A stretch of DNA of 64,000 nucleotides, from positions 3,720,001 through 3,784,000 of the forward strand of contig JAPNXP010000005.1 of the NCBI GenBank assembly GCA_028753945.1, given 5' to 3'. The position numbers and the translations under genes were made by a program. This DNA is from Hexactinellida sp. DTS-2022 (taxonomy: Eukaryota > Porifera > Hexactinellida). The first letter of the stretch is position 1, and each line of letters opens with the position of its first letter. Shown one piece after another: positions 1-64,000 of this stretch. The notes under the pieces are model-generated. The model was not told the DNA's origin and did no database searches. It saw only the letters and a list, made by a program, of their open reading frames with translations.

Positions 1-1935
1 ATATATAAGTTAAATCAATATATTTATCGCAAGTTGAAACAATAGTGATAGATTTAACAAGTTAAATCAATATAATTATCGCAAGTTGACAAACAATGGA
101 ATTAGATTTAACAGTTTTATTGAAATTGAAGTGTGAGTAAACAAAGAAATTTCAACCACCATTTATGCAGAAATTAAACCCATTATACAAAAAATATTCT
201 CCGATCAGACGCAGAATTTTATGATGAATCCAATGGTAAATAAAAATTGGGGGTTTAGTAAATATTTTTTGAGTTATGGACCAGACAAATTTGGAAAGGT
301 GTTAAAAATGAGTCCAAAACGTGTTAATCAAAAATCGTAACTTCAGGTGCAAATTAGACGGTCCATCCGCACCTACATTCCAAATTTCAGCCCATCAACA
401 ATAAAGCTCTGGCCAGGGCACCGTCTACGGAGAAAAAAATATAGTCGGCAGAGTAAAAAAATCCAAAATTGCAGCTGTGCCGACGCATTTCCCTTTGGTA
501 GCACTATCTTTTGGTGGGTACGGTTGGGTAATTGATAGTGCCTCCAAGGAAAATGCTGTCGGCACAGCTACAATTTCGGATTTTTTTCCCAATTGTCATC
601 ATCACTATGAAGGTGTTAAATTATTTCAGAAAGGTGTTTCAGCAGGCAACGACCAAGTTTCGGTAGAATTTAATTGGTGATGACTTAGCATTTTTTATGT
701 GCGTGTTGGGTGATCAGCCAACACCAACCGACCCATTCGAATTATATACGTAATTCACAAAATTGTAAAACACATTTTTTTAACGATGTCATCATCACCT
801 CAAGGTGTCAGGACCCATTTGTAGAGGTGGTACGTTGCATAAGGACCAATGGATAAATTGAAAGTTTGTTTCTATCTTATTTCATTTCTGAGATTAATGA
901 AATTTAGCAAATTAGTATAAATAATTATTCAAATTATTAATAATTTAACACCAATTTCAATGTCAACTTACATTTATTAAGTTAAATTATTTTGTCATAA
1001 ATAATAAATTAATTAATTTGACTATCAAATTTCAATTCCGCACACTCGATAACTCCTAATAAACAAATTGGAAGCATCTATATAAGTCATATATTGACTG
1101 AATTAATTATAATTAATTACGTCAGTATATTAACAGTGCAAGAGTATTCTTGTAGAAGTAATATAATCACATAATTTATCGTTGTTATGGAATATATAAT
1201 ATTAATTTTCAATTAGAAAATAGAAGCCTACTCGATCTCACGAGTAGAATCAATTTAATTATTACAAGTTGAAACATTAGAATTAGATTTAACACTTTTA
1301 ACTGAACAAAGTGTGAGCAAACAAAGAGATTTCAACACCCATTTATGGCATGAATTAAACACTTTGTTAAATTTCTATTCTCACATCAGAAGCAAAATTT
1401 TATGGTGATAAAAATGGTGAAATAAAAATTGCGGGTTTAGTATAACATTTAAAGAGTTATGGACCAGACAAATTTTCAAAGGTGTCAAAGTGGTATTAAA
1501 AAATGGTTTATCAAAAATTTGGCTCGAGATGCACATCTGAAACATATGGGGCAACGATGCTAAAAATTTGAGCTCCGGGGCAATCTAACTCTGGCCTGTA
1601 GAGCGGATACGGACTAAAAAAAACAACAAGGCAGTAAGATTAGAACTGGGCCACTATACTATAGTATAGTCGGCAAAGTAAAAATCCAAAATTGCAGCCT
1701 GTGCCGACGCATGTTCCTTGGTGGCACTATATTTTGTTGATTGTTTATTTGTAGTGCCTCCAAAGGAACATGCTGGCGGCACAGGCTGCAATTTTGGATT
1801 ATTTTTTCGCCATATGATCAGCGCCTCAAGGTGTCAAGAACCATTTGTTAATTGGTCCGAGTCAAAAGGAATTTGAAGTTTGTTTCTATCATATACCATG
1901 TTGAGTTTAATGCAATTCATTCATTATGTATTTAT
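1..1935 (+). repeat. AT-rich repeat family, forward, two degenerate units
   Basis: Two partial units of the AT-rich family that fills most of 1-34,850. Each reads: paired 'ttaaatcaatataatta' motifs, a stretch related to the 45-codon frame (degenerate here), a roughly 100-nt 'ccccaggtgcaaattagac...ctacggag' segment, an A-run, then a hairpin of about 125 bp (455-587 and 1680-1806). One palindromic minisatellite unit lies at 1630-1680, and a stub of another ('atagtcggcagagta') precedes the first hairpin. No gene is supported; the predicted peptides here are translations of hairpin arms. The family stops at about 1930, where a Ty3/Gypsy element begins. Confidence 0.85.
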
Positions 1936-1969
1936 ACTATTATAGTATGTTACCCCAAATATTGGATAT

Positions 1970-2440
1970 ATGACTCAATCTTATACAGAATATTCGCATT
2001 TTATTTTGGAATCACGTGAACCTTCAATACAATTCGACCAAGACTTTGTTGCCCTGTGCAAGTCAGTGGAAACACCTAAACTATCTGTTGAAGTAGGAAA
2101 AGTTAGATGTCAGGCCTTACTCGATAGTGGAGCTAGTGTAAGTTTAATCTCAGAAAATATGTCTAACAAGTGTTCTAACTCAATTTCAAGAATCCAGAAT
2201 GCTAGAAAGTTGCCCACTGCAACAGGTGACGAGATAAATATGATGGCAGAAGTTTGTTTGGAATTATCTATTGGTGGACTTCAATGTTCATAGGAGTTTA
2301 TTGTAGCTTAACAATTAGTGGAGGATTGCACATTGGGAATGGATTTTCTGGCAAAACACCGAGTAGATATTAATTTTGAGTTAAAAACTATTAAAGGTCC
2401 AACACTGGGAACAGTCATGTTTGATAACCCAAATTTTTAT
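1970..2440 (+). pseudogene. Ty3/Gypsy protease region (broken)
   Basis: The segment carries the retropepsin active-site motif LLDSGAS, followed by a hydrophobic stretch (SLIS) as expected for the aspartic protease flap region. After residue ~107 there are in-frame stops (TAG near 2291, TAA near 2309). The same frame then continues with TLGMDFLAKH, which matches the typical C-terminal protease motif. No CCHC nucleocapsid motif is seen upstream. It would have processed the element's own polyprotein; here it is inactive. Confidence 0.8.
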
Positions 2441-2445
2441 AGAGA

Positions 2446-4170
2446 GTGCAAGTTTACCTAAATAATATCTGTCCAGTTCATTCAAAACATGGCTTTGAAG
2501 AAACTACAGTTAATTCATCAGATGAAAGAGATAGTGATGATTGGGAGTGTCACGGAATTGTTCCTGATTACCGAAATATACTGGAATATGAGCTACCCAT
2601 CGAGGAGGACGATTTCATGGATATAATTAATGAATATAAAGACTTATTTTCATCTGTTCCCGGTGTTGCAAGGATAGAAGAGTTCCAAATTAGAACAGAC
2701 AACAACACTGGTGCGGTTAGGATTCTCCCCAGAATGGTACCCCAAGCTTATCAAGAAGAAGTAACCTCACAAATAGAAGAAATGTTAAGGAGAAAGGTCA
2801 TCAGAGTTTCTAGTAGTTCTTGGTTGTTTCCTCCCGTTATGGTAAAGAAGAAAGATGGTTTTCTCAGATTCTGCATTGACTATCGAGGATTGAATAAAGT
2901 TACATCTAAAGACGCGTATCGACTTCCCCTTCCTGATCAATCCCAGGATAAATTGCATGGAATGAAATATTTCACAAAATTGGATCTCAATTCCGGTTAT
3001 TGGCAAATTCCAATTAGGGAAAGTGACAAACAGAAAACTGCCTTCTCCCCTGGGCCTGGGATGGGGTTATATGTATAGGCGTCGGAAATGGTCCCGCCAG
3101 TCCTTTGGGCCCAATCGATTCCGGGGCCGCTACATTCACGCCGAGTAGAGCCGGGTAGAGCCGGGAAGAGCCGGGTAGAGCCGGGTAGAGCCGGGTAGAG
3201 CCGGGTAGCCCCTTCGGGCTGCCCGGTCCATGCCGGGTGGCCGGGTGGGTCCGACGCCTATCGTTATATGAGTTTAATGTATTGCCATTTGGGCTGACTG
3301 AAGGGCCAAGTTCTTTCCAACGAATGATGGGTGAAGTGTACGTGGTCTCGAAAAGCTTAAAGATAATTTTATTGACGACATATTGGTCTTCTCACCGGAT
3401 AAAGTATCACATCTGAATGCACTTAGGAAATTATTCGACAGGTTGCGGAAATACAATTTGACATTAAGAGGCAGGAAATGTGAGATAGGAAGGAGCAAAG
3501 TAACCTACTTAGGCCATACCTTTTCAATTGCAGGAATGGAGCCGCAGATATCTAAGGTGGAATCTATAAATAGTTGGGCTCGTCCTAGTTGCAAAAAGCA
3601 AGTCAAGCAATTTTTAGGACTAGCGAGTTACTATAGGCGTTATATTCAGGATTTCGCAACAATAGCAGATCCATTGAATCGGTTACTCAGATCAGAAGTA
3701 GCTTTCGTTTGGGGTAGTCAGGAGGAAGCAACCTTTATGAAGTTAAAACATATACTAACTTCATCACCTGTTTTACAGTGCCCGAATTTAGCAAACAGTT
3801 CGAATTGTATACAGATGCCAGTGGGACCGGTCTAGGAGCAGTCTTAGAGCAGGATGGGCATGTAATTGCTTACTATAGCAGAACTTTGTGAGATGCGGAA
3901 AGGAATTATAGTACTATTGAACAAGAATGTCTGGCTATTGTTGAGTTACTCAAACGCTTCCGTCACTACCTAATCGGAAGACGGTTTGCTATAATTACTG
4001 ACCATAAAACATTGGAGTGGTTACACACTCAAAAGGCTGTAGGACGATTATGGCGATGGGGTGTGATAATACAGGAGTACGATTTTGATATTATACATAG
4101 AAGAGGTAAAGAAAATATCAACGCCGATGCATTATCTCGTTCACACGATGAAAACAGAGAGGAAAGTTGC
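2446..4170 (+). pseudogene. Ty3/Gypsy reverse transcriptase and RNase H (interrupted)
   Basis: RT motifs occur in order: FCIDYRGLN, YFTKLDLNSGYWQIPI, then, after the inserted MITE, VLPFGLTEGPSSFQRMM and the catalytic FIDDILVF (YxDD box) near 3370. A thumb/connection part with YLGH and FLGLASYYRRYI follows. RNase H shows [29 protein letters not shown] and NADALSR, giving the D-E-D-D set. A 189-bp MITE splits the RT palm at 3074-3262, a TGA sits at about 3889 within RNase H, and frames shift near 3360 and 3790. Family assignment is secure; activity is not possible as read. Confidence 0.9.
3074..3262. mobile_element. GC-rich hAT-type MITE inside the RT palm
   Basis: 189 bp with terminal inverted repeats (TATAGGCGTCGG / CCGACGCCTATC), flanked by an exact 8-bp duplication gttatatg (3066-3073 and 3263-3270). 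The RT reading frame joins cleanly once the insert and one duplication copy are ignored. The interior carries several copies of an 11-bp tandem motif (gtagagccggg). It is very GC-rich against AT-rich surroundings. TIR form and 8-bp TSD fit hAT; it has no coding capacity. Confidence 0.9.
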
Positions 4171-4174
4171 TCTG

Positions 4175-5455
4175 CAACCAAAGTAATACTAGGTCCTGAC
4201 TTTGAAGAATTGATGAAACAACAGTTAAATGACAGGATAATAGGGAGAGTCATATTTGAAATGGAAGCCGTACCTAGAAAAGAACAATTTATCGGACGTC
4301 TGTGGAATAGTCAATACTTTAATCGATTCAAACAAATTCAGTCTCAGCTCCTATTACACAATGGAGTATGTTACGAAAATAGAAAGTAGAGCCTTTTTAA
4401 ACCTACATTGTGTAGTAATAGTTCCAGATACAATGATACAAAAATTCCTTGAGGTGGCACATGATGAAGCAGGACACCAAGGAGTGGAAAGAACACTAGA
4501 TCGTTTGAAAAAAATGGCCTATTGGGTTGGAATGTCAACTACAGTGAATGAATACTTCAATCATGCGACAAGTGCCAAAAGGTCGAGCCATCACTTCCTA
4601 CTCAAGCACCCTTGCTAAATACTCCATGTGGAAGGCCTCTACAGATGATGCAAGTTGATGTGTTAGAGGTTCCTCTCAGTTTAGAGGGAAATAGGTATTT
4701 AATAGTGGTAGAAGATACATTTTCAAAATGGCTAGAGGCTTATCCAATGAAAAATCAGAAATCGGAAACCATCACTAATCTATTAGTTCAAACCTTCTCT
4801 AGGTTGGGGATTCCAGAATATGTCCATTCAGATCAAGGAACAAATTTTGAATCTGCATTGTTAAAAGAGACTTGTAGAGCATTGGGGATACACAAGACAC
4901 ATACTTCTGCTTATCACCCCCAAGGAAACTCATTAGTTGAAAGGAGCAACCGAACCATCTTACAAATGTTGAGATGTTATGTGGATGAGAGTTGGGAATG
5001 GGAGAAGTACTTACCTTTAGTTTTATACACTTATCGCCACTACTAAGGTTACGCCTTTTCAGCTCATGTATGGACGTGATCCTTTGGGATTTTTCCAAAC
5101 GGAAGATTCTGCAACACATGATCCAACTTCATATGAGACATTTATTCGTAGGAAAATGGCTACATTGAGAGATTTTGTTGAAGGTCACACTATCGAGGCA
5201 CAAAGTCGCCAAAAGGAGTACTATGATGATAGATCCCATCTTTCTAAATTATCACTTTTCAAGACTGGTGATAATGTGCCGTTGTCTATTCCATATAGCG
5301 GAGTAGCTCGTAAGCTGAGAGATAGATGGGAAGGAGGATGGAGAGTCTTTGAAGTAAAAGTACCTCTCAGCTTAGAAATACGAAATACAGATGGGCGAAA
5401 CAAGTTAGTTCATGTAAACAGACTTAGAACTTACGTTCAACGGGAAAATCAATAG
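4175..5455 (+). pseudogene. Ty3/Gypsy integrase (frameshifted)
   Basis: The zinc-binding HHCC module is visible as HDEAGHQG and, in another frame, CDKC (near 4565), so a frameshift separates its halves. The catalytic core follows with D (MQVDVLE), D (HSDQGTNF) and E (VERSNRTI), the DDE triad. A shift near 5040 leads to the C-terminal part with MYGRDP and LRDRWEGGWRV, typical of the integrase tail. No chromodomain is seen. The role was insertion of the element's cDNA; the copy is broken. Confidence 0.88.
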
Positions 5456-5551
5456 ATTCAAACACACAGCCTATCGAGTGTGAAATGACATCGCCGCTGT
5501 CCCACTCAACTTTAGAGAGACCTAGATGGAACAACCTTAGCGAAACTCCAA

Positions 5552-5821
5552 ATGAGGAAATTCATAATCAGTCCGGCAGAATATCCACATTACCGGCGGA
5601 AACTTCCAGTTTCTACAGATCATGTAACGATTCCAATTTCCAACCTCGGAAACATTAATTCATCGATACAAGGCGATCAGGCGAATTCATCAAACCTTTC
5701 TATTAATTTGAATGGCAATGCTCTGAATCCAGTCAACACTAGCACGCCAATAAAAAGTGCAGGACGACCACAAAGGACAATAAAGTTGCCAACTAAGTTT
5801 GGTGACTATGTGCTAAACTGA
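5552..5821 (+). pseudogene. C-terminal tail of Ty3/Gypsy pol
   Basis: A polar, Asn/Ser-rich tail ends GRPQRTIKLPTKFGDYVLN and a stop at 5819-5821. Short RP..R..P.KF.DYV tails are common at the end of Gypsy pol polyproteins. The frame differs from the integrase segment upstream, so it would need a frameshift to join. The stop lies 20 bp before the polypurine tract, consistent with the end of the coding region. Confidence 0.6.
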
Positions 5822-5840
5822 AAACTCGAGGTCGAGTTTT

Positions 5841-6001
5841 AAGAAGGGGGAAGAATTATAGTAAGAATTAAATAGTACTTAATCGAACAGAAGAAATTCA
5901 TTGTAAGTTAATTGAATAATACGTAATATGTTCAGTAGTTGAGTAGTTGTGATTCCGTGTTTGATTTCGATATAATTAAACCTAAGACGACTCAAATTAT
6001 A
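5841..6001 (+). other. Polypurine tract and possible truncated 3' LTR
   Basis: The purine run aagaagggggaaga (5841-5854) sits just after the pol stop, where Gypsy elements prime plus-strand DNA synthesis. The following ~145 bp would be the 5' part of the 3' LTR. No second LTR exists in the window to compare, so the LTR is inferred from position only. A Helitron truncates it at about 6002. Confidence 0.55.
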
Positions 6002-6937
6002 CTATACTATTAAAACACAAGGCTGGGTGTGTGCTAAATTTGTTTGTATGTTCCGAGTTGATTGAAGAAAGTGGACGGTTTCCAAATGTGATTTTTGGCA
6101 TATAGCGGTAACTTTCGGCACCTGCCAACAAGTTGAGGTTTCCACTCAAAATTTCTCACACCTCGACAAGTTATGACGTCATTGTCACATTTCGAGAACC
6201 CTGAAAATTCACTTAATCGCACATAATTCGCGCCCTCTAAGAGATAAAAATCTGAAGATTTAATAGAGTATGCACATTAATGATGCGGACACGTTGGTCA
6301 CACCAGATCACCAATATGCTTACTCATTATCGCATGATGACGTAATTACTAAATTTCACATTGTTAAATTCTACTATTTTAAGCCTATTTACGCTTTATT
6401 ATCAATATTAGGAGTAGGGCTGAAACGAATATTCGAAATGTAACATACGAACCTTTTTCTAAACGAACGAATATTCGAATATTCGTTTGTTTGGATGACT
6501 AAGTATTAAATCAATTTCTAGAGACAAAATACATTGGAAATAGGACTTGATAATATTACAATGGTATAATAATAGTTACAAAGCATATTATACACAAGTT
6601 AACTAATAATCAGCTAGTTTAAGTGGGAATTTATATTCACGATATCTCTAAGGCTAAATTTTGGACAACAACAAGAGTTTTGTATCGCTTAGAGTCTAAG
6701 CGATACAAAACTCTTGTTGTTGTCCAAAATTAGTCACGAATATCCGTTCCGTTCCAATCTAATTTTCGTCCAAACGAATATTCGTTTCGTAACAAATATT
6801 CGTTCAATCATTTCGAATGAATATTCGAATATTTGTTTAGCCCTAATTAGGAGTATATAAACCACACATCAACCGCGAAGCGGTTTGTGTGTGGTTGTGT
6901 TCTGCCGCGTAGCGACCTAGCAAGCGAAGCGTGCTAG
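6002..6937 (+). mobile_element. Non-autonomous Helitron copy 1
   Basis: The sequence starts ctatactattaaaacacaagg and ends in a hairpin with a 6-bp stem CTAGCA-TGCTAG whose 3' side gives the terminal CTAG followed by T, as in Helitrons. It has no TIR and no TSD. A second copy lies at 38326-38836 (511 bp). Without the nested 431-bp MITE and its duplication, this copy is about 497 bp. The 3' part has GCGAAGC mini-hairpins. No Rep/helicase gene is present. Confidence 0.7.
6415..6845. mobile_element. hAT-type MITE nested in Helitron copy 1
   Basis: 431 bp, ends TAGGGCTGAAACG.../...TTTAGCCCTA, flanked by an exact 8-bp duplication attaggag (6407-6414 and 6846-6853). Helitron copy 2 has the same site with one attaggag and no insert, so it is a true empty site. 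A perfect 36-bp inverted repeat with one centre base lies inside (6658-6730). A related copy without that foldback is at 35260-35640. Confidence 0.93.
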
Positions 6938-7485
6938 TCGTACAGTAATACTACAATTAAATAGAAGCCAGCTGGAATTTAGAAGTTAAATCAATATAAT
7001 TATCTCAAATTGAAACAATAGAGTAGGATTTAACAAGTAAAATCAATATAATTATTACAAGTAGAAACAATGGAATTAGATTTCACAGTTTTACTGAATT
7101 TAAAGTGTGAGTATCAAAGAAATTTCAACCCCCATTTATGCCAGAAATTAAACCCTTTATCGAAAGATTTCTTCTCCCATCAGACGCAGAATTCTATGGT
7201 GAATCCAAATGTGAAATGAAATTTGGGGGTTTAGTGAAACATCTTTTTAGTTATGGACCAGACAAATTTTGAAGGGTGTTAATAAAAAATCGTAACCCCA
7301 GGTCCAAATTAATCGGTCCATCCGCACCTACATGCCAAGTTTCAGCCCATCAACTATAAAGATCTGGCCAGGGCACCGTCTACGGAAAAAAAAATATAAA
7401 AAAATCCAAAATTGCAGTTGTGCCGACGCATGTTCTTTTGGTGGCACTATATTTTGGTGGTAGTATATTGATAGTGCCTCTAAAG

Positions 7486-7611
7486 AAGCGATTCCCAACC
7501 TTTTTCAACCGTGGACCCCCTATAGTCATTCTGTGGACCCCCTCCCATTGACCGTAATACATCCTGTGGACCCCCTACAGCCATCCGTGGACCCCAGGTT
7601 GGGAACCACTG
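7486..7611. mobile_element. 126-bp hAT-type MITE inside a hairpin repeat
   Basis: Ends (A)AGCGATTCCCAACC.../...GGTTGGGAACCACTG, the common hAT TIR form CAGTGGTTCCCAACCT. It is flanked by exact 8-bp duplications ctctaaag (7478-7485 and 7612-7619). The duplicated site is the 'cctccaaagg' of the hairpin's 3' arm, intact in about 24 other copies. The interior repeats 'gtggaccccc'. Non-coding. Confidence 0.93.
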
Positions 7612-7686
7612 CTCTAAAGGAACATGCTGTCGGCACAGGCTGCAATTTTGGATTTTTTTTGGCCATGTCATCATCACTATGAAGGT

Positions 7687-7880
7687 CAGGGTTCTCGCTA
7701 GGCCTCTATCAAAAGGTACATGCCCTTCTTGAAAGCTGATGTACCTTTATTCACATGTTGTGAGTGGGTATGTACCCTTTGAGTCAATATTATTATTTGG
7801 AAGTTTCTTTAAATCATTGACATAATGTCATATCTCACTCTCATGTACACTTACAACGAAATTTTTTGGCGAGAACCCTG
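7687..7880. mobile_element. 194-bp hAT-type MITE
   Basis: Inverted ends CAGGGTTCTCGC / GCGAGAACCCTG with exact 8-bp duplications atgaaggt (7679-7686 and 7881-7888). The target is the 'cactatgaaggtgtta' segment seen uninterrupted in sister units (for example near 10165 and 22275). Non-coding. Confidence 0.93.
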
Positions 7881-9790
7881 ATGAAGGTGTTAAATTATTT
7901 CAGAAAGGTGTTTCAGAAGGCTACGACCCTTAGAGTGGTGGAAGTTTCCATTTAGCTCACTTTATTTGAGAGATATTTAAGTTTCAGCAGAATATAATAT
8001 GTGCTGAGTCAGCATTTTTAGGTGCGTGTTGGGTATTCACCCAACTCCAACCAAACCATGCAAATTATTTAATTCACAAAATTGTAAAAATACATTTTTT
8101 TGACGATGTCATCATCACATCAAGGTGTCAAGACCCACTTGTATAGGTGATACGTGGCATAAGGATCAATTGATAAATTGTATTTTGTTTCTATCTTGTA
8201 TCATCTCTGAGATTAATGCCACTTAGCAAATTTGTATAAATAATTATTCAAATTATTAATAATTTAACACAATTATTATGTACAGCAAAATAAATTAAGT
8301 TAAATTATTTGCAATACATAAGAACCAATATTGAATTTCATTAAAATATTTGAATTCAGCGCACTCGATAATCCCAATAATCTAATTGTAACAGTCTCTA
8401 TAAGTTAATGACAGAGCGAATTAATTATGTCAGTGTATCCCTTGTGCAGAATATTCACGCAGAAGTAAATATAATCACATAATCTGTTGTTGTTATGGAA
8501 TGTAAAATCTTAGTTTTCAAATAGAAAATAGAAGCCTACTCGATTTCACAAGTGGAATCAATATATTTTTTACAAGTTGAAACAATGGAATTAGATTTAA
8601 CAGTCTTACTGAAGTAAACAAATAAATTTCAACACCGATTTGTGGCATGAATTAAACCCACTGTAAAAATTGGTCTTCTCCCATCAGACGCAGAAATTTA
8701 TAGTGAATCCAAATGTGAAATAAAATTTGGGGGTTTAGTAAAAGATTTTTTGAGTTATGGTCCAGACAAATTTTGAAAGGTGTTAAAGATGTGTCCAAAA
8801 TTTGTTAATCAAAAATCGTGACCCCAGGTGCACATCTGTAACCCATGAGACACCCATCTTAATAATTTGGGCTTCTAGTTAATTTAACTCTGTTGTGTGT
8901 AGAGGATACGGACTAAAAATAATAATAGAAAATCCAAAATTGCAGCCTGTGCCGACGCATGTTCCTTTGGTGGCACTATATTTTGTTGGTGGTTTATAGA
9001 TAGTGCCTCCAAAGGAACATGCTGTCGGAGCAGGCTGAAATTTTGGATTTTTTTCGCTAAGTCATCAACGCCCAAGGTGTTAAGAACCATTTGTTAATTA
9101 GTCGGGGTCACAAGGAACGGTAGATAAATTTGAAGTTAGTTTCTATCTCAAACCATCTTGAGTTTAATGCCATTCATTCATTATGTATTGATAATAAATT
9201 ATATTATTAGTTAATTTTTTTAGCAATGTTATCCACGGTTGAGTTGAATTAAGTCAACAAATTCCTTATATTATATTATTTAATTTAATCCATTGTATAG
9301 TAATACTAGAATTAAATAGAAGCCAGCTGGAATATATAAGTTAAATCAATATAATTATCGCAAGTTGAATCAAAAGAATAGGATTTAAAAAGTTAAATCA
9401 ATATAATTATTACAAGTTGAAAAATTAGAATTAGATTTAACACTTTTACTGAAATTGAAGTGTGAGTAAACAAAGAAATTTCAACCCCCATTTATGGCAG
9501 AAATTAAACCCGTTATTGAAAGTTTTCTTCTCCCATCAGAAGCAGAATTTTATGGTGAATCCAAATGTGAAATAAAATTTGGGGGTTTAGTAAACATATT
9601 TTGAGTTATGGACCAGACAAATTTTGAAAGGTGTCAAAAATGTGTCCAAAATTTGTTAATCAAAAATTGTAACCCCAGGTACAAATTAGACGGTCCCATC
9701 GCACCTACATGCCAAGTTTCAGCCCAACAACTATAAAGCTCTGTCCAGGGCACCGTCTACGGAGAAAAAATATAGAAAAAAATAAATAAA

Positions 9791-10016
9791 GGCAGTGATT
9801 CCAATACTGGGCCACTATACTATAGTATAGTCGGCACAGTAATAAATGCAGTGATTTCAATACTGGGCCACTATACTATAGTATAGTCGGCACAGTAATA
9901 ATAATAAAGGCAGTAAGATTAGAACTGGGCAACTATACTATAGTATAGTCGGCACAGTAATAAAGGCAGTAAGATTAGAACTGGGCCACTATACTATAGT
10001 ATAGTCGGCACAGTAA
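9791..10016 (+). repeat. Palindromic minisatellite, 4 units
   Basis: Four units of about 50 bp: ggcagt, a variable segment, then gggccACTATACTATAGTATAGTcggcacagt. The capitalised 18 bases are a perfect palindrome. Units are joined by short A/T-rich (taa)n spacers. Two internal subtypes alternate: 'gattccaatact' and 'aagattagaact'. They lie directly before a hairpin repeat. Confidence 0.9.
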
Positions 10017-10869
10017 TAAAATCCAAAAATGCAGCCTATGCCGACGCATGTTCCTTTGGTGGCACTATATTTTGGTGGTGGCTTATTGATAGTGCCTCCA
10101 ATGGAACATGCTGTCGGCACAGCTGCAATTTTGGATTTTTTTTTTCGCCATGTCATCATCACTATGAAGGTGCTAAATTATTTCAGAAAGGTGTTTCAGA
10201 AGGCATCGACCCTTGGAGTGGTGGAATTTTTCATTTAGTTCACTTCATGTTAGAGATATCCAAGTTTGCGTAGAATATAATTGCTGATGACTCAGCATTT
10301 TTTATGTGCGTGTTGGGTCATCACCCAACACCAACCAACCCATTTTAAGTGTAGAATTCACAAAATTGTAAAACACATTTTTTTGACGATGTCATCATCA
10401 CCTCAAGGTGTCAAGACCCACTTGTATGGGTCGCACGTGCCATAAAGACCAATTGATAAATTGAAAGTTTGTTTCTATCTTCTATGATCTCTGAGATTTA
10501 TGATTTATAATTTATTAGTATAAATAATTATTAATATTATTTATAATTTAACACCAATTTCAATGTCAACTTATATTTATTAAGTTTAATTATTTTGTCA
10601 TAAATACTAAATTAATTAATTTGGCTATCAAATTTCAATTCCGCACACTCGATAACCCCTAATAAACAAATTGGAAGCATCTACGTATATATTATGTCAA
10701 ATATAGACTGAGTTAATTATAATTAATTACGTCAGTATATTAATATTGTTTAAGAGCATTCTTGCAGAAGGAAATAATCACATAATTTGTCGTTATGGAA
10801 TATATAATCTTAATTTTCAATTAGATAATCGAAGCCTACTCGATCTCACAAGTTGAATCAATATAATTA

Positions 10870-11040
10870 TTACTGTGCCGACTTTACTATAGTATAGTGG
10901 CCCAGTTCTAATCTTACTGCCTTGGTTATTACTGTGCCGACCATACTATAGTATAGTGGCCCAGTATTGATCTTACTGCCTTTATTATTACTTTGCCGAC
11001 TATACTATAGTATAGTGGCCCAGTTTTGGAATCACTGCCT
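10870..11040 (-). repeat. Palindromic minisatellite, 3 reverse units
   Basis: Three units in the opposite direction (tactgtgccgac...gtggcccag...actgcc), with small changes inside the palindrome of units 1 and 2. They mark the point where the surrounding family changes from forward to reverse. Confidence 0.88.
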
Positions 11041-11045
11041 TTTTT

Positions 11046-11867
11046 AGTGTGCTTTTTCTAGTAAAAAACGTTATAGTAGGGTCCTACTATAGTTTTATAC
11101 TATAAGTGCACACTATTGGATTTACCTCTGTCGGGCTTCCGGCCGGCCGGCCGTACGCGATGGCCTGACTAGACCATTGGTGATAGAGATTTAAAATTTG
11201 GACAGGAGATATAGAATTCCCTGAAGATGATCACCTCGAAGCCCGAATTCTCAATTTCGCTTTTGTTCATCAGTTATAACGAAATTTGTATTCTGGTCCA
11301 GTGACTCTTTAATAATTCGAATTATCAATTGAAATTATAGGGTTGTATTCTCCTAAGGATGTTCTTTCTATTTATCAATTAAAATGAATAGGTCGCTAAC
11401 CAACTCTAGGTTTTATTAACGATTATTTACATAAATCAGCCATTTTCTCCATATTGTAATTACTCTATAGTATACTGAATAGTATAGATTATAGAACATA
11501 GTAGTACTGTATTACATAAGCCTACTATCTGCTAGATAATGACTGTTATTAATTGGTTTGTAAGTGAATATGTGTTTCATACAAGTGTAATGAAAACACT
11601 TGGAAGTTGGAACATTGTTGTTGATGATGTCAAATAATGAATTCTATTATTCAAATAGTAACGTAAATACTACACGTATTCCTAATTCTACGTATTTGTA
11701 ATAATTAATCTTTAATTAATTTAAACATTTGAAGTCTTCACAATTCAAACATTAATTAAATAAAATTACACTAAAATGAAATGTAATTTGAATATTGAAA
11801 TTCTAGTTAAATCGGGAAGTGCAATCAGAAGGAGCACACTCCCATCCCGTCTGTGAGGGTTTTTTTA
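11046..11867 (+). repeat. ~820-bp core element, copy 1
   Basis: Starts agtgtgct and ends ...cccgtctgtgagggttttttt. A full second copy lies inverted at 60125-60942. The left end has a small inverted repeat around 'tagtagggtcctacta' and a GC-rich ggccggccggcc tract (about 11141). 'agtgtgct' recurs inverted as agcacact near the right end. No reading frame of note. Both copies sit between forward and reverse arms of the AT-rich family. Confidence 0.8.
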
Positions 11868-11869
11868 TT

Positions 11870-12390
11870 TATTACTGTGCCGACTATACTATAGTATAGT
11901 GGCCCAGTATTGGAATCACTGCCTTTATTACTGTGCCGACTATACCATAGTATAGTGGCCCAGTTCTAATCTTACTGCCTTGGTTAGTTATTACTGTGCC
12001 GACTATACTATAGTATAGTGGCCCAGTATTGGTCTTAGTGCTTTGGTTATTACTGTGCCGACTATACTATAGTATAGTGGCCCAGTATTGGTCTTAGTGC
12101 TTTGGTTGGTAATTATTATTATTATTACTGTGCCGACTATACTATAGTATAGTGGCCCAGTTCTAATCTTACTGCCTTGGTTAGTTATTATTATTACTGT
12201 GCCTACTATACTATAGTATAGTGGCCCAGTATTGGAATCACTGCATTTATTATTATTTTTACTGTGCCGACTATACTATAGTATAGTGGCCCAGTATTGG
12301 TCTTAGTGCTTTGGTTTGTTTTTGTTTTTTACTGTGCCGACTATACTATAGTAATAGTGGCCCAGTTCTAATCTTACTGCCTTGGATGTT
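11870..12390 (-). repeat. Palindromic minisatellite, 8 reverse units
   Basis: The largest cluster: eight units separated by variable (tta)n or T-rich spacers, mixing the two internal subtypes. One unit has 'tataccatag' and one has 'tatagtaatagt', breaking the palindrome; the rest keep it. Confidence 0.9.
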
Positions 12391-12402
12391 TTTTTTTTGT
12401 TT

Positions 12403-13160
12403 TCTCCGTGTCGCCTCCCCAGGCTAAACCATAAGTGCTAGAGCTCTGAGATTTTCAGGATAGGTGTCTGGTTGTTGATTAATGTGCACTTCGTGGCCTG
12501 ATTTTTCAATTTCGACTTGTGAAAATTTTTAACGGGACTTTCAGCTTTTTTTGTCCCATAAGAAAATAAAACCAATAACAAGAAAAAATTTCGAATCATT
12601 AGTATCAGAAAAGTATTTTGCAACTGATAGCTCTTCACGATTTTATTAATCCGTCCTTATTTTCCTGAGAATTAGGCTCAAAGTTGCCACAATTCACCCT
12701 TAACTTTCTAAAATAAAAATTTAATTAATATTCAATTATGCAATTATTTCGTGGTTTCGATGAATAACTACTATTTATGAATAATTCAATTAGATTCAGT
12801 GTTATTTCGATTCAAGTTATTGTTGATATCATAATTACAATAAAGAATTCTTGTATATATGAATAGTTAATTTACATTCAATAGCTATTACTATACAAAT
12901 AAATTTCTGATATCATAGTTACAATAAAGTATTCTATTTATATGAATAATTCAATTTGATTCGATAGCTGCTACTATATAAATTGATTTCTTAGTTGTAT
13001 TGAAGTTTTATCCTATATGAAAATTCAATTTCACTCAACAGTTATTCAATTTCAGAACGATTTCTGATATTCAAACAATGGATTAATGAGATGGAATATC
13101 TATTTGTATAAATATTTGTCTATGTGTGTGCATGTGCCCGAAATGTATTAGAATGTATGG
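12403..13160 (-). repeat. Diverged 760-bp repeat, copy 1
   Basis: Starts tctccgtgtcgcctccccagg and matches 14021-14790 closely. Its first ~110 bp align in layout with the 'ctccgtagacggtgccctggcc...tttgcacctgggg' segment of the main family, so it is a diverged subfamily. The rest is AT-rich with repeated 'gaataattcaattagattca' motifs. Short predicted peptides here are not supported. Confidence 0.75.
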
Positions 13161-13165
13161 GGGTT

Positions 13166-14020
13166 TATAACGCATTTATTTCAAGTTGTAATAATTATAT
13201 CGATTCAACTTGTGAGATCGAGTAGGCTTCGATTTTCTAATTGAAAATTATTATTATATATTCCATAACAACGACAAATTATGTGAATTATTTCCTTCTT
13301 CAAGAATACTCTTAAACAATATTAATATACTGACGTAATTAATTATAATTAACTCAGTATATAATTGACATAATATTATATAGATGCTTCAAATTTGTTT
13401 ATTAGGGATTATCGAGTGTGCGTAATTGAAATTTGGTTCCAAATTAATTTACTTAGTAAATTCAAGTTTAAATTGCAATTGGTGTTAAATAATTAACAAT
13501 ATTTATAAATATTTATACTAATTTGCTAAATGGCATTAATCTCAGAGATGATGCAAGATAGAAACAAACTTACAATTTATCAATTGATCCTTATGCCACA
13601 TAAAACCTCTACAAATGTGACTTGACACCTTGAGGTGATGATGACATCGTTAAAAAAATGTGTTTTTACAATTTTGGTAATTATATATTTCGAATGGGTT
13701 GGTTGGTGGTGGGTGATCACCCAACACGCACATAAAAAATGCTGAGTCATCGCCTCTTTTTTTCTACTGAAAATTGAATATCTTTTAAATGAAGTGAGCT
13801 AAAATGAAACTTCCAACTTACTAAGGGTCGTTACATCCCGAAACACCTTTCTGAATTAATTTAACACCTTCATAGTGATGATGACATGTCGAAAAAAAAT
13901 CCAAAATTGCAGCTGTGCAGACAGCATGTTCCATTGGAGGCACTATTAATAAACCACAACCAAAATATAGTGCCACCAAAGGAACATGCGTCGGCACAGG
14001 CTGCAATTTTGGATTTTTTT
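13166..14020 (-). repeat. AT-rich repeat family, reverse block
   Basis: A long-type unit in reverse orientation: gatcgagtaggcttc start, the palindromic 'gggtgatcacccaacacgcac' segment (13713-13735) and a hairpin at 13892-14020. It lies between the two copies of the diverged 760-bp repeat. Confidence 0.85.
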
Positions 14021-15070
14021 TCTCCGTGTCGCCTCCCCAGGCTAAACCATAAGTGCTAGAGCTCTGAGATTTTCAGGATAGGTGTCTGGTTGTTGATTAA
14101 TGTGCACTTCGTGGCCTGATTTTTCAATTTCGACTTGGAAAATCTTTTAACGGGACTTTTAGCTTTTTTTGTCCCACAAGAAAATAAATGCAATAACAAA
14201 AAAAATTTTTGAATCATTAGTATCAGAAAAGTATTTTGCAACTGATAGCTCTTCACGATTTTTTTAATCCGTCCTCATTTTCCTGAGAATTAGGCTCAAA
14301 GTTGCCACAATTGACCCTTAACTTTCTAAAATCGTAAATTCATTAATATTCAATTATGCAATTATTTCGTGGTTTCGATGAATCACTACTATTTAATATT
14401 TATGAATAATTCAATTAGATTCAGTGTTATTTCGATTCAAGTTATTGTTGATATTATAATCACAATAAAGAATTCTAGTATATATGAATAACTAATTTAC
14501 ATTCAATAGCTATTACTATACAAATCTATTTCTGATATCATAGTTACAATAATTTATTCTATTTATATGAATAATTCAATTTGATTCATTAGTATATAAA
14601 TCGATTTCTAATACAATAGTTGTATTAAAGTTTTCTCCTATATGAAAATTCAATTTCACTCAACAGTTATTCAATTTCAGAACGATTTCTGATATTCAAA
14701 CAATGGATTAATGAAATGGGATATCTATTTGTATAAATATTTGTCTATTTGTGTGCTTGGTGCCCGAAATGTATTAGAGTGTAAGGGGGGGGGTTTATAA
14801 AGCATTTACGTATAATGGAAATATAAACTTAATCCCATATGTGATTCAAAGTAAGCGAGTATGCTGATTTCAATTTTAAAACGATGACTGATATACAAAC
14901 AATGGATTAATGAAATGGAATATCTATTAAATGACTATTCGTCTGTGTGCGTGTTTGGTGGTCGAATTGTATTAGAGTGATAGGGGGTTATAATAGGAAT
15001 ATAAACTAGATCCCTTTTGTCATTCTAAGTAAACAAGTATGCTGATTTCCAATTTTAAACAGTATATTAA
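14021..15070 (-). repeat. Diverged 760-bp repeat copy 2 and tail duplication
   Basis: 14021-14790 matches 12403-13160. Then 14880-15070 partly repeats its 3' part ('caatggattaatgaaatgg.atatctatt'). No gene is seen. Confidence 0.7.
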
Positions 15071-15433
15071 TATTCAATGGATTAAAGCAAATTAAATTAA
15101 ATTGGAAATTTGTTTACTTAACTCAACTCAACTCACATTGCTAAAATAATTAACTATTTATATCATTTATTATCTATACATAATGAATGAATGGCATTAA
15201 ACCCAAGATGGTTCAAGATAGAAATAATTTAAAATCAACAATGGTTCCTTTGTCCCGTACAACTTGTTAAATGAGACTAAACACTATGAGGTGTTCATGA
15301 CATGGCGAAAAAAATCCAAAATTGCAGCTGTGCCACAAGCGTGTTCCTTTGGAGGCACTATCAATAAACCACCACCAAAATATAGTGCCACAAAAGGAAC
15401 ATGCGTCGGCACAGCTGCAATTTTGGATTTTTT

Positions 15434-15620
15434 ATTATTACTGTGCCGACTATACTATAGTATAGTGGCCCAGTATTGGAATCACTGCCTTTATTATTTT
15501 TATTATTTTTACTGTGCCGACTATACTATAGTATAGTGGCCCAGTATTAGAATCACTGCCTTTATTATTACTGTGCCGACTATACTATAGTATAGTGGCC
15601 CAATTCTAATCTTACTGCCT
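15434..15620 (-). repeat. Palindromic minisatellite, 3 reverse units
   Basis: Three units directly abutting the hairpin repeat's T-run, spaced by (tta)n tracts. All three keep the perfect 18-bp palindrome. Confidence 0.9.
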
Positions 15621-16884
15621 TTATTTTTATTATTTTTATTTCTCCGTAGCAGGTGCCCTGGCCACACCTATATACATAGAGGGCTAAAACTTGGAATGTT
15701 GGTTCGGAGTCGACGTCTGATTTGCACCTGGGGTTACAATTTTTTATTGACAAATTTTTGACACATCTTTAACACCTTTCAAAATTTGTTTGGTCCATAA
15801 CTCAAAATATGTTTTACTAAACCCCCAAATTTTATTTCACATTTGGATTCACCATAAAATTCTGCGTCTGATGGGAGAAGAAAACTTTCAATAAAGAGTT
15901 TTATTTCTGCCATAAATGGGGGTTGAAATTTCTTTGTTTACTCACACTTCAGTTTCAGTATAACTGTTAAATCTAATTCCATTGTTTCAACTTGTAATAA
16001 TTATATTGATTTAACTTGTTAAATCTTACTCTATTGATTCAACTTGCGATAATTAAATTGATTTAACTTATAAATTGCAGCTGGCTTCTATTTAATTTAC
16101 CATACAATGGATTAAATAAAATAATATAATATAAGGAATTTGTTGACTTAATTCAACTCAACCGTGGATAACAATGCTAATATAAATAACTAATAATATA
16201 ATTTATTATCAATACATAATGAATGAATGGCATCAAACTCAAGATGGTTTAAGATAGAAACAAACTTCAAATTTATCTACCGTTCCTTGTGACTCGGACC
16301 AATTAACAAATGCTTCTTCACACCTTGGGCGTTGATGACTTGGCGAAAAAAAATCCAAAATTGCAGCCTGCGCCGACAGCATGTTCCTTTGGAGGCACTA
16401 TCAATAAACAACCAACAAAATATAGTGCCACCAAAGGAACATGCGTCGGCACAGGGTGCAATTTTGGATTTTTCTATTTTTATTTTTTCTCCGTAGACGG
16501 TGCCCTGGCCACACCTGTATACATTGAGGGCTGAAACTTGGCATGTAGTTGCGGAGTGACCGTCTAATTTGCACTTGGGGTTACGATTGTTTATCAAATG
16601 ATTTCAACACCTATTTAAACTAATTATGGCTCATAACATGAAATAATTAATATTGAGCTTGATAAAATTTACATGTACGGATAGAGAATGAAATTCTACA
16701 CCTTTTCACAGTGCACGAATTTTCAAATTGGGCTTAGATTGTGCCACAATTGAGTTGCAAATTTCCTTTGTTTACTCGCTCTTCAATTTCAGTAAAGTGA
16801 TAAATCTAATTCTATTGTTTCAACTTGTAATAATTATATTGATTTAACTTGTAAATTAGAGCTGGCTTCTATTTAATTGTAGTA

Positions 16885-17384
16885 CAGTGGAACCTCTATA
16901 AGTGGGGAGCATGGGACGGGGAAAATTTCAATTGCCCCCCATTCCCCGGTTATAAAATTCAATTGGAAAAACATTATATATGCTATATTATACAAAGTAT
17001 TCATATAACACACACATTAATGCACGTTATAGTTATTATTTGTATATTATGACAATTTAGTTAATTGCTGATCTACACTAGGTGATTTCTTCTAAAAACA
17101 TCAGAGTAGATCAATCGAAAATATTTTTTCTGTAGAACTTTAGAGTCGATTTATTGGAAATATTGTATTATTTTATAAGAATCATGTTAGGATTTGTCCA
17201 TTCCCCCCATTTATGGAGGTTGTTTTGTATGCAGATAAAAACTCCTTGAAATTTATGGTCCCCCATTCCCCACTTCCCCGCTTATAGAGGTTCATTTGTA
17301 TGGATATATACGAATATGGTAAAAAAATTCCCCACTTATGGAGGTTCCCCATTTATAGAGACCCCACTTATAGAGGTTGCACTG
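16885..17384. mobile_element. pogo/Tigger-type MITE, 500 bp
   Basis: Inverted ends CAGTGGAACCTCTATAAGTG / CCACTTATAGAGGTTGCACTG flanked by TA on both sides. Sister repeats read 'gtagtattactatac' without the insert, giving an empty site with a single TA. The interior repeats 'ccccattccccacttcc' motifs. No transposase is present. TIR form and TA duplication fit the pogo group of Tc1/mariner. Confidence 0.9.
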
Positions 17385-19012
17385 TATTACTATACAATGG
17401 AATAAATAAAATAATATAATATAAGGAATTTGTTGACTCAACTCAACTCACCGTGGATAACATTGATAAATTAATTAACTGATAATATAATTTATTATCA
17501 ATATATAATGAATAAATGGCATTAAACTCTAGATGGTTAATGATAGAAACAAACTTCAAATTTATCTACCGTTCCTTGTGACTCGGACCAATTAACAAAT
17601 GCTTCTTCACACCTTGGGCGTTGATGACTTGGCGAAAAAAAATCAAAAGTTGCAGCCTGCGCCGACAGCATGTTCCTTTGGAGGCACTATCAATAAACAA
17701 CCAACAAAATATAGTGCCACCAAAGGAACATGCGTCGGCACAGGCTGCAATTTTGGATTTTTTTTTTCTCCGTAGCAGGTGCCCTGGCCACACCTTTATA
17801 CATTGAGGGCTGAAACTTGGCATGTAGATGTGGAAGGTCCTTCTAATTTGCACCTGGGGTTACGATTTTTTATTAACAAATTTTGGACACATTTTTAACA
17901 CCTTTCAAAATTTGTCTGGTCCATAACTAGAAAAATGTTTTACTAAACCCCCAAATTTTTTTTCACATTTGGATTCACCATAAAATTCTGCGTCTGATGG
18001 GAGAAGAAAACTTTCAATAAAGAGTTTTATTTCTGCCATAAATGGGAGTTGAAATTTCTTTGTTTACTAACACTTCAGTTCAATAGAAAGTGTTAAATCT
18101 AATTCTATTGTTTCAACTTGTAATAATTATATTGATTTAACTTGTTAAATCTTTCACTATTGTTTCAACTTGCGATAATTAAATTGATTCAACTTATAAA
18201 TTCCCGCTGGCTTCTATTTAATTGTAGTATTACTATACTGTGGATTAAATATAATATAATAATATAAGGAATTTGTTAACTAAACTCAAATCACCGTGGA
18301 TAACATTGCTAAAATAACTAACTATAATATAATTTATTATCAATACGTAATGAATAAATGGCATTAAACTCTAGATGGTTTATGATAGAAACAAACTTCA
18401 AATTTATCTACCGTTCCTTGTGACTCGGACCAATTAACAAATGCTTCTTCACACCTTGGGCGTTGATGACTTGGCGAAAAAAAATCCAAAATTGCAGCCT
18501 GCGCCGACAGCATGTTCCTTTGGAGGCACTATCAATAAACAACCAACAAAATATAGTGCCACCAAAGGAACATGCGTCGGCACAGGCTGCAAAATTGGAT
18601 TTTATTTTTGGTCCGTAGATCGTCCTCAGAACAGAGTTTTATAAACTAAGAACTGAAATTCTTAGGACAGGTGTCTTATGGGTTACAGATGTGCACCTGG
18701 GGTCACAATTTTTATTACATTCCTTTGGACACATTTTCACACCTGTTTAATGTTACAACAGGTACAATAAATAGAGCCCGAAAATTAAAGGCATATGTAT
18801 AGGCATTCGATGGAGAATTAAATTCTACACCTTGTCACAGTACACGAATTTTCATATTGTGCTTAGTTTGTGCCACAATTGAGTTGCAAGTTTCCTTTGT
18901 TTACTAACACTTCAGTTCAATTGAAAGTGTTAAATCTAATTCTATTGTTTCAACTCGGTATTATTATATTGATTCAACTTGTGAGATCGAGTAGGCTTCT
19001 ATTTTCCAATTG

Positions 19013-19305
19013 AAAAAAAAATCCAAAATTGCAGCTGTGCCGACGCATGTTCCTTTGGTGGCACTATATCTTGTTGGTGGTTTATTGAAAGTGCCTCCAA
19101 AGGTACATGCTGTCAGCACATCTGCAATTTTGGATTTTTTTCGCGATGTCATCAACGCCTCAAGGTGTCATGATCCATTTGTTAATTGATCCGAGCCACA
19201 AGGAACGGTTGATAAATTTGAAGTTTGTTTCTATCATAAACCATCTTGAGTTTAATGCCATTCATTCATTATGTATTGATAATAAGATATATTATTAGTT
19301 ATTTA
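19013..19305 (+). repeat. AT-rich repeat family, forward fragment
   Basis: A hairpin (19013-19140) and the short-type spacer of a forward unit, cut at 19305 by the insertion of the 2.26-kb element. The unit resumes at 21561. Confidence 0.85.
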
Positions 19306-19552
19306 CTAGGGTGCGACCCGTGCGGGCTTTATTGTAAATCACGGGCTGCGGGCCATTTTCCACAGGCCGCGGGCCCAAAACGGGCCGAAAAATAGTCAAA
19401 CAGATCAATTGTTACTTTTCAATAACAAATAAATCTATAAGTCTAGATGCACTAAAGCTCCTATCTTCCACCATTAATAGAAAGAAAAGGAAATAACTAA
19501 CGAAACTATCAAAGTAATGCCTATATAAAATGTTTAATATATATATACTACG

Positions 19553-19870
19553 AGCCCTTCGGTCTCGGTTGCTTTGTGACAGATCGGTGCTACGCACCTC
19601 AAGTTAACGGCTGCTATGCGGCCTTATTCCTCAGTCCTCACCCTTTCTGCCATGGAAATGGTAGAAAGGGACGTTATATAGATCCCATATAAAATTTCAC
19701 TATTTTTAATTTGTTTTACAAATTGGAAATTTATAAAGGTTTCTATTCCCCCATCACTTTAATACAATCCGGACAAACAAACAAACAAACAAACAAACAA
19801 ACAAACAAACAAACAAACAAACAAACAACACAAACAAACAAACAACACAAACAAACAAACAACAACACTC
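19553..19870 (+). mobile_element. SINE-like repeat with (acaa)n tail
   Basis: Starts near 'cgagcccttcggtctcggtt' with three small 3-nt-loop hairpins in a row, then 'ggaaatggtagaaaggga', then 'ccccatcactttaatacaat' running into about 85 bp of (acaa)n. A related copy is at 44576-45050. The tandem-repeat 3' tail suggests target-primed retroposition, but no Pol III boxes were confirmed, so the class is uncertain. The Asn-Lys-Gln-Thr peptide predicted here is just the tail translated. Confidence 0.6.
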
Positions 19871-19999
19871 ACACAACAATCGAGATTTATTAATATAGAT
19901 TTGCGCATACGATTTCCCGCATCTTATAACGCGGAAATTACATGAATTCTCAATACTTAGAGAATATATTCACGAATTCAATTCAGTCAACGGTGCCCT

Positions 20000-21442
20000 C
20001 AGTGCCGGATTTAGGGTGTTGTGGGCCTAGGGCTGTTATTTTTATTGGGCCTATTTTTATATCTTTTATTTTTCCAATGCATATTCAAGCAGAAACAATG
20101 AAATAACATATTTTCTTCCATAATTACTATTAATTATTTGCTATTAATATAAACCAGTTCTTCGGTCTAGGTCGCACCGTGTCCTTTTTTCGTTGGTGTT
20201 AGAATATAAAACACAATTAACAGACGCTTCGCGACCTTACCAACATCAAGAAATCAACCATAATAAAATAAGTTAAGCCTGTGAATTGTTAATTACACGT
20301 ATATTATTTTGTCACAATTTGGGAGTCAAGGCAATTCAACTTATCAATTAAAATGCTATTTAATACCAAGATTTTCCTCCAGACAATAAATTGTTGGATC
20401 AATATGTCATTTACAATGCAGAAGATATATGCGGGTAAATCGTTGAACATCTTTGATAGTAATATCATGCATAATTATGTGATTGACGTAGCAAAAATAA
20501 ATCACCAATAGAAGTAATTGATGTAAGCCAAACTGGATTAATCAAAGTATGCAATCTCGGAAAAATGTAGGGGAAGATTAAATCTACAAAACACAATTTG
20601 AGCCATGAGGAAGCAGTTGGAGGTGCGTTTTTGATAATATCTGCGCAGATTAAAAGTGAAAATTGTTAAATTTTGAAGAGAAATACAATACAATATATAT
20701 TATGATGTGACAAATTTGTGTCGTCTGAATCAAAATACTAGGAGTCAATCCAAATTAGTTCCTACTAAGGCAATAATCCCATAAATCGTACGTGTGCTTC
20801 ATTTTATCCTGCCTTGTCATCTAAAATTGTGGCGATTCGGACAAAAACTAATTAGTTATTCCTAAATACACTAAACTTCCTATATCCGGGCACTTTTAAC
20901 GAAGGGTGCCGGTAACTGGGAATTTACCCGCATCTCAGAAAGTGTCTTGTCCATATTTTTATCATTAAACGTGATTATAGTAATAAGTACTTGTTTAGTT
21001 TGAGTATCATCAATAAGGGTGCCCGTTTGGAAGGTTGATGTTATGCGCTTTTAAGACTTCAGAATGCCGATATTTTGTTTGGAAGACGTTAAGACCAATT
21101 CATCGTTGTGAACGTCTAAAATTACCCTTGCATGCCAATTTGTATTTTCTAGAGCATATTGTCTTCCCTAACAATTCTAGACTAACACAGACAACAATTG
21201 TGCTTTTAATATATGGATAGATAACTTTTATTGCTAAAAATGTCACGAAGTACTTATGTACCTGGTGTTGCTAAAATTTTATTGAAACATCGGATTTAGC
21301 TCATGCAAACTATTCATTATATTTTGAAATCTTTTCGGCGGAAACTAGTTTCTACTCCCAAATCAATCCCATTTCCTGGCAAGTTGACCTAAACTGGGCC
21401 TAGGGCTTTAGCCCGAGCAGCCCTATGGTAAATCCGCTACTG
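20000..21442. mobile_element. Nested hAT-type element, 1.44 kb
   Basis: Ends CAGTGCCGGATTTAGGG.../...TAAATCCGCTACTG, a classic hAT terminus, flanked by exact 8-bp duplications ggtgccct (19992-19999 and 21443-21450). It lies wholly inside the 19306-21560 element. 'gggcctagggct' motifs occur at both ends. The interior has no clear frame; it may be a decayed transposase gene, but nothing recognisable remains. Confidence 0.92.
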
Positions 21443-24442
21443 GGTGCCCTTAATAAATAAATTTCCTAAATCGCGGGCTGGCGGAATAAATAAGCGGGCC
21501 ACGGGCCGAGGGCTTTGAATAGCGGGCCACGGGCCACGGGCTTTACGGGTCGCACCCTAGGTTATTTATTTTAGCAATGTTATCCATGGTTGGTTGAGTT
21601 GAGTCAACAAATTCCTTATATTATATTATTTAATTTAATCAATTGTCTAGTAATACTAGAATTAAATAGAAGTTAGCTGGAATTTATAAGTTAAATCAAT
21701 ATAATTATCGCAAGTTGAATCACTAGAGTAGGATTTAACAAGTTAAATCAATATAATTATTACAAGTGGAAACAATAGAATTAGATTTAACACTTTTACT
21801 GAAATTGAAGTGTGAGTAAACAAAGAAATTTAAACCCCCATTTATGGCAGAAATTGACCCCTTTATTGAAAAGTTTCTTATCCCATCAGACGCAGAATTT
21901 TATGGTGAATCCAAATGTGAAATAAAATTTGGGGGTTTAGTAAAACAATTTTTGAGTTATGGGCTAGACAAAATTTGAAAGGTGTTAAAGATGTGTCAAA
22001 AATTTCTTAATCAAAAATCGTAACCCCAGGTGCAAATTAGACGGTCCCATCGCACCTACATGCCAAGTTTAAGCCCATCAACTATAAAGCTCTGGCCAAG
22101 GCACCGTCTGCGGAGAAAAAATATTTTAAAAAAAATCCAAAATTGCAGCTGTGCCGACGCATGTTCCTTTGGTGGCACTATATTTTGGTGGTGGTTTATT
22201 GATAGTGCCTCCAAAGGAACATGCTGTCGGCACTAGCTGCAATTTTGGATTTTTTTTCGCCTAGTCATCATCACTATGAAGGTGTTAAATTATTTCAGAA
22301 AGGTGTTTCAGTATGCAACGACCCTTAGAGTGGTGGAAGTTTCCATTTAGCTCACTTCATTTGAGAGATATTCAAGTTTCAGTAGAATATAATCTGTGAT
22401 GACTCAGCATTATTAAAGTGCGTGTTGGATATTCACCCAAATCCAAACAACCCATGCGAATTATTTAATTCACAAAATTGTAAAAATACATTTTTTTGAC
22501 GATGTCATCATCACCTCAAGGTGTCAAGACCCACTTGTATAGGTGGTACCTGGCATAAGGACCAATTGATAAATTGAAAGTTTGTTTCTATCTTGTATCA
22601 TCTCTGAGATTAATGAAATTTACCTAATTAGTATAAATATTTAATTAATAAATTAATAATTTAACACCATTATTATGTACAGCAAAATAAAAAAAGTTCA
22701 ATTATTTGCACTTATTATTAATTTAAATCGAATTGCACTATCATATTTGAATTCAGCGCACTCGATAACCCCAATAATCCAATTGGAAAATTCTATAAGT
22801 TAAATACAAAAGGAATTAATTATAATAAATTACGTCAGTACATTAATTGTGCAAAAAGAATATTCTCGCCGAAATAAATATAATCACTTAATCTGTCGTT
22901 GTTGTGGAATGTAAAATCTTAACGGTTCTATCATAAACCATCTTTAGTTGAATGCCATTCATTCATTACTTAATGATAATAAATTAAATTATTAGTTATT
23001 TATTTTAGCAATGTTATCCACGGTGAGTTGAGTAAAGTCAACAAATTCCTTATATAAATTAATTTAATTTAATCCATTGTATAGTAATGCTACAATTAAA
23101 TAGAAGCAGCTGGAATTTATAAGTTGAATCAATATAATTATCGCAAGTTGAATCACTAGTGAAAGCTTTAACAAGTTAAATCAATATAATTATTACAAGT
23201 TGAAACAATAGAATTAGATTAAATATAATTATTACAAGTTGAAACAATAGAATTAGATTTAACAGTTTTACTGAATCTCAAGTGTGAAGAAACACAGGAG
23301 ATTGGCACCCCAATTAAGGCACAAATCTAGGCCAAATTGAACATTTTTGATTTGCTAAAAGGTGTAGAATTTAATTCTCTATCCGTACATGTAAATTTTA
23401 TCAAGCTCACTATTAATTATTTAATGCTATGAGCCATAATTAGTTTAAGTAGGTGTTAAAATTATTTGATCAAAAATCGTAACCCCAGGTGCAAATTAGA
23501 CGTCGACTCCGAACCTACATGCCAAGTTTCAGCCCTCTAAGTATATAGGTGTGGCCAGGGCACCTGCTACGGAGAAATAATAAAAATAAAAAATCCAAAA
23601 TTGCAGAAGTGCCGACGCATGTTCCTTTGGTGGCACTATATTTTGTTGGTGGTTTATTGATAGTGCCTCCAAAGGAACATGCTGTCTTCACAGGCTGCAA
23701 TTTTGGATTTTTTTTCGCCAAGTCATCAACGCCCAAGGTGTGAAGAAGCATTTGTTAATTGGTCCGAGTCACAAGGAACGGTAGATAAATTTGAAGTTTG
23801 TTTCTATCTTAAACCATCTTGAGTTTGATGCCATTCATTCATTATGTATTGATAATAAATTATATTATTAGTTATTTATATTAGCATTGTTATCCACGGT
23901 TGAGTTGAATTAAGTCAACAAATTCCTTATATTATATTATTTTATTTAATCCATTGTATGGTAAATTAAATAGAAGCCAGCTGCAATTTATAAGTTAAAT
24001 CAATTTAATTATCGCAAGTTGAATCAATAGAGTAAGATTTAACAAGTTAAATCAATATAATTATTACAAGTTGAAACAATGGAATTAGATTTAACAGTTA
24101 TACTGAAACTGAAGTGTGAGTAAACAAAGAAATTTCAACCCCCATTTATGGCAGAAATAAAACTCTTTATTGAAAGTTTTCTTCTCCCATCAGACGCAGA
24201 ATTTTATGGTGAATCCAAATATGAAATAAAATTTGGGGGTTTAGTAAAACATATTTTGTGTTATGGACCAGACAAATATTGAAAGGTGTTAGAGACGTGT
24301 CAAAAATTTGTTAATCAAAAATCGTAACCCCAGGTGCAAATTAGACGGTCCCATCGCACCTACATGCCAAGTTTCAGCCCATCAACTATAAAGCTCAGGC
24401 CAGGGCACCGTCTAAGGAGAAAAAAAAAATAATAATAATAAA

Positions 24443-24492
24443 GGCAGTGATTCTAATACTGGGCCACTATACTATAGTATAGTCGGCACAGT
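24443..24492 (+). repeat. Palindromic minisatellite, single unit
   Basis: One forward unit between the A-run (with taa repeats) and the hairpin at 24492. Confidence 0.88.
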
Positions 24493-25061
24493 AAAAAAAA
24501 TCCAAAATTGCAACCTGTGCCGACGCATGTTCCTTTGGTGGCACTATATTTTGTTGGTTGTTTATTGATAGTGCCTCCAAAGGAACATGCTGTCGGCGCA
24601 GGCTGCAATTTTGGATTTTTTTTCGCCAAGTCATCAACGCCCAAGGTGTGAAGAAGCATTTGTTATTTGGTCCGAGTCACAAGGAACAGTAGATAAATTT
24701 GAAGTTTGTTTCTATAATAGACCATCTTGAGTTTAATGTCATTCATTCATTGTGTATTGATAATAAATTATATTATTAGTTAGTTATTTTAGCAATGTTA
24801 TCGATGGTTGGTTGAGTTGAGTCAACAAATTCCTTATATTATATTAATTAATTTAATCCATTGTATAGTAATACCAGAATTAAAAAGAAGCCAGCTGGAA
24901 TTTATAAGTTAAATCAATATAATTATCGCAAGTTGAATCACTAGAGTAGGATTTAACAAGTTAAATCAATATATTTATCGCAAGTTGAAACAATGGAATT
25001 AGATTTCACAGTTTTATTGAAATTGAAGTGTGAGTAAACATAGGAATTTCAACCCCCATTT

Positions 25062-25196
25062 ATGGCAGAAATTAAACCAATTTTAACAAATTTTCTTCTC
25101 CCATCAGACGCAGAATTTTATGGTGAATCCAAATGTGAAATAAAATTTGGGGGTTTAGTAAAACATTTTTTGAGTTATGGACCAGACAAATTTTGA
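25062..25196 (+). CDS. Recurrent 45-codon reading frame of the repeat unit (representative copy)
   Basis: ATG to TGA, 44 residues, with the conserved core LPSDAEFYGESK then CEIKFGGLVK and an end SYGPDKF. It is not a known family to me. Frames of exactly the same length, ATG and TGA included, occur at 7138-7272, 21844-21978, 24148-24282, 26510-26644, 27938-28072 and 32327-32461, and on the minus strand at 15779-15913 and 17905-18039. Changes are substitutions only, some silent (GGT/GGC, GAA/GAG) and many not. Other copies (near 165, 1346, 8650, 9494, 33765) are shifted or stopped. It may be a micropeptide, an exon, or chance in a young repeat. Confidence 0.35.
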   Translation: MAEIKPILTNFLLPSDAEFYGESKCEIKFGGLVKHFLSYGPDKF

Positions 25197-28100
25197 AAGG
25201 TGTTAAAGATGTGTCAAAAATTTGTTAATACAAAATCGTAACCCCAGGTGCAAATTAGACGTCGACTCCGAATCTACATGCCAAGTTTCAGCCCTCTATG
25301 TATATAGGTGTGCCCAGGGCACCGTCTACGGAGAAAGAATAATAATAAAAAAATAAATCCAAAATTGCAGCCTGTGCCAACGCATGATCCTTTGGTGGCA
25401 CTATATTTTGTTGTTGGTTTATTGATAGTGCCTCCAAAGGAACATGCTGTCGGCACAGGCTGCAATTTTGGATTTTTTTTTTCGCCATGTCATCATCACT
25501 ATGAAGGTGTTAAATTATTTCAGAAAGGTGTTTCAGAAGGCAACGACCCTTTAGAGTGGTGGAAGTTTCCATTCAGCTCACTTCATTAAAGAGATATTCA
25601 AGTTTCAGTAGAATATAATCTGTAATGACTCAGCATTTTTTAAGTGGGTGTTGGGTCATCAACCAACATTAACTAACCCATTTTAAATATCGAATTAACA
25701 AAATTGTAAAAATACATTTTTTTGACGATGTCATGATCACCTCAAGGTGTCAAGACTCACTTGTATAGGTGGTACGTGGCATAAGGACCAATTGATAAAT
25801 TGAAAGTTTGTTTCTATCTTGTATCATCTCTGAGATTAATGAAATTTAGCTAATTAGTATAAATATTTAATTAATAAATTAATAATTTAACATCATTATT
25901 ATGTACAGCAAATTAAATAAAGTTCAATTATTTGCACTTATTATTGATTTAAATCGAATTTCACTATCATATTTGAATTCAGCGCACTCGATAACCCCAA
26001 TAATCCATTTGGAACCGTATATAAGTTACGTGTAAATACAAAAGGAATTAATTATAATTACGTAATTACGTCAGTACATTCATTGTGCAAGAATATTCTC
26101 GCCGAAATAAATATTATCACTTAATCTGTCGTTGTTGTGGAATGTAATTCTTAACGGTTCTATCATAAACCATCTTTAGTTTAATGCCATTCATTCATTA
26201 TGTATTGATAATAATTTATATTATTAGTTATTTATTTTAGCAATGTTATCCACGGTGATTTGAGTTTAGTCACAAATTCCTTATTTAATTTAAATTGTTT
26301 TAATTCATTGTATAGTAATACTACAATTAAATAGAAGCCAGCTGGAATTTATAAGTTAAATCAATATATTTATCTCAAGTTGAAACAATAGAGTAAGATT
26401 TAACAAGTTAAATCAATATAATTATTACAAGTTGAAACAATAGAATTAGATTTAACACTTTTACTGAAATTGAAGTGTGAGTAAAACAAAGAAATTTCAA
26501 ACCCCATTTATGGCAGAAATTAAACATATCTTTGAAAATATTCCTCTCCCATCAGACGCAGAATTTTATGGTGAATCCAAATATGAAATAAAATTTGGGG
26601 GTTTAGTAAAACATATTTTGAGTTATGGACCAGACAAATTTTGAAAGGTGTTAAAGATGTGTCCAAAATCTTTTAATCAAAAATCGTTACCCCAGGTGCA
26701 AATTAGACGGTCCCATCGCACCTACATGCCAAGTTTCAGCCCATCAACTATAAAGCTCTGGCCAGGGCACCGTCTACGGAGAAAAAAAAAAAAATCCAAA
26801 ATTGCAGCCTGTGCCGACGCATGTTCCTTTGGTGGCACTATATTTTGGTGGTGGTTTATTGATAGTGCCTCCAATGGAACATGCTGTCGGCACAGGCTGC
26901 AATTTTGGATTTTTTTTTCGCCAAGTCATCATCACTATGAAGGTGTTAAATTATTTCAGAAAAGTGTTTCAGAAGGCAATGACCCTTAGAGTGTTGGAAG
27001 TTTCCATTAAGCTCACTTAATTTTAGAGATATTCAAGTTTGAGTAGAATATAATAAGTGATGAGTCAGCATTTTTTATGTGCGTGTTGGGTGATCACCCA
27101 ACACCACCCAACCCATTCGAAATATATAATTCACAAAATTGTCAAAACTCATTTTTTTACGATGTCATCATCACCTCAAGGTGTCAAGACCCACTTGTAT
27201 AGGTGGTACCTGGCATAAGGACCAATTGATAAATTGAAAGTTTGTTTCTATCTTGTATCATCTCTGAGATTAATGAAATTTACCTAATTAGTATAAATAT
27301 TTAATTAATAAATTAATAATTTAACACCATTATTATGTACAGCAAAATAAATACAGTTCAATTATTTGCACTTATTATTAATTTAAATCGAATTTCACTA
27401 TCATATTTGAATTCAGCGCACTCGATAACCCCAATAATCCAATTGGAAAATTCTATAAGTTAAATACAAAAGGAATTAATTATAATAAATTACGTCAGTA
27501 CATTAATTGTGCAAAAAGAATATTCTCGCCGAAATAAATATAATCACTTAATCTGTCGTTGTTGTGGAATGTAAAATCTTAACGGTTCTATCATAAACCA
27601 TCTTTAGTTTAATGCCATTCATTCATTACTTAATGATAATAAATTAAATTATTAGTTATTTATTTTAGCAATGTTATCCACGGTTAGTTGAGTAAAGTCA
27701 ACAAATTCCTTATATAAATTAATTTAATTTAATCCATTGTATAGTAATGCTACAATTAAATAGAAGCCAGCTGGAATTTATAAGTTGAATCAATATAATT
27801 ATCGCAAGTTGAATCAATAGAGTAGGATTTAACAAGTTAAATCAATATAATTATTACAAGTTGAAACAATGGAATTAGATTTCACAGTTTTACTGAAATT
27901 GAAGTGTGAGTAAACAAAGAAATTTCAACGCCCATTTATGGCAGAAATTGACCCCTTTATGCGAAACTTTCTTGTCCCATCAGACGCAGAATTCTATGGC
28001 GAGTCCAAATGTGAAATAAAATTTGGGGGTTTAGTAAAACAACTTTTGAGTTATGGACCAGACAAAATTTGAAAGGTGTTAAAGATGTGTCAAAAATTTG

Positions 28101-29443
28101 TTAATAAAAAATCGTAACCCCAGGTGCAAATTAGACGTCGACTCCGAACCTACATGCCAAGTTTCAGCCCATCAACCATAAAGCTCTGGCCAGGGCACCG
28201 TCTACGGAGAAAAAATAATAATATAAATAATAATAAAAATCCAAAATTGCAGCCTGTGCCGACGCATGTTCCTTTGGTGGGACTATATTTTTGTTGGTTG
28301 TTTATTGATAGTGCCTCCAAAGGAACATGCTGTTGGCAAAGGCTGCAATTTTGGATTTTTTTTCCGCCATGTCATCATCACTATGAAGGTGTTAAATTAT
28401 TTCAGAAATGTGTTTCATAATGGCAACGACCCTTAGTGAGTTGGAAGTTTCGTTTTAGCTCACTTCATTTCAAAGATTTTCAAGTTTCAGTAGAATATAA
28501 TAAGTGATGAGTCAGCATTTTTTATGTGCGTGTTGGGTGATCACCCAACACCAACCAACCCATTCGAAGTATAGAATTCACAAAATTGTAAAAACACATT
28601 TTTTTGACGATGTCATCATTACCTCAAGGTGTCAGGACCCATTTGTAGAGGTGTTACGTGGCATAAGGATCAATTGTTAAATTTGAAGTTTGTTTCTATC
28701 TTATATCATCTCTGAGATTTATGATATTTAATTAATTAGTATAAATAATTATTAATATTATTTATAATATAACACCAATTTCAATGTCAACTTACAATTA
28801 TTAAGTTAAATTATTTTGTCATATATAATTAATTAATTTGGTTATCAAATTTCAATTCCGCACTCTCGATAACCCCTAATAAACAAATTGGAAGCATCTA
28901 TATAAGTAATATACTGACTGAATTAATTATAATTAATTACGTCAGTCTATTAATAGTGCAATAATATTCTAGCAGAAGGAAATATAATCACACAATCTGT
29001 CGTTGTTATGGAATGTACAATCTTAGTTTTCAATTAGAAAATAGAAGCCTACTCGATCTCACAAGTTGAATCAATATAATAATAACGAGTTGAAACAATA
29101 GAATTAGATTTAACACTTTCAATTGAACTGAAGTGTTAGTAAACAAAGGAAACTTGCAACTCAATTGTGGCACAAACTAAGTACAATTTTAAAATTCGTG
29201 CACTGTGAAAAGGTGTAGAATTTAATTCTCTATCGAATGCATATAAATTTAATTTTCGGGTACTATTTATTGTTCCAGTTTCAATATTAAACAGGTGCAA
29301 AAATGTGTCCAAAAAAATGTAATAAAAAATCGTGACCCCAGGTGCACATCTGTAACCCATGAGACACCTGTCCTGAAAATTCCAGTTCTTAGTAAATATA
29401 ACTCTGTTCTGAGGAGAGGATACGGATAAATAATAATAACTAA

Positions 29444-29560
29444 CCAAGGCACTGAGATTAGAACTGGGCCACTATACTATAGTATAGTCGGCACAGTAAT
29501 AATAATAAAGGCAGTGATTCCAATACTGGGCCACTATACTATAGTATAGTCGGCACAGTA
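29444..29560 (+). repeat. Palindromic minisatellite, 2 units
   Basis: Two forward units, one of each internal subtype, spaced by (taa)n. They follow a unit of the alternative (non-45-codon) module. Confidence 0.88.
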
Positions 29561-31284
29561 AAAATAATAAAAATCCAAAATTGCACCCTGTGCCGACGCA
29601 TGTTCCTTTGGTGGCACTATATTTTATTGGTTGGTTATTGATAGTGCCTCCAAAGGAGCATGCTGTCAGCACAGGGTGCAATTTTGGATTTTTTTTTGCC
29701 CAGTTATCAACGCCTCTAGGCGTCAAGAACCATTTGTTAACTGGTCCGAGTCACAAGGAACGGGGGATAAATTTTAAGTTTTGTTTCTATCTTAAACCAT
29801 CTTGAGTTTAATGCCATTAATCCTTTATGTATTGATAATAAATTATATTATTAGTTATTTATTTTAGCAATGTTATCCACGGTGGAGTTGAATTAAGTCA
29901 ACAAATTCCTTATATTATATTATTATATTTAATCCATTGTATAGTAATACTACAATTAAATAGAAGCCAGCTGGAATTTATAAGTTAAATCAATTTAATT
30001 ATTGCAAGTTGAGACAATAGAGTAGGATTTAACAAGTTAAATCAATATAATTATTACAAGTTGAAACAATGGAATTAGATTTCACACTTTTACTAAAAAT
30101 GAAGTGTGTGTAAACAAAGAAATTTCAACCCCCATTTATTGCAGAAATTAAACCCTTTATTGAAGGTTTTCTTCTCCCATCAGACGCAGAATTTTATGGC
30201 GAATCCAAATGTGAAATAAAATTTGGGGGTTTAGTAAAACAATTTTTAAGTTATGGACCAGACAAAATTTGAAAGGTGTTAAAGAGGTGTCAAAAATTTG
30301 TTAATCAAAAATCGTAACCCCAGGTGCAAATTAGACGGTCCCATCGCACCTACATGCCAAGTTTCAGCCCATCAACTATAAAGCTCAGGCCAGGGCACCG
30401 TCTACGGAGAAAAATAATAATAATAATAAAAAAATCCAAAATTGTAGCCTGTGCCGACGCATGTTCCTTTGGTGGCACTATATTTTGTTGGTTGTTTATT
30501 GATAGTGCCTCCAAAGGAACATGCTGTCTACACAGGCTGCAATTTTGGATTTTTTTTTCGCCAAGTCATCAACGCCCAAGGTGTGATTACCATTTGTTAA
30601 TTGGTCGGAGTCACAAGGATAGGTAGATAAATTTGAAGTTTGTTTATATCATAAACCATCAAGAGTTTAATGCCATTCATGCATTATGTATTGATAATAA
30701 ATTATATTATTAGTTATTTATTTTAGCAATGTTATCCACGGTTGGTTGAGTTGAGTCAACAAATTCCGTATAATACTTTATTATATTTAATCCATTGTAT
30801 AGTAATACTATAATTAAATAGAAGCCAGCTGGAATTTATAAGTTAAATCAATATAATTATCGCGAGTTGAATCAATAGAGTAAGATTTAAAAGTTTAAAT
30901 CAATATAATTATTACAAGTTGAAACAATGGAATTAGATTTCACAGTTTTATTGAAATTGAAGTGTGAGTAAACAAAGAAATTTTAACCCCCATTTGTGGC
31001 AGAAATTAAACACCTTATTGAAACTTTTCTTCTCCCATCAGAAGCAGAATTTTATGGTGAATCCAAATGTGAAATAAAATTTGGGGGTTTATTAAAACAT
31101 TTTTTGAGTTATGGACCAGACAAGTTTTGAAAGGTGTTAAAGATGTGTCCAAAATGTGTTAATAAAAAATCGTAACCCCAGGTGCAAATTAGACGTCGAC
31201 TCCGAACCTACATAACAAGTTTCAGCCCTCTATGTATATAGGTGTGGCCAGGGCACCTGCTACGGAGAAATAATAATAATATAA

Positions 31285-31755
31285 ATAAAGGCAGTGATTC
31301 CAATACTGGGCCACTATACTATAGTATAGTCGGCACAGTAATAATAATAAAGGCAGTGATTCTAATACTGGGCCACTATACTATAGTATAGTCGGCACAG
31401 TAAAAATAATAATAAAGGCAGTGATTCTAATACTGGGCCACTATACTATAGTATAGTCGGCACAGTAATAATAAAAATAAAAATAAAGGCAGTGATTCTA
31501 ATACTGGGCCACTATACTATAGTATAGTCGGCACAGTAATAATATACAATAAAGGCAGTAAGATTAGAACTGGGCCACTATACTATAGTATAGTCGGCAC
31601 AGTAATAATAATAATATACAATAAAGGCAGTAAGATTAGAACTGGGCCACTATACTATAGTATAGTCGGCACAGTAATAATAATAATAATAATATACAAT
31701 AAAGGTAGTAAGATTAGAACTGGGCCACTATACTATAGTATAGTCGGCACAGTAA
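31285..31755 (+). repeat. Palindromic minisatellite, 7 units
   Basis: Seven units. The first four are of subtype 'gattc(c/t)aatact', the last three of subtype 'aagattagaact'. Spacers grow from 'aataataat' to 'aataataataataataatatacaat'. The 18-bp palindrome is exact in all seven. Confidence 0.92.
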
Positions 31756-32624
31756 AAAAAATCCAAAATTGCAGCCTGTGCCGACGCATGATCCTTTGGT
31801 GGCACTATATTTTGATGGTAGTTTATTGATAGTGCCTCCAAAGGAACATGCTGTCGGCACAAGCTGCAATTTTGGATTTTTTTTCGACAAGTCATCAACG
31901 CCCAAGGTGTGAAGAAGCATTTGTTATTTGGTCCGAGTCCAAAGAACGATTGGTGAATTTGAAGTTTTTTCTATCATAAACCACCTTGAGTTTACTGCCA
32001 TTCATTCATTATGTATTGATAATAAATTATATTATTAGTTATTTATTTTAGCAATGTTGTCCACGGTGATTTGAGTAAAGTCAATAAATTCCTTATATTA
32101 TTAGATTTTATTTAATCCATTGTATAGTTATAGTAATACTACAATTAAATAGAAGCCAGCTGCAATTTATAAGTTAAATCAATATAATTATCGCAAGTTG
32201 AATCACTAGAGTAGGATTTAACAAGTTAAATCAATATAATTATTACAAGCTGAAACAATGGAATTAGATTTGACACTTTTACTGAAATTGAAGTGTGAGT
32301 AAACAAAGAAATTTCAACCCCCATTTATGGCAGAAATTAAACCATTTATTGAAAAATTTCTTCACCCATCAGACGCAGAATTTTATGGTGAATCCAAATA
32401 TGAAATAAAATTTGGGGGTTTATTAAAGCATATTTTGAGTTATGGACCAGACAAATTTTGAAAGGTGTTAAAGATGTGTGCAAAATTTCGTAATCAAAAA
32501 TCGTAACCCCAGGTGCAAATTAGAAGGGCACTTCGCATCTACATGGCAAGTTTCAGCCCTCAATGTATAAAGGTGTGGCCAGGGTACCGTCTACGGAGAA
32601 AAAATAAAAATAATAATAATATAA

Positions 32625-32736
32625 ATAAAGGCAGTGATTCCAATACTGGGCCACTATACTATAGTATAGTCGGCACAGTAATAATAATAATAAAGGCAGT
32701 GATTCCAATACTGGGCCACTATACTATAGTATAGTC
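32625..32736 (+). repeat. Palindromic minisatellite, 2 units, second cut
   Basis: Two units; the second stops within 'atagtatagtc', where a LINE 3' end begins directly. Confidence 0.85.
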
Positions 32737-32985
32737 TTCCTCATCCATTGATTCCTTCAAAAACAAACTTAAGACATATCTTTTCAAGCATGCTTACGCC
32801 ATTGCTTGAAAAACCTAATCTGTTTTTTGTCTTGTTTCTTGTGGTTTAATTATTATTATTTTTTCAAATATTCTATGTTGTATGTATCTATTTTTCAATC
32901 ACACTCTGTTATTTCTGTAATAGGAACTGAGAACAGTCTTTCTGTACTGAATCTGTATTATTATTATTATTATTATTACTAATTA
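32737..32985 (+). mobile_element. 5'-truncated LINE 3' end with (att)n tail
   Basis: The first ~70 bp read SFKNKLKTYLFKHAY then a stop, the usual C-terminal signature of CR1/L2-type LINE reverse-transcriptase ORFs (S..SFK..LKT.LF..AY). A short 3' UTR follows and ends in an (att)n tract at about 32958-32981. Only the end of ORF2 remains, as expected for target-primed insertion. Clade assignment is tentative. Confidence 0.75.
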
Positions 32986-32989
32986 GTTA

Positions 32990-34850
32990 AATATCATATA
33001 TATCAGAGATTATAGAAAATAGAAACATACTTCCAATTTATCAATTGACCCTTATGACCCGTAACACCTCTACAAATCGGTCTTGACACTTTGAGGTGAT
33101 GATGACATCGCCAAAGAAATGTGTTTTACAATATTGTGAATTCTATATTTCGAATGGGTTAGTTGGTGTTTGACCAGCCAACACGCACATAAAAAATGCT
33201 GACTCATCACTTATTATATTCTACTGAAACTTGAATATCTTTAAAATGAAGGGAGCAAAAACGAAAATTCCAACTCACTAAGGGTCGTTGCCTTTTGAAA
33301 CACCTTTATGAAATTATTTAACACCTTCATAGTGATGATGACATGGCGAAAAAAAAAAATCCAAAATTGCATCTGTGCCGACCGCATGTTCCTTGGAGGC
33401 ACTATCAATTAACCAACCACCAAAATATAGTGCCACCAAAGGAACATGCGTCGGCACAGCTGCAATTTTGGATTTTTATTATTATTTTTTATCCGTACCC
33501 ACTCCACAGAACAGAGTTTTATCAACTAAGAGCCCAAATTTTTAGGATCTGTGTCTCATGGGTTACAGATGTGCACCTGGGGTTACGATTTTTGATTAAC
33601 AAATTTTGGACACATGTTTAACACCTTTCAAAATTTGTCTGGACCATAACTATAACTCAAGAAATGTTTTACACAACCCCCAATTTTTATTTCACCATTG
33701 GATTCATCTTCAAATTCTGCGTCTGATGGGTGAAGAATTTTTTTTATAATGGGTTTAATTTCTGCCATAAATGGGGGTTGAAATTTATTTGTTTACTCAC
33801 ACTTTAATTTCAGTAAAACTGTTAAATCTAATTCCATTGTTTCAACTTGTAATAATTATATTGATTAAACTTGTTAAATCTTACACAATTGTTTAAACTT
33901 GCGATAATTATATTGATTCCACTTGTGAAATCGAGTAGGCTTCTATTTTCTATTTGAAAACTAAGATTTTACATTCCATAACAACGACAGATTATGTGAT
34001 TATATTTACTTCTGCGTGAATATTCTGCACAATGGATACACTGACATAATTAATTCGCTCTGTCTTTAACATATAGAGAGGGTTCCAATTAGATTATTGG
34101 GGTTATCGATTGCGCTGAATTCAAATATTATGATGAAATTCAATTTAGATTATTAATTAAGCAAATAATTAGAACTTAATTTATTTTGCTGTACATAATA
34201 ATGGTGTTAAATTATTAATTAATTAATTAATTATTTAAACTAATTAAAAACTAATTAATTAAATATCATAAATCTCAGAGATTATACAAGATAGAAACAA
34301 ATTTCCAATGTATCAAGTGATCCTTATGCCACGTAACACCTCTACAAATGGCTCCTGACACCTTGAGGTGATGATGACATCGTAAAAAAAATGTGTTTCT
34401 ACAATTTTGTGAATTCTATATTTCGAATGGGTTGGTTGGTGTTGGGTGATCACCCAACACGCACATAAAAAATGCTGACTCATCACTTATTATATTCTAA
34501 TGAAACTTGAATATCTTTGAAATGAAGTGAGCTAAAACGAAACTTCCAACTCACGAAGGGTCGTTGCCTTTTGAAATACCTTTCTGAAATAATTTAACAC
34601 CTCATAGTGATGATGACATGGTTTTAAAAAATCCAAAATTGCAGCCTGTGCCGGCAGCATGTTCCTTTGGAGGCACTATCAATAAACCACCACCAAAATA
34701 TAGTGCCACCAAAGGAACATGCGTCGGCACAGGCTGCAATTTTGGATTTTTACAACTTGAAACAATAGAATTAGATTTAACACTTTTAAGGAAACTGAAG
34801 TGTGAGTTTATGGTATGCATTAAACGCTTTATTAAGGACCAATAGTCATA
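32990..34850 (-). repeat. AT-rich repeat family, reverse block
   Basis: Reverse long-type units with hairpins at 33350-33480 and 34624-34752. The 45-codon frame near 33,765 is diverged. The family ends at about 34,850 and unique sequence with RICTOR follows. Confidence 0.85.
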
Positions 34851-35259
34851 AATTATCTCTAATCAATATCATACTAATTATATTGTGCACGTGTTTACAT
34901 GCACGTACACCAAGCAAGCCCATAGGCATAGACTAACATATACATTCAGTTCATGTATTTACATATTGGTAAACATTGCAGCATCTTGCACCATTGGTAC
35001 TTCCATACAAATTTGGGGGAATGGGGACAATTAGTTACATCACAGTGAGTATAGTAAATACAGCAAATTACACTTACGGAACCCTATGCTTACGGAACCC
35101 TATCTAAAATCAGATTGAATAAGCAATAGTATGGCTTTGAAAAGTAATAACCCAGGTTGAATTACCTATACCTATTTTCTAACGGAATCCGTGATAATAT
35201 ATACCCTCGCTATTCCGAACGGGAGTTATATAGTATATCTCAATAAAAATGTGGGAAAT
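34851..35259. other. Unassigned AT-rich DNA left of the RICTOR exons
   Basis: No repeat family recurs here and no exon could be recognised. The minus strand was read for the conserved C-terminal RICTOR part (motifs like LRLVINLSS or LYCVCIEIL in the human protein); nothing matched. A short minus-strand open stretch near 34,960-35,060 is not recognisable. Confidence 0.5.
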
Positions 35260-35640
35260 TAGGGCTGAAACGAATATTCGAAATGTAACGAAACGAACTT
35301 TTTTCTAAACGAACAAATATTCGAATATTCGAATATTCGTTCGCGTTCGTTTGGATGACTAAGCATTAAATCATTTTCAAGACACAAAATACATTGAAAA
35401 ATAGGTTTTTGTTAATTAATGCTACAATGGTTTAATAATACGTAGTTACCAAGTAAAATTATACACAAGTTAGCAAATAATTAGCTAGTTTAGGTAGGAA
35501 TTTATATTTACGATCACTCCAAGATAAACAAAAGTCATGTTGTTGTCCAAAAGTAGTCAATTAATATCCGTTTCAATGTAATATTCGTTCAATCATTTCG
35601 AACGAATATTCGAATATTCGGTATATTCGTTTCAGCCCTA
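35260..35640. mobile_element. hAT-type MITE, second copy
   Basis: Ends TAGGGCTGAAACGAATATTC.../...CGTTTCAGCCCTA; same family as 6415-6845 but 381 bp and without the 36-bp foldback. No matching 8-bp duplication is visible, so the site has decayed or was rearranged. Confidence 0.85.
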
Positions 35641-36130
35641 ATAATCATAAATATGTCCATACATAAAACTCCCGTTATAATGAAGTGCTCCGTAGCATAG
35701 TTCATTTCGTTATAAGTGGTGTTCGTGATAAACGGAGTTCGTTTTAAGCAGAATTCGTTAGAACCGGAGTTCGGTATAACCGGAGTAAAATCAATAGCTT
35801 ACAGGCTATATGGGATCGAAGGAGTTCCGGAGCATTGAACAACTTCGTTATAAGCAGGTACTTCGTTACATCCAACTTGGTTATAACGGGAGTTAACTAT
35901 ATTAGTATAACTAATAAGTCTCAGACAACTACTTTAAGTAGTACCTATGTTTTGTTCGGATTACAAAGGCATATATAAAATGTATTACTTCCCTAATCCG
36001 AACGAATTCACTAATCGGAACAGAAATTTTTGAATCAAAACAGCGCTGTTCGGATTAGCTAGGGCCCACTGTAGTATTTAAAATCTATTTTCGTATAATC
36101 TAATACCAAATAATGTAATTAAGAGCTTAC
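35641..36130. other. pogo-type MITE fragments in a RICTOR intron
   Basis: 35667-35890 has inverted 'actcccgttataa' / 'ttataacgggagtta' ends and many 'ttcgttataa' motifs, like the element at 36981. 35950-36080 carries 'tgttcggatta' repeats ending 'gggcccactgtagt'. Both look like pogo-type non-autonomous elements; edges are unclear. The remainder is intron after the donor at 36130. Confidence 0.5.
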
Positions 36131-36888
36131 TGTTAAAACTGTGGGAGAAACTCCAGAAATACCGCTCTGACTGGAGAAGGCAGAATCTCCTGTGTGAGTT
36201 CGATGCCTGAATTTCCCTGTTGAATCCATAACAATTATCTGGATCTTACTTGGGTCTCTCTTCATTTCCCAATTAAACTCATCAGCTGGAATGGGAGGAT
36301 AGAAGATTCGAGTACAGGCAACTTTATCCTTAGACATCTGAAGGATGGATTTCTTCTGGAAAGGGATAGCGAGTCCTATGTAGGATTTGGAAAAACTTGG
36401 GTTGATAGCTATATCTCTGGAGTTACGTCGATTAAAGCTTTGTGATTTGGGCATAGGAGGGAGAGAAACTGAATTATTTGGTACATCTAAGTCATAGTAA
36501 CTCGATATTGGCTCTGGTGAGCTATTCCGGAATATAGTATTAGTGGAGTCCTGGGAATCAAGTGAGGGAAATTGATACTCTGATTTTTCAGGAATATTCA
36601 ATGAATTGGAGAGTGGGTTCCGGTTTCCTCCGCTCCTAAGAGAGCTTGATTTACCGACATAAGACAGATCGTCCAGAATAGAATCTAGCTCTAGCCAGCT
36701 AGAAAGGTCTCTGAGCGAGTCGTTCGCTAGAGGCCATTTAGTCTCATTCCCATGACGCACTGAAACCCAGCCTAGCTTGTAGAGGTACTCAGTACCTGGC
36801 AGCGTCTTAGCAATGAGACAGATCGCGTAGTAGCAAGTCCCTCTTATAGACAGGACAGGAGAATTAGCACACATGTCAACCAGGTCAT
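36131..36888 (-). CDS. RICTOR, exon 4 of those seen (domain V and phospho-rich region)
   Basis: Encodes the last conserved N-terminal block of RICTOR (SIRGTCYYAICLIAKT, then LGWVSVRHG), a Ser-rich linker with SQSFNRRNSRD, and YIGLAIP, matching the human YIGLALP motif. The acceptor AG is at 36889-36890. The exon starts in phase 2/1: G from the previous exon plus AT gives Asp, so the joint reads NLIDDLVDMCANSP. The donor GTAAGC begins at 36130, leaving phase 0. At least one more exon is needed for the conserved C-terminus; none was found to the left in the window. Confidence 0.93.
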
Positions 36889-36980
36889 CTGTGGTGTAAT
36901 AAAAATACAATAAACTACAATTAAAAGAAGTTGGATATAATGAAATATTAGCACATAACGAATTCACTGAAGGATAAGTA

Positions 36981-37141
36981 CAGTGAACTCCCGTTATAAT
37001 GAAATACCCGCTTATATGGAAATGGAAATCTTCCCTCAGGGCACTAAATGCATTAATTAATATCCGCTTATAACGAATATTCGGATATAACGAAGGAATT
37101 TATAGGTCCCAAGCTCATCATAATAAAGCGCGAGTTGACTG
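36981..37141. mobile_element. 161-bp pogo-type MITE in a RICTOR intron
   Basis: Ends CAGTGAACTCCCGTTATAAT.../...GCGCGAGTTGACTG with TA on both sides, within the intron 36889-37920. The interior repeats 'cgcttataacgaa'. Non-coding. Confidence 0.85.
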
Positions 37142-37333
37142 TAGTTGATTTTTTCAATAAACTCATTCAAAATGATTGTAACTCAACAATATTATTTCAA
37201 TAAAAATATGTGTAGATTTTGCCAACTAAAATGAGTTGACCCTGAAGTCTTAGTCTAAGCTTATATCGCAATAAACCAATTGTGACATGACACCATGGAT
37301 TTAGTTATAACGTATATAAATTTCAGACATGGG

Positions 37334-37615
37334 GTCAAGCCTTTTCAAAAGGGCTTAAGTCCAAGCCCATCCCTTATCAGAAGGGCTTAAGCCCAAGCCT
37401 TTTTCTAAGCCCTTTTTGAAAAGGGCTTAAGTCCAAACTCAAGTCCTTAATAAAGGGCTTAAGTCCTTTTACTCTAATTATTTAGAAATCCATACCGTAT
37501 TTTATTGAATAAGTGCCTTGAAAAAGGGCTTGAAAAGGCTTGAAGCTCATCTATAAAGGGCTTAAATCCAAGTCCGGACTTAAGCCCTTTGGGGCTTGGC
37601 CCCATGCCTGTCAGT
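37334..37615. repeat. gggcttaag-rich element in a RICTOR intron
   Basis: Dense direct and inverted copies of 'agggcttaag' with flanks catggggtcaagcc (37327) and ggcttggccccatg (37597). The inverted ends suggest a MITE, but no target duplication was found. The predicted ORFs at 37540-37800 come from this repeat and are not supported. Confidence 0.65.
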
Positions 37616-37920
37616 TCAATTGTATTATACTTGAACCTCCCTTATCAGGGTACTCTCGTCCGGAGGGTTCCCGTTGCTGGGAATTTGCTCGGATCTCATC
37701 TCAGAAACTTATTGTGGACCCATTGTACATCATCAAAAATATATATAGGTCGAAATATCAAAAATTTTTAAACTGTATTATCTTAATTAATTTTTATTAA
37801 TCGAAATCACTTATGTTTTGTTTAATAAATTGGTGAGGCGATCAACTGCAAGAATACAACCTGAATATTTAAATTTAGAATCACCTGAGGAGAATTGTTA
37901 AACAACCGATTTCTACTTAC

Positions 37921-38143
37921 CGATAAGATTCTCTTGAATCAAAAGCTCAACTCCACACCTCTGTGAGCCGATGTGTCCCAGCGCCCAGATAGCAGCCTTC
38001 ATTTCCAAAACATCTCGAGAGTCGTCTAACCTCTGTTTTTTCACAGTATCAATCAGTGAGTCTATCAAATTATTGTTCTTGATATAACTACAACCATCAA
38101 TATGGGCAGCTAGTTGTGCGAATAAGTGAATAGGAACAAATAC
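37921..38143 (-). CDS. RICTOR, exon 3 of those seen
   Basis: Reads VFVPIHLFAQLAAHIDG, then a linker, then MKAAIWALGHIGSQRCGVEL, matching human VYLPIHLYGQL and LKASLWALGNIGSSNWGLNL. The acceptor is ...TTCATAG at 38144; the donor GTAAGT begins at 37920. 223 nt, entering in phase 0 and leaving with one base, consistent with both neighbours. This helical-repeat part helps scaffold mTOR complex 2. Confidence 0.95.
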
Positions 38144-38325
38144 CTATGAATAAAATAAACAAATCCATAAATGTAATTATAATATAACTCAAATATTAAC
38201 GATATTTATTTAGAAAATGTATCATTCTTAGTAATTTGTTTTAATTAAATATTTAAACAATCAGATTTAATACAAATTTTTTGATCCTAATTGAGTCGTG
38301 TAGATTATTATAATCTTACTATCTA

Positions 38326-38836
38326 TCTATACTATTAAAACACAAGCCTGGGTGGGTATGTATATATATATATATATATATTTGTTTGTATGTTCCGAGT
38401 TGATTGAAGAAAGTGGACGGTTTCCAAATGTGATTTTTGGCATATAACGGTAACTTTTGGCACTCGCCAACAAGTTGAGATTTCCACTCAAGATTTCTCA
38501 CACCTCGACAAGTTATGACGTCATTGTCACATTTCGAGTAACCTGAAAAGTCACTTAATCGCACATAATTACCGCACTCTAAGAGATAAAAATATGAAAA
38601 TTTTATAGAACATGTACATTAATGATGCGGACACGTTGGTCACACCAGATCGCCACTATGCTAACTCATTATCGCATGATGACGTAATCATTAAAATTTC
38701 ACATTGTTAAATTTGACTATTTAGGCCTATTTACGCTTTATAATCAATATTAGGAGTATATAAATCACACACCAACAGCGAAGCGGTTGGTGGTTGTGTT
38801 CTGCCGCGAAGCGACCTAGCAAGCGAAGCGCGATAG
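38326..38836 (+). mobile_element. Non-autonomous Helitron copy 2, in a RICTOR intron
   Basis: Starts TCTATACTATTAAAACACA and ends ...CTAGCAAGCGAAGCGcgatag|T, an imperfect version of copy 1's terminal hairpin. 511 bp. It has the site 'caatattaggagtatataa' uninterrupted, the empty site for the MITE in copy 1. A (ta)n run lies near the 5' end. It sits in the intron 38144-38915; the minus-strand ORF predicted here is not supported. Confidence 0.75.
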
Positions 38837-38915
38837 TTATACATAAAACGCATTAAATTTCATCCAAAATCTAGAATTTATATCCGAAAAAAATACTCTG
38901 AGTAGACAAGTTTAC

Positions 38916-39230
38916 CTGTTTCTTGGTCAGATCCGTCTCTGATACGGTTGATCGCCTCTTAAACTCACCTCGTTCTGTGTGTACATAGTGAGTAAACCCT
39001 TCGGCTATTGACCTTTCTACCAACTCCACATACTCTATATTTTTAACCTCGATCCATTTCTTAACTTGCTGCTGCAGAACTCCAGTTGATTTGAACAGGG
39101 AGTAGTTCTCTTCTAATGAGAAGAGACGCATGAAGACAAGATAGCTAGACAGGCACAAGTGAGATATCTGAGGCTTCAAGGATGAGAAAGTCAGCAAATG
39201 TTTATTTATCTCGCATGCTTCATCTAATAC
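38916..39230 (-). CDS. RICTOR, exon 2 of those seen
   Basis: 105 codons, phase 0 at both ends: VLDEACEINKHLLTFSSLKP, then a linker, then EVKNIEYVELVERSIAEGFT. It matches human ILDEACEDKANLHALIQMKP and YNSKYVDLIEEQLNEALT. The acceptor is TGTAG at 39231-39235 and the donor CAG|GTAAA starts at 38915. The start is set by the splice site, upstream of the first in-frame TTG at 39197. Confidence 0.95.
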
Positions 39231-39956
39231 CTACACCGTATATGTAAAGAATAATATCAAAAGATTATTTGATCAAAATTCTGCATTCGTATCGCCTGTA
39301 ATCACATCTCAAATTAATTAATTCATTGTTAGACTGCATAATCCGACAATTTGGTAATCCGACCTTTTTTTCCTATCCCAAGGGGTGCCGTTTAAACAGG
39401 TTCTACTGTACTTGGAAAAATCTAGGTATTTTTAGCGAGCTCGTAAATGGAGATTATCCATATTCTATTGAGATGGATGGTAGCGGTCTGACGAGAGCTC
39501 AATAACTCAATGATCCATGGTCTAATGTGCAAATAACTAATTATATAATATCACTCTTACAGTAATATGAAATTTGATCCATTCAGTTCGGTAATTTTGG
39601 TAATTTTCATGTGGGAATTCAGTGGGAATGGAAAGGGGATTAATATTCAATACTCACAGCAACTCTGGTCAATAAATTATTAATTTGTAATAAAGCAATT
39701 TGCAATTAGTGAAATTTCTTTAAAATGTAAGTTAGAATAATTGAGAGCAAGGAATTATACATTAAATAGGTTGAAGTCAACAATTCAGTTTTTTTACCCT
39801 GATGACAAGAATATAGAAAACTTAGGACATCAATTCAAAAGTTCCAAAAGAATCTCAGATGGAGAAATAATTATGGCACTTTACATGATCCGCTTGAGTA
39901 TCTGCACTAAAGTTGAGTCTACCTTAAATGTTATGAAGTGACACTAAATATGACTA
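39231..39956. other. RICTOR intron sequence
   Basis: Intron between exons 1 and 2. 39333-39420 looks like a short pogo-type remnant (gactgcataatccgaca ... aacaggttctactgta). The 66-aa plus-strand frame at 39741-39941 shows no known motif and is not supported. Confidence 0.5.
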
Positions 39957-40309
39957 CCTTATTATAGGAAATTAACGCGCCATGAAATTAACGCGAATTT
40001 CTCCAAATCGCGTTAATTTCCTTCGCGATAATTTCATGGAGCGTTAATTTCCTGCTATTTAGCAAAATTATACAATGGATGGACAAACTTCCGAGCTACA
40101 TATTTTAAGATGTACAACTAGGTTGAAAGGGTATACCATGTCTATCAAGTAGATTGGAAGCCTATTTGGGCACAGTAAATAGTATTTAATATGGAGATTA
40201 ATAATCCTGAAATTTTTTCTAAAATTTATTCGAGATAATTTCATGTATTTGAAAATGTTCAGCTCCAATTAGCGTTAATTTCATGGCGCGTTAATTTCCT
40301 TTAACAAGG
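39957..40309. mobile_element. Palindromic MITE copy 1, TA target, in a RICTOR intron
   Basis: Ends CCTTATTATAGGAAATTAACG.../...GCGTTAATTTCCTTTAACAAGG flanked by TA. The ends carry clustered 'cgcgttaatttc' motifs in both directions. A 383-bp copy is at 59424-59806. TA duplication fits Tc1/mariner-type mobility. Non-coding. Confidence 0.88.
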
Positions 40310-40588
40310 TATATGAATAACCTCCAAATTAACCTCCAAAAATTTCGCCATATAAATTATTGTCTGTCTAATTTCGTCAATTTTCCATAAAAGTGGCGAA
40401 ATCTGTTTCTTTTCCCGGATTACTTCCCTCTGTCAGACGAGGGGAGAATTCAAGGGAATAATGCTGAATTATTGTTTAATTTACGTCATTTCAATTTACG
40501 TCATTTCAATTTTCGTCACACCAAATGACGAATTAAAAAATGCTGACATTTTCGAAGTTAGTGTATTACGGTTAAGAAATAAGTATAC

Positions 40589-43186
40589 CTTAATGGCTTC
40601 TTCTCTAACAACAGAACTCTCATCATGAATGAGCAGTACCAGCAGTCGAATGCCCTGAGAAGAGAAGTTAGTCTTCTGACATCTGAGGAGAGTGCGAAGG
40701 AATTTAATGCAGTACACACGGGTATCTTGACAATCATTAGACAAGGCTGCCACTTGAAGCAAAGAGTACGACTGAGGACAAGTGGGGCCGTAATAAACAA
40801 GTGTTGGCAATAAAAGCTTAATTAAGGTCTTATTTGGAGAACGTAGAATAAATAGATCCAATAGAAGACCAGGATAACCCAACTCTAACAGAATATTCCA
40901 ATCTAAATGAGCAATGTGTCCCAAGAATAGAAAGTAAGCCTGTGCTAACGAACTTGACATATTGTGTTCTTTTAAAATTCTGTTTTTATTCCCTTCTTCG
41001 TCCAAAAACATTCTGATATTGTCTAAAATTTCGTGCAGTAGAGGAAATAATTGATTCCCCCATGCAGAGCTGATTAGAAATGTGATCAAATTGAGTCCAG
41101 CCTGCGCGTAATGGTCAAACTCAGTTTTAAGCGGGAGTTTATAGAACAGCTGACTCGATGGAAGATAAAACTCGAGTATTCTCTTAATCAGTCTCAGTTC
41201 GGTTAGCTTCTGTACAACTGCATTTGTTGGCTGAATAGTAGTCAATAGAGAGTTTATCTTAGCCCAGTCCCATTTGGAGAAATTGCTAACAGCTCCTGCA
41301 TTGGTGATGCTATCAGAAATATCATCAATACACTTTAGAACGCCAGATTCCTCAGATCGATTAGCGAGCACACTCGATAGTAGATTCGGTTTGGGTGGCT
41401 TAGCCAGTAGCAACAAAAACCTACTGTAGTTTTCTTCGGTAGAGTCTCGCTCCAATAGATAGAGTCTCTGGAGAAGAACAGCTACTTTAGAGGCTTTGGA
41501 TAACTGACCTCGCTTCGCTTCTGTATTTAAAAAATTTGTAATCGAAGTGTCTGTCTGCTCTGCAATATCAAGTCCGAATGGAAACAGTCTCTGTAACGTC
41601 ACTAGTATCTCTTTAGCTAGAATAATAGCCTTCACAATGATAGGCTCTGGAGCTCGAATTGACATTTCCAACAATCTTATCAGAATGTGTTGTTCGAAGA
41701 GAACAGACATAACTAGAACTCGATAGCATTGCGCAAGATCAGTCCTACTCTTAGAAACATACGGCATTGTTATCTCCGATTCATAAGTAACCCAATCCTC
41801 CGCCAAGGAAGCTAATCCCTGGTTGTAGAACGGACTGACGAGAGATCGCGTTCTCCTGTCCGACACATTTAACGGCAGAGACTCGAAAAGCTGGTCTATG
41901 CTTGAAGAAGCCGGAGGCGCTATAAGTAATATTCTGAACAGTGCGTCTAGCATTGCGTGCTGCTGTAGGGGCGTGGCTAACGGCAGGACAGCTAGGAATC
42001 CCTTTAGAGAAGAGCATTCGTGATCCTGCGTAAGCGAGAGGAACCCGGACCAACTGAGAAAGAGAGAAGTGAAGGCGCAGGCACAGGCATTGATGGCTTG
42101 CTTGCGGGCTTGTTCGTGTGCCCTCTCCAGGTCTGCCGGGGTCTTGGTATCCTTCCGAGAAGCCTCGAAGAAATGAGGCATGTAATGCGGATCCGTGAAT
42201 GGTGCCAACAGAGGCTGCAGCTCATGTAGCAGGTTTACAACCAGTCGGGTAGACGGGTGGCTCAGTAGACTCACTACTGAAGCAATTAGACTCTCATTCA
42301 TGTGCATATCTGAGCAGGTCAGCACACCCTGCACTAGAGTCCTAATCCCGCCTGTCTCCTGTAGGAGCTGCGGCTGTTTGGCAGCCAATAGTCCGAGCAG
42401 AGCTAGGCAGGTTCGAAACACTTTATTATCAGTATCAGCAGAGCTAGCTATCGATATGAGTGAAGCTAGGAGAGGGCGAGATATCTCTGACGTGTGTTTA
42501 TGTATAAATAAATACAGCAACCGTAGACCCTGTACTAACTCCATGTCGTATCCACCTTCCAGTATCCCAGCATCAAGACTGCGTGTAATGAGCACATCAA
42601 CTCCATAATTCATCATTTGTCTGTAAGCCTCTTGATCCACTTCCGGAGTGCGTAGGAGTACTCTGAAGGACTGAAGGGCAGATGCCCGCACTGCCGCCCA
42701 TTCCGAACAGAGAGACAGTCTAATCGCCTGCACCAGCTCTTCTATTGAGGCCTCGTATGTGACTGGCGATTGTTTGTCAGCGCCAGGTCCACTTCTCAAT
42801 CGGAGGAGATACGAAATGCTGTCCAGCAGGTGAGTGTGACTCTTCACATAATCTTGTACGGGATCTTGTGGGGAAGTTTCAGTGGGCGGAGTCCCTACTC
42901 GCTTGGGAGTGAGACTATCCATTGCCATAGTAGAGTCAACAGGTACGATGGAAGGACATTTTTCCTTTTCCTTGTCACAGCTCCTTTGATCGGACACTGG
43001 AGGACCTTCCTTGTGCAGCTCGACCAGCTGGGAAACGGTTTCTCTGAGGCTCCTGGTCTTCTTCTGTATCTGGTATGTCTTCTTACGGAGCATTCTGGAG
43101 CTGGAGGGGAAGCGGAGCGGGATGGAACTCGAAGAGTCACGATCAGATTGGTTCTGTCTGTGATAATTAGCGAATTTACTTGTCAT
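40589..43186 (-). CDS. RICTOR, exon 1 of those seen (N-terminal helical repeats)
   Basis: An 866-codon open exon encoding the N-terminal ARM/HEAT-like region of RICTOR, the mTOR complex 2 scaffold that with mSIN1 presents AKT and other AGC kinases. Matching blocks include EEWAAVRASALQSFRVLLRT-like, EECSSLKGFLAVLPLAT-like, NWNLI-like WDWAKINSLL and HLAHLDW. Near the end DTRVYCIKFLRTLLRC and HDESSVVREEAIK match human RLYATKHLRVLLRA and HDKNKTISSEALD. ATG at 43186 is the first after an in-frame TAG at 43214. The donor AAG|GTATAC starts at 40588. No frameshift in 2.6 kb. Confidence 0.95.
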
Positions 43187-43713
43187 TTTGCTAATGAAAA
43201 ATAATATATTTTTCTATTGTGTCAGCCTGTCACGAAAAAATTGATTGGGTGTTAGAGGAGATCCTTTTCACCCGAACAATATTCTTAGAAGAAATTGTTC
43301 CCCTCTAAGGAATCTTATTTTTCTGGCCATGGTTAATTAAGTGCCCAACTTCGGCTACGGGGTCCTAATAGATAGAGAGTAAAATGCCTTGCTCATCCAA
43401 GGGAAATAATGTTCGGGGGAACAAAAAATGGGGAAACAGGATCTACTATCACACCGGCCGGACAATTTTGTATTCCAGACCAAACATTACTGAAATATCT
43501 GGACGGGTTATAACTTATAATAATTGTGCACAGATTCCCTATCTTTTTAAGCGAGTATCAAGTTTGAATTATGCCAGATGCATCCTAACAGGACTACAAT
43601 CTTTACCTTGATGATGTTCATTGCTACGGGAATGAATCCAGCCTATTGGAATGGTTCAACCTAATGATCATAATTATTAAGAACACGTCTACTTGAAATG
43701 TGAAATTTGTAAG
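43187..43713. promoter_or_regulatory. Intergenic gap between RICTOR and the DPH5 remnant
   Basis: About 530 bp between the RICTOR start codon and the first recognisable DPH5 codons, head-to-head. It should hold the RICTOR promoter and 5' UTR, but no core motif stands out. The plus-strand frame at 43384-43611 shows no known similarity. Earlier DPH5 exons were looked for and not found. Confidence 0.4.
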
Positions 43714-44087
43714 GTTTAAGGAGCAGACTGTTGAGAACATGATGCGCGGGAGGAAGGTGTACGAGCCCCCTCGTTACCAGAGTGTCGCAGAGGCATGTTC
43801 CATTCTGCTGGCTATAATAGAGCGGATAAATAAGCCGGCGGGAAAGGGCGCCCTCCTCCTGAGGGCCGACTCTCTCTCTGCATCGGGCTCGCTCGGGTGG
43901 GGGCAGACACGCAGCGAATAGTCTCCTGCAGTCTCCGCGATCTGCCAGAGCGGACCTGGGGCCCCCGCTCCACTGGCTCGCGATTCCTGCCAGTTTGCAT
44001 CCTTAGGAGGGAGAGATGGTAGGAGTTTCTCTCTACAATGCCTCTTCCCAACAGTATGTTATGTTTGATTCATATGCGATTGTTTAA
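43714..44087 (+). pseudogene. Diphthine methyl ester synthase 3' part, frameshifted
   Basis: DPH5 makes the diphthine precursor on elongation factor 2. Recognised blocks: FKEQTVENMMRGRKVYEPPRY (human KEQSLENLIKGRKIYEPPRY), then LCIGLARVGADTQRIV (human LCVGLARVGADDQKIA), then ADLGPPLHWL and LHP.EGEM (human VDLGEPLHSL, IHPMEMEM). These lie in three frames (shifts at about 43850-43875 and 43930-43950), with a TAG at 44004-44006. The last frame runs on to TAA at 44085. GC-rich against its surroundings. The N-terminal half is absent. It could be a pseudogene or a poorly sequenced last exon. Confidence 0.8.
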
Positions 44088-44097
44088 TACCATGGAT

Positions 44098-44263
44098 CGT
44101 GACCTACGGTATATAAGGCCTATGCACCAACTTTGTGAAACTGGACCATGGAATAAAGGAAGGCCATTGATAAATAGGTTATTTATCGTTATCTAAATAA
44201 CTAGTACAGTCGAAATCGGGGTTTTTAAAGTTGGTGCATAGGCCTTATATAACGTAGGTCACG
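44098..44263. mobile_element. 166-bp palindromic MITE
   Basis: Arms of about 36 bp: cgtgacctacggtatataag... and ...cttatataacgtaggtcacg, both including 'ggcctatgcaccaacttt' or its complement. Flanked by 7-bp duplications catggat (44091-44097, 44264-44270). It lies just after the DPH5 remnant stop. Non-coding. Confidence 0.85.
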
Positions 44264-44575
44264 CATGGATATATTATCTGTTATGGCATTTCTTACAGGA
44301 CTGTTTCGTAAAAATATGTCCGGATATACGTAGTATATACGTATATAACGGACATTCTATTACAGACCATGGATAACACTGTAATAAAATGTCCAGTTGT
44401 AAAATAATGTCTGGGTAGCTATAAATAACAACAAACTGCAATTCTAAAATCTAAATACAATACGACGATTATTCTATACAAATTATATCAACACGTGCAA
44501 CCATAGCCTACTATATATACAGCTGTGCAACTTACCGAATACAAGGCCAAAATAGAAGGCCAGTTTCTATTTTTA

Positions 44576-45050
44576 ATGATACGAGCCCTTCGGTCTCGGT
44601 CGCTTTGCGACAGATCGGTGCTACGCACCTCAAGTTAACGGCCGCTGTGCGGCCTTACTCTTCACACTTTCTACAATGGAAATGGTAGAAAGGGATGTTA
44701 TTATTTTGAATTTTAATTAATTTGTTTACCTATTTTGTGTAAACAACAACAACAAATATTCATATTAGAATTTTATAAATGCGAAATTCGTGTTCAGCAT
44801 ACTTGTTTACCTATAATACCCATTGAAAGCTAACTTCTAGGCTGATTTTGAATTTACATCAATTTGTTTACCTATTTTGTGTAAACAACAACAACAAATA
44901 TTCATATTATAAATTTATAAATGCGAAATTAGTGTTCAGCATACTTGTTTACCTATCATAACATTTGACAGTTAGTTTATCTCTCATATATTAATGCGAT
45001 TTCTATTCCCCATCACTTTAATACAATCCGGACAAACAAACACAAACACA
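44576..45050 (+). mobile_element. SINE-like repeat, longer copy
   Basis: Same start as 19553 (cgagcccttcggtctcggtc, three small hairpins) and same end ('catcactttaatacaatcc' plus acaaacaaac). Between them is a tandem duplication of about 100 bp (44714-44813 and 44863-44960, 'gtttacctattttgtgtaaa'). No transposase or RT is visible. Confidence 0.65.
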
Positions 45051-45303
45051 TAATTTATGTGATTCTACAATTGATACAGTATATGAATATACTTTTAATC
45101 GCATTCACCTTTGGTAAATAAGATCTTTTCATTAACATATTTATTTTCGATGCCTATATATTCTTGTGATCGCTTTTCCTATTTAGCTTGAAAGTTGCAT
45201 TTTTATCAATCCAAGCATGAGTGAATTTGGCATTTTTCTCACTATCTAAGAGCGATTCTTTCAGAGCACTCTTTAATGTATGTGATGCCAATACATATAT
45301 CAC
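45051..45303. other. Unassigned AT-rich DNA
   Basis: No repeat or reading frame recognised between the SINE-like copy and the next open frame. Confidence 0.4.
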
Positions 45304-45640
45304 GTGGTAAAAATCCTAAAATATATAGCACGTCACCTAGTGGAACCAGATAAAACATTCACATCCAGAAATTTACAAATAAAAATGAAAATGAAATCCT
45401 CTTGTAGAAATTCACAACAAGGTGATCATAGTATTTTTCAATCAACTAGTTCTGCTATTACACATTATCTAAATTCTACTCCAAGAATATCTATACAAGA
45501 AAACCTGTACCAGACATTAAAACGACAGAAGAAATGGAGAGTAAATGACCCTAGAGCTATGGAAATTAACTTTATATTCGGAGAGATTGTTATTCCTAAA
45601 TTAATACACAAATACAATTGGGACGTTATCCGGCCGGATA
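45304..45640 (+). CDS. Unrecognised plus-strand frame, possibly transposon-derived
   Basis: About 110 codons before the frame runs into the GC-rich repeat, with balanced composition (KKWRVNDPRAMEINF, IHKYNWDVI). No family recognised and the start is not fixed. It lies antisense to the neighbouring P-type transposase remains. It may be a fragment of another transposon gene or a chance frame; a gene call is weak. Confidence 0.25.
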
Positions 45641-45995
45641 GTTGTTCATATCCGGTTCCGGCCGGATATCCGGTAACTGGTCGGATACCAGGGACGGAAC
45701 CGGTCGGGTCTGACCGGCACCGGTCTACCGGTCGGGTCGGGTCGGGTCGGGTACCGGTCGGAAGCTTGACCGGCCGGTCGAGATCTCTATATGATCTATT
45801 CGATATCATAATATCATAGTTTGTTTTCTATTATTTATAAATTATTGTTAGCTATGATTGACCGGTCGACCGGCCGGTCGGGTCGGGTCAAATTTCCAAC
45901 TGCACCGGTCGGGTCGGGTCATGAAAATCCCGACCGGTTCCATCTCTGTCGGATACAGCCGGATACCGAAATTAGAACCGGATATCCGGTACAGG
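45630..45995. repeat. GC-rich ccggt/gggtc repeat element
   Basis: About 365 bp dominated by 'accggtcgggtcgggtc' and 'ccggatatccggt' motifs in both directions, with about 85 bp of AT-rich DNA in the middle. 'tatccggccggat' at the left and 'ccggatatccggtaca' at the right resemble inverted ends, but no target duplication was found. It interrupts the P-type transposase C-terminus. The Gly/Arg/Ser-rich peptides here are translations of the repeat. Confidence 0.7.
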
Positions 45996-46297
45996 CCTAA
46001 TTTTGAGACCTGTTCGTCGTCCAATTCCTCAGAGGAGGTTAGTTCTTCTACTCTCAATTCATTCTTAAGAATAGTTTTTAAGGAAATTATAGACTCGGAG
46101 CGCATAACTTCAGTTAAACTAACCAGAAATCGACCACCGCTCATCTGTTTGTAATGAGAAAATATCCTCTCAAGAGGATCGGTTTGCAATCTGCCTGTTA
46201 GTATATACTGATATCCAGCTGATAGTAGGTCAGAGCTTAAGTCAGCAATGGCACGATTAGTGAATGTAAAAGCTTTGAAAGTTTGCTTGGTAAGTAC
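45996..46297 (-). pseudogene. P-type transposase, C-terminal piece
   Basis: Reads TKQTFKAFTFTNRAIADL, then LQTDPLERIFSHYKQMSGGR, a signature I associate with the C-terminus of P/THAP9-like transposases. It joins in frame to the body across the OTU element (GLT then KQTF) once one 8-bp duplication is ignored. The frame runs into the GC-rich repeat at about 45996. It acts in P-element-type cut-and-paste; broken here. Confidence 0.75.
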
Positions 46298-46407
46298 GAG
46301 TGTGAAGTTGGCTTAGTATTCAACCGAGCACACTTTAAATCTCTATTTGATCCGCTTCCTGTCATCCGATTGATTCAAATTTGGTATCATTAGAAAGACT
46401 AGCGAAA
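46298..46407 (+). repeat. Left TIR of the OTU-bearing transposon
   Basis: 110 bp, identical by eye to the complement of the right end. A second, direct copy of its inner part ('cgagcacactttaaatctct' onward) lies at about 46457-46535 as a subterminal repeat. Confidence 0.92.
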
Positions 46408-46744
46408 AAAATTTCAAAAATTTCCTTAAAAAAAATTTCTTTACAAATTTTTTTTCGAGCACACTTTAAATCTCTATTTGATCCGCTTCCTGTCATCCGA
46501 ATGATTCAAATTTGGTATCATTCGAAGAATAGAGACTATTCTAATATTATCAATATGAATAATATATTGTAAATTTTGTTTGGCTGTTTAATAATCGTAA
46601 TTCATTCAATAGTCATTTAATACAAAAAATTGATAAAATGGGATAGTTTATACATATATAATCACTTTTCCTTTAATTATGCTAAATTGAAACTTAATTT
46701 TGTTAACAATTAGTTGTCAATATAGTTTGTTGATGTAGCAATTA

Positions 46745-46890
46745 ATAGAGATTTTGATGGAGAAGTTGATAGAGATTTTGATAGAGATGTTGATAGAGAT
46801 GTTGATATGTAGATGTTGATAGAGATGTTGATAGAGATGTTGATAGAGATGTTGATGTAGATGTTGATAGAGTTGATGTAGATGTTGATA
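46745..46890 (+). repeat. gttgatagagat minisatellite
   Basis: About ten copies of a 12-bp motif with small gaps, in the non-coding left part of the OTU-bearing transposon. T-rich DNA follows to 47040. Confidence 0.85.
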
Positions 46891-47151
46891 GAGCTTGTTT
46901 GTATTTTTTGTTATATTTTCTTTTTTTTGTAGTTGTTTTATTTTTTTGTACTTTTTTTATTTTTTGTGTTTTTAAATTTTTTGTAGTTGTTTTATTTTTT
47001 GTGTTTTTTATCTTTTTAATTTTTTTCTATATTATTATTATTTCAATAGAGAATTGTGCGCCGAATGAATAGTAAGAGAGTAGCTGGTAGTATTTAATGA
47101 ATGAATGAAAAATAGTATTAAGCTAATTAAACATACGAATATACCAAAAAA

Positions 47152-47829
47152 TTAGCATTGATATAATTCTAAAATAGGTTCGTAATGGTTGCTACTATGT
47201 CTAATGTACAAAGATCCAGCCTGATTAGCTGGCTTTGTTATTTCATCCAAACTGGCCCCGTTTCCTGAAAAGACCATCCATTTATTGCCCAGGTCACTTG
47301 TATACACCCATATATCAGTTTTAAAAAGCATGGCCACAGTGAATAACTCCAAGTCTGTACCTCAAGTCTTATTATTGCGCATATTTGATTTGATTAGGTA
47401 ATCTTTTGTATTACGATAATTAATAACCGACCTCGGAAATTTGTTTCTAATAAATTTGTGACATAAGTCATGAAATCTACCCATCATATTATCAGTTATA
47501 GGTAATCGCATTTTATGATAATTATCAATACTACCTGTAATCAAATAAGTGAGAGTCGTAAATAAACAATTCCCATCTTTTGGAATGGGAAACATTCGTG
47601 AAGGCTTTAATTGATTTAATTTATGCTTATATTTACTATTGCTTATGCAAATTACAGGATTGATTTTAGTAAATCCTAATTCATCGCAAATTTGTATTTG
47701 GCCCAAGAGAGAAAATTTTTTGAATTCAGGCAGTAAAAATTCGACGCTCCCTAATGCTAAAATATCTAAATCGGTCATGATTTCAACATTTTCTGCAGGA
47801 ATTGTTAATTGTTGTTTCTGAGGTGGCAT
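47152..47829 (-). pseudogene. OTU-type cysteine protease-like protein, one nonsense codon
   Basis: ATG at 47829. The OTU catalytic loop PIPKDGNCLF (Asp and Cys nucleophile) lies near residue 80, and the His motif SSNHYEPIL near the end. A TGA at 47362-47364 falls where OTU folds usually have the Trp of WGT.VE (here stop-GTDLELF); the frame is open on both sides, so a single TGG-to-TGA change is likely. OTU enzymes cleave ubiquitin or ubiquitin-like chains. Why a transposon carries one is unknown. It is downstream of the transposase on the same strand. Confidence 0.8.
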
Positions 47830-48331
47830 GTGTTGTTATTGTTAAATGGGAAGTTTTACAACCTTCAAGGCTATCAGCTAAAATTTTAATCTTTTTAGTT
47901 TTTGAGGAAGCGGCATTCCTATCAAAATCTTTAAATTGACTAAATACTTTTTTCAATCTTACGAGGAAGTGGGCTAATGTAACTAGTTTTTACCTTTCTC
48001 CTCTTTACAATGTTCCTCATTAACTAATTCACGTTTCAAATTTTTTGTTTGAACATTTTCTGAGCCAAAGGTTGAAATGCAAATTGAAAGGCTGCCATCC
48101 TATCGTCTATGTGAGAATATATTGTACGAATGAAATCACCAGGTCTTATATTAGTTTCAGATTTAAATATAATGTTTAACAATTTTGAACCAATTTTCTA
48201 CTACTGCGTTGCTATCAGTCGTTTTTCACTGACTCTTACTGTGCTTAGTATGATTCCAGTCCAAAAGGGAAGTATCGGAAAATAATAGGTCAATAAATAT
48301 TCAAGAATATCTGGAAAATACGATAAATTAA

Positions 48332-50981
48332 CTATTTTGTTAAACGCGATGCATCTTCAGATTGAATTTTATCTAAGCAATTGTTATATAATGTATCAAA
48401 ATGTCTGCCAAATGGAGATTGTTTTCGATAAGTCAGACCATTTTCCATAAATTTTGATTCTTTATCTATTTGTTCTTGCTGAAAATCATTTATCTCCATT
48501 TCTCCTTTAACTAATACTTCCAAATCTAGCAAACTACGATTAACGGTAGAAGACATGAATTCACTGCTCAATAAATAACATAACGATGTGAATACAAGGT
48601 TTATTTCGAGAATTCTGCTACTCTTCAAAATTGTGCCAATTGCATGTAATATTAATTGTTTCAAGTGTTTTTTTATTTTATAATTTTTCTCCAATTTATA
48701 ACTTAACCCATGCATAATATGTGCAGAGCAGAGATGGAGAACAGTTGGATAATTTAGTTTTGTTGAATTGAGATTAACGAATCCCCAGCAATGATCCAAA
48801 TAACTAACTATGTTAATTCTATTAAATGCTAAGCAGACACTATGCATCATCACCCAGGCTGACCCAGCTATAATCCATTTCAATTTGGGAAACATATAAC
48901 TCTCTATTTAAAACTAATTTACTAGTTAAAACCCATTTGTTTAAAAAGTGAGTAATTTCTGCAGTGCCATGATCACTGCTTATCATTTCAGCAACAGGCA
49001 TTGGACTAATGAAAACATCTGGATGCTGTAAAGTGAGTGCATAGTAATAAATCTTATTAGTACAAGTAGAGGGCTTACTAATGAGCGAACCGGTTGCATC
49101 CAAATTCAATACGATGTTAGATTTCTTGAACATTTTAAATAATTCTATCTGCTTTTTTGAATAAAGATGTATAATAAATGGCTGCTGGGCTACATATTGA
49201 ATATACCCGAAAACAGGGCCTTCCGCTAATAGCGAACGGAAATATTGTTGAGTTGCTAAGATATCTTCCATATAATCATTAGAAAATCTACATTTGGATT
49301 TAAACTCTGATTTAACTCGTCGTAAACATGCTTGAGATTGTATATTAGTAAAATTTCCATGAGGCAACCCTTTATTGTTAGTGCTATTGAACTGTTTATA
49401 AAATATGGTATTAATAGGACTTTGAACTAAAACGTTCCCCATTTTTTCCCTTTCAATGCCTGATAGATTGCGAGAATGGGTAGTACTACCGTCAAAGTGT
49501 TCTAGTGAAAAAGTTCCTTCGCACTTAAATTGTACAGCAACCGTGTCTATTTCTTTTGGGTCAATCTTTTTCTCAATGGAAAAATGAAAAGATAAACAGT
49601 TCGTAAATTTGCAAACTGCCCATCCTTGAAAATATGGGGAATGTGATTTTCGGCTATTGTCTTTCTTTATCCAATAATTTTTAAATTTCAGGACACATTT
49701 CGGATTTAACTCAGACAACTTCTTTGCGAATAAATTGGTCCAATTTCTATTTAACCTTAGACTACCAGCTGAATCTGGAGAACTCACATTGTGCCATTCA
49801 TCTAATTCCAGATAAAACTCACCATATTCCAGATCACAATTAGGGAGCACATCAGTTTCAGAGGAGCATTCATCAATGGCTTTGTCATATGATTTATCAT
49901 CAATTGCGTATTTAGATAGTGCTAGTAATTGATCAACAGCATCAGCTGATGAATCTCTTGTAAAATTTTGAAATTTACATACATAATTTGTATATAGTAT
50001 TTTCAAATCTCTTAGTCCTTTATTTGATTCGCTTTTCAATTTATGGAACCAATTAACAAAATTCGTGAGTATGTCACTACTCAAAAGAATATAGTTCTGA
50101 TCGAAAAGATTTTCAATTAGTCTAATACTGTGATAATCAGAATCCTGCAATGTGGACACAATCCACAAAATCAGCAATGGATACTCCCAATTATTTTCTC
50201 ATTGACCTTTGATATTAATGTAGATCCAAATTTCTCACATTCGTCAATGTGACTTAATTTTACAAATTGTAAAAAACCAGGAATAACTCGAGCTGCATTA
50301 CAATCAAAATATTTGCAGCCATCGAGCCATAATTTTGATTCCCAATTAAGGAAAGTATGAAATAACCTTTTCCCCATACAATCTTCTGATTCTAGAACAT
50401 TGGATTTAAATTCTTCTATTAGATTATTGTATATGGTGAATTCAGATGCTGCGGAGGAGCAAACGATTAGCAAGTTAGTATCATTTAAATCAAGCTCAAT
50501 TGACTCCCAAATTAACTCACGTGCGGATAGTTCACCAGTGATGTCCTTCCCTATCATTTTTTCACAAATTGATCTGATCACAACTGAGGTGACGAGGGAA
50601 GTTCTGATCTCATTTGATAGTAAATTCAAATTCAAACTTATACAAAATGTTGTTTCTGCATTGACTGAATAAGTTTGCTCCACAATAGTTTGAATGCCGT
50701 ATGAGTTTTTAAACCATTTAAAATACAATTTAAGTCTCAACGAAGGTCTGTTACGACCGTATAATTCTTTTGAAAGCTTGCCCCAAACAGAATTCGGAAG
50801 TGTATGACTATTAGAGAGGTCTTTTTTCAATAAAGGGAATGATTTCGACCTGTTTGTTATTATGTCTACGAATTGTTGTAGATCATGAGGTAATTCTAAA
50901 GAAATAATACAGAATAGGATTTATTGCTTCTATTTACACAATAATTATATTTATATGGAACTTACCTTGGAACGATTCCAT
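48332..50981 (-). pseudogene. Putative DDE transposase of the OTU-bearing element
   Basis: A 16-nt first exon (50966-50981, ATGGAATCGTTCCAAG, donor GTAAGT) joins an exon starting at 50895. The catalytic region reads NIVLNLDATGSL (first Asp), PVAEMISSDH, IEMDYSW (second Asp), then HSVCLAFN and LCSAHIMH, a C..H motif as in Mutator-type transposases. A frameshift lies in an AAAA run at about 50200 and another at about 48850-48880, so it is broken as read. The N-terminal ~400 residues are not recognised. The superfamily call is moderate. Confidence 0.65.
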
Positions 50982-51390
50982 ATAGAACTAAGTAAAAGTT
51001 GCCTGAAGCAGTGGTGATTGTTGAGTGATGATAGGTATGGTATGAATGAATATAAATTTCGGAAATATGATAGTTAGTATTATTTCTTTGTATTAATAGT
51101 TTTTAAAATGATCTTGTTTACAATTCGTCACTACATTGGTTAATTACATTGCAATGTTTTCCAAAATAACAAGTCCCATTTATGTAGAGCCCTTACGACT
51201 TGCAATGTATTTGTACACAAAGGTAACCAGTTACTACTCTTTCTAATGATACCAAATTTGAATCAATCGGATGACAGGAAGCGGATCAAATAGAGATTTA
51301 AAGTGTCTCGAAAAATAATTTGTAAAAATTTTTTTTTAAAAAGGAAATTTTTGAAATTTTTAAATTAATTTTCATATGTAATGAAACCTA

Positions 51391-51500
51391 TTTCGCTAGT
51401 CTTTCTAATGATACCAAATTTGAATCAATCGGATGACAGGAAGCGGATCAAATAGAGATTTAAAGTGTGCTCGGTTGAATACTAAGCCAACTTCACACTC
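51391..51500 (-). repeat. Right TIR of the OTU-bearing transposon
   Basis: 110 bp, complement of 46298-46407. A subterminal direct copy of the inner part lies at about 51235-51308, mirroring the left end. Confidence 0.92.
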
Positions 51501-53141
51501 GTAAGTCCGATGAGTTGACTGGAATTCCAAGTTTCAAGCCAATCACTAATTGCTCGAAGAAAATCTATTTTATCATTCGATACGAGAGCGTTTCCTATTC
51601 GCGTTGGGTGGAAGCGTTCCTTAGCATTAACTACTAACCACTAGGCATGGATAAGTTCGAGGAAGGCGATAGTGGTATACTCTTCGGGTAAATAACTACG
51701 AATCGCAGAAGTGGTAATTGGTTCAAATACTGCAAGAGCAAGTGGCACGGATTGCTTATTGTTTCCAGGATGGAGAACAGAATAAGATAACTTTGGCGCT
51801 TTCTTTAGATTAGCATTCAAGGTTAAATCATGGGTGTGTACTTGGTGAAGATGAGACCAAATAACGAAGCCTGGAGGAATGTTGAAAACTGTATCTTGTA
51901 GATTAAAGATAAATTGTGGAACCTGGAAAAATCGGGAAGATATAAGATTATTTCGAATATTCTTAACTAAGTGTACTGTATCGAACATCAAGAAAATATG
52001 CTGAGCAGAATTAGAAGGGTTCTTGATGCAATATTCTCTATTATCAAGAGGGAAATTCTTTAATAAAACTCTATATGCTTTCACGTTAGTTGAATGGTTG
52101 TCTGCAATTACTCCTCGAATGTGAAATTTTCCTTCTTTTAGGATTGAAATACAGTTCAAGATTCCATTGTAAACATCAAGGAAAGTAAGCTTAACAATAG
52201 GTATTGCTTTTATAACATAAGGAATAGTTTTCTTCAACGAAACGACCATGAAGCACAATATACTCTTGAACATGTTTAGACCACCGTCACAACCTATTAC
52301 ACTTTTTCCATCGAATTGGACTTGAGTTTGGAGGTACATCTCATCTAGTAGGATAACAACGTCATTTCCAATTAGCGATTTATTTCTAAATGTACAGAGA
52401 GCTTTACTGCTATCGACTGTGTGTGAGTTGTGCATTTTGAGTAAACTTTCACTAGGCAAAGGTATAAATTTGTTGAGAAGTTTGTAAGCAGCATTAGAAG
52501 TATACCGGAGCAGTAAAGAAAATCTTAAATCTACTGAAGGATAGTGACGCCCACGGGGATGATAAAAACGCAACTTTATCAACTCTTTGATTACTTCGAT
52601 ATGGTAGTTGTGTGACGCATTTCTACAGTAGTTTGGGAGGTTAGTGAGCATGTCTAAGGAAGTCAATTTGCATCCGGCTGCTGTGGATATGTAGTCAGGA
52701 AGGGGAACAGGAGATGATTCAAAACTGAGTATAAAGTGCAAATCATTTGTTACATGTACACACTCTTGAATCACAGCTATTCCTGAGTCTATCTTGACTC
52801 GATGTGCAGTAACTCAAAATTCTGAAACATCAACATGAAGTTTCGGTATTCATCTGCTACTTTCATATAGGAGACAACACTTTCCTTGGTAATTACTGTA
52901 TATTTATCCATAAAGAGAGACAGCTCATCTTTTTGAAAAACACGTGGTTTGGGAGACTTTCGCACTCTGATGGGAATAACTGATTGGCTTTTAGAAATAG
53001 ACGAAGGATGTATAGTTGGAATAGGGTTGAGAGAATAATTAAGTCGAACTCTTTCTTTACCAAGAGAAAGGCAAGTACTTTCGAAGTGATCGATACAAAT
53101 CCTTGAGCTATCAGTTATGACGAAATCCTTAAGCCCACCAT
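51501..53141 (-). pseudogene. P-type transposase, THAP end and catalytic body
   Basis: Starts with the second half of the THAP finger (SRICIDHF: Cys and His of the C2CH set), a basic linker and a helical region. Then the RNase-H-like body: VVILLDEMYLQTQ (first Asp), GVIADNHSTN (second Asp) and LMFDTVHLVKNIRNNL, all typical of P/THAP9 transposases. A frameshift lies at about 52800, and a TAG at 51641-51643 follows ELIHA before the frame continues to the OTU element's insertion point. Confidence 0.88.
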
Positions 53142-53547
53142 ACACGATGCAACAAAGTTGCATGCAACTTGGTTGCATCGTGTATGTTAAATTTTCCGTG
53201 CAACAAAGTTGCATACAACATTGTTGCATCGTGTATGTTGAAATGTTGCACGAAACAAAGTTGCACCGTGTATGTTGATTGTTGCAAGCAATATTGTTGC
53301 ATGCAACATGTTGCACGAAAATATGGAACTTCAATCCATGTTTTCAGATTATTTTCGTTGCATTCTTTCATTTTTTCACCTTCTCAAAACAATTGAAGTA
53401 TTAACATGTTCATGACTTTCTAGCATATTTAATTATTGCTTACTGCCTCAGTACTCACCCACCTATTATGCGGTCAGAAATGTATATATAATCATTTTAA
53501 GCTCGGGTTAAAGATTACTGATCGTATAGCAGCATATTATTTTCCTA

Positions 53548-55314
53548 ATGTCAAAAACTTGCAACTGGAGTGATGAAAAACTTGAGACCCTTGTGGACAT
53601 GTTTCAAGAGAGGACATATCTTTATAATGTCAAACACAAAGAGTATTTCAATAGAGATAAACGAAATAAGGCTCACAGTGATATAGCGAAAGAAATTGGA
53701 ACTACTGGTTTGTTATAGTGATAATAGTTAAGATGTATTTGCATCTTTATATTTTCAATTTTTGTAGAATAGAAATTAAGAACAAACTACGCGGATTAAG
53801 AACACAGTATACGCGGGAGAAACAGAAAATAGGAAAACCGAGGACAGGGACAGGAGCTGACGAAATTGTTGTGTCAAAATGGAACTTATATCCTCGCCTC
53901 CAATTTCTTGAAGAGCATATTCTTCCCAAAACTTCTAGTACTTCTATATCTAATTTGAATATACTACAGGTAATCCATTTACAAATCGTAGGCAATTGTA
54001 AACTAGTCTATGAAACACTAAACTAACCATTACTCAATAATACTACTTCACTTGAATAAATCAAATAATAGTCCATTGCCAAGATACTTCCCCTTCTTTG
54101 GAGGATATATATGTACACAACCTGTCTCTAATATTCTTTGCAGTTTTCGAATACATATTCCCTCCCTGTATGTTTAACGGTGCTAAACCTGATGCATTTT
54201 GTTCCTGGTGCCAGCTTCCTTGTTCTAATGCATGAGTTAACAGATTTTCTGTATCGACACATCCAGGTGGCATATATATGGTACATGATTCTTTTTTTGA
54301 CCTCAAAAAATTGTGCAATGCACAGCAGGCAAAAGTTATGACCTCTACCTTCTCTGGATTTAGATTAATCGGAGCCATAAAAATTCTGAAACGATTTGGT
54401 AGAATACCGAAAACATTTTCAACAACTCTCCGAGCTCGACTTAGTCTATAGTAAATATTCTCCTTTCTGGAGTCAACCCTCTTTGTCTATAAGGCTTAAG
54501 AATGTATTCTTTTAGAGGAAATGCCTCATCAGCTACAAGTGCATATGGGATACTCAATTGTGTACCAGGTAGAAATTCCGCTCTGGGAATATTTAAATTG
54601 TTCTCCTCCAGTGCTTGATAAAGGGTATAATATTTGAAAACACCGCCATCTGATATTATTCCATTACATCCGATATCTACGTAGAGGAAATTGTAGTCAG
54701 CATCAACAATGGCTAATAATACAATGCTGAATCTTTGTTTATAGTTGAAATAATAAGAACCGCTGTTTAGCGGTGGTTTAATCAAAATATGCTTTCCATC
54801 CATTGCGCCGAGATAGTTGTAAAAATTCCACTTATTTTTAAAACTTTCCGCGATTTTTTCCACTCATCTTCTGTTGTAGGTACCTATTTAAAGACAAATT
54901 ATATTATCAAAGGTATTACAAATTTTTCATATAGAATAACAATTTGGATGAAAATAGTGATATTGATGATGATGTTTTTGACGAATCTATATCCATGATC
55001 TCGAATACTAGTAGTATCCTTACAAAACGCCTTCCCATAACAAAACAAGTATCCAAAAAGAGATCTATTCAAGAGGATGAAATATTTAAAAAGGCAATTG
55101 TTTGTTTGGAAAAAGTAATTATTCCAACACACAACATTCAAAATATTCCAGTCAGCAAAGTCAAATTTCGCAACCTCACTCTCAAGAGGATTTTCAATAC
55201 AATTATCAATTCTCTGCACCATCTAATCGAGAATTTTACACAAATTCGACTCAATATTACCAATATTCACCCGATGGATCTCCTAATAATAACTATTCAA
55301 ATAAGGAATCCTAG
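53548..55314 (+). pseudogene. MADF-domain protein of the PIF/Harbinger element
   Basis: Exons 53548-53707, 53773-53969 and 54935-55314. Exons 1-2 give a MADF/Myb-like domain: WSDEKLETLVDMFQE, HSDIAKEIGTT joined to EIKNKLRGLRTQYTREKQ, and KWNLYPRLQFL. Donors are G|GTTTGT and CAG|GTAATC; acceptors GAATAG and CATATAG. Exon 3 is acidic then Gln/Asn/Ser-rich and needs a 1-nt shift at about 55112-55117 (an aaaaag run). In PIF/Harbinger the partner binds TIR DNA and helps the transposase enter the nucleus. Exon 2's acceptor was chosen because the earlier AG gives a stop. Confidence 0.75.
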
Positions 55315-56028
55315 CACTGTACTTACTATACTGTAGACTAAAGTACTTATAGATTTACTAGAGTCAATATGTTTGTTATATCTATTGAACTGTATTTGTT
55401 AAAATATAGAACATACTACAATAGGCAATATACAGTAGATATGATATAGTGACAATTTGTCTGAAAAAGCTGTATCCTCGACATTATCACTGTAGTTAAT
55501 ATTTATTTATTTTAGTATTATATTAAATCATATACGTACCTTCAAATATTGTTCTTTCAAGACATCTCCAATTGCAGAACACGTATCTGGGATGATCTTA
55601 CCCAAAGTCTGGGCTGGTACGCGATACAAAAATTTTAGACTCTCATAGGTTTCACCTAGAGTATAAACAATTATTCAAATAAATGAACACATTATAAATT
55701 TTATAGAATGAAAGAACAACGTACCTGTTGCCAAGAAACGTAAAGTGATTGCTAGTATCTCACCAGGACTGATGGCTTCTCTCATCACTGTATCTTGGCG
55801 TTTTACTTTTGGCCCCACCATGTTTATTAATGTTTCAAAGGAGGTAGAATCCATCCGAACAAAATTTCTATACTCTGAAACGTCGAGACAAGAGAGCTCT
55901 TTCATCAATTGATGATATGCGCCATGAATACTGCGTTTCTTTATCCAATTTTTGACCCATATCTTACGACGGCGCTTGCTAGCAATCCGAGATTGCATTC
56001 GATGGAAAGTAGAAAGTGCAATGGCCAT
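54061..56028 (-). pseudogene. PIF/Harbinger DDE transposase, frameshifted
   Basis: Exon 1 56028-55725 (ATG; RRRKIWVKNW, EYRNFVRMD), exon 2 55655-55540 (YESLKFLYRVPAQTLG), exon 3 from 54883. Catalytic motifs: GAMDGKHILI (D), IISDGGVFK (D) and RRVVENVFG (E), the DDE set of HARBI1-like nucleases. Splice phases agree (ATG|GE, then phase 0). Two 1-nt losses break exon 3: an A-run at about 54852-54857 and a site at about 54455. It would cut and paste the element with the MADF partner. Confidence 0.88.
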
Positions 56029-56032
56029 TATG

Positions 56033-56466
56033 CAGAGTTGCCGTGGGTATGGGAATCCCCATGGGGATCCCCATACCCATGGGAATGGGATGGGAATGGG
56101 AATCAGATTTTCTCCTGTGGGGATCCCCATGGGGATCCCCATAGGAATCCTGTGGGAATCCCCATAGGAATCTTGTGGGAATCCCCATGGGATATTCGAA
56201 TATGGTTTCATTAGGTCATCCTTAATTAATATAGGCATTACTATTGATACTAATCTCCTCTAGTAATTAAATTCGTTCTTATGTATATATTATACTCCCC
56301 TATTCAGTTTGAATAACCCATGAGGATTCCTTATGGGGATTTCCATGGGGATCCCCATGGGGATTCCCACAGGATTCCTATGGGGATTCCCATGGGGATT
56401 CCCACAGGATTCCTATGGGAATGGGATGGGAATGGGAACGGAAATTCCATTCCCACGGCAACCCTG
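56033..56466. mobile_element. 434-bp hAT-type MITE next to the transposase start codon
   Basis: Ends CAGAGTTGCCGTGGG.../...CCACGGCAACCCTG with exact 8-bp duplications ccattatg (56025-56032 and 56467-56474). The interior has many 'ggggatccccatggg' palindromic motifs. Its left edge is 5 bp from the PIF/Harbinger transposase ATG (56026-56028), and the duplication includes that ATG. The Gly/Pro/Met-rich peptides predicted here are not real. Confidence 0.93.
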
Positions 56467-56703
56467 CCATTATGGCAACAAATCGTTTGTTTACCATAAT
56501 AAATAAGTTTGAAATTAGTTTATATTAGATTTGAATCATTTTATACAAAAATAAACATTATATAGACATGGTCAGGATAATACAAAATAATATAGTTTCA
56601 TGCAACAATGTTGCACGAAAATAAATGTTGCATGCAACATTGTTGCACCGTGTATGTTAACTCGTTGCATGCAACTTTGTTGCGTGAAACAGTTGCATCG
56701 TGT

Positions 56704-56848
56704 TTGGACCAGTATGGTGGGCTTTACGGTTGACAAACTCAACCCACTTCGTACGTAGGGTATCTTTTTCTGGGAATTGAAATAAGGCTCTTCGAGGTCC
56801 TGAGGAGTATCCAGTCTTGCAACCAACAACTGCACATTTAAAACCCAT
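56704..56848 (-). pseudogene. P-type transposase, N-terminal half of the THAP finger
   Basis: ATG at 56848, then CAVVGCKTGY (first two Cys of the C2CH finger), RALFQFPEKD and LRTKWVEFVNR, the typical THAP helix segment. The frame is cut at 56703 by the PIF/Harbinger end; the other half (SRICIDHF) lies beyond it at about 53100. THAP fingers bind the element's own ends. Confidence 0.88.
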
Positions 56849-57395
56849 AATGCAGGCGGTTGATTAGTTTAGCCATAGCATTCTATACATAAGGCAATGG
56901 TGCTGATTGATGGACTTGGACCAGGGATTGGTTAGGTCAGTTACTTTGGTTTTACATCTAAATCCCAATACAGCTCTAAATTAATGTAGACTATCAATGT
57001 GAAGGGAAATAATTGATAATCCACCACCCTTATAAGAAAATTACGAATTGTAAGGATATATTTTTATTTGATGTATTTTATATATATAAATATACGAATC
57101 ATAAAATAAAATAAGTATAAAAACAACAATCAAAGATAATACATAGTATGAAGGTAAATTAATAGAATAGTGGTCTGAGTTACTAGAAGAGCAGTTAGGC
57201 AGTAGTATCTATGACGACAGGGGGAGGGAATGTGATTACGATGTGTCCAGAATGAGCGGCTTGATTGTAGGTGTTAGTGGAGCTCCTCGTGACCTCGTCT
57301 AATTGATAGTAATGTAGAGAATACAGTCAAATGATGGTAGTAGATGCGCACTGGTATATCGGCATGTCAGGAAGCTATCTATAAGATTAGAAGTA
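56849..57395. other. Unassigned DNA between P-type and hAT remains
   Basis: AT-rich, with no recognised repeat or frame. It should include the P-type element's 5' end; no inverted match to the other side was found. Confidence 0.4.
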
Positions 57396-58960
57396 TTATG
57401 TACTGAATTTTTTAAGTTTGCTATTGTCTCGACCAATAACTATCGAATTAAAGTTTCTAACCTTCTTCGATAAAATACAATTAGCTACAGTAGTATAAAA
57501 AATTTCCCATTTTGGAATCATACAAACACACCATTGCCTCCATATTTCATTATACTTTTCTTCAACAATAATAAGTGGCAACTGAACCAAATTCCGACGG
57601 CAGGATCCCTCGTAAAATAGTTTACTTAAATGTGAATGGTTATCGATTTTCAAAAATATTTCATACATTATGATGAGAGATTGGTAGATAATTTCAGATG
57701 GATACTTAATAGTATAGATTGCACAGCGATAGTGAAACAACAGCAGACCCTTTTGTCCCAAAGCCGCAGGAAGCGCGCCGTCACCCGTCTCCAGCAATTT
57801 CTTGGACACCTCCGCAAAGTCGCACTCGATTGGTAGGAGAGCCACCGAATTTTCGTCATTGCCGTCCGTGATCAACTCCACCTCTCCACGTCCTCCTTGT
57901 TGTCTAGCTCGGTGTGCTCGCCACATTCCTCGTCCTCGTCCTCCTCACAGATCAACTCCATTTCATCACGACAGGCCTTAAGTATTCTATAGTCGTTGTC
58001 CGTCCCTATACGCACCAGTTTACTTCCCAACTTCCACTTAATTAATTATTGTCGATAACAAGACTTGGGCGTATTTCTTGGCGTTATGGCTACCGCGGAA
58101 GTAGTGGCAGTGCAGCGCCGCCTCCCTCCAACATCATATGGCATATGATGCATATCATGAGATGGGACAACGACTTAGTATGAAGACTAATCGTACCATA
58201 GGCCCCCACCTCATGGGGATATCATGTCTGTGATTTCGTCCCATTGCAGGGACTCATCAGGAGGGTAACCCTCGACCACTCTTGTTGCCCTCGCGCCAAC
58301 CTAGTTCCGTTACCAGTCGTACTGCCGGCTAGTGAATACCAAGACCCGTAGTCATGGTCAGCCCGTACTGCCACCTACCCAAGGCTCGCCAACCCTAGGT
58401 ACTCCCGAAAGTCATAGTGATGCTCAGTCACAACATGCCTATGAAACTCAACCTCCGAAGTGAACTCCACCCGTCGATGGTGAGTGTCACGAACCTGGAG
58501 CTGCTGATGAGTTTATCCAGTGCTTGAGTCAACTCGTTCACCCACCCAAAAATGCTCTTCCTCAGCTTGTAGCTCGACGGCACGGTGTAACGGTCTTTGA
58601 GGCTGTGGACGAGCAGGAAGGAGCTCCTCTCGACCACACACAGCGGCATCTCACCATCGACATCCAATCGACGAGCAGTTCGTCGATGGCGGCCACTGTC
58701 GGGAGAGGTAGCGGGGCCTTGCTTTCGCGTTGCGCCTTGATGACTTGCTTGACGGTGGGCTGATTCAGCAACGCCTTGGCCGTAAATTTAACGTAGGCCC
58801 TGCTGCAGTCCGTCGGTTTCTTGGGCTGCAGATGACGGAGGAGATTCCCCCTCATCTTTGACGGCACCGACAGATGCTTCTGGCACACCTTGCACTTCAC
58901 TATCTGTCCATCCCCAGTCTCCTCGAAGAACTCTCCAAACCATTTGGGTCCACTCGACAT
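57396..58960 (-). pseudogene. BED-finger hAT transposase remnant
   Basis: ATG at 58960; a BED-type zinc finger (VKCKVCQKHL ... NLLRHLQ) in the first 50 residues. A frameshift at about 58660 leads to ERSSFLLVHSL, YTVPSSYKLR and the hAT motif LTIDGWSS. The conserved frame is lost at about 58430. After a GC-rich stretch without a good frame (58040-58425), another minus frame (57926-57396) includes HYRCAIYTI, perhaps the hAT 'RC.aHtl' segment; that part is weak. 57,700-58,960 is far richer in GC than its surroundings. Confidence 0.7.
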
Positions 58961-59232
58961 ACTACTTAGTAATACGCAGCTACGTAGCTACACATTAAAA
59001 TGGTGGCAAATAACAAATGATAAATTTAAAAAAAACTTTATACAGATGAAACTGAAAAGCATCAATGAACATTCAAGTGTAATATCTATATTATTAAATC
59101 TCGATTGTTGTGTGTGTGTTTGTGTGTGTTGTTTTGCCAGAAATAGCCCCCCTGCACATCCTTTAGTTATTTCGTTTTAGTTTAAGATAAGTATATACGT
59201 AAGGAATGTTTGTTTAATTAAAGCATATGTTA
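58961..59232. other. Unassigned DNA with a (tg)n run
   Basis: A short (tg)n tract at 59108-59130; otherwise AT-rich with nothing recognised. Confidence 0.4.
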
Positions 59233-59421
59233 TGTCGATTTTGTCAAATGTTGATACTAGAAAGAAAAAATATTCCAGGGTGATTTTGCAAAATCAACGA
59301 ATAAAATATGTCGATTTTATAAAATCAACATTTTTTATTAGTTGATTTTGTAAAATCGACATTTCTAATTAGTTGATTTTGTAAAATCGACATTCTGAAA
59401 TGTAGATTTTACAAAATCAAC
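59233..59421. repeat. Array of gattttgtaaaatc palindromes
   Basis: Six near-palindromic units of about 20 bp, e.g. gttgattttgtaaaatcgac at 59341 and 59372, spaced 10-30 bp apart. The array directly abuts the MITE at 59424. Confidence 0.85.
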
Positions 59422-59423
59422 TA

Positions 59424-59806
59424 CCTTATTATAGGAAATTAACGCGCCATGAAATTAACGCGAATTTCTCCAAATCGCGTTAATTTCCTTCGCGTTAATT
59501 TCATGGAGCGTTAATTTCCATGACCTTAATTTCCTGCTATTTAGCAAAATTCTATAATGGATGGACAAACTTCCTAGTTACATATTTTCAGATGTGCAAC
59601 TAGTTTTAATGGATATACCATGTCTATCAAGTAGATTGGAAGCCTATTTGGGCACAATAATAGTATTTAATCAGGAGATTAATAATCCTGAAATTTTTAA
59701 ATAAAATTTATTCGAGTTAATTTCATGTATTTGAAAATGTTCAGCTCCAATTCGCGTTAATTTCCTTCGCGTTAATCACATGACGCGTTAATTTCCTATA
59801 ATAAGG
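59424..59806. mobile_element. Palindromic MITE copy 2, TA target
   Basis: Ends CCTTATTATAGGAAATTAACG.../...GCGTTAATTTCCTATAATAAGG with TA on both sides; 383 bp, close to the copy in the RICTOR intron (39957-40309). The intact TIRs suggest it is the younger copy. It ends 5 bp before the foldback-like element. Confidence 0.9.
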
Positions 59807-59811
59807 TAATT

Positions 59812-62578
59812 AAAAATCCAAAATTGCAGCCTGTGCCGACGAATGTTCCTTTGGTGGCACTATATTTTTGTTGGTTGTTTATTGATAGTGCCTCCAAAGG
59901 AACATGCTGTCGGCACAGGATGCAATTTTGGATTTTTTTTTCGCCAAGTAATCATCGCCTCAAGGTGTCAAGAACCATTTGTTAATTGGTCCGAGTCACA
60001 AGGAACGGTAGATTAATTTGAAGATTGTTTCTATCATATACCATGTTGAGTTAAATGCCATTCATTCATTATGTATTGATTATAAATTATATTAATGATT
60101 ATTTATACTAATAAATTAAATATCAAAAAAAAACCCTCACAGACGGGATGGGAGTGTGCTCCTTCTGATTACACTTCCCCAATGTTTAATTTAACTAGAA
60201 TTTCAATATTCAAATTACATTTCATCTTAATGTAATACAATTTAATTAATGTTTGAATTGTGAAGACTTCAAATGTTTAATTAAATTAATTAAAGATTAA
60301 TTATTACAAATGGAAATTAGGAATACGTGCTAGTATTTACGTTACTATCTTGAATAATAAATTGACATCATCATCAACTTGTAAAATATTCCAACTTCCA
60401 AGTGTTTCAATTGCACTTGTATGAAACACATATTCACTTACAAACCAATCAATAACAGTCATTATCCTAGCAGATAGGCTTATGTAATACTATGTTCTAT
60501 TATATTGAGTATACTATAGAGTAATTACAATATGGAGAAGATGGCTGATTTATGTAAATAATCGTTAATAAAACGTAGAATTGATTAGCGACCTAATAAT
60601 TTTAATTGATATATAAAAAGAACATCCTTAGGGAATACAACCTCTATATTTTCAATAACTAATTCGAATTATTAAAGAGTCACTGGACCAGAATACAAAT
60701 TTCGATATAACTGACGAACAAAAGCGAAATTGAGAAATCAGGCTTCGAGGTGATCATCTCCAGGAAACTCTATATCTCCTGTCAAAATTTTAAATCTCTA
60801 TCACCAATGGTTTAGTCAGGCCATCGCGTACGGCCGGCCGGCCGGCCAGAACTCCGACAGAGGTAAATTCAATAGTGTGCACTTATAGTATAAAACTATA
60901 GTAGGACCCTACTATAACGTTTTTTACAAGAAGAAGCACACTAAAAATCTCAGAGATTATAGAAGATAGAAACAAATTTCAAATTTATCAATTGATCCTT
61001 ATGCACATAACACCACTACAAATGGGTCTTGACACCTTGAGGTGATGATGACATCGTAAAAAAATGTGTTTTTACAATTTTGTGAATTCTATATTTCGAA
61101 TGGGTTGGTTGGTGTTGGGTGATCACCCAACACTCACATAAAAAATGCTGACTCATCACTTATTATATTTCTCCGAAACTTGAATATCTTTGAAATGAAG
61201 TGAGATAAAACGAAACTTCCAACTCACTAAGGGTCGTTGCCTTTTGAAACACCTTTCTAAAATAATTTAACACCTTCATGGTGATGATGACATGGCGGAA
61301 AAAAAATCCAAAATTGCAGCTGTGCCGACAGCATGTTCCATTGGTGGCACTATCAATAAGCCACCACCAAAATATAGTGCCACCAAAGGAACATGCGTCG
61401 GCACAGGCTGCAAATTTGGATTTTTATTATTGGTCCGTATCGTCTCCACAGAACAGAGTTCTAATTACTAAGAACTGAAATTTTCAGGACAGGTATCTCA
61501 TGGGTTACAGATGTGCACCTAGGGTCACGATATTTTATATCACATTTTTTTGGACACATTTTTCCACCTGTTTAATGTTAGAAAAAGAACAATAAATGGT
61601 GCCCAAATATTCTATTTATATGCATTCGATAGAGAATTAAATTCTACACCTTGTCACAGTGCACGAATTTTTAAATTGGGTTTCGTTTGTGCCACAAGTG
61701 AGTAGGAAATTTCCTTTGTTTACTAACACATCAATTCAATTGAAACTTGAAAGTGTTAAATCTAATTCCATTGTTTCAACTTGTAATAATTATATTGATT
61801 CAACTTGTGAGATCGAGTATGCTTCTATTTTCTAATTGAAACCTAAGATTTTACATCCACAACAACGACAGATTAAGTGATTATATTTATTTCTGCGAGA
61901 ATATTCTTGCACAATTAATGTACTTACGTAATGAATTATAATTAATTCATTCTGTATTTAACTTATAGAGACGGTTCCAATTAGATTATTGGGGTTATCG
62001 AGTGCGTGGAATTAAAATATTATAGGTAAATTCAATTTAAATTAATAATAATTGCAAATAATTGAATTCAATTAATTTGCTGAATATAATAATGGTGTTA
62101 AATAATTAATAAATTAATTAAATATTTATACTAATTAGCTAAATTTCATTAATCTCAGAGATGATACAAGATAGAAACAAACTTTCAATTTATCAATTGG
62201 TCCTTATGCCAGGTACCACCTATACAAGTGGGTCTTGACACCTTGAAGTGATTATGACATCGTCAAAAAAATGTATTTTTACAATTTTGTGAATTAAATA
62301 ATTCGCATGGGTTGGTTGGAGTTGGGTGAATACCCAACACGCACCTAAAAAATGCTGACTCAGCACATTATATTCTACTGAAACTTGAATATCTGAAACA
62401 CCTTTCTGAAATAATTTAACACCTTCATAGTGATGATGACATGGCGAAAAAAAAAATCCAAAATTTCAGCCTGTGCCGACAGCATGTTCCATTGGAGGTA
62501 CTATCAATAAACCACCAACAAAATATAGTGCCACCAAAGGAACATTCGTCGGCACAGGCTGCAATTTTGGATTTTTAT
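59812..62578. repeat. Foldback-like composite of the AT-rich family
   Basis: Forward arm 59812-60124, core element 60125-60942 (inverted copy of 11046-11867), reverse arm 60943-62578. The whole starts and ends with the ~125-bp hairpin (59812-59942 and 62446-62578), and a third hairpin lies at 61302-61426. The reverse arm includes the tgttgggtgatcacccaaca palindrome (61113-61132) and the alternative module at 61570-61720. No clear target duplication was found. Confidence 0.75.
60125..60942 (-). repeat. ~820-bp core element, copy 2
   Basis: Complement of 11046-11867 along its length, with point changes and short gaps. Left end ...aaaaccctcacagacgggat; right end ...gaagcacact. GC-rich ggccggccggcc tract at about 60833. 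It separates forward and reverse arms, as copy 1 does. Confidence 0.85.
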
Positions 62579-62625
62579 TTTAATCGATAGTGAGTACATC
62601 AAGTAACTAATAATATGACCTAAAG

Positions 62626-62936
62626 CAGGAGTTCTTAACCAGGGGGAAATTTCGGGAATATAAGGGGGAAATCAATTTAGACAAAATTTATAATAATAAT
62701 AAACTTAATTAAATAAAACATTATAAACCATATATTTTATCTACATAGATCATTTCAAAGTACTGACCACCAATCATATTGATGTTATGCTCTATGGTTT
62801 GCTAAATATGTAAGCAGCAGACTTCCAAAAGGTTGTTTGTAGAGGCTACTTTTTTCCTTATACAAATGAAGGGGGAAATAGGGTCGAGTGAACAGACCAA
62901 AAGGGGAAATTACATAAAAAAGGTTAAGAACCCCTG
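62626..62936. mobile_element. 311-bp hAT-type MITE
   Basis: Ends CAGGAGTTCTTAACCAGGGG.../...GGTTAAGAACCCCTG, the hAT form CAGGGGTTCTTAACC, with exact 8-bp duplications acctaaag (62618-62625, 62937-62944). Non-coding; 'gggggaaat' motifs inside. Confidence 0.93.
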
Positions 62937-63030
62937 ACCTAAAGGAATACGAGGACCCCAGTTTTACCGGAAAATTTATCCTTAAAACAATTTAAGTAAC
63001 GGATATTTATTTTAATCACATCTATTCTAG

Positions 63031-63547
63031 GTAAGACACGTGATTATTGGGGCAAACCAAAATATCTACCTTTGTGGTGGCCAGCAGCAATTAAATTTCG
63101 GGGATTAAAATCCAAATCTAAAATAGACATATTAGCCATCATTCAATCCTACAAAGACTACACTCATCCAGAAAGTGACACGGTTAAATCCGCTCCGGAC
63201 AGAGACAGGTCCCCTTTAACATCGCGAAGGTTAATAAAATACTCTAAGTCGGAAACCTCTCAAGACAATGTTTTGAAACCAGCAAATGTTCAAGGAAAAC
63301 ATATTAGTAACCTATTTTCAATCAAACTTCCGATATAGACACCTCGAATGATTCCTTCTTTTCACCTGGCATACGGCAACCCGATTTTACTTCATTCCCA
63401 GAACATTCAGCTACACTCGCAACACTATCAAATGCTAAACCAATTTTACCTATTTATCAATCTCTCAGCATTATTGAGCCAATTGTTGAAGCGAATACAG
63501 CTGCAGTTTCTGTTAGCATAGAATCTCCACTCAAAAATACTCACTGA
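63031..63547 (+). CDS. Probable exon of an unknown protein, one frameshift
   Basis: After an acceptor-like tctattctag (AG at 63029-63030) the frame reads KTRDYWGKPKYLPLWWP, AAIKFRGLKSKSK, then a Ser/Asp-rich tail. At about 63310-63320 (a TTTT run) the open frame changes; the second frame (NQTSDIDTSNDSFFSPG ... VSVSIESPLKNTH) runs to TGA at 63545-63547. The aromatic YWGKP..LP.WWP pattern looks like a conserved small domain but I cannot name it. Upstream exons are not visible. It may be a host gene or transposon gene. Confidence 0.45.
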
Positions 63548-63601
63548 ACATTTAAGGGAAAAGTGCATCAAAGAACTCTCCAAATCCAATTCATTTATTA
63601 G

Positions 63602-63971
63602 CAGGGGCGTAGGAGTAGGCCCGCCAGGCCCGGCGCAAGCCGGACCAATAATTTCATGATGAATTTTTACAAAAGCTATAATGTTTAGTCGGATAGAATT
63701 TAAATTCATTTTGATAATATAATCATGATTAATCTCCATATTTTTGTAATATTATATTTGTGTTGATTACTACGTATTTTCTAAAATTTGCATTTAATTA
63801 ATTAACAGTGGAATAATTATCTTCATTTCACCAGGCTAATAGTAGTAAGGGCGCATAAATATTTATACTTAAGTGCATATCATGCATCGAAATTCATTTT
63901 TATATGTTTCATGTCCAAGCCGAAGTGGAGAAACCCGCCGGACCAATCGGTAATAGGTTCCTACGCCCCTG
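63602..63971. mobile_element. 370-bp hAT-type MITE
   Basis: Ends CAGGGGCGTAGGAGTAGGCC.../...TTCCTACGCCCCTG, a common hAT terminus. No exact 8-bp duplication is seen, so the site is eroded or the ends are slightly off. The predicted minus-strand peptide across it is not supported. Confidence 0.8.
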
Positions 63972-64000
63972 CTTAGTGATACAATAATCAATGCGTTTTG

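Follow-up and report, generated by a model that had tools for sequence, protein, structure and literature searches.

A terminal-inverted-repeat transposon family of a hexactinellid sponge, resembling Foldback elements, with a putative OTU protease at the C-terminus of its transposase-like protein

Introduction

Ubiquitin/SUMO-type proteases are a recurrent component of transposons that are unrelated to one another. Ginger1 elements are described as cut-and-paste transposons whose transposase bears a C-terminal cysteine protease of the OTU (or Ulp1) type, with terminal inverted repeats (TIRs) of 44-270 bp and 0-4 introns (PMC2836005). Helentrons and Helitrons are reported to carry OTU or tegument-like deubiquitinase (DUB) domains (PMC6431247, PMC9741609). 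Among Mutator-related elements, the Rehavkus type is characterized by a 9-bp target duplication, one ORF, a minisatellite before the 3′ TIR and a PHD finger (PMC6446971), and the word OTU is absent from the main text of that paper. The Tm1 Mutator/Foldback elements of root-knot nematodes show composite repetitive TIRs and mostly 9-bp (8-10) duplications, and neither "OTU" nor "protease" occurs in the main text describing them (PMC3169594). In the titles, abstract openings and paper passages covered by a literature search, an OTU was not described for any element of the Mutator, Foldback or Rehavkus type. The mention of "ovarian tumor" in a soybean paper refers to otubain annotations of BAC genes.

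The window analyzed here is a stretch of 64,000 nucleotides from Hexactinellida sp. DTS-2022 (contig JAPNXP010000005.1, positions 3,720,001 to 3,784,000). It contains an element of ~5.2 kb (46296-51502), for which a preliminary description had proposed that an uncommon combination, a cysteine protease on a cut-and-paste element, is present. This rarity has to be tempered by the OTU of Ginger1, a precedent which that description did not name (PMC2836005).

Terminal Repeats and Insertion Site

The ends of the element, its internal repeats and the interrupted host sequence are as follows.

45848..46295, minus strand: left part of the target P-like transposon, the same one as at 51503..52813
46296..46407, plus strand: left TIR; its 112 bp agree exactly with those at the right; begins ACGAGTGTGAAGTTGGC; 3′ end relative to the element's gene
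46456..46526, plus strand: left subterminal direct copy of the inner part of the TIR, which in relatives belongs to a tandem array that varies
46745..46893, no strand: minisatellite with 12.5 copies of the 12-bp unit ATAGAGATGTTG, between the end of the OTU and the 3′ TIR
46895..47033, no strand: A/T-rich 18/35-bp tandem array adjoining the minisatellite
51234..51306, minus strand: right subterminal direct copy of the inner part of the TIR, from repeat comparison
51391..51502, minus strand: right TIR; 5′ end relative to the element's gene
51503..52813, minus strand: right part of the target P-like transposon, from PF21787 and the empty-site comparison

The TIRs, previously given as 110 identical bp, start at 46296 on the left and finish at 51502 on the right and agree in all of their first 112 bp; the repeat finder returned arms of 122 nt at 98%. 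Across the genome, the end sequence has at least 77 matches, among them that of the window (scores were computed for 40 of 89 candidates), and so is not a chance feature. Alignment at both ends also upheld the subterminal direct copies already noticed: 46456-46526 differs from 46325-46395 in two of 71 positions, and 51234-51306 is 99% identical to 51396-51468. In relatives, these copies become arrays of ~158-173 or 335 bp units. Such internally repetitive TIRs occur in subfamilies A, C and D and are absent in subfamily B, whose TIR measures 712 bp. The 12-bp minisatellite is shared by all five other copies of subfamily A that were run (L019-L023), and was found in none of the copies run from subfamilies B, C and D.

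The element is inserted in a P-like transposon (TNP RNase H, PF21787). Four P-like copies show the empty site as GGTAAGTCCGATGA. For the window copy, a one-mismatch duplication of 8 bp (TAAGTACG/TAAGTCCG) had been proposed. It is rejected from the empty site: the TIR begins with the "ACG" on the left, and what recurs on the two sides of this copy is TAAGT and no more. In the family, exact target duplications of 8-9 bp flank 12 of 17 bounded elements (8 of exactly 9 bp and 4 of exactly 8 bp), and two further elements have one mismatch. The duplication is missing in the remaining three, window copy included.

A Single Transposase-OTU ORF and Its Remains in the Window

In intact relatives from the same genome, transposase and OTU form one ORF, in the order zinc-finger-like motif, D-D-C..H-E core, linker and C-terminal OTU. 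Its length is 1260 aa (L027-L030), 1255 aa (L031-L034), 1261 aa (L037) or 1349 and 1343 aa (L035 and L036, respectively); in L038, a single ORF of 1028 aa also contains both parts. The pairing of an OTU gene with a separate transposase gene, as first suggested, was thus abandoned in favor of one fused gene. Intact copies within subfamilies B and C are only 3-16 nt apart in ~3.8 kb, and near-identical copies at different sites indicate recent movement. The spacing of the core motifs is almost constant in all five proteins compared. The linker that joins the core to the OTU changes fast (amino acid identity of 0.32 in two distant pairs and 0.76 in the close pair).

The window retains the following parts of this gene, listed in the direction of reading.

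50966..50981, minus strand: predicted exon 1 (MESFQ) with GT donor, from sequence only
50896-50965, minus strand: predicted intron, splicing MESFQ in frame to ELPHDL, likewise from sequence only
50171..50895, minus strand: N-terminal transposase piece, starting where exon 2 is predicted to begin
48840..50198, minus strand: 452-aa transposase piece with zinc-finger-like CKFTNC, LDATG and EMDYSW
49596-49613, minus strand: zinc-finger-like motif CKFTNC
49089-49103, minus strand: motif LDATG
48864-48881, minus strand: motif EMDYSW
48281..48859, minus strand: transposase piece with the C..H motif (CSAHIMH at 48710-48730)
48187..48213, minus strand: SNAVVENWF with the third catalytic residue (Glu), presumed by alignment with relatives
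47704..48186, minus strand: frame-shifted remains of the core end and the core-OTU linker
47152..47703, minus strand: OTU domain, C-terminal part of the transposase ORF, with Cys and His kept and TGA for Trp

The DATG, DYSW and C..H motifs of the preliminary description are thereby located (LDATG, EMDYSW and CSAHIMH). The same is true for its Asp-Gly-Asn-Cys and His motifs of the OTU, with the Cys codon at 47566-47568 (DGNC) and the His codon at 47185-47187 (NHYEP), both on the minus strand. The suspected change from TGG to TGA was confirmed at 47362-47364, a position occupied by Trp in all six other aligned OTUs (five from the same family and one from another element).

The transposase of the window is disrupted across several frames by frameshifts; the copy is defective and no longer encodes the full transposase-OTU protein. 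Single-sequence structure predictions of two of its pieces were unusable (mean pLDDT of 34 and 30). The window copy and L019 have frameshifting indels in common that were not seen in the other four copies aligned. L019 occupies another site, and the shared frameshifts thus suggest that intact relatives mobilized the window copy in trans; gene conversion could also have produced them.

Superfamily Placement

The core was not recognized by the sequence models of Pfam, NCBIfam or PDB. Up to an E value of 10, none of the five proteins matched PF10551 (MULE), any other transposase profile of Pfam (which is how KDZ was assessed) or a PHD finger, and the proteins scanned gave no integrase match. Among the at least 150 PF10551 places listed in the genome, the loci of the element were absent when inspected by eye. 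With hhalign, the core was compared as a profile with proteins of Mutator type and P-like proteins encoded in this genome, seven of them PF10551 proteins (six as a profile and one alone), against 20 shuffles and other controls; the scores were not better than those of shuffled, reversed or OTU controls. Membership in Mutator is not supported by sequence, with Pfam, the PDB profile, NCBIfam and hhalign all lacking a significant match. A search of viral contigs gave 22 pattern matches and no confirmed relative.

Profiles that would place the DATG protein outside the DDE transposases were also looked for, and only weak unrelated matches appeared, again with no transposase among them; the best was FadR_C, with an E value of 0.0062, below its cut-off. 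As the core is unrecognized by models, the protein is termed a DDE transposase on the basis of its motifs, of the TIRs and of the target duplications. On these features, the element is a TIR cut-and-paste DNA transposon with a predicted DDE-like transposase.

The likeness to Mutator/FB-NOF types claimed earlier holds in architecture, which is the best structural match found; in sequence, the comparison with Mutator-type proteins is not significant. The order D..D..C..H..E fits the Mutator/hAT/P group, and the order of the D-D-C..H-E motifs in the element is compatible with a Mutator-like core. Its target duplication of 8-9 bp lies within the ~8-11 bp expected of Mutator-like elements. Judged by these traits, the element resembles the Rehavkus/Foldback-type Mutator architecture, with membership unproven. 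Alternatively, the enzyme belongs to an undescribed lineage or is of P, hAT or KDZ type, and not Mutator-like. We regard this as possible, with the chances clearly below even: the failure of PF10551 and of all other transposase models to match and the nonsignificant comparison with Mutator-type proteins of the same genome speak for it, and the motif order shared with the Mutator/hAT/P group speaks against it. So does the agreement with the Rehavkus description (PMC6446971) in duplications of 8-9 bp, in long TIRs, in a single gene and, for subfamily A, in a minisatellite on the 3′ side.

The OTU Domain

With TGA read as Trp, the OTU of the window matches PF02338 with an E value of 1.7e-7 (32.2 bits, cut-off 23.3). 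Of the four relatives scanned, L027, L031 and L035 are above the cut-off, which L038 narrowly misses with 22.9 bits. All five proteins of A1 have an OTU match. The OTU profile also matched the solved structures of OTUD5 (7e-7), OTUD1 (1.4e-6) and OTUD3 (2.3e-5). The OTU-like identity first proposed is therefore well founded, and the domain is a putative cysteine protease and, by these profiles, a genuine member of the OTU family. Its Cys and His are invariant in the seven aligned sequences and its Asp is kept in six, with Asn in L038.

The OTU is in frame in all five subfamily representatives aligned, with 35-45% amino acid identity to L027. In L031 versus L037 (81% identical), the sole subfamily pair with unsaturated dS, dN/dS is 0.19 for the OTU (bootstrap 0.12-0.31) and 0.21 for the core (bootstrap 0.15-0.30). 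Two farther pairs, in which dS is saturated, gave 0.20 and 0.32 for the OTU and 0.24 and 0.31 for the core. The OTU thus appears to be under purifying selection of a strength similar to that on the core.

Of the 91 places with a transposase, list comparison assigned a downstream OTU to 69, and in 55 of these it is within 1.3 kb. Six of the 22 apparent exceptions were read, and two of them (L041 and L062) do have an OTU, which raises the count to at least 71 of 91; of the other four, two are recent internal deletions and two are truncated or interrupted. Copies without the OTU in the same TIRs, the finding that would speak against the association, do therefore exist, but the two examined in detail are internal-deletion derivatives. 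These are the young copies L040 and L042, in which nearly all of the OTU is deleted and which are >99% identical to OTU-bearing elements. Copies of this sort weaken the association of OTU and transposase without overturning it. Both retain the core Glu motif in an open stretch and have long frames (989 and 965 aa), and their proteins might still be able to transpose. Other OTU-bearing loci are abundant in the same genome.

Discussion

Taken as a whole, the data are probably best explained by a Foldback-like TIR family with one transposase, the C-terminal OTU of which would act in cis. The transposase would bind the repeats of the TIRs, excise the element and insert it with a stagger of 9 bp (sometimes 8 bp). 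The tethered OTU would work in cis, stripping the complex of transposase and DNA, or close partners, of ubiquitin, and this removal may spare the transposase proteasomal turnover or steer repair at excision and insertion sites. This role of the protease, with its predicted activity, its substrate and the need for it in transposition, is inferred.

Other functions of the OTU are conceivable. It would be rather unlikely that the domain counters host silencing or defence, for example ubiquitin-regulated piRNA or chromatin factors, instead of serving the transposition complex: a free antagonist needs no tether, and in the intact ORFs read the OTU is fused to the transposase, which favors action in cis. 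Cellular OTUs have ubiquitin as their substrate, and this makes it less probable still that the domain is a processing protease which cuts or trims the large transposase in the manner of viral polyproteins, even if its place at the extreme C-terminus, after a fast-changing linker, would suit that function. For both possibilities there are parallels, as many bacterial and viral DUBs are said to counteract ubiquitin-based defence and some viral DUBs to process viral proteins too, and the same source (PMC9741609) speculates that, with the help of their DUBs, transposons got past a limit to their inheritance. The least credible reading, with hardly any weight in our view, is that of a captured, functionless gene fragment kept by hitchhiking. 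The abundant OTU-bearing loci of the genome are a possible source, and some young copies have lost the OTU by deletion; against this stand the frame kept in all five subfamily representatives at 35-45% identity to L027, the Cys and His kept in seven of seven OTUs and the dN/dS of 0.19. On dN/dS and conservation, a mere passenger is disfavored.

Returning to action in cis, a bolder form of this explanation can be put forward only tentatively: that the family is a lineage outside the catalogued transposase families, in which deubiquitination by an OTU in cis is integral to, and needed for, efficient transposition. If true, three lineages or more (the present one, Ginger1 and Helentrons) would have acquired an OTU joined to their transposition enzymes, and ubiquitin removal would be a recurrent requirement of animal DNA transposition. 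The genome offers a natural experiment, with recently moved OTU-intact subfamilies, measurable purifying selection and near-identical OTU-less sisters, and the need of the transposase for its own deubiquitinase is thereby directly testable.

In comparison with known systems, the element is like Ginger1 in the C-terminal OTU on a cut-and-paste transposase. On the contrary, Ginger1 is described with a Gypsy-integrase-like transposase and CCGG/CCGT duplications (PMC2836005), whereas the element shows no integrase match, duplications of 8-9 bp and ORFs of up to 1349 aa; membership was rejected on duplication length and the missing integrase match. With Rehavkus, compared by description only (PMC6446971), it shares a duplication of ~9 bp, one ORF and, in subfamily A only, the minisatellite before the 3′ TIR; the PHD finger of Rehavkus is found in none of its proteins. 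Long TIRs with internal repeats (subfamilies A, C and D) recall Foldback, NOF being compared by description only. Tm1 is similar in its composite repetitive TIRs and duplication length, but has a 496-aa Phantom-type transposase with a FLYWCH finger (PMC3169594). Helentrons likewise have an OTU in a transposon protein (PMC6431247, PMC9741609), which in their case belongs to a rolling-circle RepHel enzyme and not to a cut-and-paste transposase. In conclusion, as far as these sources describe, the joining of OTU and transposase has a precedent in Ginger1, as has the OTU itself in Helentrons, and it is the partner enzyme, unrecognized by the sequence models of Pfam, NCBIfam and PDB, that sets the present element apart.

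One Open Reading Frame for the Transposase and the OTU

The window element was initially read as a pair of genes, an OTU gene and a separate transposase gene. The remains of both are located as follows:

50920 down to 48036, minus strand: transposase-like pieces in several frames
47835–47362, TGA, 47361–47152, minus strand: OTU pieces by ORF reading

At least 95 genomic matches were scored for a 452-aa transposase piece and at least 151 for the OTU piece. In the intact relatives (loci L027–L038 elsewhere in the same genome), transposase and OTU share a single ORF of 1260 aa in L027–L030, 1255 aa in L031–L034, 1261 aa in L037, 1349 aa in L035, 1343 aa in L036, and 1028 aa in L038, and thus the reading as two paired genes is abandoned. 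The TGG-to-TGA change proposed within the OTU is borne out, since the TGA of the window copy stands where all six other aligned OTUs have Trp.

By sequence prediction, exon 1 of the window copy is short (MESFQ, with donor GTAAGT and acceptor TTTCTTTAG), and that of subfamily B (L027–L030) is longer and joins an uninterrupted frame of 1326 aa. In all four B copies fetched (L027:2890–3109 and also L028, L029, and L030), this predicted exon encodes a hydrophobic stretch and then VIGGIEINPGP. The latter resembles the 2A motif, by which RNA viruses and non-LTR retrotransposons cause ribosome skipping, but has Gly at the position where Asp is usual.

Protein Anatomy and Affinities

Anatomy was compared in five representative proteins. 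In all five, a zinc-finger-like C-x4-C...H-x6-H lies N-terminal to the D-D-C..H-E core, and its residues, together with D, D, C..H, and E, are invariant. The core spacing is D-74/75-D, with CSAH(I/L)MH placed 44–47 residues and the E of SNAxVENW 221–233 residues past the second D. Past the core, a variable linker precedes the OTU at the C-terminal side.

The OTU (PF02338) is the sole credible Pfam family in the proteins scanned, whose other Pfam matches are weak, under the cut-offs, and unrelated (best FadR_C, 0.0062). Among PDB sequences, the OTU profile matches OTUD5 (7e-7), OTUD1 (1.4e-6), OTUD3 (2.3e-5), and chain 6dx2 (1.8e-7), which is named RNA-dependent RNA polymerase and which we take to be a viral OTU.

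The proposed assignment of the core to the Mutator/FB-type DDE transposases agrees with the order of the D-D-C..H-E motifs but finds no transposase profile match in Pfam, NCBIfam, or PDB, where the core gave weak unrelated matches only (best PDB E 0.39). The comparison of the core profile with six PF10551 Mutator-type proteins of the same genome gave 15.0 (20 shuffles, 12.3–21.4) and, because the profiles are thin, counts as weak negative evidence; a seventh PF10551 protein alone gave 18.0, the P-like proteins 17.9, the reversed profile 18.9, and the OTU profile 21.5. The genome holds at least 150 PF10551 MULE domain matches, of 961 candidates at first look, and the seven that were read are, by eye, of several distinct kinds.

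Retention and Constraint of the OTU

In the match lists, an OTU was scored as linked when on the same strand and no more than 7 kb downstream. This is the case at 69 of 91 transposase places, in 55 of them within 1.3 kb. Six of the 22 exceptions were read. Copies without the OTU, regarded in the preliminary description as evidence against the pairing, do exist: L040, 99.6–99.8% identical to L027, misses ~680 bp (nearly all of the OTU), and in L042 ~865 bp are missing by comparison with L031, including nearly all of the OTU. L024 has the N-terminal half of the transposase only, and in the 3.5 kb read of L039 the transposase match ends before the Glu motif (truncated or interrupted). L041 and L062 carry an OTU despite having no listed match. 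Because L040 and L042 keep the Glu motif of the core in an open stretch, they might encode a transposase devoid of the OTU. Among the short elements, L025 (2.7 kb) keeps OTU fragments, and L043 (2.8 kb) has a degenerate transposase and no OTU.

The OTU appears about as constrained as the catalytic core, judging from the one well-conditioned pair, L031 and L037 (81% aa identity), since dN/dS is 0.19 for the OTU (bootstrap 0.12–0.31) and 0.21 for the core; the N-terminal region has 0.36. Two distant pairs with saturated dS gave 0.20 and 0.32 for the OTU and 0.24 and 0.31 for the core. The changes between L035 and L036 are too few for use.

Ends and Target Duplications

Target duplications were scored on 17 elements bounded end to end. 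Exact ones are found in 12 (eight of 9 bp, four of 8 bp), an 8-bp duplication with one mismatch in two (L022 and L025), and none in the window copy, L020, and L043. Tandem units in varying number occur within the TIRs of subfamilies A (~160 bp), D (~173 bp), and C (~335 bp), and the TIR of subfamily B is 712 bp without a tandem array. In subfamily A (window copy and L019–L023), the stretch from the OTU stop to the 3′ TIR also holds a 12-bp minisatellite and an array rich in A/T, and the minisatellite was not found in the copies of B, C, and D that were run.

L043 has 454-nt perfect inverted arms extending past the ACGAG end. At least eight pairs of TIR matches lie 2.8–3.5 kb apart, all on a single contig (C1) among the matches listed, for which 40 of 89 candidates were scored. 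The flanks of L020 (L020:524–1004 and L020:9056–9536) are inverted repeats of each other and not a direct target duplication, as if this copy were at the centre of a palindrome.

The window element spans 46296–51502 (5207 bp), and its inverted ends begin ACGAGTGTGAAGTTGGC. Their first 112 bp are identical (the repeat finder gives 122-nt arms, 98%), in agreement with the 110 bp first reported, and in each end the inner TIR part is present a second time, as also described.

The element is inserted in a P-like transposon (PF21787, E 1.6e-10). In the genome searched (112.4 Mb, 18 contigs), a query of its joined flanks is continuous over the joint at 21 places, 18 of them with 94–99% identity over 183 or more of the 189 bases. 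The empty site, from four such copies read, is GGTAAGTCCGATGA. By this comparison, three bases of the 8-bp duplication with one mismatch formerly assigned to the window copy belong to the TIR, and TAAGT only is repeated. Plausibly, the insertion produced a clean 8-bp duplication from which three bases on the left have since been lost.

The genome has introns, and exons of the host gene RICTOR (TORC2 subunit) lie near the element at 36122–43213 on the minus strand (PF14664, E 3.5e-46; PF14668, E 1.2e-12); both mark the genome as eukaryotic. A reverse transcriptase fragment is found at 2443–3075 (PF00078, E 1.5e-9).

Recent Movement

The coding sequences of intact copies differ at 5–16 of 3780 bases in subfamily B and at 3–10 of 3765 in subfamily C, and most of these copies have exact target duplications; therefore, to judge from sequence, both subfamilies have moved recently. 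The window copy, itself dead, was aligned with five other subfamily A copies. It has in common with L019 a 10-base segment and three gaps that shift the frame, which separate these two from the other four. Since L019 lies elsewhere and is flanked by an exact 8-bp duplication of its own, the simplest reading would be that the element was already broken when it was moved in trans, although gene conversion could still account for the common frameshifts.

Proposed Mechanism

Alongside the architecture, fusion, constraint, and target duplications, which are established, a mechanism may be proposed. The zinc-finger-like part would bind the repeats of the TIR, cutting and joining would fall to the D-D-E core, and the tethered OTU may deubiquitinate the transposase-DNA complex or adjacent repair proteins. 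Action of the OTU in cis would be preferred because of the fusion alone. In the literature, a role in the repair response is proposed for the Ginger1 protease (PMC2836005) and shielding of transposition proteins from the proteasome for Helitron deubiquitinases, the OTUs of transposons being described there as untested (PMC9741609).

Comparison with Known Systems

The tandem TIR units in varying number (subfamilies A, C, and D) are similar to those of Foldback. According to a Mutator survey (PMC6446971), Rehavkus elements duplicate 9 bp of target, have a single ORF and a PHD finger, and carry a minisatellite ahead of the 3′ TIR. The present family resembles that description in its 8–9 bp duplications, one ORF, and 3′ minisatellite (subfamily A). 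In form the two agree well, but membership is not claimed, because a PHD finger was undetected in the proteins scanned and the comparison is by description.

A different OTU-bearing element is found in the same genome at L044:

L044:2147–2827 and L044:3906–4400: a 227-aa OTU ORF with an integrase-like ORF (by eye) upstream of it

Pfam gives no match for the integrase-like stretch. The OTU of L044 is related to that of the family (E 8.7e-23 to the family OTU profile), and the numerous OTU frames of ~227 aa in the genome list suggest that this type is abundant.

The transposase core may represent a lineage not yet described. An OTU is already known at the C-terminus of the cut-and-paste transposase of Ginger1 (PMC2836005) and in Helentrons (PMC6431247, PMC9741609). 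In the literature searched (Repbase being outside its scope), no element of the Mutator, Foldback, or Rehavkus type was found to carry an OTU. The element is therefore a variant of an already known kind of fusion, that of a C-terminal OTU with a cut-and-paste transposase.
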